DNA from: a virus
IMG/VR virus record: IMGVR_UViG_3300048025_000047
Coordinates: 1-42,105 of that record
Direction: 5' to 3' (one strand)
DNA length: 42,105 nt
Made by a program: the position numbers and the translations under genes. Each line of letters starts with the position of its first letter. Position 1 is the first letter of the stretch. The notes under the pieces were generated by a model, which was not told where the DNA came from, did not search any database, and saw nothing but the letters and a program-made list of their open reading frames with translations. Shown here one piece after another: positions 1 through 42,105 of the stretch.

Positions 1-316
1 ATATAATACAAGCAATGGTGTGTTTGGTGGTGGAGATGTTTCAATAGGTGGAACTGTAGACAGATTGACAGTAACAAGAAGTGGCTCAAATACTTTTGAT
101 GCAGGGTCAGTTAACATTATGTATGAATCATAGGAGGATAAAAAATGACATCAATTCTTAAAGTAGACAACCTCCAAGATGCTAGTGGTTCTGGCACTCC
201 TTATATAACTGGTGCAGTATTGCAAGTGAAAAACACAACAGTTAATTCTTCTGCTACCTCTTCATCAAGTATTGCAGCAGACGATTCAAGACCTTTGCCA
301 ACAGAGGGTTTAGAAG
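1..316. repeat. Terminal overlap, left copy (contig circularises)
   Basis: This stretch repeats 41790-42105 base for base except at four positions: 71 (g against a), 168 (c against t), 178 (g against a) and 190 (t against a). The two ends are therefore the same genome location, and the unit length is about 41,789 bp. A packaged direct terminal repeat would normally be identical, so the mismatches point to strain variation within a population, read error, or a joined assembly of a circularly permuted genome. Two of the changes alter the protein starting at 145 (Asp to Asn and Ser to Thr). Confidence 0.95.
2..133 (+). CDS. Tail array protein, C-terminal fragment (duplicate of the 41365 gene)
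   Basis: The reading frame is open from base 2 and stops at TAG 131-133. It encodes the last 43 residues of the protein at 41365-41922, ending in the same NIMYES tail. The single difference in this part, g at 71 against a at 41860, replaces an Ile codon by a Val codon. It is not an independent gene; it is truncated by the contig end and is completed by the copy at the far end. Function: a putative tail or receptor-binding array protein, see 41365. Confidence 0.9.
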   Translation, partial: YNTSNGVFGGGDVSIGGTVDRLTVTRSGSNTFDAGSVNIMYES

Positions 317-657
317 CAATGACTTGTAGTATCACTCCTAAATCGGCATCAAGTAAATTACTTATTCAAGTTGTTGTAATGGGTTCAAGTTCAAGTGATG
401 CAGTAACAACAATAGCTTTATTTCAAGATAGTGGAACTCATTCTATTGGTGCAGTTACAGCTTATCAAAGTACTGGTACTGGAACTCAAACTTTAAGTTT
501 TAATCATTACATGACAGCAGGTACTACATCTTCAACTACTTTTAAGGTTCGTGCAGGAGCTAATACTGGAACATTTACTTTAAATGGTTATTCAGGGAAT
601 AGAATGGTAGGTGGTGTTTCTTCTTCAAGTATAACCATTATGGAAATCGGAGGATAA
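145..657 (+). CDS. Tail array protein, paralogue A (putative receptor-binding or fibre-tip protein)
   Basis: This 170-residue protein is rich in Ser, Thr and Gly, has no signal peptide or membrane segment, and reads as beta-strand throughout. Its plan is shared with the proteins at 659 and 40851: an N-terminal G-x-VLQ segment, a central ITP-S-SSKLLI segment, and a C-terminal SITIMEIGG strand. The pattern fits small trimeric tail-tip or head-decoration proteins of marine phages; no named family is certain. The ATG follows AGGAGG at 132-137. It lies 11 bases after the stop of the preceding array gene and one base before the next ATG. Its first 172 bases occur again, with three differences, at 41934-42105. 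It looks AT-richer than the replication genes. Confidence 0.8.
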   Translation: MTSILKVDNLQDASGSGTPYITGAVLQVKNTTVNSSATSSSSIAADDSRPLPTEGLEAMTCSITPKSASSKLLIQVVVMGSSSSDAVTTIALFQDSGTHSIGAVTAYQSTGTGTQTLSFNHYMTAGTTSSTTFKVRAGANTGTFTLNGYSGNRMVGGVSSSSITIMEIGG

Positions 658-658
658 T

Positions 659-1195
659 ATGGCACTAACAAAACTAAATTCAGCAAGTGTCATTGAACGT
701 CTTCCAATTGGGAGTGTGTTGCAGACTAAGCAAGCAGTACAAAATGCTAGGTTAGATGTAATTTCTAGTGGCAGTAATCTTGTAGACATTACTGGTCTTT
801 CAGTTTCTATAACACCAACTTCAACTTCATCAGAAATATTAATAACTTATTCAATAAATGTTGGTTATTATCACAACTGGAATGGTATTGGATTTGTGTT
901 ATGTAAGGGGTCAACTGCTATAACTAATGCAGTAGGTAATGCAAGTGGGTTAGGTAACAGACACCCAGTAAGTACTTCGGGAGGTGGTCAAAATGATTAT
1001 CATATGTCTGTTGAATCTTTTTCTTTTTTAGATAGTCCATCAACAACAAGTGCAACAACTTATTCTGTTAAAATGAGAGACTTTAATGGAGATGGAGGGA
1101 AGGCTTATTTAAATGGATCTCTTCAAGATGGTACTGATGCATCAAATAGACCAAGAGGTTCATCTACTATTACAGTTCAGGAGATCAAAGGGTAA
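659..1195 (+). CDS. Tail array protein, paralogue B (putative receptor-binding protein)
   Basis: A 178-residue Ser/Thr/Gly-rich protein with the same architecture as its upstream neighbour and the protein at 40851: an IGSVLQTK opening strand near residue 20, a SITPTSTSSEILI strand near residue 50, an LDSPSTTSATTY segment near residue 125, and a final STITVQEIKG strand. The LDSP-TTS segment is also seen in the 40851 protein but not in 145, so these are diverged paralogues. The start codon follows GGAGG of the upstream gene's end. The stop TAA overlaps the next ATG as TAATG. Role inferred: distal tail or fibre-tip protein contacting the host surface. Confidence 0.8.
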   Translation: MALTKLNSASVIERLPIGSVLQTKQAVQNARLDVISSGSNLVDITGLSVSITPTSTSSEILITYSINVGYYHNWNGIGFVLCKGSTAITNAVGNASGLGNRHPVSTSGGGQNDYHMSVESFSFLDSPSTTSATTYSVKMRDFNGDGGKAYLNGSLQDGTDASNRPRGSSTITVQEIKG

Positions 1196-1389
1196 TGAAA
1201 ATGGAACTAAAACCTGAACTCCAAGTACAAATGGAACTTGATGCCCACGAGAAGGAGTGTGCCATAAGATACCAAGCCGTCAATGACAAGCTAAGTGCCT
1301 TAGACAAGCGACTGTGGAGAATGGAGGCTATGTCTATGTGTAGCACCTTTGCCATAGTAGCTGCAGTAGTAGCAATAGTAATGAAGTAG
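1195..1389 (+). CDS. XhlA-like small membrane protein of the lysis module
   Basis: A 64-residue protein with a charged, probably coiled-coil N-terminal half (heptad-like ELKPELQVQMELDAHEKE onward) and one C-terminal transmembrane segment of about 18 residues (FAIVAAVVAIVM) ending in Lys. This layout is that of hemolysin XhlA or Gp-type accessory holins, which sit in the cytoplasmic membrane and help endolysin release. It is the first gene of the lysis cassette, overlapping the last tail-array gene by a TAATG junction. The fold is seen in sequence; the lysis role rests on position and topology. Confidence 0.6.
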   Translation: MKMELKPELQVQMELDAHEKECAIRYQAVNDKLSALDKRLWRMEAMSMCSTFAIVAAVVAIVMK

Positions 1390-1406
1390 GAGTACCACCC
1401 ACATAC

Positions 1407-1859
1407 ATGATAGATCCGATTAGTGCCTTCGCTCTCATAAAAACGGCACACTCGACTCTGATGCATGGGATAAAAATGAAAAAAGATTTTGCATCAATGG
1501 CAGGTTCGATTGCCAAGTTTGCCAAAGGCGAGGCTGAACTTAGTGTAGCTAAAGAAAAGAAACAGAACTCACTATTTGGTAATGTGGTCGGTAATGCCAT
1601 AGACAAGCACTTTCAAGAGGAAGAACGTCAGAGGATGTTCGATGAGCTGAGATCCATGGTCAGGTTATATGGGTCTGCAGGTCAATGGGAACGTCTAGCT
1701 GCTACCATAGCCAGTGCCAAAGCAGAACACAAAAAACAACTTAAAAAGCAAGCCAAGATAGACTACAGAAACAAACTAATAACCACTGTTTCAGGAACTG
1801 TACTTATAGGCTTTGCAGTCATCTATTACTTAGCAATGTATTTAAAAGGGAGAGTGTAA
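1407..1859 (+). CDS. Lysis-module protein with C-terminal membrane anchor
   Basis: This 150-residue protein opens with MIDPISAFALIKTA, an opening common among uncharacterised marine phage proteins. A long charged helical middle (residues about 30-120, rich in Lys, Glu, Ala and Gln) follows, then one transmembrane segment near residues 125-145 (TVSGTVLIGFAVIYYLAMYL) and a short basic tail. It lies between the XhlA-like gene and the endolysin, with the endolysin ATG directly after its stop. The helix-plus-anchor plan could suit a spanin-like or holin-accessory role, but no signal or lipobox is visible and I do not recognise a named family. An ATG at 1320 in another frame is not used. Confidence 0.7.
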   Translation: MIDPISAFALIKTAHSTLMHGIKMKKDFASMAGSIAKFAKGEAELSVAKEKKQNSLFGNVVGNAIDKHFQEEERQRMFDELRSMVRLYGSAGQWERLAATIASAKAEHKKQLKKQAKIDYRNKLITTVSGTVLIGFAVIYYLAMYLKGRV

Positions 1860-2279
1860 ATGGACATTCAACGACTACGTCAAACTATAACTAAACACGA
1901 GGGTATAGAGCTTATGCCTTACCGTTGTACCAGTGATAAACTAACAATAGGTGTAGGTCGTAACATTGAAGACCGTGGTATATCCCATGAAACTGCAATG
2001 CAGATGTTAGACGAGGACATCGACATATGCATCAACGAGTTACAACAGACTATAAGCTACTGGAACGACCTCCCCTCACGAGTAAAAGAAGGACTTATTA
2101 ACCTCTGCTTTAACATGGGTATAAGCCGTCTTATGGCCTTCAAGAAGACCTTCGGTTTCCTCAGGGAGGGAATGTACGATAAGGCTGCTGACGAGCTACT
2201 AGAGAGCCGTTATGCAAACCAAGTAGGTCAAAGAGCTATAGACGTAGCTAACATGATCAGAGACGGAGCAAACGACTAA
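1860..2279 (+). CDS. Endolysin, T4-type lysozyme (GH24 muramidase)
   Basis: A 139-residue lysozyme that should cleave the beta-1,4 bond between MurNAc and GlcNAc in peptidoglycan. The catalytic region is clear: Glu14 in KHEG, then PYRC with Cys23 and Thr29 in KLTIGVGRN. The spacing 14-23-29 equals the Glu11-Asp20-Thr26 spacing of T4 lysozyme; Cys in place of Asp20 is known in phage endolysins. There is no N-terminal signal-arrest helix, so export depends on a holin, consistent with the holin gene at 2398. The length suits a single-domain enzyme with no wall-binding domain. GGGAGAG lies just upstream; the stop overlaps the next ATG. Confidence 0.93.
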   Translation: MDIQRLRQTITKHEGIELMPYRCTSDKLTIGVGRNIEDRGISHETAMQMLDEDIDICINELQQTISYWNDLPSRVKEGLINLCFNMGISRLMAFKKTFGFLREGMYDKAADELLESRYANQVGQRAIDVANMIRDGAND

Positions 2280-2398
2280 TGGAAAACATGATACTGGATG
2301 CATGGAACGACCTGTCATATGTAGAGGGTGTTCTATTCACATTTTGGCTATTCATACTGTACTACGGTAAGTGTTGGATAGATGCGAGGTTTAAATAA
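2279..2398 (+). CDS. Small membrane protein, 39 residues
   Basis: A short ORF linked on both sides by TAATG overlaps: its ATG shares a base with the endolysin stop, and its TAA overlaps the holin ATG at 2398. The predicted peptide has one hydrophobic segment, VEGVLFTFWLFILYYGKCW, flanked by an acidic N-terminus and a basic C-terminus. This suits a one-pass inner-membrane peptide (holin accessory, antiholin or spanin-related). No family is recognised; double translational coupling is the main evidence that it is real. Confidence 0.65.
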   Translation: MENMILDAWNDLSYVEGVLFTFWLFILYYGKCWIDARFK

Positions 2399-2772
2399 TG
2401 ATTACAGCATTGATACCTGCAGTAACAGGGATACTAGATAAGTTTATACCTGATGCAGACACTAAACAGAAGTTGAGCCATGAGATATCAGTCATGGCCG
2501 ATAAACATGCTCAGGAGATAGCTCTTGCTCAGATAAAGGTTAATGAGGCTGAGGCCAAGGGTAATTGGTTCCAGTCGTCGTGGCGACCTGCAACGGCTTG
2601 GGTCTGTGTACTTGGGTTTATGGTGAACTTTTTGGTTTCACCACTTTGTGCAGGGTTTGGCATCAACATTCCTCAGGCTGACACCTCAACCATGCTACCT
2701 GTTTTAATGGGTATGTTAGGCCTCGCAGGTATGAGGACTGCAGAACGTCTTAAGGATAAGGATAGGAAGTAA
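2398..2772 (+). CDS. Holin, 3TM family (GTA_holin_3TM-like)
   Basis: A 124-residue protein with an amphipathic N-terminus, a charged helical stretch (residues 20-58), then the diagnostic WFQSSWRPATAWVCVLGF segment leading into a hydrophobic helix, a loop with Pro, and a last helix MLPVLMGMLGLAGMRTAERLKD. This order, including SWRP and the LGLAGMRTAE end, matches the three-transmembrane holins found in gene transfer agents and many alphaproteobacterial phages. It should oligomerise in the cytoplasmic membrane and release the endolysin encoded just upstream. It is bracketed by TAATG overlaps with two tiny membrane ORFs. Confidence 0.85.
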   Translation: MITALIPAVTGILDKFIPDADTKQKLSHEISVMADKHAQEIALAQIKVNEAEAKGNWFQSSWRPATAWVCVLGFMVNFLVSPLCAGFGINIPQADTSTMLPVLMGMLGLAGMRTAERLKDKDRK

Positions 2773-2870
2773 TGGATCTAGAGATGTTGAGTATATTTCT
2801 TCAGACACTCACTGTAGTGGGTGTGTTCGTAAATACCGGTATAAATATTGTATATCGTATGAAAAAGTAA
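2772..2870 (+). CDS. Small membrane protein, 32 residues, end of the lysis cassette
   Basis: The ATG overlaps the holin stop (TAATG) and the frame runs to TAA at 2868-2870. The peptide MDLEMLSIFLQTLTVVGVFV and the following residues give one hydrophobic segment and a basic end (YRMKK). It is the last ORF before the terminator at 2882. I recognise no family; the coupling and the membrane-like composition make it plausible. Confidence 0.5.
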   Translation: MDLEMLSIFLQTLTVVGVFVNTGINIVYRMKK

Positions 2871-2881
2871 TTATTAGCTGT

Positions 2882-2917
2882 AACACTGGTCAGGCTTAGG
2901 TTTGATCGGTGTTTTTT
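2882..2917 (+). terminator. Rho-independent terminator after the lysis genes
   Basis: The arms CACTGGTC (2884-2891) and GATCGGTG (2904-2911) pair over 8 bp with two G-U pairs. The flanking AA and TT extend the stem, and six T residues follow (2912-2917). The loop is 12 bases. It lies 12 bases after the last lysis ORF and ends the tail-array and lysis transcript, separating it from the lysogeny region. Confidence 0.8.
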
Positions 2918-2918
2918 C

Positions 2919-2941
2919 GACTTATGTCCACCCTTATACAA
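2919..2941 (+). promoter_or_regulatory. Candidate phage RNA polymerase promoter, degenerate copy
   Basis: The core TGTCCACCCTTA is shared exactly with the copy at 17857, but the upstream part reads GACTTA instead of GAATAC and the start region lacks GGAGA. It lies two bases beyond the T-tract of the terminator and faces the attP and early genes. It may be a weaker promoter for 3148 onward, or a decayed one. See the entries at 6363, 8880 and 17857 for the family. Confidence 0.45.
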
Positions 2942-3016
2942 AATAAATGCATTAGAGGTCTTGATTATTGACGAAAGATCGATTAGTTTAATCATGTGAA
3001 CTGCTTTTTGGGTTAA

Positions 3017-3062
3017 CAACGGATTTACAGTCTGCTGCCTTTAACCACTCGGCCACCCCACC
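3017..3062 (-). other. attP: attP candidate: 5' half of a tRNA-Tyr(GUA) gene
   Basis: Read on the minus strand from 3062, the sequence is a tRNA from its first base: acceptor strand GGTGGGG, TG, D-arm GCC-GAGTGGTTAAA-GGC, then the anticodon arm with loop CTGTAAA (anticodon GUA, tyrosine) and TCCGT. The anticodon stem has one A-C mismatch, and after about 3017 nothing resembles a variable arm, T-loop or CCA. It is therefore a half tRNA, not a gene. Tyrosine recombinases commonly integrate at tRNA genes using such identity segments, and an integrase lies 1.6 kb downstream, so this is the likely attachment core. Which half the phage restores is unusual: here it is the 5' half. Confidence 0.75.
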
Positions 3063-3147
3063 TAGGGTTACTCCTAGTTAATCTCAGGGGGTCTTTTAAA
3101 ACAATCAGTAAGTTCTCGCAAGTTAAATTTTACTTAAGGAGAACAAA

Positions 3148-3375
3148 ATGAAGTTTAAAAACAAAGATATTCAAAGAGTTTATGATCATTACTTAACTTT
3201 GAACCCTATGGACTTGTATGGTTTAGGTACTACATCAGCTACTTTTCAAAGTGGTTATAAGTTTGGTCTTAATGGCTATACCGATGGTTATACAAAGTAT
3301 AGCAAAGCCACAAACACAAAATTACATGCTGTATATCACGCAGGGATTGCAATAGCTAAAAAGGAGAATGCATAA
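3148..3375 (+). CDS. Hypothetical protein, first gene of the early block
   Basis: A 75-residue protein of unknown function, rich in Tyr, Lys and Gly (YKFGLNGYTDGYTKYSKA near residues 38-55). No signal peptide, membrane segment or metal-binding motif is seen. The ATG follows AAGGAG at 3135-3140. The stop overlaps the next ATG (TAATG), starting a run of coupled small genes that leads to the integrase. Small early genes in T7-type phages often interfere with host functions; that role here is only a guess from position. Confidence 0.7.
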   Translation: MKFKNKDIQRVYDHYLTLNPMDLYGLGTTSATFQSGYKFGLNGYTDGYTKYSKATNTKLHAVYHAGIAIAKKENA

Positions 3376-3575
3376 TGACTACAGCAAGACAAATGATCAA
3401 GAAAGCCACTAAAGTATATGTTGGCTCACCTCAGTCAAATACATGGGTTAATGTTACCAAGGCTAGTCTCTCAAGATCAGTCCAAGGTAGAACTTTAGAC
3501 CCTGCTAACTTTGCTTGGACTACTGACCGTAAGGCACTGTTAGTTAACCTCGGTGTTACATGGGAGACAAACTAA
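3375..3575 (+). CDS. Hypothetical protein, 66 residues
   Basis: A basic N-terminal half (TARQMIKKATKVYVGSPQS) is followed by a compact segment with WVNVTKASL and FAWTTDRKALLVNLG. Function unknown; no motif recognised. Its ATG overlaps the previous stop, and its own TAA at 3573-3575 overlaps the ATG of the next gene. It has the same codon style as its neighbours, so it is probably a real gene of the early operon. Confidence 0.65.
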   Translation: MTTARQMIKKATKVYVGSPQSNTWVNVTKASLSRSVQGRTLDPANFAWTTDRKALLVNLGVTWETN

Positions 3576-4291
3576 TGACTAAATTTGATTATCTTAAAAA
3601 CGGTAGAGACCTTCTAGCTAAAGCTCAGAAGGTCGGCTCTTTTCCATCTAAGGCACAACAAAAAGAATGTCTAGAAGGTTTTAGCAGGTCTTACGAGCAA
3701 CACGTTAGGAGTGTTAAGAATTACCATAAGGGTAAAAAGCTAGGTTATTTCTATGGTGACGTACCTAGCAATTTACATCAGGTTAGAGGTAAGCATGAAG
3801 ACATACTTGTAGCCTTTGACATCGACACCGACTTCGTCAACGAACTAACACTATATAGACAACAAGCTAAGGAGCTAATTGTTGTTAAGCCAACTAAGGT
3901 TGTTAAGCAGGTTGTCGCTACTGACAGACAAGCTACTCACTATGGTACTTGCCAAGTATGTGGTTCTGTGCAGAAGGTAGATAGAATTAATGGTAAGTTA
4001 GCATCACATGGCTACCATAAAACTTGGGGTACACACATGAGTGAGTGTAGAGGCTCAAGACAACTACCATACGAAATTAGCAACACCTACCTATTAGACT
4101 TTGGTATTTTGTTAGAGGATAGACTGTCAGCAATTAAAGATAGTTTAGCAATTAATGATACTCATATTGCAACTCCTCGACAACTTAAGTCAGAGTATAA
4201 TGAGATTGTTAATCATGTCATTCCTAGAATAAAAGATAGGTTTCAGAAATGGTCTAAGAAAGACCTAACTCCAATAGAAGGAGTTGTATAA
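3575..4291 (+). CDS. Hypothetical protein with a Cys/His zinc-binding motif
   Basis: A 238-residue protein of unknown function. I choose ATG 3575 rather than 3560 because it makes the same TAATG junction used by the neighbouring genes. Around residues 124-157 lies GTCQVCGSVQKV, then HGYHKTWG, then MSECRG: a C-x2-C, H-x2-H, C arrangement likely to hold zinc. Such small zinc modules occur in uncharacterised early proteins of many phages and may bind nucleic acid. The rest is charged and helical, without membrane segments. Its stop overlaps the next ATG at 4291. Confidence 0.75.
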   Translation: MTKFDYLKNGRDLLAKAQKVGSFPSKAQQKECLEGFSRSYEQHVRSVKNYHKGKKLGYFYGDVPSNLHQVRGKHEDILVAFDIDTDFVNELTLYRQQAKELIVVKPTKVVKQVVATDRQATHYGTCQVCGSVQKVDRINGKLASHGYHKTWGTHMSECRGSRQLPYEISNTYLLDFGILLEDRLSAIKDSLAINDTHIATPRQLKSEYNEIVNHVIPRIKDRFQKWSKKDLTPIEGVV

Positions 4292-4524
4292 TGGTAAAAA
4301 CTAAACCTACATCTAAGTCTTGGTCTACTGCCAAGCTATTTCATGTTTACTTCAAGGAAATAAGGCTACCAGTGTGTGGCCTTAGATTTGCTTGGGCAGT
4401 CGAGGGTTACAAATGGGTCAGGGTCTGTATCCCATTCCACGACATTAAATTTAAGGTGAGACGATCTGTATGGGATCAAATGGACGTTCAATTAACTGAT
4501 GCAACTAAGTGGGGAGCAAACTAA
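4291..4524 (+). CDS. Hypothetical protein, 77 residues
   Basis: A basic, Trp-rich protein (six Trp in 77 residues, for example SKSWSTAKLFHVYFKEIRL and FAWAVEGYKWVRV) with no recognisable family. It is linked by TAATG overlaps to genes on both sides. It has no signal peptide or membrane helix. Its place in the operon before the integrase is the only clue to a role. Confidence 0.65.
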   Translation: MVKTKPTSKSWSTAKLFHVYFKEIRLPVCGLRFAWAVEGYKWVRVCIPFHDIKFKVRRSVWDQMDVQLTDATKWGAN

Positions 4525-4679
4525 TGAAACAATCAAACGATTACAATTTACTGATACAGGCATTAGCAAAAGCAAAGTCAGGTCTAGCTAAAAAAGGAAT
4601 TATTAATGCACCTCTTGAAGAGGCATGGTTTTTAGCAGGGTGTCTCCTTAAAGAAGCTAACAAAAAGGAGGCAAACTAA
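4524..4679 (+). CDS. Hypothetical small protein, 51 residues
   Basis: The short ORF starts at the ATG overlapping the previous stop and ends with TAA overlapping the integrase ATG at 4679. The predicted peptide is mainly helical, with LLIQALAKAKSGLAKKG and EEAWFLAGCLLKEANKKEA. AAGGAGG near its 3' end serves as the ribosome binding site of the integrase. No family is recognised. The double coupling between two real genes supports it. Confidence 0.6.
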   Translation: MKQSNDYNLLIQALAKAKSGLAKKGIINAPLEEAWFLAGCLLKEANKKEAN

Positions 4680-5497
4680 TGCAAACATTTAAGCAGTTCT
4701 TCATGTCTAATGCCGATGAATTATGGAGTGGTCGTCACAGAGACCAAACCGTGAATAAACTCATGATGTTTAGCAACTATAAACACTATGGTTCTAAGGC
4801 CTTAGACGACTTCTCAGCGATGGAAATCTCAGACTTCCTATCCTTCATTAAGGTCAATAGAAGGCTCTCAGAGACGACTATAAACCGATACAAGGCTGCT
4901 ATAAAGGCAGTCTTTAGTTATGCCATGGATCTAGAGCTGATTACCTCAGCTCCTAAGATCAAAATGAAGGCTGAAAACAACGGCAGACCAAGGTCATTCA
5001 CACCTGACGAGCTAGTGAAGATCAAGGCATTTTTCAGTAAGTCTAAGCAACCTAAGATCCAGTACTTGGTGACACTATCCGAGCAGACCGGTATGAGACT
5101 TGGTGAGTTACTTGAGATAGGCACAACTGCCTTTGTATCTGCTGATCAGAAGTGGCTTAAGTTAGTTGACACCAAGAATGGTGATGACCGTGAGGTACCT
5201 CTAACATCCACCACCCTAGACTGTATCAAGAAGGTGGGTGTCGTTAAGGACTGGTTCAGCCACAGAACATTCTACGACCTATGGGATGAGTGTAGGTTCA
5301 GAATAGCACCTAGAGATAAGAACTTTGTATTTCACGTTTTAAGACATACTTGTGCATCTAAGTTAGCAAATGACTTTCAAGTTAATACTTTAGTCATTGC
5401 TGACATGTTGGGTCATAGGTCTATTAAGACGACACAGAAATACGTCCACGTTAACCAAAATACTAAACAGTCTGTTGCTAAGTTATTAGCACAGTAA
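4679..5497 (+). CDS. int: Tyrosine recombinase (phage integrase)
   Basis: This 272-residue enzyme should catalyse site-specific integration and excision through a covalent 3'-phosphotyrosine intermediate. The N-terminal SAM-like core-binding domain (residues about 1-90) contains FLSFIKVNRRLSETTINRYKAAIKAVF. The catalytic domain shows the complete set: Arg140 in TGMRLGE, Lys166 in DTKNGDD, His219 and Arg222 in HVLRH, His246 in LGHRS and nucleophile Tyr255 in KYVHVN. It lacks an extended arm-binding domain, so it is of the short type. The tRNA-Tyr fragment upstream is the likely attP. Position before the RNA polymerase gene matches temperate T7-like podoviruses of marine bacteria. AAGGAGG lies just upstream of the ATG. 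Confidence 0.95.
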   Translation: MQTFKQFFMSNADELWSGRHRDQTVNKLMMFSNYKHYGSKALDDFSAMEISDFLSFIKVNRRLSETTINRYKAAIKAVFSYAMDLELITSAPKIKMKAENNGRPRSFTPDELVKIKAFFSKSKQPKIQYLVTLSEQTGMRLGELLEIGTTAFVSADQKWLKLVDTKNGDDREVPLTSTTLDCIKKVGVVKDWFSHRTFYDLWDECRFRIAPRDKNFVFHVLRHTCASKLANDFQVNTLVIADMLGHRSIKTTQKYVHVNQNTKQSVAKLLAQ

Positions 5498-5515
5498 AAA
5501 CATAGGAGAATCAAT

Positions 5516-5701
5516 ATGTCAGGTAGACCGAAAAGAAGTCAGCAGTATGTTAGCAAGAAGGTGTTTTTAGAGCAGAAGGATTGGGAGTTTCTTGGCCGTG
5601 AGGCTCATAAACTATCAAGAATTACTGGTCAACAGATATCAATGGCTCACCTAATTAGGATGGCAGTATCTCAGCAGTTTAAAAGTAGAAATAGTGCTTA
5701 G
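5516..5701 (+). CDS. Putative ribbon-helix-helix DNA-binding protein
   Basis: A 61-residue basic protein. A short beta strand (SKKVFLEQKDWEFL, from residue 13) is followed by two helices, FLGREAHKLSRITGQ and SMAHLIRMAVSQQF, separated by a short turn. That is the plan of Arc/CopG/MetJ ribbon-helix-helix repressors, which bind DNA as dimers through the paired strand. Sitting directly behind the integrase with AGGAG upstream, it could be an excision factor or a lysogeny regulator. The fold is inferred by eye; no exact family is recognised. Confidence 0.6.
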   Translation: MSGRPKRSQQYVSKKVFLEQKDWEFLGREAHKLSRITGQQISMAHLIRMAVSQQFKSRNSA

Positions 5702-5711
5702 TTGAGTGACG

Positions 5712-5741
5712 TTGATTTTATGTTATCAATGTATTTAACAT
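5712..5741. promoter_or_regulatory. Overlapping inverted repeats, candidate operator
   Basis: In the 61-base gap before the winged-helix gene, two dyads overlap: TTGAT (5712-5716) with ATCAA (5724-5728), and ATGTTA (5720-5725) with TAACAT (5736-5741). Such dyads upstream of a small DNA-binding protein often form an autoregulatory operator. No convincing -10 box accompanies the TTGATT, so a host promoter is not claimed. Confidence 0.3.
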
Positions 5742-5762
5742 GTTTTGAATTAGGAGAAATTA

Positions 5763-6272
5763 ATGGATAGAATAGTAGAATTATACAAAAAGAAATACAA
5801 AGAATATACGATTGCAATTATGGATATTGAGATAAGCCTTCACCAAGCTAGAGTTAAAAGAATAGCTCTAAGTAAAGTAGGTGCTTACTTCAACTCAAGC
5901 CAAAATAGAAACACATTCGCTAGAATTATGGTTAAGGCATATATGACTGAAAAACCATATACAATTACTGAGGTATGTGAATTGCTTAATGCTAACAGAA
6001 GTAGTGTAAGTGTTATGGTGGATGAGTGTGAAAAAGAAGGTTGGATTACTATTTTTAGGAATAAAAACAAAGCGATGTGTATGGGTACTGAAGGTCTTTA
6101 TGATCAGATGATGAAATATGTGTATTGGAGAAAGAAAAACTCTAAGTCAATAATAGGTGATCATTACAAGGCTATAGATCAATTAGAAAGCGTATTAAAA
6201 CATGTCGGTGTTGACATACCTGACATGACTTTTGGAGAGAAGGAGACAGATGATGACAATAGTATCAAATAA
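5763..6272 (+). CDS. Winged-helix (MarR-like) transcriptional regulator
   Basis: This 169-residue protein starts with a charged helix (YKKKYKEYTIAIMDIEISLHQARVKRIAL), then ARIMVKAYMTEKPYTITEVCELL. The segment TITEVCELLNANRSSVSVMV (about residues 60-80) is a helix-turn-helix, and EGWITIFRNKNKAMCMGTEG reads as the wing; together these resemble MarR/PadR-type winged helices. It is probably the lysogeny or early-gene regulator: it lies between the integrase and the RNA polymerase gene, preceded by inverted repeats at 5712-5741. TTAGGAG is at 5751-5757. The C-terminal part (residues 110-169) is helical with an acidic end. The exact family and its operator are not proven. Confidence 0.7.
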   Translation: MDRIVELYKKKYKEYTIAIMDIEISLHQARVKRIALSKVGAYFNSSQNRNTFARIMVKAYMTEKPYTITEVCELLNANRSSVSVMVDECEKEGWITIFRNKNKAMCMGTEGLYDQMMKYVYWRKKNSKSIIGDHYKAIDQLESVLKHVGVDIPDMTFGEKETDDDNSIK

Positions 6273-6348
6273 CCCACTAGGGATACAACAACGGATGGAC
6301 GAAAGAACAGGTCAGGCACCAGTTTGGACTACTAACGGTCTTAAGTAA
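6250..6348 (+). CDS. Small ORF, 32 residues, before the RNA polymerase promoter
   Basis: ATG 6250 lies inside the end of the upstream gene, five bases after AGGAG (6241-6245), and the frame runs to TAA 6346-6348. The peptide begins MMTIVSNNPLGIQQRMDER and ends with VWTTNGLK. It has no membrane segment. The good ribosome binding site and its position directly before the promoter at 6363 are the only support; the frame could also be chance. Confidence 0.4.
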   Translation: MMTIVSNNPLGIQQRMDERTGQAPVWTTNGLK

Positions 6349-6362
6349 AATACTAGTAAAAT

Positions 6363-6385
6363 GAATACTGTCCACCCATTAGAGA
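6363..6385 (+). promoter_or_regulatory. Candidate T7-type phage promoter upstream of the RNA polymerase gene
   Basis: The 23-base site begins GAATACTGTCCACCC and ends ATTAGAGA. Laid without gaps on the T7 class III promoter it matches at AATAC (-16 to -12), CAC (-7 to -5) and GAGA (+3 to +6), 12 of 23 bases. The same 15-base core recurs at 8880 and 17857, always in a non-coding gap and on the + strand. Transcription would start about 30 bases before the polymerase gene, giving positive autoregulation. Confidence 0.75.
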
Positions 6386-6409
6386 ACTTTGGGTGAAAAG
6401 GAGAATTAA

Positions 6410-8878
6410 GTGAGTACAATTAGAGAACTACAAAGAGAAAGACAAATGATCTCAGAAGGCCGTGATCGTTATGTCAAAAGATCAGAGAAAATAACAACCA
6501 CCTCAATACAAAATAACCCTCAGAAACTTATATCAGAAGTTCAGACTATAGTAGCTAAAGATCTTAAGAAGACTATAGATGAATCAAAGAACAAAGGTGT
6601 AGGACAACCAACAAGTTGGCTTAAGTATTTAGTCGATGTAGATGTCGATATAGTTAGTTATGTCGGTTTGGTGTCGATGTTTGATGCAGTAGGTCGTAAT
6701 CAAACACTTACTAGAGCAGTCTCAACCATAGGTCAGAAGATTGAGATGGAAGTCTTTAACATAAAGTTAAAACAGTTTAACAAGAAGTTAGCTAATAGAA
6801 TTGAAACTAAAGTCACTCAAGATCACTCAAGTGAACGTCATAGGATAAAAGCTGCTAAGTCTATAGCTGCTAAAGCAGGTTTTGAGTATGAGAAGTGGGA
6901 TGACAAGAGAAGGGTTATTGTCGGTACACCTATTCTCAATTCGATACTCAGGGTCTCAGGTATCTTTGACGTATGGCAGACAACCATTAAAAACAAGACA
7001 CTGAAGAAGATAGGTTTATTACCTGAGGCATCGTTAAGACTATCCGAGTTAGACTTCGATGAGAGTTGGTCTAGTCCACTGTTTGCACCTATGACAGTAA
7101 AGCCTAAAGACTGGACTTCTTTCGATACCGGTTGCTACATTGACGAGGCTCTTTCTCAGCAGGTAAAACTAGTCAAAGGATATGTTGCTAATGCCCATAT
7201 AAAGGCCATAGAGCATGGGTTTGAGAAGGGTTCCATACAACCTAGCATAGATGCTTTAAATGCCGTTCAGAGGACTCCTATGAAGCTCAATGAAATTATA
7301 GTTGAGGCAGTGGAATGGTGTTGGGTAAATGATAAATCCATGGGTAAGTTTCCAACTAGGGCATACATTGAGAAACCTGACAAAGTTGACGACTTTGATA
7401 CCCTTACTGATGAACAGAAAAAGGGTATTAGGCTTAAGAATAAGAATATTGTCGTTAAAAACAGACAGATTGACGGTCAAAGGTCAGTCATGGTTCAAGA
7501 CCTTAAAGTTGCTAAAGAACTTATGGAGTACGACCAATTCTATTTACCTCATAACTTCTGCCACCGTGGACGTATCTATCCGATACCTCACTTCTCCCAC
7601 CACCGTGACGAACACATAAAGGCTATGTTTGAGTTTGCTAATGAAAAGAAGGTCGATGACAAGGCATTTTATTGGATAGCCATACAAGTGGCCAATACTG
7701 GTGACTTTGACAAGGTATCTAAGAAACCTATGTTAGATAGGATCAAGTGGGTTAATGATAATGCTGAGATGATAATCGAGGTAGCTCAGGACTATAAGTC
7801 AACTTTTGACTATTGGTCTCAAGCAGATAAACCATTTAGCTTTCTAGCTGCATGTCAGGCCTACTTCAAGTACTTAGTCGAGGGTGAAGGATCTACAAGT
7901 GGACTACCTATATCACTAGACGGTAGTAACAGTGGTATCCAACATTATTCAGCAGCTAGTAAACAGGAGAGAGATGGATCATTGGTTAACCTAGTGCCAA
8001 ACTCTATGCCTCAGGATGTTTATCAGGAGGTTGCCGATGCAGTATCAAAGGTGTTTACATCTAGTGATGACAAGATGGCTAGAGACTGGCTTAAGTTTGG
8101 TGTTAACCGTAAGCTAGTCAAACGTAACGTCATGACATTTGGTTACTCAAGTGAAGTCTTTGGATTTAAAGATCAAATCATTGAAGACACTATGAGACCT
8201 TTAGCTGACGATGTACTAGCAGGTAAATACGACCAACACCCATTCGGTGACGATCAGGGATTTACTGCAGCTAACTACTTGGCAAAGGCAAACTGGAAGG
8301 CAGTCAACCAAGTGATAACAGGTGCCTCTGAAGGCATGAAGTTCTTTAAGACTTTAGCTAGGTTACTAGCTCATGAGAATAAGCACATGAGGTGGACGAC
8401 ACCTGTTGGCTTTCCTGTTGTACAAAGTTACACGAAGTTTACCACCAAGGAGATCAAGGTTTACCTTTATGACAGAACCTTGTTTAAGAATGTCCGTAGT
8501 CAAATATCACTACGAGACAGACCACTTAGGACTGTTGATAAGGCTAAGTCAGCCTCGGCAGTATCACCTAACGTGATTCACTCAATGGATGCAGCTCACT
8601 TACTGTTGACTGTTTTAAATGGATTACAGAAGAATATACAAGATTATTTCCTGATCCATGACAGTTTTGCAACCACTGCTGCAGACACTCAAAAACTGTA
8701 TGAAATCATCAGAAGTTCCTTCATTGAGATTTATGATAACTTTTGCCTTTATCAGACGGTTTTAAATCACAACATAAAACAGTTTGAGGATGCCTCTAAG
8801 GTAGACCTGCCCTCAATTCCCAAGAAGGGCAAACTTGTTTTAAGCGACATAAAAGACAGTCGATATTGCTTTTGTTAG
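6410..8878 (+). CDS. T7-type single-subunit DNA-directed RNA polymerase
   Basis: An 822-residue enzyme (T7: 883) that should transcribe phage genes from its own promoters. Key elements are present: the FCHRGRIYP segment (T7 WRGRVY), motif A with metal ligand Asp504 in LDGSNSGIQHYSA, motif B with Lys571 and Tyr579 in KRNVMTFGYSS (the same 8-residue spacing as T7 Lys631/Tyr639), and motif C with Asp751 in IHDSF. The C-terminus is aromatic (YCFC) but is not the T7 FAFA. The start is GTG at 6410 after AAGGAG, which lowers initiation and may matter in a temperate phage. A candidate cognate promoter lies 25 bases upstream and another directly after the stop. Confidence 0.97.
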   Translation: MSTIRELQRERQMISEGRDRYVKRSEKITTTSIQNNPQKLISEVQTIVAKDLKKTIDESKNKGVGQPTSWLKYLVDVDVDIVSYVGLVSMFDAVGRNQTLTRAVSTIGQKIEMEVFNIKLKQFNKKLANRIETKVTQDHSSERHRIKAAKSIAAKAGFEYEKWDDKRRVIVGTPILNSILRVSGIFDVWQTTIKNKTLKKIGLLPEASLRLSELDFDESWSSPLFAPMTVKPKDWTSFDTGCYIDEALSQQVKLVKGYVANAHIKAIEHGFEKGSIQPSIDALNAVQRTPMKLNEIIVEAVEWCWVNDKSMGKFPTRAYIEKPDKVDDFDTLTDEQKKGIRLKNKNIVVKNRQIDGQRSVMVQDLKVAKELMEYDQFYLPHNFCHRGRIYPIPHFSHHRDEHIKAMFEFANEKKVDDKAFYWIAIQVANTGDFDKVSKKPMLDRIKWVNDNAEMIIEVAQDYKSTFDYWSQADKPFSFLAACQAYFKYLVEGEGSTSGLPISLDGSNSGIQHYSAASKQERDGSLVNLVPNSMPQDVYQEVADAVSKVFTSSDDKMARDWLKFGVNRKLVKRNVMTFGYSSEVFGFKDQIIEDTMRPLADDVLAGKYDQHPFGDDQGFTAANYLAKANWKAVNQVITGASEGMKFFKTLARLLAHENKHMRWTTPVGFPVVQSYTKFTTKEIKVYLYDRTLFKNVRSQISLRDRPLRTVDKAKSASAVSPNVIHSMDAAHLLLTVLNGLQKNIQDYFLIHDSFATTAADTQKLYEIIRSSFIEIYDNFCLYQTVLNHNIKQFEDASKVDLPSIPKKGKLVLSDIKDSRYCFC

Positions 8879-8879
8879 T

Positions 8880-8902
8880 GAATACTGTCCACCCATTGAG
8901 AA
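8880..8902 (+). promoter_or_regulatory. Candidate T7-type phage promoter for the replication genes
   Basis: The site carries the full GAATACTGTCCACCC core followed by ATTGAGAA. The GAGA element is shifted one base left relative to 6363. It occupies the gap between the RNA polymerase stop and the next gene at 8935, and would drive the replication operon. AATAC and CAC fall at the positions contacted by T7 polymerase's AT-rich recognition loop and specificity hairpin. Confidence 0.75.
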
Positions 8903-8934
8903 ACTACTAAACCAACTTTAAGAAAGGTTAACTC

Positions 8935-9120
8935 ATGCACCCACGAGAAAGGGTGCTTGGGATCGCTCATCTTTGCCATGAAAAAGGCCAAGAGATACCC
9001 AAGCACGTTTTAGAAGAGGCAGAGCAACTCGGTATAGATGTTTCTGAATATCAAATAACAACAACCCAAAACAAGGAGACTGCAAATGGCAGAAAAAAGA
9101 CAACTATTCGTGACACATAA
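8935..9120 (+). CDS. Hypothetical protein, first gene of the replication operon
   Basis: A 61-residue charged, helical protein (ERVLGIAHLCHEKGQEIPKHVLEEAEQLG) with no recognised family. The ATG follows GAAAGG. Its 3' end overlaps the ssDNA-binding protein gene by 35 bases, and the AAGGAG used by that gene lies inside it. Its place right after the phage promoter suggests early expression, but a function cannot be read from the sequence. Confidence 0.6.
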   Translation: MHPRERVLGIAHLCHEKGQEIPKHVLEEAEQLGIDVSEYQITTTQNKETANGRKKTTIRDT

Positions 9121-9640
9121 GGGAACTGCTCAGTACCCTTGGTTAAACAAAGCAGACACTCAGTTTGATGCTGAAGGTGTCTATAAGACAAACTTACTGG
9201 TTCCTCAGGATCAGGCTAAGGAACTTGTAGACCAACTAAATCAGATTGCCTTAGATGAATTTGGCAAGAAGGCTAGTGGTGCTAGGATGCCTTACAAGAT
9301 TGATGAGGAAACTGGGATGATGGCTATTATTGCCAAGTCTAAGTTTAAACCTAAGTACTTTGATTCAAAGGGTGACGTAGTCAACAACCCACCTAATATC
9401 TTTGGTGGTTCAATAATCAAAATAGGTGGTGTTATCAGTCCTTATACAGTGACTGGAAATAACGGCATTTCATTAAGATTAACTAAAGTTCAGATCATTC
9501 AACCTATTAGCCAAACAGGTTCAGGACTAGATGGTTTTGAGGCTGAGGATGATGGTTATGTAACTGAGGAGTTTGAAGATGAAAGTTCTAGTGAAAACGA
9601 AAAGGAAGATGAAACAGGTGCCTCCTCGTACAATTTCTAG
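9086..9640 (+). CDS. Single-stranded DNA-binding protein, T7 gp2.5-like
   Basis: A 184-residue protein expected to coat single-stranded DNA and coordinate polymerase and helicase. The N-terminal two thirds is an OB-type beta-rich fold, starting FVTHKGTAQYPWLNKADTQFD and including an FGGSIIKIGGVISPY strand pair. The last 35 residues are strongly acidic (EEFEDESSSENEKEDETG) and end in Phe, exactly the plan by which T7 gp2.5 and bacterial SSB bind partner proteins. AAGGAG precedes the ATG. The gene overlaps endonuclease I at its 3' end. T7 gp2.5 has 232 residues, so this is shorter. Confidence 0.85.
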   Translation: MAEKRQLFVTHKGTAQYPWLNKADTQFDAEGVYKTNLLVPQDQAKELVDQLNQIALDEFGKKASGARMPYKIDEETGMMAIIAKSKFKPKYFDSKGDVVNNPPNIFGGSIIKIGGVISPYTVTGNNGISLRLTKVQIIQPISQTGSGLDGFEAEDDGYVTEEFEDESSSENEKEDETGASSYNF

Positions 9641-10064
9641 AGGTGCTTTAGTCAGAGGTTACAGGTCAGGGTTAGAGGATAAGATTAGTGAACAGATTAC
9701 AAAGGCTGAGTTAAAAGTCTTTTATGAAACTGATAAGATCCAATACACCCACCCCCCTCGGCAAAGCACATACACTCCTGACTTCAAGCTACCAAAGATC
9801 GGTGGCTTTTTTTATGTCGAAACGAAGGGTCGTTTTGTTACTGCCGATAGACAGAAACATCTATTGATTAAACAACAACACCCTGAGATCGATATCAGGT
9901 TTGTATTCTCAAATCAAAACTCAAAGATCTACAAGGGATCTAAAACTACATATGCAGACTTTTGCAGAGCAAATGGATTTAAGTTTGCCCATCGCACCAT
10001 ACCTGAGGAGTGGCTTAAGGAAGGCTACCCACCTCAGATGGGGATGCATGGTGATTTAATATGA
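9579..10064 (+). CDS. Endonuclease I, Holliday-junction resolvase (T7 gp3-like)
   Basis: The enzyme cuts branched DNA and, in T7, degrades host DNA. ATG 9579 is preferred: AGGAG at 9567-9571 stands seven bases ahead; an in-frame TTG at 9573 and ATG at 9609 are alternatives. From 9579 (161 residues) the catalytic set is Glu33 in RSGLED, Asp68 in YTPDF, Glu81 and Lys83 in VETKG. Glu-to-Asp spacing of 35 and Glu-x-Lys equal those of T7 (Glu20, Asp55, Glu65, Lys67). The C-terminal half (HLLIKQQHPEIDIRFVF, KIYKGSKTTYADFC) also follows T7 closely. The 5' end overlaps the ssDNA-binding gene, and the stop overlaps the next ATG. Confidence 0.93.
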   Translation: MKVLVKTKRKMKQVPPRTISRGALVRGYRSGLEDKISEQITKAELKVFYETDKIQYTHPPRQSTYTPDFKLPKIGGFFYVETKGRFVTADRQKHLLIKQQHPEIDIRFVFSNQNSKIYKGSKTTYADFCRANGFKFAHRTIPEEWLKEGYPPQMGMHGDLI

Positions 10065-10279
10065 ACTGTTGGCACTGTGGAAGTGATTTAATTTGGGGAG
10101 GTGACCATGACGAGGAAACTGATGAAGGATCTGAGTTAATAGTCACTAACCTAAGTTGTCATAATTGTGATGCATTTGTTCTAATTTATAAGGGAGTGGA
10201 TGGCAATGACATCAAAAGAATTACGAAAGGAGCCATGTTTAGACTGTGGCTCAAGCGATGCTTTGGGAGTTTACGATGA
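10061..10279 (+). CDS. Small zinc-ribbon protein
   Basis: A 72-residue protein beginning MNCWHCGSDLIWGGDHDEE and continuing to LSCHNCDAFVLIYKG: two C-x2-C knuckles about 29 residues apart, the pattern of a zinc ribbon. It starts at an ATGA overlap with endonuclease I and overlaps the start of primase-helicase by 80 bases. Similar small ribbons are common beside phage replication genes, with unknown role. The two knuckles and the coupling make it credible. Confidence 0.7.
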   Translation: MNCWHCGSDLIWGGDHDEETDEGSELIVTNLSCHNCDAFVLIYKGVDGNDIKRITKGAMFRLWLKRCFGSLR

Positions 10280-11780
10280 CGGACACACCCACTGTTACTC
10301 GTGTAATAAAACCACCCAACCCTCACTCCAAAAAGTTGATCTCAAAACAATACAGCCAAAAAGTAATACCTTCAAAAAAGAATTACTTAAGGGTGAAGTT
10401 AAAAGCCTCAGACACAGAGGACTGAATGAGGAGACTTGTAGGAAGTTTGGCTACCTATGCCATAAGGACTTAGAGCTTGCCGTTTACAGAGACAAGAACG
10501 GTAAGGCCATAGCTCAGAAGGTTAGGGATAAGAATAAGAACTTTAGCATCATAGGTGATGCAAGTAGAATGACGTTATATGGCTCACATTTGTGGTCTAC
10601 CGGTAAGAAGTTAGTTATTGCTGAAGGTGAAATAGATGCAATGACAATCTCTCAGGTACAGGATCATAAGTGGGCAACGGTATCTTTACCGACAGGTGCA
10701 GCTTCTGCAGCCTCAAGCATCAAGAAGAACTGGGATTACATCAACGGTTTCGATGAGATAATCTTAATGTTCGACATGGATGATGCAGGTCAAAAAGCAG
10801 TTCACATCGCAGCAGAGCTGTTACCTGTTGGTAAAGTTAAGTTAGCTAACCTACCCTACAAAGATGCCAACGAGTGTCTTATGAAGGGTAAGGCAGGTGA
10901 AATCATCACGGCTATCTTTCAGGCTAGGTCATTCAGACCTGATGGCATCATAGGATCTCATGACTTAAAGTCTGAGATGCTCCGAGAAGATGAGCAGTCA
11001 CTTGTTAGCTACCCCTACCCTCGACTTAACGACATTACAAAGGGTCTCAGGACTTCTGAGCTTGTCACGGTCTGTGCAGGTAGTGGTATTGGTAAGTCAA
11101 CTTTAGTTCGTGAGATTGCCTATGCACTTCACCAAAGTGGTGAGAAGATAGGTATGATCATGCTTGAGGAAAGCAACCGTAGAACCATGCTTGGTTTAGT
11201 CGGTATTCATATGTCTAAGAACATTACTGTCGATAGGTCACTGGCTAACCAAGAAGAGGTTAACTTAGCTTACGACAGTATGGTTAAGGATAAGGCTGAG
11301 GTGTTTCTATATGATCACTTCGGTTCCTCAGACGTAGAGTTAATATGTCAAAGGATCCAGTACATGGCTAAGGCCTTGGACATTAAGTGGATCATCCTCG
11401 ACCACATATCAATTATGATCTCAGGTATGGACAACGGTGATGAACGTAAGATGATTGACCGTGCCATGACTAAGCTCAGGACGTTAGTTCAGGAGTTAGA
11501 CATAGGTCTTATACTTGTGTCTCACCTCAGACGGCCTGAGGGTGACAAAGGCCATGAGGATGGAGCCAAGGTTAGACTAGGTCAGTTACGAGGCTCACAT
11601 GCCATTGCTCAACTGAGTGACATATGCCTGAGCTTACAGGTTGACCCTGAAGACAGTGACGGTGATAGCCGTTTCATACATGTACTAAAAAACAGGTTTA
11701 CAGGTGAAGTAGGCCATGCAGGTGGTGTCTCCTACAACCGAGACACAGGAAGGCTTTTGCCTCAGTCAGAGATATTCTGA
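10200..11780 (+). CDS. Primase-helicase (T7 gp4-like)
   Basis: A 526-residue bifunctional replication protein (T7: 566). Order of domains: an N-terminal zinc-binding domain with Cys13, Cys16, Cys32 and Cys35 (PCLDCG and HCYSC); a TOPRIM primase core with VIAEGEIDAM (metal-binding Glu, about residue 140) and MFDMDDAG; then a RecA-like hexameric helicase with Walker A GSGIGKST (Gly294-Thr301), Walker B WIILDHISIM, and the LVSHLRRP and RGSHAIAQLSD segments. It primes and unwinds at the fork with the family-A polymerase encoded downstream. AGGGAG precedes the ATG. The C-terminus is not acidic as in T7. Confidence 0.95.
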   Translation: MAMTSKELRKEPCLDCGSSDALGVYDDGHTHCYSCNKTTQPSLQKVDLKTIQPKSNTFKKELLKGEVKSLRHRGLNEETCRKFGYLCHKDLELAVYRDKNGKAIAQKVRDKNKNFSIIGDASRMTLYGSHLWSTGKKLVIAEGEIDAMTISQVQDHKWATVSLPTGAASAASSIKKNWDYINGFDEIILMFDMDDAGQKAVHIAAELLPVGKVKLANLPYKDANECLMKGKAGEIITAIFQARSFRPDGIIGSHDLKSEMLREDEQSLVSYPYPRLNDITKGLRTSELVTVCAGSGIGKSTLVREIAYALHQSGEKIGMIMLEESNRRTMLGLVGIHMSKNITVDRSLANQEEVNLAYDSMVKDKAEVFLYDHFGSSDVELICQRIQYMAKALDIKWIILDHISIMISGMDNGDERKMIDRAMTKLRTLVQELDIGLILVSHLRRPEGDKGHEDGAKVRLGQLRGSHAIAQLSDICLSLQVDPEDSDGDSRFIHVLKNRFTGEVGHAGGVSYNRDTGRLLPQSEIF

Positions 11781-11825
11781 GTATCCTAAAAACCACCAGG
11801 AATTTTAATAAAAAAGGAGAGAAGT

Positions 11826-12095
11826 ATGCATCAAGTTGTGCAAAGAGAGAACTATGAGAATTGTTGTGAGTGTGGCAGTCCTCTTAAGAAGGTTAGACAC
11901 GCTAGAACTAGTCCTAAAATTTGTTACGACTGTAGAGGATCAAGGCAGTCTAGTGCCGTCCATGTCCGTAACATATTCAAAGATATCAGGAAGAATGCAG
12001 TAGTCGTTACAGATCCATTAGAGGATGTGTTTGTCGATGATCCAAGGGCATTAAAAGAACAGGAACCAAGTTTTAGAAGGAGTAGCCATCGATGA
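11826..12095 (+). CDS. Hypothetical zinc-finger protein
   Basis: An 89-residue protein with CCECGSPL near residue 15 and ICYDCRGS near residue 38, forming a C-x2-C / C-x2-C zinc site, followed by a basic then acidic tail. No named family is recognised; a nucleic-acid-binding role is reasonable. AAAGGAG precedes the ATG at 11826. The stop overlaps the MazG start as ATGA. Confidence 0.65.
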   Translation: MHQVVQRENYENCCECGSPLKKVRHARTSPKICYDCRGSRQSSAVHVRNIFKDIRKNAVVVTDPLEDVFVDDPRALKEQEPSFRRSSHR

Positions 12096-12448
12096 ACAAT
12101 CTATCATTAGATTACTATCAGCATGAGGCAAAGAAGTTTGCCATATACAAAGAGAACCTCAGTGACGACAACAACGTGATTTACCCTGTACTGGGATTGT
12201 TATCTGAAAGTGGTGAGGTTGCTGATAAGGTCAAGAAGATCATGAGAGACACTAAGCTGCCTCTCAGAAACTTACCCCTAGAAACTAAGACAGAGATATC
12301 AAAAGAACTTGGTGACTGCCTTTGGTACATATCAATGATTGCCGAGGAACTTGATTTTGACCTGTCAGAGATAGCTGAAGGTAACTTAGATAAACTCAGC
12401 TCTAGAAGAAACAGATCCAAGTTAACAGGATCAGGTGATAATAGATGA
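12092..12448 (+). CDS. MazG-like nucleotide pyrophosphohydrolase
   Basis: A 118-residue all-alpha NTP pyrophosphohydrolase. The metal-binding signature is visible as GLLSESGEVADKVKK (residues about 34-48; Glu-x-x-Glu) and KELGDCLWYISMIAEELD (Glu-x-x-Asp), with a connecting loop typical of MazG. Such enzymes hydrolyse (d)NTPs or alarmone-related nucleotides; phage copies are thought to tune nucleotide pools or the host stringent response. It is joined by ATGA overlaps to the gene before and to DNA polymerase after, so it is co-translated with the replication enzymes. Substrate cannot be told from the sequence. Confidence 0.88.
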   Translation: MNNLSLDYYQHEAKKFAIYKENLSDDNNVIYPVLGLLSESGEVADKVKKIMRDTKLPLRNLPLETKTEISKELGDCLWYISMIAEELDFDLSEIAEGNLDKLSSRRNRSKLTGSGDNR

Positions 12449-14196
12449 GGCTAGTCTTTGATATAGAGACTGATGGCCTTCTAGACACACTAACCAAAAT
12501 ACACTGCATAGTACTTAAAGACATCGACACTAATGAAGTCTTTAGCTTTCCACCTGCTGACGTAGAGCAGGGGTTGGACATGCTGTACAAAGCAGACACC
12601 ATCATTGGTCATAACATTATTAACTTTGACATCCCTGCCATCGAAAAGGTTTACCCTACATTCGAGACACAGGCAGAGGTGTTAGACACACTTGTCTTAA
12701 GTAGAGTTATTAAAGCTGACCAAACCAACACAGATTTCTCCTCCCTAGTTCTCCCTCGGAAGCTAAACGGATCTCACGGCCTCAAGGCTTGGGGTATCCG
12801 TTTAGGACTTCTGAAGGGAGACTTTGGTGAAACCACTGACTGGTCAAGATGGTCTGAAGAAATGCAGAGTTACTGTGAACAGGATGTAGAAGTCACCCAC
12901 TCACTTTGGAAGCACCTAGCTCCGGAGAAGTGGTCACAAGAGAGCATAACCTTTGAACATCAGATAGCTGAAGTTTGTAACCGAATAGGAGCTGAAGGAT
13001 GGACATTCAACGAAAGGAAGGCAGGTGATCTTTATTCTAAACTGGCTCAAAAGAGAGCTGATCTTGAAGTCGAACTTCAGACATTGTTTGAGCCTTGGGA
13101 GATTCATACTGAGTTTATCCCAAAGGTCAACAACAAGAAACTGGGGTATACGAAAGGCGAACCGTTTACGAAGGTAAAGGTTATCGACTTCAACCCTAAT
13201 AGCAGACGACATATACAGTTCTGCTTAGAGAAAAAGTATAAGTGGAAACCTAAGAAGTTTACTCCTTCAGGTGAAGCTCAGATTGACGAAAGTATTTTGG
13301 CTGCCCTCCCTTTCCCCGAAGCCAAAAAGTTGGCCTATATGTTCCTCCTCCAAAAACGTATAGGTCAACTAGCTGAGGGATCTCAGGCATGGCTCAAGCT
13401 ATGTCAGGATGGTGTCATTCGTCATAACATAATTTCAGCAGGTACTGTGACTTTGAGAGCAGCTCATAGATACCCTAACTTAGCTCAGGTTCCTAGTGCT
13501 CAGGCCGAGTTTGGTAAGGAGTGTCGTGAGTTATTTACAGTACCTGCTGATTACTCACTTGTAGGGTCAGACTTGTCAGGACTTGAGCTAAGGTGTTTAG
13601 CTCACTTCCTAGCTTATACTGACGGTGGTGACTATGCTCAGGAGATCCTGAACGGTGACATCCACACTACAAATCAAAAAGCAGCAGAGCTTGATACAAG
13701 AGACCAAGCTAAGAAGTTTATCTACACTTTATTATATGGTGGTGGTGACCTCAAAGTCGGTCAGGTTTTAGGTAAAGGAGCTAAAGAAGGCAAGGCAACT
13801 AAGGAAAAGTTCTTTAAAGCTATGCCGTCATTTACTCAGCTTAAGACACAGGTTCAAGCTGCAGCAGAACGTGGTTACTTAATAGGACTGACAGGTGAAC
13901 GAGTTAAGATCCGTTCAGCTCATGCAGCTCTTAACACGTTACTTCAAAACACTGGATCCACGATTAGTAAGAAGTGGGTCATCCTCATAGATCAAGAACT
14001 CAGGAAACGTGGCCTCGATGCCAAGATCATAGCTTGGGTTCACGATGAAGTTCAAATCAAATGCAAGAAAGGAATAGAAGACGATGTCGGTGATATCACT
14101 GGAAGAATGGCGAAAGAAACAGGAGAGTTCTTTAAGTTCAAGATCCCAATCGCCTCCGAATACACTATCGGAAACAACTGGTCGGAAACTCACTAA
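12445..14196 (+). CDS. DNA polymerase, family A (T7 gp5-like)
   Basis: A 583-residue replicative polymerase (T7: 704). The 3'-5' exonuclease domain opens with FDIETDG (Asp5, Glu7), has HNIINFDIPAIEK, and closes with YCEQDVEVTH. The polymerase domain contains LRAAHRYPNLAQVPS, motif A VGSDLSGLELR with Asp376, motif B (finger helix) AKKFIYTLLYGGG, and motif C VHDEVQ with Asp534. Tyr in the LLYGG segment occupies the T7 Tyr526 position, which in family A relates to dideoxynucleotide acceptance. No 5'-3' nuclease domain is fused; it is encoded separately at 14436. It starts at an ATGA overlap with MazG. Confidence 0.97.
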   Translation: MRLVFDIETDGLLDTLTKIHCIVLKDIDTNEVFSFPPADVEQGLDMLYKADTIIGHNIINFDIPAIEKVYPTFETQAEVLDTLVLSRVIKADQTNTDFSSLVLPRKLNGSHGLKAWGIRLGLLKGDFGETTDWSRWSEEMQSYCEQDVEVTHSLWKHLAPEKWSQESITFEHQIAEVCNRIGAEGWTFNERKAGDLYSKLAQKRADLEVELQTLFEPWEIHTEFIPKVNNKKLGYTKGEPFTKVKVIDFNPNSRRHIQFCLEKKYKWKPKKFTPSGEAQIDESILAALPFPEAKKLAYMFLLQKRIGQLAEGSQAWLKLCQDGVIRHNIISAGTVTLRAAHRYPNLAQVPSAQAEFGKECRELFTVPADYSLVGSDLSGLELRCLAHFLAYTDGGDYAQEILNGDIHTTNQKAAELDTRDQAKKFIYTLLYGGGDLKVGQVLGKGAKEGKATKEKFFKAMPSFTQLKTQVQAAAERGYLIGLTGERVKIRSAHAALNTLLQNTGSTISKKWVILIDQELRKRGLDAKIIAWVHDEVQIKCKKGIEDDVGDITGRMAKETGEFFKFKIPIASEYTIGNNWSETH

Positions 14197-14452
14197 GGCT
14201 GAGATTGAACTCGACAAGAAGACAGCAGAGGCTCTAAGTGGCCTCTGTTTTATTATATGGAATGCATGGACAAGGCCTTTCTCAACAAGAGGCACCATAG
14301 CAAGGAACTACCCTGAGCTAGTCGGCATATGTGCCAGTGAAGGGTTAATCACATTAAAATTAGACAACATAAGTTGGGGCAAACACTGGATGGCCACTGA
14401 CGATGGTGTCGATTATTATAAGGAGATAGAAGACTATGATGGCATTGGTTGA
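14084..14452 (+). CDS. Hypothetical protein overlapping the DNA polymerase 3' end
   Basis: A 122-residue protein of unknown function. It starts within the polymerase gene, overlapping it by 113 bases in another frame, after AAAGGAATAG. The N-terminus MSVISLEEWRKKQ is an opening often seen in small phage proteins. The C-terminal half (residues 45-122) includes GLCFIIWNAWTRPFSTRGTI and ISWGKHWMATDDGVDYYKE, which looks like a folded winged or mixed domain. Its 3' end overlaps the exonuclease start. The part beyond 14196 is not covered by another gene, which supports it. Confidence 0.65.
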   Translation: MSVISLEEWRKKQESSLSSRSQSPPNTLSETTGRKLTKAEIELDKKTAEALSGLCFIIWNAWTRPFSTRGTIARNYPELVGICASEGLITLKLDNISWGKHWMATDDGVDYYKEIEDYDGIG

Positions 14453-15146
14453 TGGAGACTTGTATCTCTACAGAACACTAGCAGCCACTGAAGACGAGAC
14501 CGACTGGGGTGACGATGTATGGTCGTTAACCAGTGATCTTGGAGCAGCTAAGAAGAACTTCGACAAGCTGATTAAACGATATGCCGAGGAGTGTGGTGTT
14601 GACTGGTTTGTACTTTGTTTCAGTGACAAGGAAAACTTCAGGAAGGCATTACACCCTGAGTATAAGTCAGCTCGTAAAAAGATAAGAAAGCCTGTCGGTT
14701 ACTCATACATGATCGACTGGTGTAGGGATAACTACAGGACAGTGACAATGCCTACGCTAGAGGCTGACGATGTCATGGGTATCAAGTCTAACTCCACTAC
14801 AATGATTATCAGTGACGACAAGGACATGAAGACGATACCGACTAAGATATACCGTCCTATGTCTAATGAGTTCCTAGATATCACTCAACAAGAGGCAGAC
14901 AAGAACTTCTTAACTCAGGCTTTAACAGGTGATTCAACTGACGGATATAAAGGCCTGTCAGGAGTTGGCATAAAGAAGGCCGAGGCCATACTAGGTTCTA
15001 GGCCACACTGGGGAGCTGTTGAGGATGCCTATGTCAAAGCAGGTTACACCAAGGAAGAGGCCTTAACACAGGCTAGGTTAGCTAGGATCTTAAGGTCGAG
15101 TGACTGGGATTACGATAAGGAGGAGGTCAAGTTATGGACTCCTTAA
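14436..15146 (+). CDS. 5'-3' exonuclease (T7 gp6-like, FEN family)
   Basis: A 236-residue nuclease that removes primers and processes DNA ends during replication and recombination. Metal-binding acids are visible: VDGDLYLYR at the N-terminus, TLEADDVMG near residue 109 and IISDDKDMKTI near residue 125. The helix-hairpin-helix motif follows as TGDSTDGYKGLSGVGIKKAEAIL (quoted in part: GLSGVGIKKAEAIL), which binds duplex DNA. AGGAG lies at 14421-14425; ATG 14439 is an alternative start one codon later. It supplies the activity missing from the truncated family-A polymerase. Confidence 0.92.
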   Translation: MMALVDGDLYLYRTLAATEDETDWGDDVWSLTSDLGAAKKNFDKLIKRYAEECGVDWFVLCFSDKENFRKALHPEYKSARKKIRKPVGYSYMIDWCRDNYRTVTMPTLEADDVMGIKSNSTTMIISDDKDMKTIPTKIYRPMSNEFLDITQQEADKNFLTQALTGDSTDGYKGLSGVGIKKAEAILGSRPHWGAVEDAYVKAGYTKEEALTQARLARILRSSDWDYDKEEVKLWTP

Positions 15147-15265
15147 TTATCAACATCAACTTCAGGTTATTCAAGTTCTTCAACACGATATCCACCCACT
15201 ATTACAACCAATACTGCCGACTAAGCCATCGCAAACAACAGCGTGATGGAATGAGACGGCTATGA
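15134..15265 (+). CDS. Small basic protein, 43 residues
   Basis: The ATG at 15134 stands after AGGAGG (15121-15126) inside the end of the exonuclease gene, and the TGA at 15263-15265 overlaps the ATG of the DUF3310 gene (ATGA). The peptide has a hydrophobic, aromatic first half (LIININ, FRLFKFFNTIS) and a basic second half (LSHRKQQRDGMRRL). The perfect Shine-Dalgarno and the translational coupling make it a likely gene. No family recognised; it could associate with the membrane. Confidence 0.6.
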   Translation: MDSLIININFRLFKFFNTISTHYYNQYCRLSHRKQQRDGMRRL

Positions 15266-15546
15266 GACATATGGAGTTCATGAAAGCCATGGCTAAACAG
15301 GAAAAGATAATAACCAAACCACCTCATTACGAGGTCTTCAAGATAGAGCCAGTCAGCTTCATCATGAAGAACGGTCTGTCCTTTTGGAAGGGCAACATCA
15401 TTAAGTACGTCATGAGGGCAGGTCTTAAGACCTATGACAACCAAGACGAAACACAATCAGAAATAACCGATCTACAAAAGGCAGTCAGGTACTGCGAGAT
15501 GAGGATCAATCAGCTAGAGGGAAAAGAACCAAATGCAATTAGATAA
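15262..15546 (+). CDS. DUF3310 family protein (SaV-like nucleotide kinase-associated)
   Basis: A 94-residue protein with the DUF3310 signature: KPPHYEVFKIEPVSFIM, then LSFWKGNIIKYVMRAG, then DLQKAVRYCEMRINQLEG. The family is widespread in phages and sits with nucleotide metabolism genes; some members are annotated as nucleotide-kinase related, but the activity is not settled. Here it precedes the ribonucleotide reductase and overlaps it by 14 bases, consistent with a nucleotide-supply operon. Confidence 0.85.
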   Translation: MRHMEFMKAMAKQEKIITKPPHYEVFKIEPVSFIMKNGLSFWKGNIIKYVMRAGLKTYDNQDETQSEITDLQKAVRYCEMRINQLEGKEPNAIR

Positions 15547-17455
15547 TTACTTACCGTCACTGTATCAGCAGTTCATACATCTATCACGTTACTCACGGTG
15601 GTTACCTGAGGAACAACGTAGGGAGAACTGGGGTGAGACAGTAGACAGGTACTTCAACTTCTTTAAAGAACACCTCGTGGAGCAGCATAGTTTTTCCGTG
15701 CCTCCTTCTACTATGCAAGAGCTTCATGAGGCCGTTATGAACTTAAGTGTTATGCCGTCAATGAGGTGTCTAATGACAGCAGGTGAAGCACTTAAGAAGG
15801 AAAACATAGCAGGTTATAATTGTAGCTATGTAGCTGTAAATAGACTGGGTGCATTCGATGAAATACTGTATGTACTAATGAATGGCACTGGTGTCGGCTT
15901 TAGTGTCGAAAGACAGAATGTAAACAAGCTACCGGTTGTTGCTGAGAGCTTCTACAACAGCGATACAGTGATAACAGTTAAGGACAGTAAGCTAGGTTGG
16001 GCAAAGGCCTACAAGGAGCTTATAGGACTGTTATACATAGGTCAGATACCTGAGTGGAACACCAGTCTTGTAAGACCTGCAGGTTCACCACTGAAGACAT
16101 TCGGTGGTAGGGCATCAGGAGCTGCACCACTGGAGAACTTATTTAACTTTACTGTACAGGTAATTAAGAATGCTGCAGGTCGTAAGTTAAACTCAGTGGA
16201 GTGCCATGACATTGTATGTAAGATAGCCGAGGTAGTGGTTGTTGGTGGTGTAAGAAGGTCAGCACTAATCAGTCTGTCTAACCTATCTGACGACAGAATG
16301 AGACACGCTAAGTCAGGTGAATGGTGGAATGCTAACAAGCAGCGAGCCTTAGCTAACAACTCAGCAGTCTACACTGAGAAGCCTGACATAGGTATCTTTA
16401 TGGATGAGTGGAAGTCCTTATATGAATCTAAGTCAGGTGAACGTGGTATCTTCAACAGACAGTCAGCTAACAACATGGCTGAGGCCTCAGGTCGCAGAGT
16501 GATCGACAACCACGAGTTTGGAACTAACCCCTGCTCTGAGATCATATTAAGAGACCGTGAGTTCTGTAACTTAAGTGAGGTAGTTATTCGTCCTCATGAT
16601 ACAAAAGAGACACTACTAAACAAGGTACGACTGGCTACCATCATAGGTACAATACAGTCGTCATTGACTAACTTCAGGTATGTCTCCAGTGAATGGAGAA
16701 AGAACTGTGAAGAGGAAAGACTGCTTGGTGTGTCGTTAACCGGTATCATGGATAACGACTTGACTAACGGTAACAAGTCAGGACTTGACCTATTACTACA
16801 GGAGCTTAAGGAAGAGGCTGTAAAGACTAACGCTGAGTTTGCTAAGGATATAGGCATACCTCAGTCAGTAGCCATTACATGTGTCAAGCCATCAGGTACA
16901 GTTAGTCAGTTGGTTGATGCTGCCTCAGGTATTCACGCTAGGCACAACCCCTACTACATAAGAACAGTCAGAGGTGATAAGAAGGATCCACTGACTAAGC
17001 TGATGGTTGACCAAGGCATACCTGCTGAGGACGATGTGATGAACCCTGACAACACTACAGTCTTTAGCTTTCCTATGGAGGCACCAAGTAATGCAGTCTT
17101 CAGGACAGATAAGACAGCTATACAACAGCTAGAGCTGTGGCTCATGTATCAGAAGAACTGGTGTGAACATAAGCCATCAGTCACTGTGTCAGTGAAGGAG
17201 CATGAGTGGTTGGATGTAGGTGCTTGGGTATACGACAACTTCGATTACATGTCAGGTGTGTCGTTCCTACCCTTCAGTGACCATACATACCAACAGGCAC
17301 CCTATCAGGACTGTGATCAGTCTGAGTATGACATCATGTCTCAGGCTATGCCTAAGGACATCGACTGGTCTAAGCTAAGTGAGTATGAACAACAGGACAA
17401 CACCATAGGATCACAGGAGTTAGCCTGTGTCGGTGGAGCCTGTGAGATCGTATGA
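15533..17455 (+). CDS. nrdJ: Ribonucleotide reductase, class II (adenosylcobalamin-dependent)
   Basis: A 640-residue monomeric-type class II enzyme reducing ribonucleotides to deoxyribonucleotides with a B12-generated radical. Visible residues: Cys97 in GYNCSYV and Cys345 in EFCNLSEV (redox pair), thiyl Cys334 with Glu336 in NPCSEI, phosphate-binding VKPSGTVSQLVDAASGIH, and a C-terminal Cys632/Cys637 pair (CVGGAC) that relays electrons from thioredoxin. NPCSEI and the lack of a partner NrdB gene separate it from class I. It needs cobalamin, so its activity depends on the host's B12 supply. B12-type reductases are a mark of several marine podovirus groups. It overlaps DUF3310 upstream and DUF1289 downstream. 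Confidence 0.95.
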   Translation: MQLDNYLPSLYQQFIHLSRYSRWLPEEQRRENWGETVDRYFNFFKEHLVEQHSFSVPPSTMQELHEAVMNLSVMPSMRCLMTAGEALKKENIAGYNCSYVAVNRLGAFDEILYVLMNGTGVGFSVERQNVNKLPVVAESFYNSDTVITVKDSKLGWAKAYKELIGLLYIGQIPEWNTSLVRPAGSPLKTFGGRASGAAPLENLFNFTVQVIKNAAGRKLNSVECHDIVCKIAEVVVVGGVRRSALISLSNLSDDRMRHAKSGEWWNANKQRALANNSAVYTEKPDIGIFMDEWKSLYESKSGERGIFNRQSANNMAEASGRRVIDNHEFGTNPCSEIILRDREFCNLSEVVIRPHDTKETLLNKVRLATIIGTIQSSLTNFRYVSSEWRKNCEEERLLGVSLTGIMDNDLTNGNKSGLDLLLQELKEEAVKTNAEFAKDIGIPQSVAITCVKPSGTVSQLVDAASGIHARHNPYYIRTVRGDKKDPLTKLMVDQGIPAEDDVMNPDNTTVFSFPMEAPSNAVFRTDKTAIQQLELWLMYQKNWCEHKPSVTVSVKEHEWLDVGAWVYDNFDYMSGVSFLPFSDHTYQQAPYQDCDQSEYDIMSQAMPKDIDWSKLSEYEQQDNTIGSQELACVGGACEIV

Positions 17456-17688
17456 CTATGCTATCACCATGTAAAAACGTATGCAGACTGGACACCAAGA
17501 ACGATAGGTGTTCAGCCTGTTATAGGACTACATTTGAGATCAGTAGATGGTCACAGATGGAGACACAGGAACGACAGGCCTTAGTCTATCAGGTGATACC
17601 TCGAAGGAGATTACAGGCTGAGATGGAACTCTTGGGTGATACTAAAGCATCCAGTGACGATAACGTGAGGGTTCTATCGGATACATAA
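17452..17688 (+). CDS. DUF1289 family protein
   Basis: A 78-residue protein with the family signature SPCKNVCRLDTKNDRCSACYRTTFEISRW: four cysteines in a C-x3-C ... C-x2-C arrangement, presumably a metal or Fe-S site, followed by the conserved Arg-Thr and Trp. DUF1289 proteins are short bacterial proteins of unknown function; a phage copy next to ribonucleotide reductase might serve redox supply, which is inference. The start overlaps the reductase stop (ATGA). It is the last gene before the long non-coding gap. Confidence 0.85.
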   Translation: MTMLSPCKNVCRLDTKNDRCSACYRTTFEISRWSQMETQERQALVYQVIPRRRLQAEMELLGDTKASSDDNVRVLSDT

Positions 17689-17696
17689 GTAAAGGT

Positions 17697-17764
17697 GTGA
17701 ACTGTCAGAATGCCAACTATAGTTGTAGCATCAAGGCTAACACAGGCTATCTCTAACAGTTCAC
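17697..17764. other. Structured element: long stem enclosing a 12-base palindrome
   Basis: GTGAACTGT (17697-17705) pairs perfectly with ACAGTTCAC (17756-17764); a T-G and a G-C pair extend it outward. Inside the 50-base loop lies the perfect palindrome CAACTATAGTTG (17714-17725), flanked by TGC and GCA that can also pair. There is no T-tract after it, so it is not a standard terminator. It starts eight bases after the DUF1289 stop. It could protect the 3' end of the replication transcript, or be a protein-binding site. Confidence 0.55.
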
Positions 17765-17802
17765 GCTTACTAATGTATACTATTGTAACAGGTTATCAAG
17801 GG

Positions 17803-17831
17803 GTCACTAATGTCGTGTCACTAGACACTAA
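17803..17831. repeat. Three short direct repeats GNCACTA
   Basis: GTCACTA occurs at 17803-17809 and 17817-17823 and GACACTA at 17825-17831, about 26 bases upstream of the phage promoter. Closely spaced short repeats of this sort could be operator or replication-initiator sites. With seven-base units chance is possible. Confidence 0.3.
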
Positions 17832-17856
17832 TTGATACTTTAGTTAACTATAGGTT

Positions 17857-17879
17857 GAATACTGTCCACCCTTAGGAGA
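17857..17879 (+). promoter_or_regulatory. Candidate T7-type phage promoter for the structural genes
   Basis: The best copy of the family: GAATACTGTCCACCC followed by TTAGGAGA. Without gaps it matches the T7 class III promoter at 14 of 23 positions, including AATAC, CAC and GGAGA at the start. It faces the structural genes, the first of which begins 375 bases downstream, leaving a long untranslated leader. Confidence 0.8.
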
Positions 17880-17907
17880 GATCAGGAGTGAATGAGGGAT
17901 ATGTGTG

Positions 17908-17925
17908 TGTATCAGTGGTGATACA
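17908..17925. other. Hairpin in the late leader
   Basis: TGTATCA (17908-17914) and TGATACA (17919-17925) pair perfectly around a GTGG tetraloop, about 30 bases after the presumed transcription start of the 17857 promoter. In T7, similar leader hairpins are RNase III sites or stabilise 5' ends. No T-tract follows, so it is not a terminator. Confidence 0.45.
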
Positions 17926-17947
17926 TGGGTTAACTAGAGATAGAACT

Positions 17948-17978
17948 ATAGGGAATGAGTAAGTGAGATCCCTATTTT
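17948..17978 (+). terminator. Weak terminator-like or attenuator hairpin
   Basis: ATAGGGA (17948-17954) pairs with TCCCTAT (17969-17975) over 7 bp with a 14-base loop, followed by only four T residues counting the last of the stem. It lies downstream of the late promoter and upstream of the structural genes, so complete termination would be harmful; attenuation, host-polymerase termination or RNA stability are possible. Confidence 0.35.
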
Positions 17979-18199
17979 CAACGACCTTAAATATACCCCT
18001 TACGAATAAATTTCACTTAATGTCTAATGTCTTAAGATACATAGGTAGTATATCGTAATCAGATAACTAGTCTGTTGACCTAAGATAACTATAGATATCA
18101 AGTACTTAGCATGTATTGTCGTTTAATTTTGGTACCATACCTCAGATTTTAGACCCCCATACCCTTAATAATACAATCAATTTCAAAAAGTCGTTAAAG

Positions 18200-18246
18200 C
18201 CTTCTTGTTGTTGTTATTGTTGTTCGACCTTTTAGATAAGAGAAGG
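18200..18246 (+). promoter_or_regulatory. Possible Shine-Dalgarno-masking hairpin before the S74 fibre gene
   Basis: CCTTCT (18200-18205) is the complement of AGAAGG (18241-18246), which contains the ribosome binding site nine bases before ATG 18255. The loop between is rich in TTG/TTA repeats and probably unstructured. Pairing would hide the site and reduce translation. The stem is only 6 bp over a 35-base loop. Confidence 0.25.
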
Positions 18247-18254
18247 AAAATCCC

Positions 18255-19046
18255 ATGGCCTTAGAAAGTGCAACCTATATCAATGGATTAGTGTCTACTA
18301 ACCCAACGTCCACCGATGCCCTAGCACAGGCAGACGACCACCTTCGTCTAATCAAGACTACCATTAAAGCTACGTTCCCTAATGTAACCGGTGCTGTCAC
18401 AGCAACCCACACTCAGTTAAACCAAGACCCTACATCCCTACTGGACTCTAACGGTGCCACTCGTGTGGCTGCCAGTACGACAGGTGCCTCGGTGACTGGT
18501 AACCTTGCGATATCAGGTGACATATCCTTAAGTGGATCAGGCCTGACTTTGGGTACCCATACAGCAGGTAACTATGTGGCAGGTATAACTGGTGGTACTG
18601 GCGTTACAGTAGCCAACTCAGGATCCGAGGGTGCAACCCCTACAGTATCTATAGGCCAAGCCGTGGCAACCTCAGACACGGTGACGTTTGCCGAGGTAAG
18701 ATCCACTGGCAACGTGACAGCCTACTATTCAGACATGAGACTTAAGACCGACATCCAACCCATTGAAGGAGCCTTAGACAAGGTAATGACACTCAATGGG
18801 TTTTACTTCAGACCTAATGCGATAGCTCAAGATTACGGTTATGAAGATAAGGTGGAGGTAGGGGTCTCTGCTCAGGACGTAGAAGCTATCATGCCTGAGA
18901 TAATAGCTGAGGCTCCTATCGACCCTGAGTATATGACGGTACACTATGAGAAACTAGCACCGTTACTTATCGAGGCCATTAAGGATCTTAAGAAACAACT
19001 AGACACACATGTACAGGGATGCAGTTGCAATGGCTATCCAGTCTAG
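18255..19046 (+). CDS. Tail fibre or spike protein with C-terminal S74 chaperone
   Basis: A 263-residue structural protein. The N-terminal part (ESATYINGLVSTNPTSTDAL onward) resembles the attachment region of marine phage fibres; the middle (residues 75-145) is Thr/Gly/Ser-rich beta structure. The C-terminal domain, from SDMRLKTDIQPIEGALDKV, is a peptidase S74 intramolecular chaperone: it trimerises the fibre and cuts itself off, with Ser159 in the YYSDMRLK motif as the expected nucleophile. It ends in a coiled coil (LIEAIKDLKKQLDTH). It is the first structural gene after the gap and overlaps the next gene by 17 bases. The fibre body is short for a receptor-binding shaft. Confidence 0.85.
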   Translation: MALESATYINGLVSTNPTSTDALAQADDHLRLIKTTIKATFPNVTGAVTATHTQLNQDPTSLLDSNGATRVAASTTGASVTGNLAISGDISLSGSGLTLGTHTAGNYVAGITGGTGVTVANSGSEGATPTVSIGQAVATSDTVTFAEVRSTGNVTAYYSDMRLKTDIQPIEGALDKVMTLNGFYFRPNAIAQDYGYEDKVEVGVSAQDVEAIMPEIIAEAPIDPEYMTVHYEKLAPLLIEAIKDLKKQLDTHVQGCSCNGYPV

Positions 19047-19650
19047 TGGTACCATATCAATGGATGACATCAGGACAGAGTTTGGTGACACTGGTTCCAT
19101 AGCCTTGAGTGAATGCTATCGTGGTGGTAGTATCGTTCCCTCTAGTTTGTCGGATACAGCGACTGCAGGTTCCACCTCAGCATCGACTAACAACTCAGGC
19201 CGAAGCATTGACACTGGGTTAACCTTTAACAGTGGTAGACTATTTGGTTACTCTAGATGGTCAGACAACGGAGCAGCTAATGTACAGTCATGGTCTTTTA
19301 CGGTTAACAAAACTGGTACTTATCACTACTATTTTGGTTATTATTACGGTGGATCAGGCAATCCCTCTACAGCTACAATCGTTATAGCAAAGAACGGTGT
19401 CAACACACTTAACCAAGGTTTAGTATCTAACGACAGTACAAACTCATACACTGGAAGTTGTGCAGCTAATGCAGGTGATACTATCTCAGGTTCTTTTACA
19501 GGTTCATCTAATGGATGGTCATCTAATACATTTTATATAGGTGGTGATAGCTCCAATACGAGAACAGTGACTGTTTCGTCTAATGCCAATGTACCGACCT
19601 CAGGTACCATAGACCTGAATGACTTCTATTCAGCGACTAACTCAATTTAA
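19030..19650 (+). CDS. Virion-associated protein, Gly/Ser-rich (putative tail protein)
   Basis: ATG 19030 is chosen over 19009 because MAIQSSGTISMDDIRTEFG is the usual opening of this kind of marine phage protein; that opening and SLSECYRGG-like residues (ALSECYRGGS) at 23-32 recur in many tail genes. From there the protein has 206 residues. The body is Ser/Thr/Asn/Gly-rich beta structure (YHYYFGYYYGGSGN, then GDTISGSFTGSSNG), suggesting a jelly-roll or fibre-tip domain. It has no signal or membrane segment. It lies between the S74 fibre and the tail nozzle-like protein. Exact role unknown. Confidence 0.75.
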   Translation: MAIQSSGTISMDDIRTEFGDTGSIALSECYRGGSIVPSSLSDTATAGSTSASTNNSGRSIDTGLTFNSGRLFGYSRWSDNGAANVQSWSFTVNKTGTYHYYFGYYYGGSGNPSTATIVIAKNGVNTLNQGLVSNDSTNSYTGSCAANAGDTISGSFTGSSNGWSSNTFYIGGDSSNTRTVTVSSNANVPTSGTIDLNDFYSATNSI

Positions 19651-19665
19651 AGAAAGTAATTAAAT

Positions 19666-21282
19666 ATGGGCAATAACTTTCCAATTAGAGACTTAGGATC
19701 TGTTGGAGTTATATCTGATAAAAGCTCATACAACATACCAGTTAATGCATTCAGTGAGGCTTTGAATGTTCGATTTGACGAGGGAAAAGTCCGTAGGTCA
19801 CCAATCTTCAGAAACGTAAAAGGATCACTGGGATTTACCCCTCGTTTCACTTATGGTGTCGTGCCTTCCACAGGTTATGACAGTGTACTAATGTTTTCCG
19901 ATGCCTATGTTATCAAGGAGTATAACTCAGGCTCAGTATCAGACAGAAGTGGTTCAATCAGTGGCAGTTCAGATCCACGACCTTATACAGGAACTACTCT
20001 GTCTTCCGTAACTTATATCAACAGGCAAGACCGAGTGCCTATCTTCAGAACCTCTGCAGGTACTAACTTTGCAGACCTGACGAACTGGCCTACGTCATAC
20101 CGATGTGCATCACTCAGGTCATACAATGACTTTCTACTGGCACTAAACACAACCGAGGGATCAAGTAACTTCCCTACTCGTGTTAGGTGGTCGAACATTG
20201 CCACAGCAGATGCCGTGCCTGATAGTTGGGATGAAACCGACACAACTAAGTCTGCAGGTTTTAATGACTTAGGTGAAATGCAGACAGGTATTATCGATGG
20301 TATGCCTTTAGGCTCTAACTTTATTGTATACTCAAGTGACCAAGTTTGGTTGATGGAGTTTGTAGGTGGTACGTTTATATTTAACTTTAGAAAGTTATTT
20401 ACAGATGCAGGTCTTATCAATCAGAACTGTGTTGTCGAGGTTGACGGTAAACACTATGCCTTTGGTGCCTTTGACATCTATGTACACGATGGTACATCCA
20501 AGCAGTCTATATGTGATGAAAAGGTAAGGAACTTTATCTACAACGGCTTAAACAACACAGCTAAGGAAACCTTCTTTGTACAGCATAACCCAACTCTTAA
20601 TGAGATATACTTCTGCTACCTATCTGGTGACAGTCTGGTTAGCTTTCCAAATGCAAACAGGTGTAACAGAGCTGCTGTTTACAACTACAGAAACGACACA
20701 TGGTCATTCATGGATTTACCTAACGTGTCTTCAGGAACTGTGGCTAACGTAAACTCTATTGTTACCTATGCAACAGCCACTGGTTTAACATATGCCTTAA
20801 CAGGTGGTACCTACTACGCTCAGGAAGATTCATTTGACCGGCACACACTCATGGTAGGTGAATCCAAATCAACTGACGGCATAACCTCAGACAAGTTATA
20901 TGCACTGGATTTATCCGATGTAGGACGTATTGCCTTTCAGTTAGACACTGAGGCTATTAAACCTGCCAGTGTCGAAAGAGTTGGCATTGACTTAGATGAG
21001 ACTAAGGTACCGTTAAGTGGCTACAAGGTTGTTAATGCGATATACCCTCAGGCGACAACTACAAACTCTGACAAGGATATAACCTTTACCTTCGGTGCCT
21101 CAGACATCCCTAACTCTGAGCCTACCTATGGCAACTCAACAGTATTTAACACAGGCACTGACTATAAAATTGATAGTCGTTCTGCAGGTAGATACCTGAG
21201 TTACAAGATACTTGTCTCAGACAATAAAGACTTTGAGGTCTCAGGTTTTGACATCGACATATCAGCTACTGGTTCAAGATAA
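19666..21282 (+). CDS. Tail tube/nozzle protein (tail tubular protein B-like or stabilisation protein)
   Basis: A 538-residue, largely beta protein opening with MGNNFPIRDLGSVGVISDKS and AFSEALNVRFDEGKVRRSP. That opening (a loop placing a strand into a beta-propeller, with the R-x-G-x-(V/R)-RR element) is typical of podovirus nozzle proteins such as P22 gp10 or T7 gp12 analogues. Repeated blades follow: DSVLMFSDAYVIKEY, FLLALNTTEG, FIVYSSDQVWLMEF, YAFGAFDIYVHDG. It should form the hexameric end of the short tail beneath the adaptor encoded at 36685. The stop overlaps the next ATG. Assignment to one named family is uncertain; a tail-nozzle role is probable. Confidence 0.75.
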   Translation: MGNNFPIRDLGSVGVISDKSSYNIPVNAFSEALNVRFDEGKVRRSPIFRNVKGSLGFTPRFTYGVVPSTGYDSVLMFSDAYVIKEYNSGSVSDRSGSISGSSDPRPYTGTTLSSVTYINRQDRVPIFRTSAGTNFADLTNWPTSYRCASLRSYNDFLLALNTTEGSSNFPTRVRWSNIATADAVPDSWDETDTTKSAGFNDLGEMQTGIIDGMPLGSNFIVYSSDQVWLMEFVGGTFIFNFRKLFTDAGLINQNCVVEVDGKHYAFGAFDIYVHDGTSKQSICDEKVRNFIYNGLNNTAKETFFVQHNPTLNEIYFCYLSGDSLVSFPNANRCNRAAVYNYRNDTWSFMDLPNVSSGTVANVNSIVTYATATGLTYALTGGTYYAQEDSFDRHTLMVGESKSTDGITSDKLYALDLSDVGRIAFQLDTEAIKPASVERVGIDLDETKVPLSGYKVVNAIYPQATTTNSDKDITFTFGASDIPNSEPTYGNSTVFNTGTDYKIDSRSAGRYLSYKILVSDNKDFEVSGFDIDISATGSR

Positions 21283-21560
21283 TGGCAGTAGATAGTAAAA
21301 CAAATGTCGTAGTTAACGGCTACACAAGGTCTCAATACCCTGTGTTTGAAGAGGGTATGAGGAGATACCTACAAGAGGAATTACAAAGGATAGAAAATGC
21401 AATTAGGCAGTTACAGGTGGCATCAATAGTTGTTGCTGATGTAGAGCCTGAGAACCCAATCAAAGGCATGGTTAGATACGCTGTATCACCATGGAACCCA
21501 CTATCAAATAACTTTAGTGGCTTAGTTGTTTATAACGGTACTGCTTGGGCAGCCGTTTAA
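21282..21560 (+). CDS. Hypothetical virion protein, coiled-coil then beta domain
   Basis: A 92-residue protein: a helical segment (FEEGMRRYLQEELQRIENAIRQLQ, residues about 24-47) likely to form a trimeric coiled coil, followed by IVVADVEPENPIKGMVRYA and a GLVVYNGTAWAAV end. The last pattern (yNGtaWa) occurs in many phage tail fibre proteins, including KYYNGSAWVAI in the 37335 protein. Its ATG overlaps the nozzle-like gene's stop. It could be a small tail needle or fibre attachment subunit. Confidence 0.65.
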   Translation: MAVDSKTNVVVNGYTRSQYPVFEEGMRRYLQEELQRIENAIRQLQVASIVVADVEPENPIKGMVRYAVSPWNPLSNNFSGLVVYNGTAWAAV

Positions 21561-21578
21561 TTATGGAAGGAATATAAT

Positions 21579-22616
21579 ATGTGGGGTCAAATAGCAGGTG
21601 CCGTCATTGGTGGCATGATGAACAAGAGTGCAGCTAAGAAAAACGCTGCAGCTCAGGATAGAGCAACCGAAGCTCAAATGGCAGGTTTTAACCTAGCTAA
21701 ACCATATATAAGTGCAGGTTATGCAGGTGGTCAAGATGCCCTTAACTACTCCCTAGACAAGGGTGCCTACTCAGGTGACACCTATGCCAACATGAATGAC
21801 ATGTCTACGGCAGGTTATAACTTTATGAATAACTTTGGCATGGGTCAGCAGGGTAACGCTCAAAACTTCATGAACAACGGTGCAGCCTTTGGTAACAACT
21901 TAACTAACCTTTACAATCAAGCAGGTCAGGATGCTATCGGCGATGCAAATGCTTATGCGATTAATAACTCAGATCCTCTCGTTACTGCGAGGATGCGAGA
22001 CAGCACTAGGCAGCTTAACGAACAAACTCTCCCAAATATTAACATTGGTGCAGCAGGTACTGGCAACACTAACTCCAGTAGAACAGGAGTTGCTGAAGCT
22101 ATTGCTCGTAGGTCTTATGATGATCGTATGGCTGATGTAACGGCAGATACACAGAACACACTTGCCAATAGATACCTTACACAAAACCAAAACCAGTTTA
22201 CAAATCAGATGAATGCAAATACTGGCTTAGGTAACTTATATAACACTGGCTTTGGTATGGGTAATCAAATTGGTGGTATGATGACAGGTGCAGGTAATGC
22301 CTTCCAAGCTGATGCACAGAACCAAATGAACACAGACAAGGCACAGTTTGAAAACGACAGAGACTTCCAACTAGACCAGTACAACAAATACATGTCAGGC
22401 ATTTTAGGTAAAGCACCTAGAACAACAGGACAGGTCACACCTAACTTATACAACCCTAATATGTCAGGACTTATGGGTGCCGTACAGGGATTTGGTATAG
22501 GTGGTAAAATGCAGAATGCTTTCCAAGGCTTCGGAGGTGGTGGTGGTAACGGTTACCAATTACCAACAATGACAGGTGATCCATATGCAGGTAAAGCCAC
22601 TTATGGTTTCGGTTAA
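21579..22616 (+). CDS. Internal virion (DNA ejection) protein, T7 gp14-like by position
   Basis: A 345-residue protein with a hydrophobic, Gly-rich start (GQIAGAVIGGMMNKSAAKKNAAAQD), then a long Gln/Asn/Ala/Gly-rich region with repeated NQ, GMGNQ and NANTGLGN elements. This composition is common for the smallest of the three ejected proteins of podoviruses, which inserts into the outer membrane during infection. GGAAG lies before the ATG. The next two genes encode the lytic transglycosylase and the giant internal protein, the usual order of an ejection module. No exact family is certain. Confidence 0.75.
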   Translation: MWGQIAGAVIGGMMNKSAAKKNAAAQDRATEAQMAGFNLAKPYISAGYAGGQDALNYSLDKGAYSGDTYANMNDMSTAGYNFMNNFGMGQQGNAQNFMNNGAAFGNNLTNLYNQAGQDAIGDANAYAINNSDPLVTARMRDSTRQLNEQTLPNINIGAAGTGNTNSSRTGVAEAIARRSYDDRMADVTADTQNTLANRYLTQNQNQFTNQMNANTGLGNLYNTGFGMGNQIGGMMTGAGNAFQADAQNQMNTDKAQFENDRDFQLDQYNKYMSGILGKAPRTTGQVTPNLYNPNMSGLMGAVQGFGIGGKMQNAFQGFGGGGGNGYQLPTMTGDPYAGKATYGFG

Positions 22617-24193
22617 TGCAACCATATGGCTTTTTATCTAACTACAGTAATGCCGTAACTCCAAACTTACTTGACTTGATCATGCAAAATGAAACAGGTC
22701 ATCTTAATGCTCAAGACAGGTTTAACCCAGTTAAGTCGAGGTCATCTAAGGGGGCGATTGGTGGTTACCAGTTAATGCCTAACTTACTCCATGACTACGG
22801 CTATGGAATGAAACCTTATATACAGTCGGATGCTTTAGACCCTATTAAATCTAGAGACATAGCAGGTAAGTTGATTACAGGTTACTCCAATCACTACGGA
22901 TTTAAAAACGTAGCTGACACATTGATCGGTTACAACATGGGTGCCAAGGCTACCAGTGACTGGATAAAGAATGGCAGAAAGTTAGAAGACCTACCCAATG
23001 AAACTAAGGCCTATCTAAAAAGAGCCATGGGTTACATAAAAAACAACCCTGATCAATACAGCCTAGAAAAGATTAACCAAGAAATTGCAGAAGTCAGTAA
23101 TGACAATACAGAAGGAACTACAGATATGAATATGTTCACCCCTAATTACTACAGGCAACTTCAGGCACAAAACTTTATAGAAGGTAATCGAAGAGGTGGT
23201 GGGGATCCGTATAGTGAAGGCTTTGAAAATTATGGTATACAAACAAACTCGCCTATACTAGCTAATAACTCACATATTGTCGGTAACCCAAGTAACAATA
23301 ACTTCGTGTCGCCTGAAACAAATGGTGTTTTAGCTAATCAAGTTGTCATGAATGGTGGTACTAATAACACTAGCAATGGTATTATTAATAATGCAAATGC
23401 ATACACCTTAAATGGTAATGAAAACCTTGTAGGTCAGGGTAACAACAATAACGGTGTATTAAACTCCGACTTCCTATCACGACCTGCAGCTACTGAGAAA
23501 CGTAGAGACAGGCAAGACCTATCTAAAGGTGTCAGATATCCTGAAGACATAGACTTAAATGAAATGCTAATCCGTATAGGTGGTGCAGGTCTAGCTAACT
23601 CACAGTTAGGTGGTAACAGGCAGATTGCAGATGCCACAGCTATGTATGGCAACATAATGGATTACAACAGAGGTCAGGCCTTAGCTAAGTATAAAGTTGA
23701 TATGGCTAATGCCAAGAAGACAGCTAAACAGGCAAGAGCTGACCAAGATTACTTAGGTAATATAGACCAGTCACTTGCTGATATGGATAAAGCGTTAGCA
23801 GGTCTTAAATCTGTCGAAGGTAATACATTTACTGGTGTCACAGGTTTATGGGATGGAACTGTAGGTTCTTTTATAGATTCAATGACAGGTGACCCTAAAG
23901 CCACAACAAGACTACTTCTTAAAAAACTTAAAGTTGACGACACACTACTTCGTATTGCTCAGACTAAGGGTGCAATCTCTAACAAGGAGATGGACTTATT
24001 CATGTCACCTGCCCCTTCAGTAGGTTTTGACCAAGAAGAAATATGGGAAAGATGGATTAACGAAAGAAAAGTTGCCCTTCAACGTATTAAGGCAAGACTT
24101 ACAGGCAATATGCAAGTTGTGGATGATCAACAGGCCTCACAAAACCAAGTCAATAGCTTTACCTCACACGGTGTAATAGTAAAGAAGTTATAA
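22616..24193 (+). CDS. Internal virion protein with lytic transglycosylase (SLT) domain
   Basis: A 525-residue ejection protein. Its N-terminal 140 residues are a soluble lytic transglycosylase-type domain: LLDLIMQNETGH with catalytic Glu26, KGAIGGYQLMP (residues about 46-56), and GYNMGAKATSDWI. It should open peptidoglycan locally so that DNA can pass. Downstream is an Asn/Gly-rich linker (residues 150-290), then a helical C-terminal half (KAKKTAKQARADQDYLG and later). The gene starts at TAATG after its neighbour. The module is placed like gp15/gp16 of T7, but the enzyme sits on the middle protein here, not on the largest. Confidence 0.87.
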   Translation: MQPYGFLSNYSNAVTPNLLDLIMQNETGHLNAQDRFNPVKSRSSKGAIGGYQLMPNLLHDYGYGMKPYIQSDALDPIKSRDIAGKLITGYSNHYGFKNVADTLIGYNMGAKATSDWIKNGRKLEDLPNETKAYLKRAMGYIKNNPDQYSLEKINQEIAEVSNDNTEGTTDMNMFTPNYYRQLQAQNFIEGNRRGGGDPYSEGFENYGIQTNSPILANNSHIVGNPSNNNFVSPETNGVLANQVVMNGGTNNTSNGIINNANAYTLNGNENLVGQGNNNNGVLNSDFLSRPAATEKRRDRQDLSKGVRYPEDIDLNEMLIRIGGAGLANSQLGGNRQIADATAMYGNIMDYNRGQALAKYKVDMANAKKTAKQARADQDYLGNIDQSLADMDKALAGLKSVEGNTFTGVTGLWDGTVGSFIDSMTGDPKATTRLLLKKLKVDDTLLRIAQTKGAISNKEMDLFMSPAPSVGFDQEEIWERWINERKVALQRIKARLTGNMQVVDDQQASQNQVNSFTSHGVIVKKL

Positions 24194-24197
24194 TAAT

Positions 24198-27100
24198 ATG
24201 GCAAAGTATCAAATAGGCAATGATGTCTACGAAATCCCTGATGGCACACCACAAGCGACTGTAACCAACATTATTAACGATATTACTTTAAATATGGCTA
24301 ACCAAAGCAATAATCAACAGCAAGGCACAGACAATGCCTTTGAATTTAGTGTTGACCAAGCTCAGAAACTTGGTGGTAAAGGCCTAGAGGCTCTTGGAAG
24401 GCTTACAGGCTTTAAGAGTGTTGAGGATTACGGCACAGGTGTAGTCAAACAACAGGAAAAAGACATTGCTGCAGGTGGTTACAAGCCTAAGTATAACAAA
24501 TCATTCTCAGATACATTTGATGAACAGGGTGTAGGAGCTGCCTTTGAGTGGATAGGTGAAAAAGTAGCTGAAAACTCAGTCACTACAGGTGCATCGTTAG
24601 TCGGTGCAGGTGCCACAGCCGTTGCAGCATTATTCTCAGCTCCTGTAGCTGCAGTTTTAGGTGTTGGTACCCTTGTTGGAAGTGCTGTTTTAGGTACAGG
24701 TGAAGTTGCAGGTGAAATAGAAGACAAGACAGGTAGTTATGACCCTAAAGTAGCTGTTGGAGTTGGAGCTGTTATCGGTTTCTTAGATAAATTTGGTGCC
24801 GGTAAGGTCATACCTAAGGATCAACTAGCTAAAATGACTGTTAAACAGATGGCAGCTAAGTTACATAAGTCAGGTTACAAACAGGCATCTAAAGAACTCA
24901 TAAAGAGAACACTTAAAAAAGGTGGTTATGAGGGTATAACTGAAGGTACACAAGAAAGTCTATCAATGGGAGCCTCAGCAGCCTCAGGTGGAGACTATAC
25001 AGCCAAAGAAGTTAAAGACAGACTTATAGACAGTGCTGTTATTGGTACTTCTATGGGTTCAGGTGTATCTGTCGGTACTGATGCAGTCACAGGTGGTGTA
25101 AACACAGTTAGAAAAGTAAAAGACGGTGTTACATCTATATTTGATAAAAAGACAAACGAGGCCTCAGACCCTGAAGGTGCTACAGAATTAGCAAACAGGC
25201 TTAATACAATAGCAACAGCTAACGACTACAACCTTCAAGACTTAGATAAGATGTCTACTAAAGGTGCAAGAGAAACAGTAGACAAGGCACATGTACAAGT
25301 TACTGAAGAATTAAAGCAGTTAGGTAAAGACCTAAAAGAAAGACTACAGATATCACCTACTGACGAGCTATCAGTCGTTATTGACAAAGTATTAGCACAG
25401 GCAGGTCAAAGAGAGGCTAGAAACAAAACTAAAAACACTGTAGGTCAGCAAGAATTTGAAGCCATTGAAAGATTAACTGGTGACACACTAGAAGGTCAGA
25501 AAATGTTGTCTCTTATGAGACAGATGAATGAATTAACCGAGTTACATAACGGTGGATATCAACAAGGCCTATCTAAAATAACTGACAACTTCTCACCTAT
25601 TGGTGGAGGCATTGGTTATGACAAAGGTGCTATCAATACTGAGAAGGTATTACGTCCTATAGCCTCAGGTGGAGCAGCTTTAAGTACTGGTGGAGCATCT
25701 TTACTCGGACAGCTTGGTATTGTTGCAGGTGGACGAGCCATAGATAAGTTAAGAGGTGTTAATAAGAGTGTTGTCGATCAATACATCCAAGACAATAAAG
25801 ACGGTGACGGTATTGACCTCGGTAACAACCCAAGTCTTAGACAAGATGCCATAAACAAAGCTAAACTAGCTGAACAAGAGGCAATACTTGCAGAACGACA
25901 GAAGTTACAACAGCAGCAAGACCTTGAGGCTCTTAATGCACAGTTAGATCAAGAAAATGCACCCCCTACTCCTAATTCACCACAATTTACAATGGAAGAT
26001 GCTACAGGTTTAACAAAAGAACAGGTTGAAGAAGTATTGAAATTGATAGAGCAAAGGCCTGATCTAGTTGTAAATATTAACCCTGAATTAAAGAAGGCTA
26101 TTGATGAGTACAGGAACTCGGTTCGTGTTGGTGGTAAAGTATCTAATTTATCTGAATTAATAAGAGCCGTTAATGTATCCGTAGATGCAAACGGTATCGA
26201 AAGAACTAACCCACAAAACCAAAGCATGATGCAACAAAATCAGCAAGGTGGTGGCCGTCCTAGTTACCAAAACAGTCCTAACTACCAACGAGGTATAGAC
26301 GACAACCGTGCCTTTGCAGATGAGCTTATAGAGGCCGTCAACAACGACACAACTCTTAATGTTGTCGATAAACCATTATTAACTCAGGCACTATTGAATC
26401 TTAAAAAGAACTTAGGTTCTAACCCTATTGAAACAGGTACAAGAATTATTGAAGACTTAGGAGCAAGACTTAAGAACCCTGAGGCCATTCAGCAATATGT
26501 CGTACCTTATCTAGAACGAGTTACACAACAACAACCTAATCAACAAAACAATGTTCAAATAGATGAGCAGTTATCTCCTGATCACCCACAATTTAATAAT
26601 GGTACTAGAATAGGAGGAAATAAAAGAACACCTGAAGAAGTTGCTGAGTTTAGAAAGAAAATGCTTAAATTCAGGCAAGATCAAGCGACAAAAAACCAAA
26701 AAGAAATTGAAGCTATTGAAAATTACATATCTTTAGTTAATCCAACAGGTAAAAGATTTAATGACAGGTCTGATTTATGGACTTTACGACTTGGAGATAT
26801 GGAAGGTATGCTTCCTTCAGGAGCAGAAACCGTATCAACTATTGCAGATAACTTAGCTATAGAAATTAAGCAGAACGGAAATGATTTTTATGCAGTTCAC
26901 AAGACTAATGGAGTTGTTGGTTATGTATTGGATAAAGAAAATTATACTGATTTACAAGTAGTAGAAGAGTATCAAAAACAAGGTATTGGAGGAGAACTTC
27001 AGTATCAATATAGAAAAAATAATCCTACAGCTATGACTGGTGGTTTGTCTGATGCAGGTTTAAGATCATTACAAAGAACTGCAAGAAGGTTAATAAATGA

Positions 27101-29759
27101 ACAAATAAGTTTAGTTAAAGATATTGAGGTTATTAGTGAGCAGATAACACAATCAAACTTTAACGAAGGTGACCCTATATTAGGCTCTGCTTTAGACCCA
27201 TTTGGTTTAGGTGACATGCTCGGTATTACTAGCGATGGTATTAGACCTACACCTGAAGAATTACAACAAATGCAAGATGGTACATTTAAACCTGAGAAGA
27301 AACAGTCATTAGTTGAGGCTTATGGTGGAATACAAAAGTTATGGGAAAAAGCCACAGGAAGAACAACACCATTTGAAAATACACCTGAGAATGTAGAAAT
27401 TATAGCTACTGCTATGGCTCATGAAGGTATTAAAAACATAGGTTTAGATGGTAACGCTATTGGATGGTATGACAGAAAGTTAAAAGCAGCTAAAGCTATT
27501 ATAAGTTCAATAGAGCCAAGGTATCAAGGTAATGAGGCAGCATTTGATTATGCTTTAGCCGTTACATCTAACGGTATCGCAGTTGCTGATAACTTTAATT
27601 ATGCTATGGAAGTATTTAGAGAGTTTCTAGACACAGGAAGAATGCCTGAAAACTTTGCTAAAGGTGGTGAAAGAACACAGGCAATGCAAAATGCTTTTAA
27701 ATTCTTTAATGCATGGAATAATCAGTATGGTGGTAGAGGTAATATGCCTCTTGAAGTATTTTTAGACATGGATTTTACAAGAAGGCAGTTACAAGAAGAA
27801 CTAAATGACTTTAACAAAGCAAATAACACTGACTTTAAATTATCAGCACAAGAAGGCTTAGATGAGGTTGTTAAAGGTAGTTACATACTTGGAGCTAAAA
27901 TAGGACAAGGGTTTTATCAAAACCTAAGAGGTAACTATGATCCTCTTACTATGGATATATGGTGGATGAGGATGTGGAACCGTATGGTTGGCCGACCATT
28001 TAAAGCACCTACGACAGATGCTAATCTTAAGAAGGCAAGAGATAAAGTTGAAAGTAGGATGAAAGACCCTAAGGCCTCAGCTTTAGAAAAACAGATCATT
28101 AAGAAAAGTTTAAAAGAGTTAGGTCTGAAAAGAGCAGGTTTATACAAAGACACTAAGAAATTTGATGCTTTTATTACACAACTTCACAAAAACTGGAACA
28201 GCTACTATAAAAACTTTCAAAAAACTAATAAAAAGAACCCACCTAAACCTCCATTCTTTAAAACTGTTGGAACTCATGTAAAGAATATCAATGAAGGTCT
28301 TATGGCAACACCATTTGATGCTAAAGAACGTAGTTACATGAGGTCAGTAACTGCTAGAGCTATTGAGTTAATGAGAGAAAAAGGTTATAACATTAAGACA
28401 GCCGATTATCAGGCACTTATGTGGTTTCCTGAAAAACAGTTAGCTAGAAAGCTAGGTATACAGCAGGGTCGTGGTGAAGATAACGATTATTTAGATGCAG
28501 CAATATTACTTGCACAATCAGAAGGATTAACAAATGACCAAATCAAAGAAACACTCCCCACAGCAGAACGAGGAGAGTTCGATGTTGGATCAGGTACCAT
28601 CGGACAAAATGCAGGACTTCGTTCAGAGAATGATGGCCTTAGCTCAGAGGAACTTAGCCGAGAAGAACCAATCCTCAACCTCCAGTCCAATTCTAACCAA
28701 CTCGGAAACAATCAACGATCAAGGGGAGCTAATAGCAATAGAACCCTTGAACCCACCCCTACGGAGGTAAGTTCTAAACTACCTGCAATTAAAAAAGCAT
28801 TTGAGGTAGGTAGAAAAGGATCACCACACGAAAACGGTCTAAATGTAACTGAGGCTTTACAGATAGCTAAAGCTATGGGTTATCTAATATATATGGCACC
28901 TACACAGGAATCTATGGAGGGTTTATATGGTAAGGAAATACCTCCTAATAGTGATTTGACTGGTTTTCATTCATCTTTTATGATGGGTCAAACACTAGAA
29001 CCACTTCATATTGTTATAAAAAAAGCACAATCACCTCAGGATGAAATAAGAGCTATATTCACTGCTTTTCATGAAATATCTCATGGTTTGGCTATGGGTG
29101 ATGGATCGACAGGTCAGCCTATTACTGAAATGGGATATGGTCGATTAGGTGTAAGTCCTAAAACTACTTATCGTGGTTCCGTTGAATCTGAATTAGCCGT
29201 AATACTTAATCGTATACATACAAAAGTACCTGATGCTAAATTAGGTCAAGACATAGCTAATGAAATGGTAAATATTAGGTTCTCACGTTTTGCATTTGAA
29301 GGTGCTAAAATAACACCTACTTTAAAAGGTGGCTCAATAGTTCCTAGAGATTCTTCGATGATGCAAGATATAAGAGATAGAGTTCAATTAAAAATGATTG
29401 AAGATGACTTTGGTAAAAATAGCCCTGAATACAATAGTGCCATTAGTAAACGAGTATCTAACATGCGAATAAGGGATAATTATCAACTAAACATATCAGA
29501 GATACTAGCAGATAGTATTGCTGCATATCTTGTAGATCCTAAAAAGTTTAAAGAGGAAGCTCCATTAACTGCTGAGTTCTTGAAAAATAGTTTAAACGAC
29601 AAACCTTCATCTAAGTTTGTTAAGTTCTACACTAATCCTATAGCAACAATCTTAGCAGTTCTTATGACGGCATTGGCTTTAGATGACCGTGAAGAAGAAC
29701 AACAGCCTCAGATGAGTGCAGGAGCCTTACAGCTCGGTCAGGGAGCCTTAAGTGCCTGA
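24198..29759 (+). CDS. Giant multi-domain internal virion protein (ejection protein with GNAT-like and zincin-like modules)
   Basis: An 1853-residue protein, the largest in the genome. It opens with QIGNDVYEIPDGTPQ. Two Gly/Ala-rich hydrophobic stretches (about residues 132-175 and 490-520) could insert into membranes, as in T7 ejectosome proteins. Q/N-rich linkers follow (560-840). Near residues 895-940 is a GNAT acetyltransferase-type motif, EEYQKQGIGGEL (Gln926, Gly929, Gly931). A Trp-rich segment, PLTMDIWWMRMWNRMVG, lies near residue 1250. At 1625-1629 is HEISH, with SEILADSIAAYL (Glu1768) as a possible third zinc ligand: a gluzincin-like peptidase. It would be injected with the DNA. Enzyme activities are inferred from motifs. 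No lytic transglycosylase is seen here. Confidence 0.85.
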   Translation: MAKYQIGNDVYEIPDGTPQATVTNIINDITLNMANQSNNQQQGTDNAFEFSVDQAQKLGGKGLEALGRLTGFKSVEDYGTGVVKQQEKDIAAGGYKPKYNKSFSDTFDEQGVGAAFEWIGEKVAENSVTTGASLVGAGATAVAALFSAPVAAVLGVGTLVGSAVLGTGEVAGEIEDKTGSYDPKVAVGVGAVIGFLDKFGAGKVIPKDQLAKMTVKQMAAKLHKSGYKQASKELIKRTLKKGGYEGITEGTQESLSMGASAASGGDYTAKEVKDRLIDSAVIGTSMGSGVSVGTDAVTGGVNTVRKVKDGVTSIFDKKTNEASDPEGATELANRLNTIATANDYNLQDLDKMSTKGARETVDKAHVQVTEELKQLGKDLKERLQISPTDELSVVIDKVLAQAGQREARNKTKNTVGQQEFEAIERLTGDTLEGQKMLSLMRQMNELTELHNGGYQQGLSKITDNFSPIGGGIGYDKGAINTEKVLRPIASGGAALSTGGASLLGQLGIVAGGRAIDKLRGVNKSVVDQYIQDNKDGDGIDLGNNPSLRQDAINKAKLAEQEAILAERQKLQQQQDLEALNAQLDQENAPPTPNSPQFTMEDATGLTKEQVEEVLKLIEQRPDLVVNINPELKKAIDEYRNSVRVGGKVSNLSELIRAVNVSVDANGIERTNPQNQSMMQQNQQGGGRPSYQNSPNYQRGIDDNRAFADELIEAVNNDTTLNVVDKPLLTQALLNLKKNLGSNPIETGTRIIEDLGARLKNPEAIQQYVVPYLERVTQQQPNQQNNVQIDEQLSPDHPQFNNGTRIGGNKRTPEEVAEFRKKMLKFRQDQATKNQKEIEAIENYISLVNPTGKRFNDRSDLWTLRLGDMEGMLPSGAETVSTIADNLAIEIKQNGNDFYAVHKTNGVVGYVLDKENYTDLQVVEEYQKQGIGGELQYQYRKNNPTAMTGGLSDAGLRSLQRTARRLINEQISLVKDIEVISEQITQSNFNEGDPILGSALDPFGLGDMLGITSDGIRPTPEELQQMQDGTFKPEKKQSLVEAYGGIQKLWEKATGRTTPFENTPENVEIIATAMAHEGIKNIGLDGNAIGWYDRKLKAAKAIISSIEPRYQGNEAAFDYALAVTSNGIAVADNFNYAMEVFREFLDTGRMPENFAKGGERTQAMQNAFKFFNAWNNQYGGRGNMPLEVFLDMDFTRRQLQEELNDFNKANNTDFKLSAQEGLDEVVKGSYILGAKIGQGFYQNLRGNYDPLTMDIWWMRMWNRMVGRPFKAPTTDANLKKARDKVESRMKDPKASALEKQIIKKSLKELGLKRAGLYKDTKKFDAFITQLHKNWNSYYKNFQKTNKKNPPKPPFFKTVGTHVKNINEGLMATPFDAKERSYMRSVTARAIELMREKGYNIKTADYQALMWFPEKQLARKLGIQQGRGEDNDYLDAAILLAQSEGLTNDQIKETLPTAERGEFDVGSGTIGQNAGLRSENDGLSSEELSREEPILNLQSNSNQLGNNQRSRGANSNRTLEPTPTEVSSKLPAIKKAFEVGRKGSPHENGLNVTEALQIAKAMGYLIYMAPTQESMEGLYGKEIPPNSDLTGFHSSFMMGQTLEPLHIVIKKAQSPQDEIRAIFTAFHEISHGLAMGDGSTGQPITEMGYGRLGVSPKTTYRGSVESELAVILNRIHTKVPDAKLGQDIANEMVNIRFSRFAFEGAKITPTLKGGSIVPRDSSMMQDIRDRVQLKMIEDDFGKNSPEYNSAISKRVSNMRIRDNYQLNISEILADSIAAYLVDPKKFKEEAPLTAEFLKNSLNDKPSSKFVKFYTNPIATILAVLMTALALDDREEEQQPQMSAGALQLGQGALSA
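28534..28770 (+). CDS. Possible overlapping ORF inside the giant protein gene
   Basis: A 78-residue frame, shifted +1 against the host gene, begins at ATG 28534 seven bases after AAGGA. It reads plausibly like protein (MLDQVPSDKMQDFVQRMMAL, then AQRNLAEKNQ), while the host frame in this segment is a low-complexity, hydrophilic stretch (residues about 1447-1525). It may be an overprinted gene, or mark a compensated double frameshift in which this frame was once the main one. It may also be chance. Confidence 0.25.
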   Translation: MTKSKKHSPQQNEESSMLDQVPSDKMQDFVQRMMALAQRNLAEKNQSSTSSPILTNSETINDQGELIAIEPLNPPLRR

Positions 29760-30234
29760 TCTTAGAAAGTTCAGAGCCAAGTCACCATCAAAAACTAGAT
29801 TTCCACAGAAGGCTCCTAAGAAAAACTACTTTTCAACATTGATGGAAACTGAAGAAGGTAGAGCATTACGAAAGTCGTGGTCTAACAAGAAGAAGATTAA
29901 CGGTGGTCGTCCAAGAGGGGTTCCTGACGGCTATAGAAAAGAGCAAATAGAACCCATACGAGCAAGAGAAAAAAGGAAAGCAGAGAGGTTAGTTAATATT
30001 ATGGCTGAAAAGTTTAACATTGAAGACGAATATGCAAAGAAAGCATTAGTGACAGCAGTCGAAGTTATGAATGTTGTCGGAGAAACAAGAGAGAGACTAG
30101 CTGCAGCAAGATTAGTATTAGACTTTACTAAACAGAAACCTGCATCAAAGAATGAAGTAGCCTTAACTAAAGCTGAAGACTTCTTAGCATCTCTTGTAAC
30201 GGACACAGATGGATCCACAACTAAAGAAGATTAG
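29752..30234 (+). CDS. terS: Terminase small subunit (putative)
   Basis: A 160-residue basic protein. The first half is Lys/Arg-rich (FRAKSPSKTRFPQK, RGVPDGYRKEQIEP), and the centre and end are helical (KFNIEDEYAKKALVTAVEVMNVVGETRERLAAARLVLD, quoted in part as ALVTAVEVMNVVGETRERL). This, and its position immediately before the large subunit with a 26-base overlap, suggest the small subunit that recognises packaging sites. It starts at GTG 29752 after GGGAG, overlapping the giant gene by eight bases. Identity rests on context more than motif. Confidence 0.7.
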   Translation: MPDLRKFRAKSPSKTRFPQKAPKKNYFSTLMETEEGRALRKSWSNKKKINGGRPRGVPDGYRKEQIEPIRAREKRKAERLVNIMAEKFNIEDEYAKKALVTAVEVMNVVGETRERLAAARLVLDFTKQKPASKNEVALTKAEDFLASLVTDTDGSTTKED

Positions 30235-31780
30235 AGAACGACTTCTTTATGAATTTCCTTTTTACTCAAAGTCTGCATTAAAGATAAGAACAAAGTCAGG
30301 TGATATTGCTCCACTTGCTTTGAACCCTGCCCAAGAAATACTTCAAAAGGCAGTAGATAAACAACAAAAAACAGAAGGTAAGATAAGGATTATAATCCTT
30401 AAGGCTAGACAACAGGGTTTATCAACCTATGTCGGTGGTCACCTATACTTCTCTGTGTCACAGAACAAAGCTAGAAAGGCTATGGTAATAACACACCATG
30501 CTGACAGTACTAGGGCATTGTTTGACATGACAAAAAGATATCATGAGAACTGCCCTGAGATACTTAAGCCACACACAAAGTATTCAAGTAGAAGGGAACT
30601 GAGTTTTGACATCCTCGACAGCTCATTCGTGGTCGCCACAGCAGGTGGAGATAGCGTTGGAAGAGGCGAAACGATTACGAATTGTCACGCTTCAGAGATT
30701 GCTTTTTGGCCTAAAAGTTCAGCTACTGATATTTGGAATGGTCTTGCACAGGCAGTACCGAACACAGCTAATACGTCTATATTCATTGAATCTACTGCAA
30801 ACGGTGTTTCAGGGATATTTTATGACCTGTGGAAGGGTGCAGTCGAAGGCAAAAACGGTTATGTACCAGTGTTTATTCCTTGGTTCACTGACCCTGAGTA
30901 CCGTGAAGACGTACCTAAAAACTTTAAAAGAACACCTGATGAAAAGGATCTTGTTAAAAAGTTTAAACTAGACAATGAACAGCTTATGTTTCGTAGACGT
31001 AAGATTGCTCAGAACGGTATAGACTTATTCAAACAGGAGTACCCATCATACCCTGATGAGGCCTTCCTTACTACTGGTCGTCCTGTATTTAACCCTGATC
31101 AACTTCAGAAGTTATTACCTGACACTAAAGACGTAGAGGAAAGACTTGCACTGGAAACAGATGAATGGGTCAACCATAGTCGTGGTGAATTAACTACATT
31201 TATCAAACACGATAGTGGAGAACAGTATGTCATTGGTGCAGATGTATCTATGGGAATACGGAACGGAGACTACTCCGTGGCCATCGTACTCGATAGTAAA
31301 AAAAGACAGGTTGCAACGTGGCGAGGCCATGTCCACCCTGACTACTTTGCAACAGTACTGTTTCAACTGGGAACCTACTACAACGATGCATTTATCTGTG
31401 TAGAGAATAACTCACACGGTATATTGACTTGTACGAGGTTAGGTAAAGACTTAGCCTACCCCAACTTCTACACTGAAGTGCAACACGATAAGATAACTGA
31501 CAGAGAAACTGTGAAACTTGGTTTTACAACTACTGTTAAAACTAAACCCTTAATCATCGATCAACTCAGAGCCTCTATGAGAGAAGAAGAGTTGGAACTT
31601 AATGACAAAGTCACAATAAGAGAAATGCTGACCTACATAGTCACTGAAAGTGGTGCTATGGAGGCCGAACATGGATGTTTTGATGACTGTGTTATGTCAC
31701 TTGCTCTTGCAAACTATGTGCATGAAGGAGCTTGGGATCCTGTCGAAAGTGGGAATGAATTTTATATGGAAATGGTATAA
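30209..31780 (+). CDS. terL: Terminase large subunit
   Basis: A 523-residue packaging motor and nuclease. The ATPase domain shows a variant Walker A, KARQQGLST (Lys65-Thr73), and Walker B TSIFIESTANG with Glu194. The RNase-H-like nuclease has Asp345 in IGADVSMG, then Glu in CVENNSHG and the pair Asp492-Asp493 in FDDCVMS. These features and length are those of headful-type (P22/Sf6-like) terminases, not of the T7 gp19 kind; headful packaging gives circularly permuted ends, which agrees with the circular closure of this sequence. It overlaps the small subunit and is followed by the portal gene at a two-base gap. Confidence 0.93.
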   Translation: MDPQLKKIRERLLYEFPFYSKSALKIRTKSGDIAPLALNPAQEILQKAVDKQQKTEGKIRIIILKARQQGLSTYVGGHLYFSVSQNKARKAMVITHHADSTRALFDMTKRYHENCPEILKPHTKYSSRRELSFDILDSSFVVATAGGDSVGRGETITNCHASEIAFWPKSSATDIWNGLAQAVPNTANTSIFIESTANGVSGIFYDLWKGAVEGKNGYVPVFIPWFTDPEYREDVPKNFKRTPDEKDLVKKFKLDNEQLMFRRRKIAQNGIDLFKQEYPSYPDEAFLTTGRPVFNPDQLQKLLPDTKDVEERLALETDEWVNHSRGELTTFIKHDSGEQYVIGADVSMGIRNGDYSVAIVLDSKKRQVATWRGHVHPDYFATVLFQLGTYYNDAFICVENNSHGILTCTRLGKDLAYPNFYTEVQHDKITDRETVKLGFTTTVKTKPLIIDQLRASMREEELELNDKVTIREMLTYIVTESGAMEAEHGCFDDCVMSLALANYVHEGAWDPVESGNEFYMEMV

Positions 31781-31782
31781 AC

Positions 31783-33819
31783 ATGGCTAAAATTGAAGAA
31801 TATTCAAAACTAGAAGACAGTGACATTGTCGTAATGGTTGAAAACAACATTAAGACTTCTGTTGGATATTATGACAGTGAGATTTCTAAAGAACGTAAGA
31901 AAGTCACTGAGTATTACAATGCCACACTTCCACGACCTGCCCACGATGGTAATTCTAAGTTCGTATCACAGGATGTTTATGACAGTGTCGAGGCATTAAA
32001 GGCAGCTCTATTAGAGACCTTTGCTGCCGGTAATAACATTGTTAAGTTTGCACCTCAGAATGCTGACGATGTAGAGACAGCCGAAGTTTGTAGTAAGTAT
32101 ACCGACTATGTAATGTTCAGGCAGAATGATTCATTTGAAGTCATGAACTCAGCTATCCACGATGGATTAACAGCTAGAGTTGGTGTGGCTAAAGTCTTTT
32201 GGGATGAGAAAGAAGAAATCATTGAAGAAGAATTTACCGATGTAAACCAAGATGAGCTAGACATGCTGCTTGCACAGGATGGCGTTGAGTTAGGCGATAG
32301 CACAACCAACGAAGTTGGCTTGATATCAGGTACTATTGTAATGGCAAAAGATGCCTCACAGGTAACTATTCAGTCACTAGCTCCTGAGGAATTTCTAATT
32401 GAACCACAGGCTAAGTCATTAGATGACGTAAACTTTGTAGCTCATAGAACTCGTAAGACCTTAACTGAGTTAAGAGAAATGGGTTACTCAGAAGAATTAC
32501 TCAAAAATATAGGATCAGACCATGAGGATGTCGAAGTAGAGACAGACCCTGAGATACTCGCAAGGTTTGAAAGTATAGGTGCCAGTCGTGGCTTTGATAC
32601 TAAAGGCTACCAAGACCAAGTCCGTGATATCATGGTTTACGAATGTTACATGATGCTAGACAAAGAAGGCACTGGTATTGCCTATCTGTATAAAGTTTGT
32701 AAAGCAGGTAATGTTATACTTGAGTGTGTAGAAGTCGATAGAAAGCCATTTATTGTATTCACACCACTACCTATACCCCATGCCTTTTACGGTTCTAACT
32801 TTGCATCTAAGGTTATAGCAACTCAAAATGCTAGGACTATATTAACTAGGTCTATCTTAGACCATGCAGTTATCACTAACAATCCAAGGTATATGGTTGT
32901 TAAGGGTGGCTTAACTAACCCAAGAGAACTTATAGATAACCGTGTTGGTGGTTTGGTAAACGTATCAAGACCTGATGCAATATCACCTATGCCTCAGGCA
33001 CCTCTAAACCCATTTATCTTTCAGACATTACAAATGCTTGATGAAGATAAAGAAGATACAACAGGTGTATCAAAGTTATCACAAGGCCTAAACAAAGATG
33101 CCATAAGCAAACAAAACTCAGCAGCAATGGTTGAGCAGTTAGCGACAATGTCTCAGCAAAGACAAAAGATAATAGCTCGTAACTTTGCTAACCAGTTTCT
33201 TAAGCCATTATTCCATGAAGTTTACAGGCTTGTTGTCGAGAATGAACAGTATGAAAAGGTTGTCGATATAGCCGGTAATTTTGTCGAGATTGACCCAACA
33301 GACTGGAAAGAAAAAAGAGATGTAATGGTTGAGCTTAAGCTCGGCTACGGTGAACAAGAAAGAGATGCAGCTAAGTTTATGCAACTCCATACCCTATTCT
33401 CTCAGGATCCAAACTTACAACCTATGTATCAAATGCCTAATAGATTTAACATGATGAAAGAGGCATTACAGAAACAAGGCATATTAAATGTCGAAGAGTT
33501 CTTAACACCACCTGATCAATTACCTGAACCTCAACCTGATCCAATGCAACAAATGCAAACTCAAATGGCTCAGAAACAACTTGAGTTACAGGAACGTCAA
33601 CAGCAGTTAGCTGAGATGAAAGCACAGATGGATGGTCAAATGACCCAAATGAAATTGGAGCTTGATAAGATGAAGGCCGAGAGTTCACATGCTCTATCCT
33701 CCGACAATCAAGATCTAAAAGAGGAGCAATTCGCTCACAAGAAGTACATAGATGAAGCTGAATTAGAGGTTCTAAAGTCAGCCGAAGATGTACGAGGAAT
33801 AGCCTCGCCTACAGGGTAA
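31783..33819 (+). CDS. Portal protein
   Basis: A 678-residue portal forming the dodecameric vertex that connects head and tail. It starts IEEYSKLEDSDIVVMVENNI and contains FVSQDVYDSVEALKAALLETF, IAYLYKVCKAGNVIL, and the stem/clip region FYGSNFASKVIATQNARTIL with DKEDTTGVSKLSQGLN. The last 130 residues are a Gln/Met-rich barrel-like coiled coil (QMQTQMAQKQLELQERQQQL), like the barrel of P22-type portals. The length and this barrel fit P22/SU10-like portals rather than T7 gp8 (536 residues). It follows terminase directly and precedes the scaffold and capsid genes. Confidence 0.9.
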   Translation: MAKIEEYSKLEDSDIVVMVENNIKTSVGYYDSEISKERKKVTEYYNATLPRPAHDGNSKFVSQDVYDSVEALKAALLETFAAGNNIVKFAPQNADDVETAEVCSKYTDYVMFRQNDSFEVMNSAIHDGLTARVGVAKVFWDEKEEIIEEEFTDVNQDELDMLLAQDGVELGDSTTNEVGLISGTIVMAKDASQVTIQSLAPEEFLIEPQAKSLDDVNFVAHRTRKTLTELREMGYSEELLKNIGSDHEDVEVETDPEILARFESIGASRGFDTKGYQDQVRDIMVYECYMMLDKEGTGIAYLYKVCKAGNVILECVEVDRKPFIVFTPLPIPHAFYGSNFASKVIATQNARTILTRSILDHAVITNNPRYMVVKGGLTNPRELIDNRVGGLVNVSRPDAISPMPQAPLNPFIFQTLQMLDEDKEDTTGVSKLSQGLNKDAISKQNSAAMVEQLATMSQQRQKIIARNFANQFLKPLFHEVYRLVVENEQYEKVVDIAGNFVEIDPTDWKEKRDVMVELKLGYGEQERDAAKFMQLHTLFSQDPNLQPMYQMPNRFNMMKEALQKQGILNVEEFLTPPDQLPEPQPDPMQQMQTQMAQKQLELQERQQQLAEMKAQMDGQMTQMKLELDKMKAESSHALSSDNQDLKEEQFAHKKYIDEAELEVLKSAEDVRGIASPTG

Positions 33820-33892
33820 TATCATATACCAAGATTTTACCATAGCTCAGTGAGGCTTAAATCACGTTTAACAACCATTTTAGGAGAGTAAA

Positions 33893-34162
33893 ATGACTAA
33901 AGAAGAGACCCTAATCAGCTTTGGAAACGATGCTGATGACCTTGTTAATAATGAAGTTTTTAACAGGACAATTAACAGAATGGTGGAAGGAAGTTTCCAA
34001 GCATTTGTAAATTCAAAGCCTGAAGATACAAAAGCACGAGACAAATCCTATGACCATTATCGAGCTTTGGTAGACATCGTTAACACCCTGAGACAAGACG
34101 TTCAGGTCAGAGACGAGATCCTAGCGAAGAACGAAAAAGACAACAACAGTCAAGAGGAATAG
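33893..34162 (+). CDS. Hypothetical protein between portal and scaffold
   Basis: An 89-residue acidic protein, mainly helical (NDADDLVNNEVFNRTINRMV, DHYRALVDIVNTLRQDVQ). TAGGAG at 33883-33888 precedes the ATG. A small gene at this place is common beside portals of this type; a head-assembly role is inferred from position. No motif recognised. Confidence 0.7.
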   Translation: MTKEETLISFGNDADDLVNNEVFNRTINRMVEGSFQAFVNSKPEDTKARDKSYDHYRALVDIVNTLRQDVQVRDEILAKNEKDNNSQEE

Positions 34163-34169
34163 TATTATC

Positions 34170-35201
34170 ATGAGTGACGTACAACCCCAAAATAATGAAA
34201 AAGATTCAACAGCCTTAACAATAGATGAGGCTGAAGATGCCATTCTTGCACGATGGGAAGACGCTGAAAAAAAGCCATCAGACCCTGAGACCGAGGATGA
34301 ACCTGAAGTCGTCCAAGAAGAAGACGAAGAGACTAATGGCGATTTACAGGAAGAGACAGACGAAGACGAGGTCGAAGAAGATGAGGAGACAGACCCTGAT
34401 GAAACTGAAACTGAAGATGAGGATGAAGACGATGATGTTGAAGACGAGAACCCTGTTCTTAGTGACGATGCTCAAGTTGAGATTCAAGTTGACGGTGAAA
34501 CAGTTCAGGCATCTGTTAAAGATCTTAAGAGACTTTACGGACAAGAAGCTGCTCTCACAAGAAAGTCTCAGGAAGTGGCTAAACAGCGTAAAGATGCTGA
34601 AGATAGCCTTTCTAAGTCTAGTGTCGTTCTCCAAAAGATGTTGGAGAAAGCTCAAGCTAAGTTTAAGCCATATCAAGAAGTCGACATGTTGGTCGCAAGT
34701 AAGACAATGTCTACAGAAGATTTCGCTCAACTTCGCAAAGAGTATAAGGCAGTTGAAGAAGAATATAAGTTCTTAAGCGAAGAAGCTGATGTCTATTATA
34801 AAGACCTACAAAACCAACAACAAACTCAATTACAGTCTGCAGCTAAAGAGTGTGTAAAGGTTTTACAGGACGAAGTTCCTAACTGGAGCAACCAACTTTA
34901 TAATGATATCCGTGGGTATGCTATTTCCATAGGTCTACCTGAAAACGAGGTTAATAGATATGTCGATCCTAAGGTGATCCAACTTATCAATAAGGCTCGT
35001 CTTTATGACCAAGGTAAGAAAGTAGCAACGACTAAGAAAAAGAACCCTACTTCAACTAAAATCCTTCGATCCAAAAAGGCTCCTCCTACAGCTACAAGCA
35101 GAAAAGTATCTAAACTAAAAGATGCAACAGCAGCTCTAGGTAATCAAGGAGTGGACTTAGATGATATTTCTTCAGTGATCATGTCTCGTTGGGAAGCATA
35201 A
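34170..35201 (+). CDS. Capsid assembly scaffolding protein
   Basis: A 343-residue protein. Residues about 18-100 are extremely acidic (runs such as EEDEETDPDETETEDEDEDD). A short beta-like element VQIDGE-type (VEIQVDGETVQASVKDLKRL, residues about 105-124) is followed by a long helical coiled coil (AKQRKDAEDSLSKSSVVLQK, KAVEEEYKFLSEEADVYYK) and a basic C-terminus (TTKKKNPTSTKILRSKKA) that could bind the capsid inner face. This layout and its position directly before the capsid gene identify a scaffold. It starts eight bases after the preceding gene. Confidence 0.85.
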   Translation: MSDVQPQNNEKDSTALTIDEAEDAILARWEDAEKKPSDPETEDEPEVVQEEDEETNGDLQEETDEDEVEEDEETDPDETETEDEDEDDDVEDENPVLSDDAQVEIQVDGETVQASVKDLKRLYGQEAALTRKSQEVAKQRKDAEDSLSKSSVVLQKMLEKAQAKFKPYQEVDMLVASKTMSTEDFAQLRKEYKAVEEEYKFLSEEADVYYKDLQNQQQTQLQSAAKECVKVLQDEVPNWSNQLYNDIRGYAISIGLPENEVNRYVDPKVIQLINKARLYDQGKKVATTKKKNPTSTKILRSKKAPPTATSRKVSKLKDATAALGNQGVDLDDISSVIMSRWEA

Positions 35202-35239
35202 TTTTAATCGGTCAACTTAAATAGAAGAGGAATAGACCC

Positions 35240-36127
35240 ATAGCCGTTTATACAACATACGATCAAGTAGGTAAAGCTGAGGATGTCTCAGATATTATTT
35301 CGAACATCTCACCTACAGACACCCCTTTTACAACTATGATCAAAACAGAGAAAGTCTCTGCTAGAACATACGACTATCAGGAAGATACCATTGGAGCAGG
35401 TGCTGACAATAAACTTGTCGAGGGAGCTGATTTTACAATCGGAACTCAAGCTGCAACCACTCTAAGAACTGGTACAACTCAAATCCTTGGACTTGCCTTT
35501 CAGGTATCAGCAACTGCCGATGCCATTAAGACATATGGTAGAGCCAAGGAAACTGCATACCAACTCGGAAAAACCTTGAAATTGCTCAAGAAGCATCAAG
35601 AATTTGCATACGTTGGACAGCATAATGCAGCAGCAGCAGGTTCAAGTTCTGCAGCTAGAGAAATGGCCTCAGCCTCAGCAATTATTACTAATTCGACTGA
35701 TGCAGGTTCTAACTCTACTGATGCATTAACTGAGGCTAAATTCTTAGTTGGTGCCCAAGCTGCTTACACAGCAGGTTCTGAGCCAAATGTCTTCATGATT
35801 AAACCTGCAGATGCAACTATTGTTGCAGGGTTTACTGGAGCCTCAGGAAGATACAGAAACTTCAACGATGGAACTAAGACATTAGTTAACGTGGTTGATT
35901 TATATGTTTCTCCATTTGGTGAGTACAAGATTGTACTTAACAGACACCAGTTAGCTACACATGCATTCTTATTAGACCCTGCAATGTTTAGACAGACTGT
36001 ACTACGTCCTGTTAGCAGAACTCTACTTGCTAAGACAGGTGACAGTGACAAACATGCTGTTGTCATGGAAGTAGGATTAAAGCACATGAACTTTGGCGAC
36101 AGCCATATGATCACAGGCTTGTCCTAA
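35240..36127 (+). CDS. Major capsid protein (DUF5309/SU10-type), apparent AUA start
   Basis: The frame is open from a stop at 35222-35224. The first ATG (35336) would remove the conserved N-terminus: upstream codons read AVYTTYDQVGKAEDVSDIIS and DTPFTTM, the usual beginning of this capsid family. The only codon fitting a start is ATA at 35240-35242, nine bases after AGAGG. From there the protein has 295 residues, including QVSATADAIKTYGRAKETAY and the C-terminal VLRPVSRTLLAKTGDSDKHAVVME. It forms the icosahedral shell. AUA initiation is rare; a single-base error or mutation of ATG is the alternative. A terminator follows at 36136. Confidence 0.9.
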   Translation: MAVYTTYDQVGKAEDVSDIISNISPTDTPFTTMIKTEKVSARTYDYQEDTIGAGADNKLVEGADFTIGTQAATTLRTGTTQILGLAFQVSATADAIKTYGRAKETAYQLGKTLKLLKKHQEFAYVGQHNAAAAGSSSAAREMASASAIITNSTDAGSNSTDALTEAKFLVGAQAAYTAGSEPNVFMIKPADATIVAGFTGASGRYRNFNDGTKTLVNVVDLYVSPFGEYKIVLNRHQLATHAFLLDPAMFRQTVLRPVSRTLLAKTGDSDKHAVVMEVGLKHMNFGDSHMITGLS

Positions 36128-36135
36128 TAACTAAT

Positions 36136-36188
36136 TGCATGAGGGTAAGTGGTTTTTGCTCTCCTTGGCTACAAACCCTCATGCATTT
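36136..36188 (+). terminator. Rho-independent terminator after the capsid gene
   Basis: TGCATGAGGGT (36136-36146) and ACCCTCATGCA (36175-36185) form a perfect 11-bp stem, followed by TTT. The 28-base loop can itself fold (GTGG with CTAC). It lies eight bases after the capsid stop, which would reduce transcription of downstream tail genes relative to the capsid. Confidence 0.8.
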
Positions 36189-36205
36189 CTATTCAAGGAG
36201 TGAAT

Positions 36206-36532
36206 ATGATTTACGATAAAGACCAAAAAGGTAACAACATTATTAATGTTAACACTGAGTTTTTTAACAATGTCGGTGAAGAAGCTAGAAGGCATACACA
36301 AGAGATACCTCAGTGGCATTTAGATAACCTTAAAGACCAACGTAACGTCAGCACCCAACATAAAGAGGGTGAGATGATGAAGGTTGCCTCAATACCTACA
36401 GCAGTTATCGAGAAGTGGATGCGAGAAGGCTTTAACATTATGACCGACAAAAACATCACAGCTAAACAAATAGTCAACAAACTTAAGAGTGAAAACTTAG
36501 ATGCATTCTTAACAACAGAGAAGAGTTTATAA
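36206..36532 (+). CDS. Hypothetical protein downstream of the capsid gene
   Basis: A 108-residue protein of unknown function. ATG 36206 follows AAGGAG (36195-36200); an earlier in-frame ATG at 36149 lies inside the terminator loop and is not credible. The sequence contains EIPQWHLDNLKDQRNVSTQH and ASIPTAVIEKWMREGFNIM, a pattern that recurs in small proteins next to SU10-type capsids. Its stop is directly followed by the ATG of the next small gene. A head-completion or assembly role is a guess from position. Confidence 0.75.
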   Translation: MIYDKDQKGNNIINVNTEFFNNVGEEARRHTQEIPQWHLDNLKDQRNVSTQHKEGEMMKVASIPTAVIEKWMREGFNIMTDKNITAKQIVNKLKSENLDAFLTTEKSL

Positions 36533-36673
36533 ATGTCACTATATGCCAATATCAACAAACGAAAAGCTAACAAGTCGTCTAGACCAAAGTCTAAAAGTAC
36601 AATTTCACCCCAAGCCTATGCCAACATGAAGGCAGGTTTCCCTAAGACTAAAAAGAAAACTAAAACTACTTAA
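36533..36673 (+). CDS. Small basic structural-module protein, 46 residues
   Basis: The peptide starts MSLYANINKRKANKSSRPKS and ends in GFPKTKKKTKTT; 16 of 46 residues are Lys or Arg. The SLYANI-K-KR opening and basic tail recur in many marine phages between capsid and tail genes, so it is very likely a real conserved gene, of unknown role. Its ATG abuts the previous TAA (TAAATG), and the adaptor gene follows after 11 bases. Confidence 0.7.
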   Translation: MSLYANINKRKANKSSRPKSKSTISPQAYANMKAGFPKTKKKTKTT

Positions 36674-36684
36674 AAGGATAAGAT

Positions 36685-37326
36685 ATGAACTATGGTGATT
36701 TAAAGACCCATTTTAATAACGTGCTTAACCGTTCAGACATCACCACAGCTTTAACAACTACCTTTATCGATCAGGGTATGGCTCGTGTACAGCGACAGTT
36801 AAGAACACCTATGCAAGAAAAGGTGGCATCCTATACGTTGTCGTCACAGACTGAGTTTATTACTCTACCTAATGACTTCATAGAGATCGTAAGTATTTAC
36901 TATGCAAACACTGAGTTATCTAGAGTGCCTATGAGTAAGTTTAGGTCACTCAATGCCAACAACTACTCCGGTAACTCTACTAACTTTACAAGGCAACAGG
37001 AGAAGGTTTACCTGTTCCCACAGCCTAGCTCAGGTACTTTATACCTATACTACTACTCTGAGTTTAACCCTATGTCTGCTGACAGTGACGAGAATGCACT
37101 GGCTAAGGTAGCTCCTGATCTTTTAATCTATGCAGCTCTAACCTATGCAGCCGACTACTACCTAGATACTCGTTCAGATATCTTTGAGACTAAGTTCAAT
37201 CAGTTTCTATTAGAAGTTCAAGAGCAAGCTAATGATCAAGAGACTAATGGTGGTGTCCAGTCAATACAACCAACCTACACATTTACTGACTACCAAGACA
37301 CCTACTCCAGTAATACAACTTCATAA
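36685..37326 (+). CDS. Head-tail adaptor (tail tubular protein A, T7 gp11-like)
   Basis: A 213-residue protein. The N-terminal helices (YGDLKTHFNNVLNRSDITTAL, then FIDQGMARVQRQLRTPMQEK) and the strand FITLPNDFIEIVSIYY form the core of the gp11/gp4-type adaptor that sits under the portal. The YLFPQPSSGTLYLYYYSEF segment and YAALTYAADYYLD helix complete the pattern. It should bind the portal and the nozzle protein encoded at 19666. AAAGGA precedes the ATG. The length agrees with T7 gp11 (196). Confidence 0.88.
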   Translation: MNYGDLKTHFNNVLNRSDITTALTTTFIDQGMARVQRQLRTPMQEKVASYTLSSQTEFITLPNDFIEIVSIYYANTELSRVPMSKFRSLNANNYSGNSTNFTRQQEKVYLFPQPSSGTLYLYYYSEFNPMSADSDENALAKVAPDLLIYAALTYAADYYLDTRSDIFETKFNQFLLEVQEQANDQETNGGVQSIQPTYTFTDYQDTYSSNTTS

Positions 37327-37334
37327 GGTATACC

Positions 37335-38252
37335 ATGGCATCAACATCCTTTTTCAGCTCGTCAGGTACTAGCTCTACCCTTCAGACTACCTTTACAGCC
37401 TCAGTGGAGGCAGCTCAAGCAGCTCAACTTGCAGCAGAAGCAGCACAGGCGTTAGCTCAACAAGCTAAAACAGATGCTGAATCAGCTAACTCAACTGCCA
37501 CTAACCAAGCTACAATATCCTCTGATCACAGGTTAGATGCAGCTAAGTATGCAGTAAATGCAGCTAACTCAAGTTTTACACTCACATCCACTAACGGTGG
37601 AACCTCAGGCTTATACTCGGCATTACACTATTCTACTTTAGCGACTGCAAGTCAGTCAGCAGCATCTACAAGTGAAGGCAATGCAAGTGGATCAGCGACA
37701 GCCTCTGCTGCCTCAGCAGTGACTGCAGGTCACTATGCAGTAAAGGTCGATGCCGTAGTACCAAGTACCTCAGACTACTCAGCTAAGGCTTGGGCAACTA
37801 ATACCATAGTCGATACCTCAGGTGGTGGTTCTGCTAAGTCTTGGGCGACTAAGGCTGACAGTGCTACTGTAGACGGATCAGAGTATTCATCCAAGACTTA
37901 TGCAATAGGTGGTTCACTGGCTACTGGTTCTGCCAAGAACTGGGCATTGGGTGGAGGCTCAGGATTTACTACATCAACAGCAGTCGCAGGTGGTGTTTAC
38001 TCAGCTAAGTACTATGCCGAGGCAGCTCAGTCTGCAGCATCTAATGCAGAGGGATCATTAACATCATTCCAAGCCGTTTACCTTGGATCAGGGTCTTCAG
38101 ATCCATCTTCAGGTCACACAAGTGGTGACATCTTCTTCAACACTACAGTTAATAAATTAAAATACTACAATGGTTCTGCATGGGTAGCTATAGAGGCAAG
38201 TGCTAACAGTGCCTCTGAAGGCTTTGCCATAGCAATGGCTGCAGCTCTGTAA
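37335..38252 (+). CDS. Tail fibre protein (Ala/Ser-rich repeats)
   Basis: A 305-residue fibre. An N-terminal segment is followed by a long Ala-rich region that reads as a triple coiled coil (AAQAAQLAAEAAQALAQQAK, then AESANSTATNQA), then repeats around YSAKAWATNT, SAKSWATKAD, YSSKTYAIGG and SAKNWALGGG, similar to the YA-K(A/S)WA repeats of podovirus fibres. The C-terminus has the DIFFNTTVNKLKYYNGSAWV fibre element. It should mediate first contact with the host or carry the tip proteins encoded downstream. It follows the adaptor gene by eight bases. No S74 chaperone is present on this protein. Confidence 0.82.
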   Translation: MASTSFFSSSGTSSTLQTTFTASVEAAQAAQLAAEAAQALAQQAKTDAESANSTATNQATISSDHRLDAAKYAVNAANSSFTLTSTNGGTSGLYSALHYSTLATASQSAASTSEGNASGSATASAASAVTAGHYAVKVDAVVPSTSDYSAKAWATNTIVDTSGGGSAKSWATKADSATVDGSEYSSKTYAIGGSLATGSAKNWALGGGSGFTTSTAVAGGVYSAKYYAEAAQSAASNAEGSLTSFQAVYLGSGSSDPSSGHTSGDIFFNTTVNKLKYYNGSAWVAIEASANSASEGFAIAMAAAL

Positions 38253-38265
38253 AAAGGAATAAACA

Positions 38266-38604
38266 ATGGCTCAAAACTTTAGACGACTACTACTCAGTGC
38301 CGTAGGTACAGCAGAGGCTGATGCACCTGACGGAGCTAACTTCTCACACTACAACACCATTATCGGTATTAACATGGCAAACATAACCACGAATGCCATA
38401 ACAGGTAGTTGCTACCTTAAGAAGACAATAAGTGGATCAGTGGTGACATTTTATATCGTTAAGGATGCACCCATCCCAAGTGGTGGATCACTGGCAATTA
38501 ACTCCAAGTTAATAGTCGAAAGTGGTGACCGTCTATACTTTAAAAGCTCAGTAAGTAGCTCAATGGATGTGGCAGTTAGCTTTGTCCAAGAAATAAGTAC
38601 ATAG
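38266..38604 (+). CDS. Virion protein, putative tail or head decoration
   Basis: A 112-residue beta-rich protein starting MAQNFRRLLLSAVGTAEADA and ending MDVAVSFVQEIST. The strand order (FSHYNTIIGINMANIT, VVTFYIVKDAPIPSGGSL, LIVESGDRLYFKSS, ending QEIS) matches small decoration or baseplate-like proteins found among fibre genes of many marine phages. The IPSGGSL-type loop before a final strand is characteristic. AAAAGGA precedes the ATG. Confidence 0.75.
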   Translation: MAQNFRRLLLSAVGTAEADAPDGANFSHYNTIIGINMANITTNAITGSCYLKKTISGSVVTFYIVKDAPIPSGGSLAINSKLIVESGDRLYFKSSVSSSMDVAVSFVQEIST

Positions 38605-38612
38605 GAGCTGCC

Positions 38613-39515
38613 ATGAGTTACATAGGTAATCAATCACAAACAGCTTACTCGGCAATGGTAAAGCAAGACATCACTGGTAATGGTGGTACCGGTTATACAC
38701 TCAGCCACCCTGTAAGTAACGAAAACGACATACTACTTTATATTAATAACGTAAAACAAGAGGGTGGCTCAGGTAAGGCCTTTACAGCCTCAGGTACTAC
38801 ATTGACCTTAAGTGAGGCCATAGCCAATACAGATACCTGTTACGTCCAGTATATCGGTCTAGCAATACAGACTGTAGTTCCACCTGATGGCTCTGTAAGC
38901 ACAGCAAAGATTGCAGATAGTGCAGTCAACCTTACATCTAAGGTTACTGGTGTATTGCCAATAGCTAATGGTGGTACTGGAAATGCAATAGGCTCAACTA
39001 CAACTTATGTAAATAACTTAACAGTAAGTGGAAGTAATGTAACATCTTTTGATACTAATTTTACTGGAACTGCATTAAATGGTGGTGCTAAAGGGATTAA
39101 AATATTTCTTACACAATTAGGAAATAATAATAATGCCTATTTACATTTTAGAACTCTTGATGCAAATGGAACTACAGATGGTGGTTATAATGCTACTTTT
39201 CAATTTAATACTGGTAGTACTCCCAATGCAAATGGTAACACAGATAGTAATCAAGCTAATGCAATGGCAGTTGCCTACTATGCAGGTACATATAATATAG
39301 TTATTGATTGTCAGCTTATTGACCCCTCAACAAATCTTTGGGCATTTTCTGGAATGGCTAATTCTGTATTAACAAATGCACCAGTATCAGGAGGTAGTAT
39401 TGCTTATAATGCTTTAGGTTCAAATAATCCTATAACTGGATTTAGGTGGGCAAGTACTACTACAAATGGATTAGCAATAGGTAATCTTAAATATGGCTAC
39501 TCATATACAGTATAG
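38613..39515 (+). CDS. Tail fibre-tip protein with conserved N-terminal adaptor and variable C-terminus
   Basis: A 300-residue protein in two halves. Residues 1-95 (MSYIGNQSQTAYSAMVKQDI, NENDILLYINNVKQEGG, TLTLSEAIANTDTCYVQYIG) form the attachment domain seen in many phage tail proteins and again in the 40394 gene. A linker VPPDGSVSTAKIADSAV and a GVLPIANGGTGN element follow. From about residue 125 (base about 38985) the DNA turns AT-richer and the protein becomes Asn/Gly/Thr-rich beta structure: a likely swapped receptor-binding domain. GGAG precedes the ATG. It begins the variable tail array. Confidence 0.8.
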   Translation: MSYIGNQSQTAYSAMVKQDITGNGGTGYTLSHPVSNENDILLYINNVKQEGGSGKAFTASGTTLTLSEAIANTDTCYVQYIGLAIQTVVPPDGSVSTAKIADSAVNLTSKVTGVLPIANGGTGNAIGSTTTYVNNLTVSGSNVTSFDTNFTGTALNGGAKGIKIFLTQLGNNNNAYLHFRTLDANGTTDGGYNATFQFNTGSTPNANGNTDSNQANAMAVAYYAGTYNIVIDCQLIDPSTNLWAFSGMANSVLTNAPVSGGSIAYNALGSNNPITGFRWASTTTNGLAIGNLKYGYSYTV

Positions 39516-39524
39516 GAGATAGAT

Positions 39525-40073
39525 ATGGCATTAAGCAAAATTCAAGCTGAGTCAATGAACCTAGCAGATACATTTGCATTTAGTGGAACTGTAAGTGGTG
39601 TTGGTGGTATTACTCATTTTGACCAATGGAGATTGAACACTAATTTTTCTGGTGCAGCAGACCCAATTAGCTCTAATTTAGAAAGAGTTGATACAACTGG
39701 ACAAGCAACAATAGGTTCAGCCATGACCTTTAATTCTGGAATATTTTCTTTTCCAGTAACTGGGAAATGGTTAATCAGAGCAAATTGGCAACACTCTTTA
39801 AATGGTAGTTCAAGGTATCAAAGTCATTGGATATATGCAACATTAGACAATTCTAGCTATCATCTTTACGATGAAGTGATTACATTTATTACTCATTCTG
39901 AAAGTGGTACTACATATAGTAGTGGGTCGCAAGAATTTACTCTTGATGTAACAGACACATCAAATGTTAAATGTAAATTTGTACTTGCTGTTTCTAGTTC
40001 TAGTGTAGTAACCCTTGGAGCAACAGACCGAAACCACACTTATTTTACATTTATAAGATTGGGAGATACATGA
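39525..40073 (+). CDS. Tail protein with C1q/TNF-like jelly-roll domain
   Basis: A 182-residue protein. After a short N-terminal element (LSKIQAESMNLADTFAFSGT) the sequence has the strand pattern of trimeric C1q-type jelly rolls: FDQWRLNTNFSG, FNSGIFSFPVTGKWLIRANW, then TFITHSESGT, and a closing HTYFTFIRLGD strand (C1q: FSGFLL-type ending). Such domains occur on phage tail tips and bind host surface sugars or proteins. GGAG at 39515-39518 precedes the ATG and the stop overlaps the chaperone-like gene. The DNA is AT-rich, like the rest of the array. Confidence 0.78.
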   Translation: MALSKIQAESMNLADTFAFSGTVSGVGGITHFDQWRLNTNFSGAADPISSNLERVDTTGQATIGSAMTFNSGIFSFPVTGKWLIRANWQHSLNGSSRYQSHWIYATLDNSSYHLYDEVITFITHSESGTTYSSGSQEFTLDVTDTSNVKCKFVLAVSSSSVVTLGATDRNHTYFTFIRLGDT

Positions 40074-40390
40074 TGAATAGACCCACACATATAGAAGACT
40101 ATCTTATAAGAGTAAGAACTGGTCAATGGTTTGGTTGGTCTGATTCTAAAAATAAAGTTTATGCTAATTTAATTGTGCATGATGGTGGTGCAAAGCCAAG
40201 TGAAGCTGATTGCACTAAAGGATTAAAGGCTTTGCAAGATGCTTGGGATTTAGAAAATGATTCATACAAATCTAAAAGACAAGAAGAATACCCAACAATA
40301 GCAAATCAATTAGATGACTTGTATCACAATGGCATAGATGGTTGGAAGAAAACTATCAAAGCTATTAAAGACAAGCACCCAAAGGAGTAA
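40070..40390 (+). CDS. Tail assembly chaperone-like protein
   Basis: A 106-residue protein. The C-terminal part, RQEEYPTIANQLDDLYHNGI followed by DGWKKTIKAIKDKHPK, is the conserved YP-x-I-x-x-QLD-x-LY(H) segment of phage tail-fibre assembly chaperones (XkdW-related), seen just after fibre genes in many phages. The N-terminal half has GQWFGWSDSKNKVYANLIVH. It presumably helps fold or attach the tip proteins around it. The start overlaps the C1q-like gene by four bases; an ATG one codon later (40073) is possible. Confidence 0.8.
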   Translation: MMNRPTHIEDYLIRVRTGQWFGWSDSKNKVYANLIVHDGGAKPSEADCTKGLKALQDAWDLENDSYKSKRQEEYPTIANQLDDLYHNGIDGWKKTIKAIKDKHPKE

Positions 40391-40393
40391 GCC

Positions 40394-40858
40394 ATGCCCT
40401 ACATAGGAACACAGCCTTTAACTGGGCAATTCACTAAGCTAACTGCAATAACAGCCTCAGCTACAGACACATATGCCTTAACTAAAGGTTCAGCAGCTTT
40501 CTTCCCTGCTACGGCAGAGCAACTAATAGTCTCTGTCAATGGTGTTACTCAAGCACCCAATGATGCCTATAGTGTATCAGGTTCAAACATTATCTTTACA
40601 GAAACATTAAGTTCTTCAGACACGATTGATTACATCTTGGCTTTAGGCGAGGTAGGCAATTCAGTAGTACCCACAGATGGTTCAGTAACTGGAGATAAGT
40701 TTAGTTCTACTGTTTATAGAGATGGCATTAGGATTAATGGTAGTTCAGCTACTGACAATGTAACGATTGCTAGTGGAGAAAGAGCCATGGTTGCAGGGGA
40801 TTACACAATTCCCACAAACAAAACACTAACTGTAAATGGAGTATTAACCATTGTCTAA
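40394..40858 (+). CDS. Tail fibre-tip anchor protein
   Basis: A 154-residue protein whose N-terminal 95 residues have the same adaptor plan as the 38613 gene (MPYIGTQPLTGQFTKLTAI, LIVSVNGVTQAPNDAYSVSG, FTETLSSSDTIDYILALG), then the linker VVPTDGSVTGDKF, shared with VPPDGSVSTAKI there. The short C-terminus (NVTIASGERAMVAGDYTIPT and NKTLTVNGVLTIV) is the usual coiled beta end of phage fibres. It could anchor the array proteins that follow. Its end overlaps the TTG start of the next gene. Composition is between that of the conserved genes and the AT-rich array. Confidence 0.75.
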   Translation: MPYIGTQPLTGQFTKLTAITASATDTYALTKGSAAFFPATAEQLIVSVNGVTQAPNDAYSVSGSNIIFTETLSSSDTIDYILALGEVGNSVVPTDGSVTGDKFSSTVYRDGIRINGSSATDNVTIASGERAMVAGDYTIPTNKTLTVNGVLTIV

Positions 40859-41363
40859 ATTATTCGTTGACGAGATTCAACCCAAAACAACTGGTGGTGT
40901 TATCAATGCCAAAGGTATGGTTATACAAGTAGTACAAGGAACTTCTGTTACTGGGGATAGTTCTTCAAGCACAAGTTATAATGCTACTGGTTTACAAGTT
41001 CAAATAACACCTACATCAACAACATCTAAAATTCTAGTTGTAGCTACTTTTTGGTCAGGTTATCCATCACAAAATTACTCTACATTTTTCACTCTATATA
41101 GAGATTCAACAAATCTTGATTTAAGTCCAAGTCAAGCAAGTGGCTTTACACAAATTGGAGATTCTACTGGAGATGGAAACATGACATATCAAGGGCAAGG
41201 TTTATCTTGTCAATACTTAGATTCTCCAAACACAACAAGTCAAATCACTTATAAACTAATGAGAAAACAAGATGGTGGAACTGGTTATTTTAATGTTAAT
41301 CAAAATGGAGATTCACAATCTAAAAGAACTTGTGTGATTATAGCACAAGAAATAGGAGGATAG
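40851..41363 (+). CDS. Tail array protein, paralogue C (putative receptor-binding protein)
   Basis: A 170-residue protein with the array plan: MSKLFVDEIQPKTTGGVINA at the N-terminus, GMVIQVVQG, a QVQITPTSTTSKILVVATF strand, LDSPNTTSQITYKL and a CVIIAQEIGG end. It aligns by eye with the proteins at 145 and 659, and the LDSP-TTS segment is shared with 659. It starts at TTG 40851, overlapping the previous stop; no better ATG exists without losing the conserved N-terminus. AT-rich. Role inferred: trimeric receptor-binding tip. Confidence 0.78.
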   Translation: MSKLFVDEIQPKTTGGVINAKGMVIQVVQGTSVTGDSSSSTSYNATGLQVQITPTSTTSKILVVATFWSGYPSQNYSTFFTLYRDSTNLDLSPSQASGFTQIGDSTGDGNMTYQGQGLSCQYLDSPNTTSQITYKLMRKQDGGTGYFNVNQNGDSQSKRTCVIIAQEIGG

Positions 41364-41364
41364 C

Positions 41365-41922
41365 ATGAGTAGTAAACTAGGTGTGCAAAACATAGCACAC
41401 ACAAACGGCACAAATGCTATGACTATTGCTAGTGATGGTGTAACTGCATTTACTAATGCTCCATCAGGTATTATAACTACAAAAACAACCCAAGCCACGA
41501 CTTCAGGAACTGCCTTTAATTTTACAAGTATACCATCAACTGTAAAACGAATCTCTGTTTTGTTTCGTGGAATAAGTCTTAGTGGAAGTGATGGTTTAAT
41601 TATACAACTTGGAACAAGTGGGGGTTTAGTTACTTCAGGATATGCTTCTCTTTCTCATTGGGGAGGTGGTGGTCTAAGTTCTACTAGTGGTTTTATTGTT
41701 GATGGTGTAGGCAACTCTAATATTATGTCAGGAATTATGACAATAGCACATATGGGTTCAAATATTTATGTTGCTTCTCATTCTTGTAAATATAATACAA
41801 GCAATGGTGTGTTTGGTGGTGGAGATGTTTCAATAGGTGGAACTGTAGACAGATTGACAATAACAAGAAGTGGCTCAAATACTTTTGATGCAGGGTCAGT
41901 TAACATTATGTATGAATCATAG
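41365..41922 (+). CDS. Tail array protein (Gly/Ser-rich, putative receptor-binding)
   Basis: A 185-residue protein of a different type from paralogues A to C. It opens SSKLGVQNIAHTNGTNAMTI, with an ASDG-T-AFTNAPSG segment of the kind seen at fibre attachment points, then long Gly/Ser-rich strands (LSHWGGGGLSSTSG, NGVFGGGDVSIGGTVD) and ends NIMYES. GGAGG at 41356-41361 precedes the ATG. Its last 132 bases reappear at the contig start (2-133) with one difference. The paralogue at 145 (41934 in the circle) follows after 11 bases. Confidence 0.78.
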   Translation: MSSKLGVQNIAHTNGTNAMTIASDGVTAFTNAPSGIITTKTTQATTSGTAFNFTSIPSTVKRISVLFRGISLSGSDGLIIQLGTSGGLVTSGYASLSHWGGGGLSSTSGFIVDGVGNSNIMSGIMTIAHMGSNIYVASHSCKYNTSNGVFGGGDVSIGGTVDRLTITRSGSNTFDAGSVNIMYES

Positions 41923-42105
41923 GAGGATAAAAAATGACATCAATTCTTAAAGTAGATAACCTCCAAAATGCTAGTGGTACTGGCACTCCTTATATAACTG
42001 GTGCAGTATTGCAAGTGAAAAACACAACAGTTAATTCTTCTGCTACCTCTTCATCAAGTATTGCAGCAGACGATTCAAGACCTTTGCCAACAGAGGGTTT
42101 AGAAG
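41790..42105. repeat. Terminal overlap, right copy
   Basis: Duplicates 1-316 with four substitutions at 41860, 41957, 41967 and 41979. See the left copy for the interpretation. Either copy should be removed when writing the genome as one circle. Confidence 0.95.
41934..42105 (+). CDS. Tail array protein paralogue A, N-terminal fragment (contig end)
   Basis: The frame starts at ATG 41934 after AGGAGG and runs off the end of the window. It encodes the first 57 residues of the protein at 145-657 with two replacements: residue 12 is Asn instead of Asp and residue 16 is Thr instead of Ser; the change at 41957 is silent. It is the same gene as 145, read from a slightly different genome copy. Confidence 0.9.
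   Translation, partial: MTSILKVDNLQNASGTGTPYITGAVLQVKNTTVNSSATSSSSIAADDSRPLPTEGLE

Follow-up and report, generated by a model that had tools for sequence, protein, structure and literature searches.

A noncoding gap (17689-18254) ahead of the structural genes of a virus contig, analyzed over its whole length of 42,105 bases (the window), is best explained, in our tentative judgment and at a little short of even confidence, as a late-operon control locus that combines a promoter with a pac-type packaging signal also used by satellites. The virus would be a temperate podovirus-like phage of SAR116 bacteria, whose own RNA polymerase would read a promoter at 17857-17879, itself preceded by a group-specific hairpin, with the late transcript starting there; the conserved 3' domain further downstream would act in cis as the DNA site where packaging by the phage terminase begins; and small tRNA-integrated satellites, in which the 3' domain occurs but neither the promoter nor any phage structural gene was detected, would be packaged by the phage. 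We take the element to be previously undescribed, a literature search with subscription journals mostly outside its coverage having returned no description of it, while a cis signal shared by phage and satellite is in itself of a known kind. The element offers a sequence handle by which a marine phage lineage not yet in culture can be tied to its likely hosts in the SAR116 order and to the numerous small mobile islands of those hosts. Should the 3' domain prove to be a packaging signal, one profile search would pair satellites with their helpers; the promoter motifs would allow transcription to be mapped in phages that have yet to be cultivated.

The gap and its conservation

The gap (Table 1) is the longest in the record and has no ORF of at least 50 aa; it is not strictly the only long one, as the sequence-only reading had it, since other gaps reach 375 nt (2773-3147). 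No tRNA or tmRNA was found in the window. Identity to relatives is 82-92% for the gap and 64-76% for third codon positions (of the ribonucleotide reductase or tail gene), and on these comparisons the gap is under purifying selection, evolving more slowly than third codon positions. The earlier supposition that so much noncoding DNA is kept for a reason is supported by the conservation of its position, its sequence, and some of its inverted repeats within a highly diverse phage lineage; the absence of conservation in relatives, which had been named as the finding that would speak against it, is clearly not what is seen. The likely answer is among the functions then listed (origin, pac site, attenuator, or non-coding RNA), between which no choice had been made; however, part of the evidence cited for them, namely the supposed promoter AACTATAGGGA, the masking of a ribosome-binding site, and a terminator, belongs to the non-conserved part of the gap, and both the TGTCCACCCTTAGGAGA block (17863-17879) and the 3' domain had been missed.

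Among the structures proposed from the sequence alone, the 5' stem is the only one kept in the alignment of 17 gaps from which our conservation counts are drawn. Its 9 bp pair GTGAACTGT (17697-17705) with ACAGTTCAC (17756-17764), and a block of seven pairs (GTGAACT/AGTTCAC) is invariant across the alignment. A stem of different sequence occupies the same place in other groups (e.g., TGACCTGGGA/TCCCAGGTCA in L155 and L163), comparable stems being seen by eye in L142, L150, and L062; the 5' hairpin domain was not seen in satellites. The palindrome CAACTATAGTTG (17714-17725) exists in the window but is not kept, most relatives having AACTATAAGTTG, and the hairpin TGTATCA-GTGG-TGATACA (17908-17925), also real, recurs in just 9 of the 17 gaps (one loop base free). 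The three GNCACTA repeats are present at 17803, 17817, and 17824. We rejected AACTATAGGGA (17944-17954), previously taken for the best phage promoter, given that it occurs in 8 of the 17 gaps and is absent from the rest of the genome, and likewise the leader thought to mask the first ribosome-binding site, both halves of which are conserved in just 5. The terminator-like stem was not recovered, a search for intrinsic terminators (a G+C-rich hairpin followed by a T run) giving 0 sites in 17600-18300. AACTATAG has four copies in the gap and none elsewhere on the + strand, at sites that are not conserved. A single global RNA fold was also discarded: the folding energy of the gap is ordinary (z = -1.23, with 16 of 100 shuffles at least as good), and the covariation term is ~0 in close relatives.

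Table 1. Features of the window, ordered by position
Feature	Position	Strand	Remarks
Contig IMGVR_UViG_3300048025_000047		+ (genes)	Virus contig, 42,105 bases
Candidate attP, 41-nt perfect copy of the 5' half of SAR116 tRNA-Tyr(gta)	3022..3062	-	Near integrase
Lysis genes		+	Before the integrase in the window gene order
Integrase	4679-5497	+	
Putative promoter copy GAATACTGTCCACCCATTAGAGA	6363..6385	+	Directly upstream of the RNA polymerase gene (6410)
Phage RNA polymerase (single-subunit)	6410..8878	+	PHROG 414, Pfam RNA_pol; presumed promoter user
Putative promoter copy GAATACTGTCCACCCATTGAGAA	8880..8902	+	Directly downstream of the RNA polymerase gene
SSB, endonuclease I, primase-helicase, MazG, DNA polymerase, exonuclease		+	In this order after the RNA polymerase gene
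Ribonucleotide reductase	15533-17455	+	
DUF1289 gene, 78 aa	17452-17688	+	Small protein; directly after ribonucleotide reductase, before the gap
5' hairpin domain	17697..17764	+	~68 nt, closed by arms 17697-17705 and 17756-17764; between upstream operon and promoter
Putative promoter for phage-encoded RNA polymerase, GAATACTGTCCACCCTTAGGAGA	17857..17879	+	From recurrence of the motif
G-rich, poorly conserved start of presumed leader	17880..17968	+	GC skew ~+0.65, then -0.47 just downstream
Conserved block TCCCTATTTT...CGAATAAATTTC, A+T-rich 3' side	17969..18020	+	Mean conservation 0.88-0.92 (17 gaps)
Inverted repeat HpA, CAGATAACTAGTCTG; family form CANNGATA-NNN-TATCNNTG	18060..18074	+	
Conserved ATCAANNNNTTAGC motif	18097..18110	+	Conservation 0.96 around the motif
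GGTA-CCA-TACC small inverted repeat and C run (GACCCCC)	18131..18158	+	
Core block TTCAAAAA..CNNTAAA..(TTG)n	18182..18228	+	Common to phages and satellites
Tail gene, first of the structural operon	18255..19046	+	PHROG tail families; follows the element in ~45 clusters
Other structural genes; terminase, portal, scaffold, capsid	30209 (terminase)	+	After the tail gene

A putative promoter for the phage RNA polymerase

From its recurrence we conclude that the GAATACTGTCCACCC motif (a 15-nt core) at 17857 would be a promoter of the phage RNA polymerase. The core is repeated at 6363 and 8880, flanking the polymerase gene, with a shorter form at 2925, in each case in an intergenic region and on the coding strand; the longer pattern has four matches in the genome against 0.43 expected, a number that 0 of 100 shuffles reach. 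The TGTCCACCCTTA block of the promoter is kept in all 17 aligned gaps, and the TGTCCACCCTTAGGAGA block lies within the GAATACTGTCCACCC motif; four further TGTCCACCCTTAGGAGA loci (L153, L160, L162, and L164) are apparent chance matches inside other genes. Likeness to T7 promoters was set aside as evidence, because a by-eye alignment agrees at 14 of 23 positions and chance alone yields up to 15 in windows taken from this genome; this resemblance not being significant, it is recurrence that carries the promoter reading.

Six other genomes repeat a motif, with copies adjoining the RNA polymerase gene and lying 312-404 nt ahead of the TTCAAAAA anchor, three of the six having different motifs (GGGTGTACACC in G006 and G007, TATGTCCCCCT in G010), with TGTCCACCC found in G001, G008, and G016; the copy by the polymerase gene of G008 is on the upstream side only. 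The motif thus changes with the polymerase between groups while its position is kept, which is clear in seven genomes including the window (G000, G001, G006, G007, G008, G010, and G016), six others having no clear motif and G002 being left out of the count. Transcription of the late operon is expected to begin near 17875, giving a predicted leader of ~380 nt. The place of its G-rich start (17880..17968) is taken in other groups by tandem repeats of ~10 bp (L142, L161, and others). Repeats of this length between the promoter region and the 3' domain were seen in L142, L155, L163, L041, L181, and L235, their sequence differing per phage group (e.g., GACATTGGTCT, GTGTCTAGA).

The 3' domain in phages and SAR116-order genomes

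The 3' domain comprises ~180 bases (about 18050-18230) downstream of the promoter. Its elements, together with those just upstream, follow a conserved order, viz., TCCCGATTTGTA, CCAATAAATTTC, (C)TAATGTC, CANNGATA-NNN-TATCNNTG, ATCAANNNNTTAGC, GGNNNCC, the C run, TTCAAAAA..CNNTAAA, and (TTG)n, in which TCCCGATTTGTA ... CCAATAAATTTC is the counterpart, in most other phage groups, of the block at 17969..18020. The core block is near-invariant in 58 aligned elements from phages and satellites (up to 0.99 in close relatives), the C run is present in 53 of them, and the ATCAANNNNTTAGC motif is also found in other phage groups and SAR116 satellites. In 40 of 48 clusters, HpA retains six or more of its nine Watson-Crick pairs, a level that 9.7% of shuffles reach, and pairs 4-7 show compensatory changes; its G-T and A-C mismatches on the + strand stand at 21:11 (p=0.11), a ratio by which RNA and DNA are not distinguishable.

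A degenerate pattern for the last conserved block recovered 107 stretches in viral contigs, which fall into ~48 clusters (<88% identity) once two chance matches are removed. The 3' domain precedes the first structural (tail) gene in the same orientation in nearly all of them (~45 divergent phage clusters), and of the 130 viral loci that match the pattern, 120 have the tail gene or its neighbor as well; five matches of the main pattern (L193, L205, L232, L252, and L259) lack phage-family genes and were taken as chance, and L250 is too short to judge. The replication genes of G009 and G011-G014 (DNA and RNA polymerase) are on the opposite strand, and their 3' domain keeps the orientation of the structural genes. 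Judged by gene order, the 3' domain goes with the structural and packaging module. No close isolated phage was found (best terminase match 39%), and the 3' domain was not detected in a collection of isolated phages at the sensitivities used, with no convincing element in the stretches searched of HMO-2011, CRP-4/403/804, CRP-7, LUZ24, HTVC106P, and two other records. The portal and tail N-terminus are related to those of LUZ24-like phages; Bruynoghevirus LUZ24 has a related tail protein N-terminus (64%), a similar portal (28-30%), and a 184-bp terminal repeat just upstream of its late operon. In contrast to the window, LUZ24 has no copy of the element in the region searched (34000-45625), and its late operon begins with terminase rather than a tail gene.

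A profile (R1) built from the 58 elements, which also recovers members left out of its building, matches in 39 of 136 SAR116-order genomes (E <= 0.001) and, at the stricter E <= 1e-5, in 8 of 385 genomes of a class-wide sample of Alphaproteobacteria; up to 11 matches occur in one SAR116-order genome, and copies are often a few kb apart. Clear copies turned up in SAR116, other Alphaproteobacteria, Burkholderia, and Massilia when bacterial genomes were scanned with the degenerate pattern; a search of viral contigs for an exact satellite core found none. Several copies belong to integrated islands: in L310, 76-nt tRNA-Val repeats surround an integrase, an AAA-like protein, and three elements; in L314, an 18-bp tRNA-Leu repeat bounds an island of 2.65 kb whose contents are the element and a single FG-GAP cargo gene; in L341, islands with integrases are arrayed in tandem at tRNA-Leu; in L346 and L344, the integrase 3' end and the element are repeated on both sides of cargo genes; L316 combines an integrase with a DUF3987/PriCT helicase-primase, with the element still present; and L312 has an integrase and a 126-aa ORF. 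Other chromosomal copies are near protease, DUF1501/DUF1800, adhesin-like, and D-ala ligase genes. An integrase is found within 5 kb of 9 of 27 elements (~1.4 expected from density); about two thirds of the chromosomal copies have none within that distance, so that satellite status is not established for every copy. The 20 kb upstream of satellite elements holds no copy of the phage promoter motifs, and no structural genes of the window family were found near the copies in L310, L312, L314, L315, and L316, the remaining islands being judged from gene lists only. L310, L341, L342, L343, L344, and L346 hold arrays of small islands, several linked to tRNA genes; integrases and cargo genes accompany elements that repeat at spacings of a few kb.

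The exact tRNA-Tyr 41-mer of the candidate attP occurs in 58 of the 136 SAR116-order genomes and in 5 of the 385 Alphaproteobacteria, three of these five being of the SAR116 order. One SAR116-order genome (G120) carries at tRNA-Lys an apparently intact prophage of the family (~39.9 kb; L370-L372, 380-440 kb), with 50-nt att repeats at 384647 and 424515, an integrase beside the latter, a terminase 78% identical to that of the window, and the element in its interior at 406303. This prophage and the tRNA-Tyr copy together indicate that phages of the window family are temperate, that the window phage probably infects SAR116 bacteria, and that the element does not serve as attP. It is correspondingly very improbable that the gap element is an attachment or recombination site of the integrase, even though 18 of 19 phage records with the element encode an integrase and the att repeat is ~100-170 nt from the element in L310, L312, L314, and L341: the tRNA identity of the window lies near its integrase, 14.6 kb from the element, and the att repeats of G120 are away from the element, which already contradicts this idea. 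The marks of an attP, i.e., a host tRNA identity by the integrase at which the prophage ends, are not those of the element.

Candidate functions of the 3' domain

Islands in which no late operon was detected, some with a replication protein of their own, keep the 3' domain and drop the promoter, a pattern that agrees most closely with packaging, less with an origin, and least of all with a late leader; we infer that packaging is the function shared by phage and satellite copies. The sharing of cos or pac signals by helper phages and satellites is an established rule (PMC11389934; also PMC10803314). Like the cos/pac signals of PICI, P4-type, and cfPICI satellites, the element is a short cis sequence common to a phage and to small integrase-bearing islands without detected phage structural genes; unlike them, it is far from the terminase genes and has its hosts in SAR116 and a few other proteobacteria. 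To our knowledge, its sequence is unrelated to any known cos/pac signal. In broad outline, the islands also resemble PICMIs, VEIMEs, and tycheposons in being small and marine and in carrying little apart from an integrase; PICMIs are next to fis in Vibrionaceae, whereas the present islands are at tRNA genes in SAR116-order genomes and carry the element. Packaging of PICMIs looks headful, and their pac site could not be identified (PMC10803314).

A main weakness of the packaging reading is the distance of the element from the terminase genes, which begin at ~29.7 kb, ~12 kb away, with a TerS candidate at 29752-30234. Pac sites are usually in or near terS, though not obligatorily so; the element is neither in nor next to a small terminase gene, being followed by the tail gene. 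Moreover, the compensatory changes in the inverted repeats and the mild G-T excess would fit an RNA too. As a structured RNA, the 3' domain would either form the late-transcript leader or be made separately, with a role in regulating late expression or in serving packaging in trans, and satellites would encode a copy. Its location downstream of the phage promoter means that it should be transcribed, the pairing of HpA is kept by compensatory changes, and the strongest covarying column pair of the 3' domain falls in the GGNNNCC repeat. We nonetheless consider this account unlikely: satellites lack both a phage promoter ahead of the 3' domain and a late operon on which it could act, the fold of the window is unremarkable, no consistent stem surrounds the TTG tract, and the highest conservation in the domain falls in sequence blocks, not in helices. 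No Rfam model matched the gap or the 3' domain above its curated threshold, which disposes of an adenosylcobalamin riboswitch or other known RNA, the sub-threshold matches of the window being to eukaryotic snoRNAs. The more specific proposal of an RNA made by phage and satellites alike, such as a packaging RNA or a satellite response to the helper, appears improbable to us; if true, it would represent a new phage RNA class across a large marine lineage.

A replication origin is somewhat more probable than a structured RNA, while still rather doubtful. On the model of the T7 primary origin, a transcript begun at the promoter by the phage RNA polymerase would reach into the A+T-rich 3' domain and serve the phage DNA polymerase as a primer, and the satellites' copy would let them be replicated by the phage. 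The genome encodes a T7-like RNA polymerase, a primase-helicase, and a DNA polymerase; the promoter is followed by a conserved A+T-rich stretch (28-35% G+C), as in a T7 origin; the skew switches from G-rich to C-rich; several groups have tandem repeats between the promoter and the 3' domain; and minimal islands without a recognized replication gene (L314 and L312) would need a helper origin. However, satellites keep the 3' domain without the promoter that a T7-type origin needs, L316 carries the element despite its own primase-helicase, and the orientation of the element follows the structural and not the replication genes. The resemblance to T7-type promoters and the primary origin consists in a short promoter of a single-subunit RNA polymerase in several intergenic regions, one of them followed by an A+T-rich stretch; the promoter sequence here is not significantly T7-like, and the 3' domain, in distinction to T7, is conserved and common to islands.

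As regards the mode of packaging, the large terminase subunit has a single, weak Pfam match (Terminase_6N, T4 type), which is compatible with headful packaging. The ends of contigs of >30 kb were discarded as a hint to DNA termini, as they do not cluster at the element; this would fit headful packaging and proves nothing. In another genome of the set (G017:C1:1046-2604), the large terminase subunit is matched as two overlapping frames, possibly a frameshift, a sequencing error, or a split gene.
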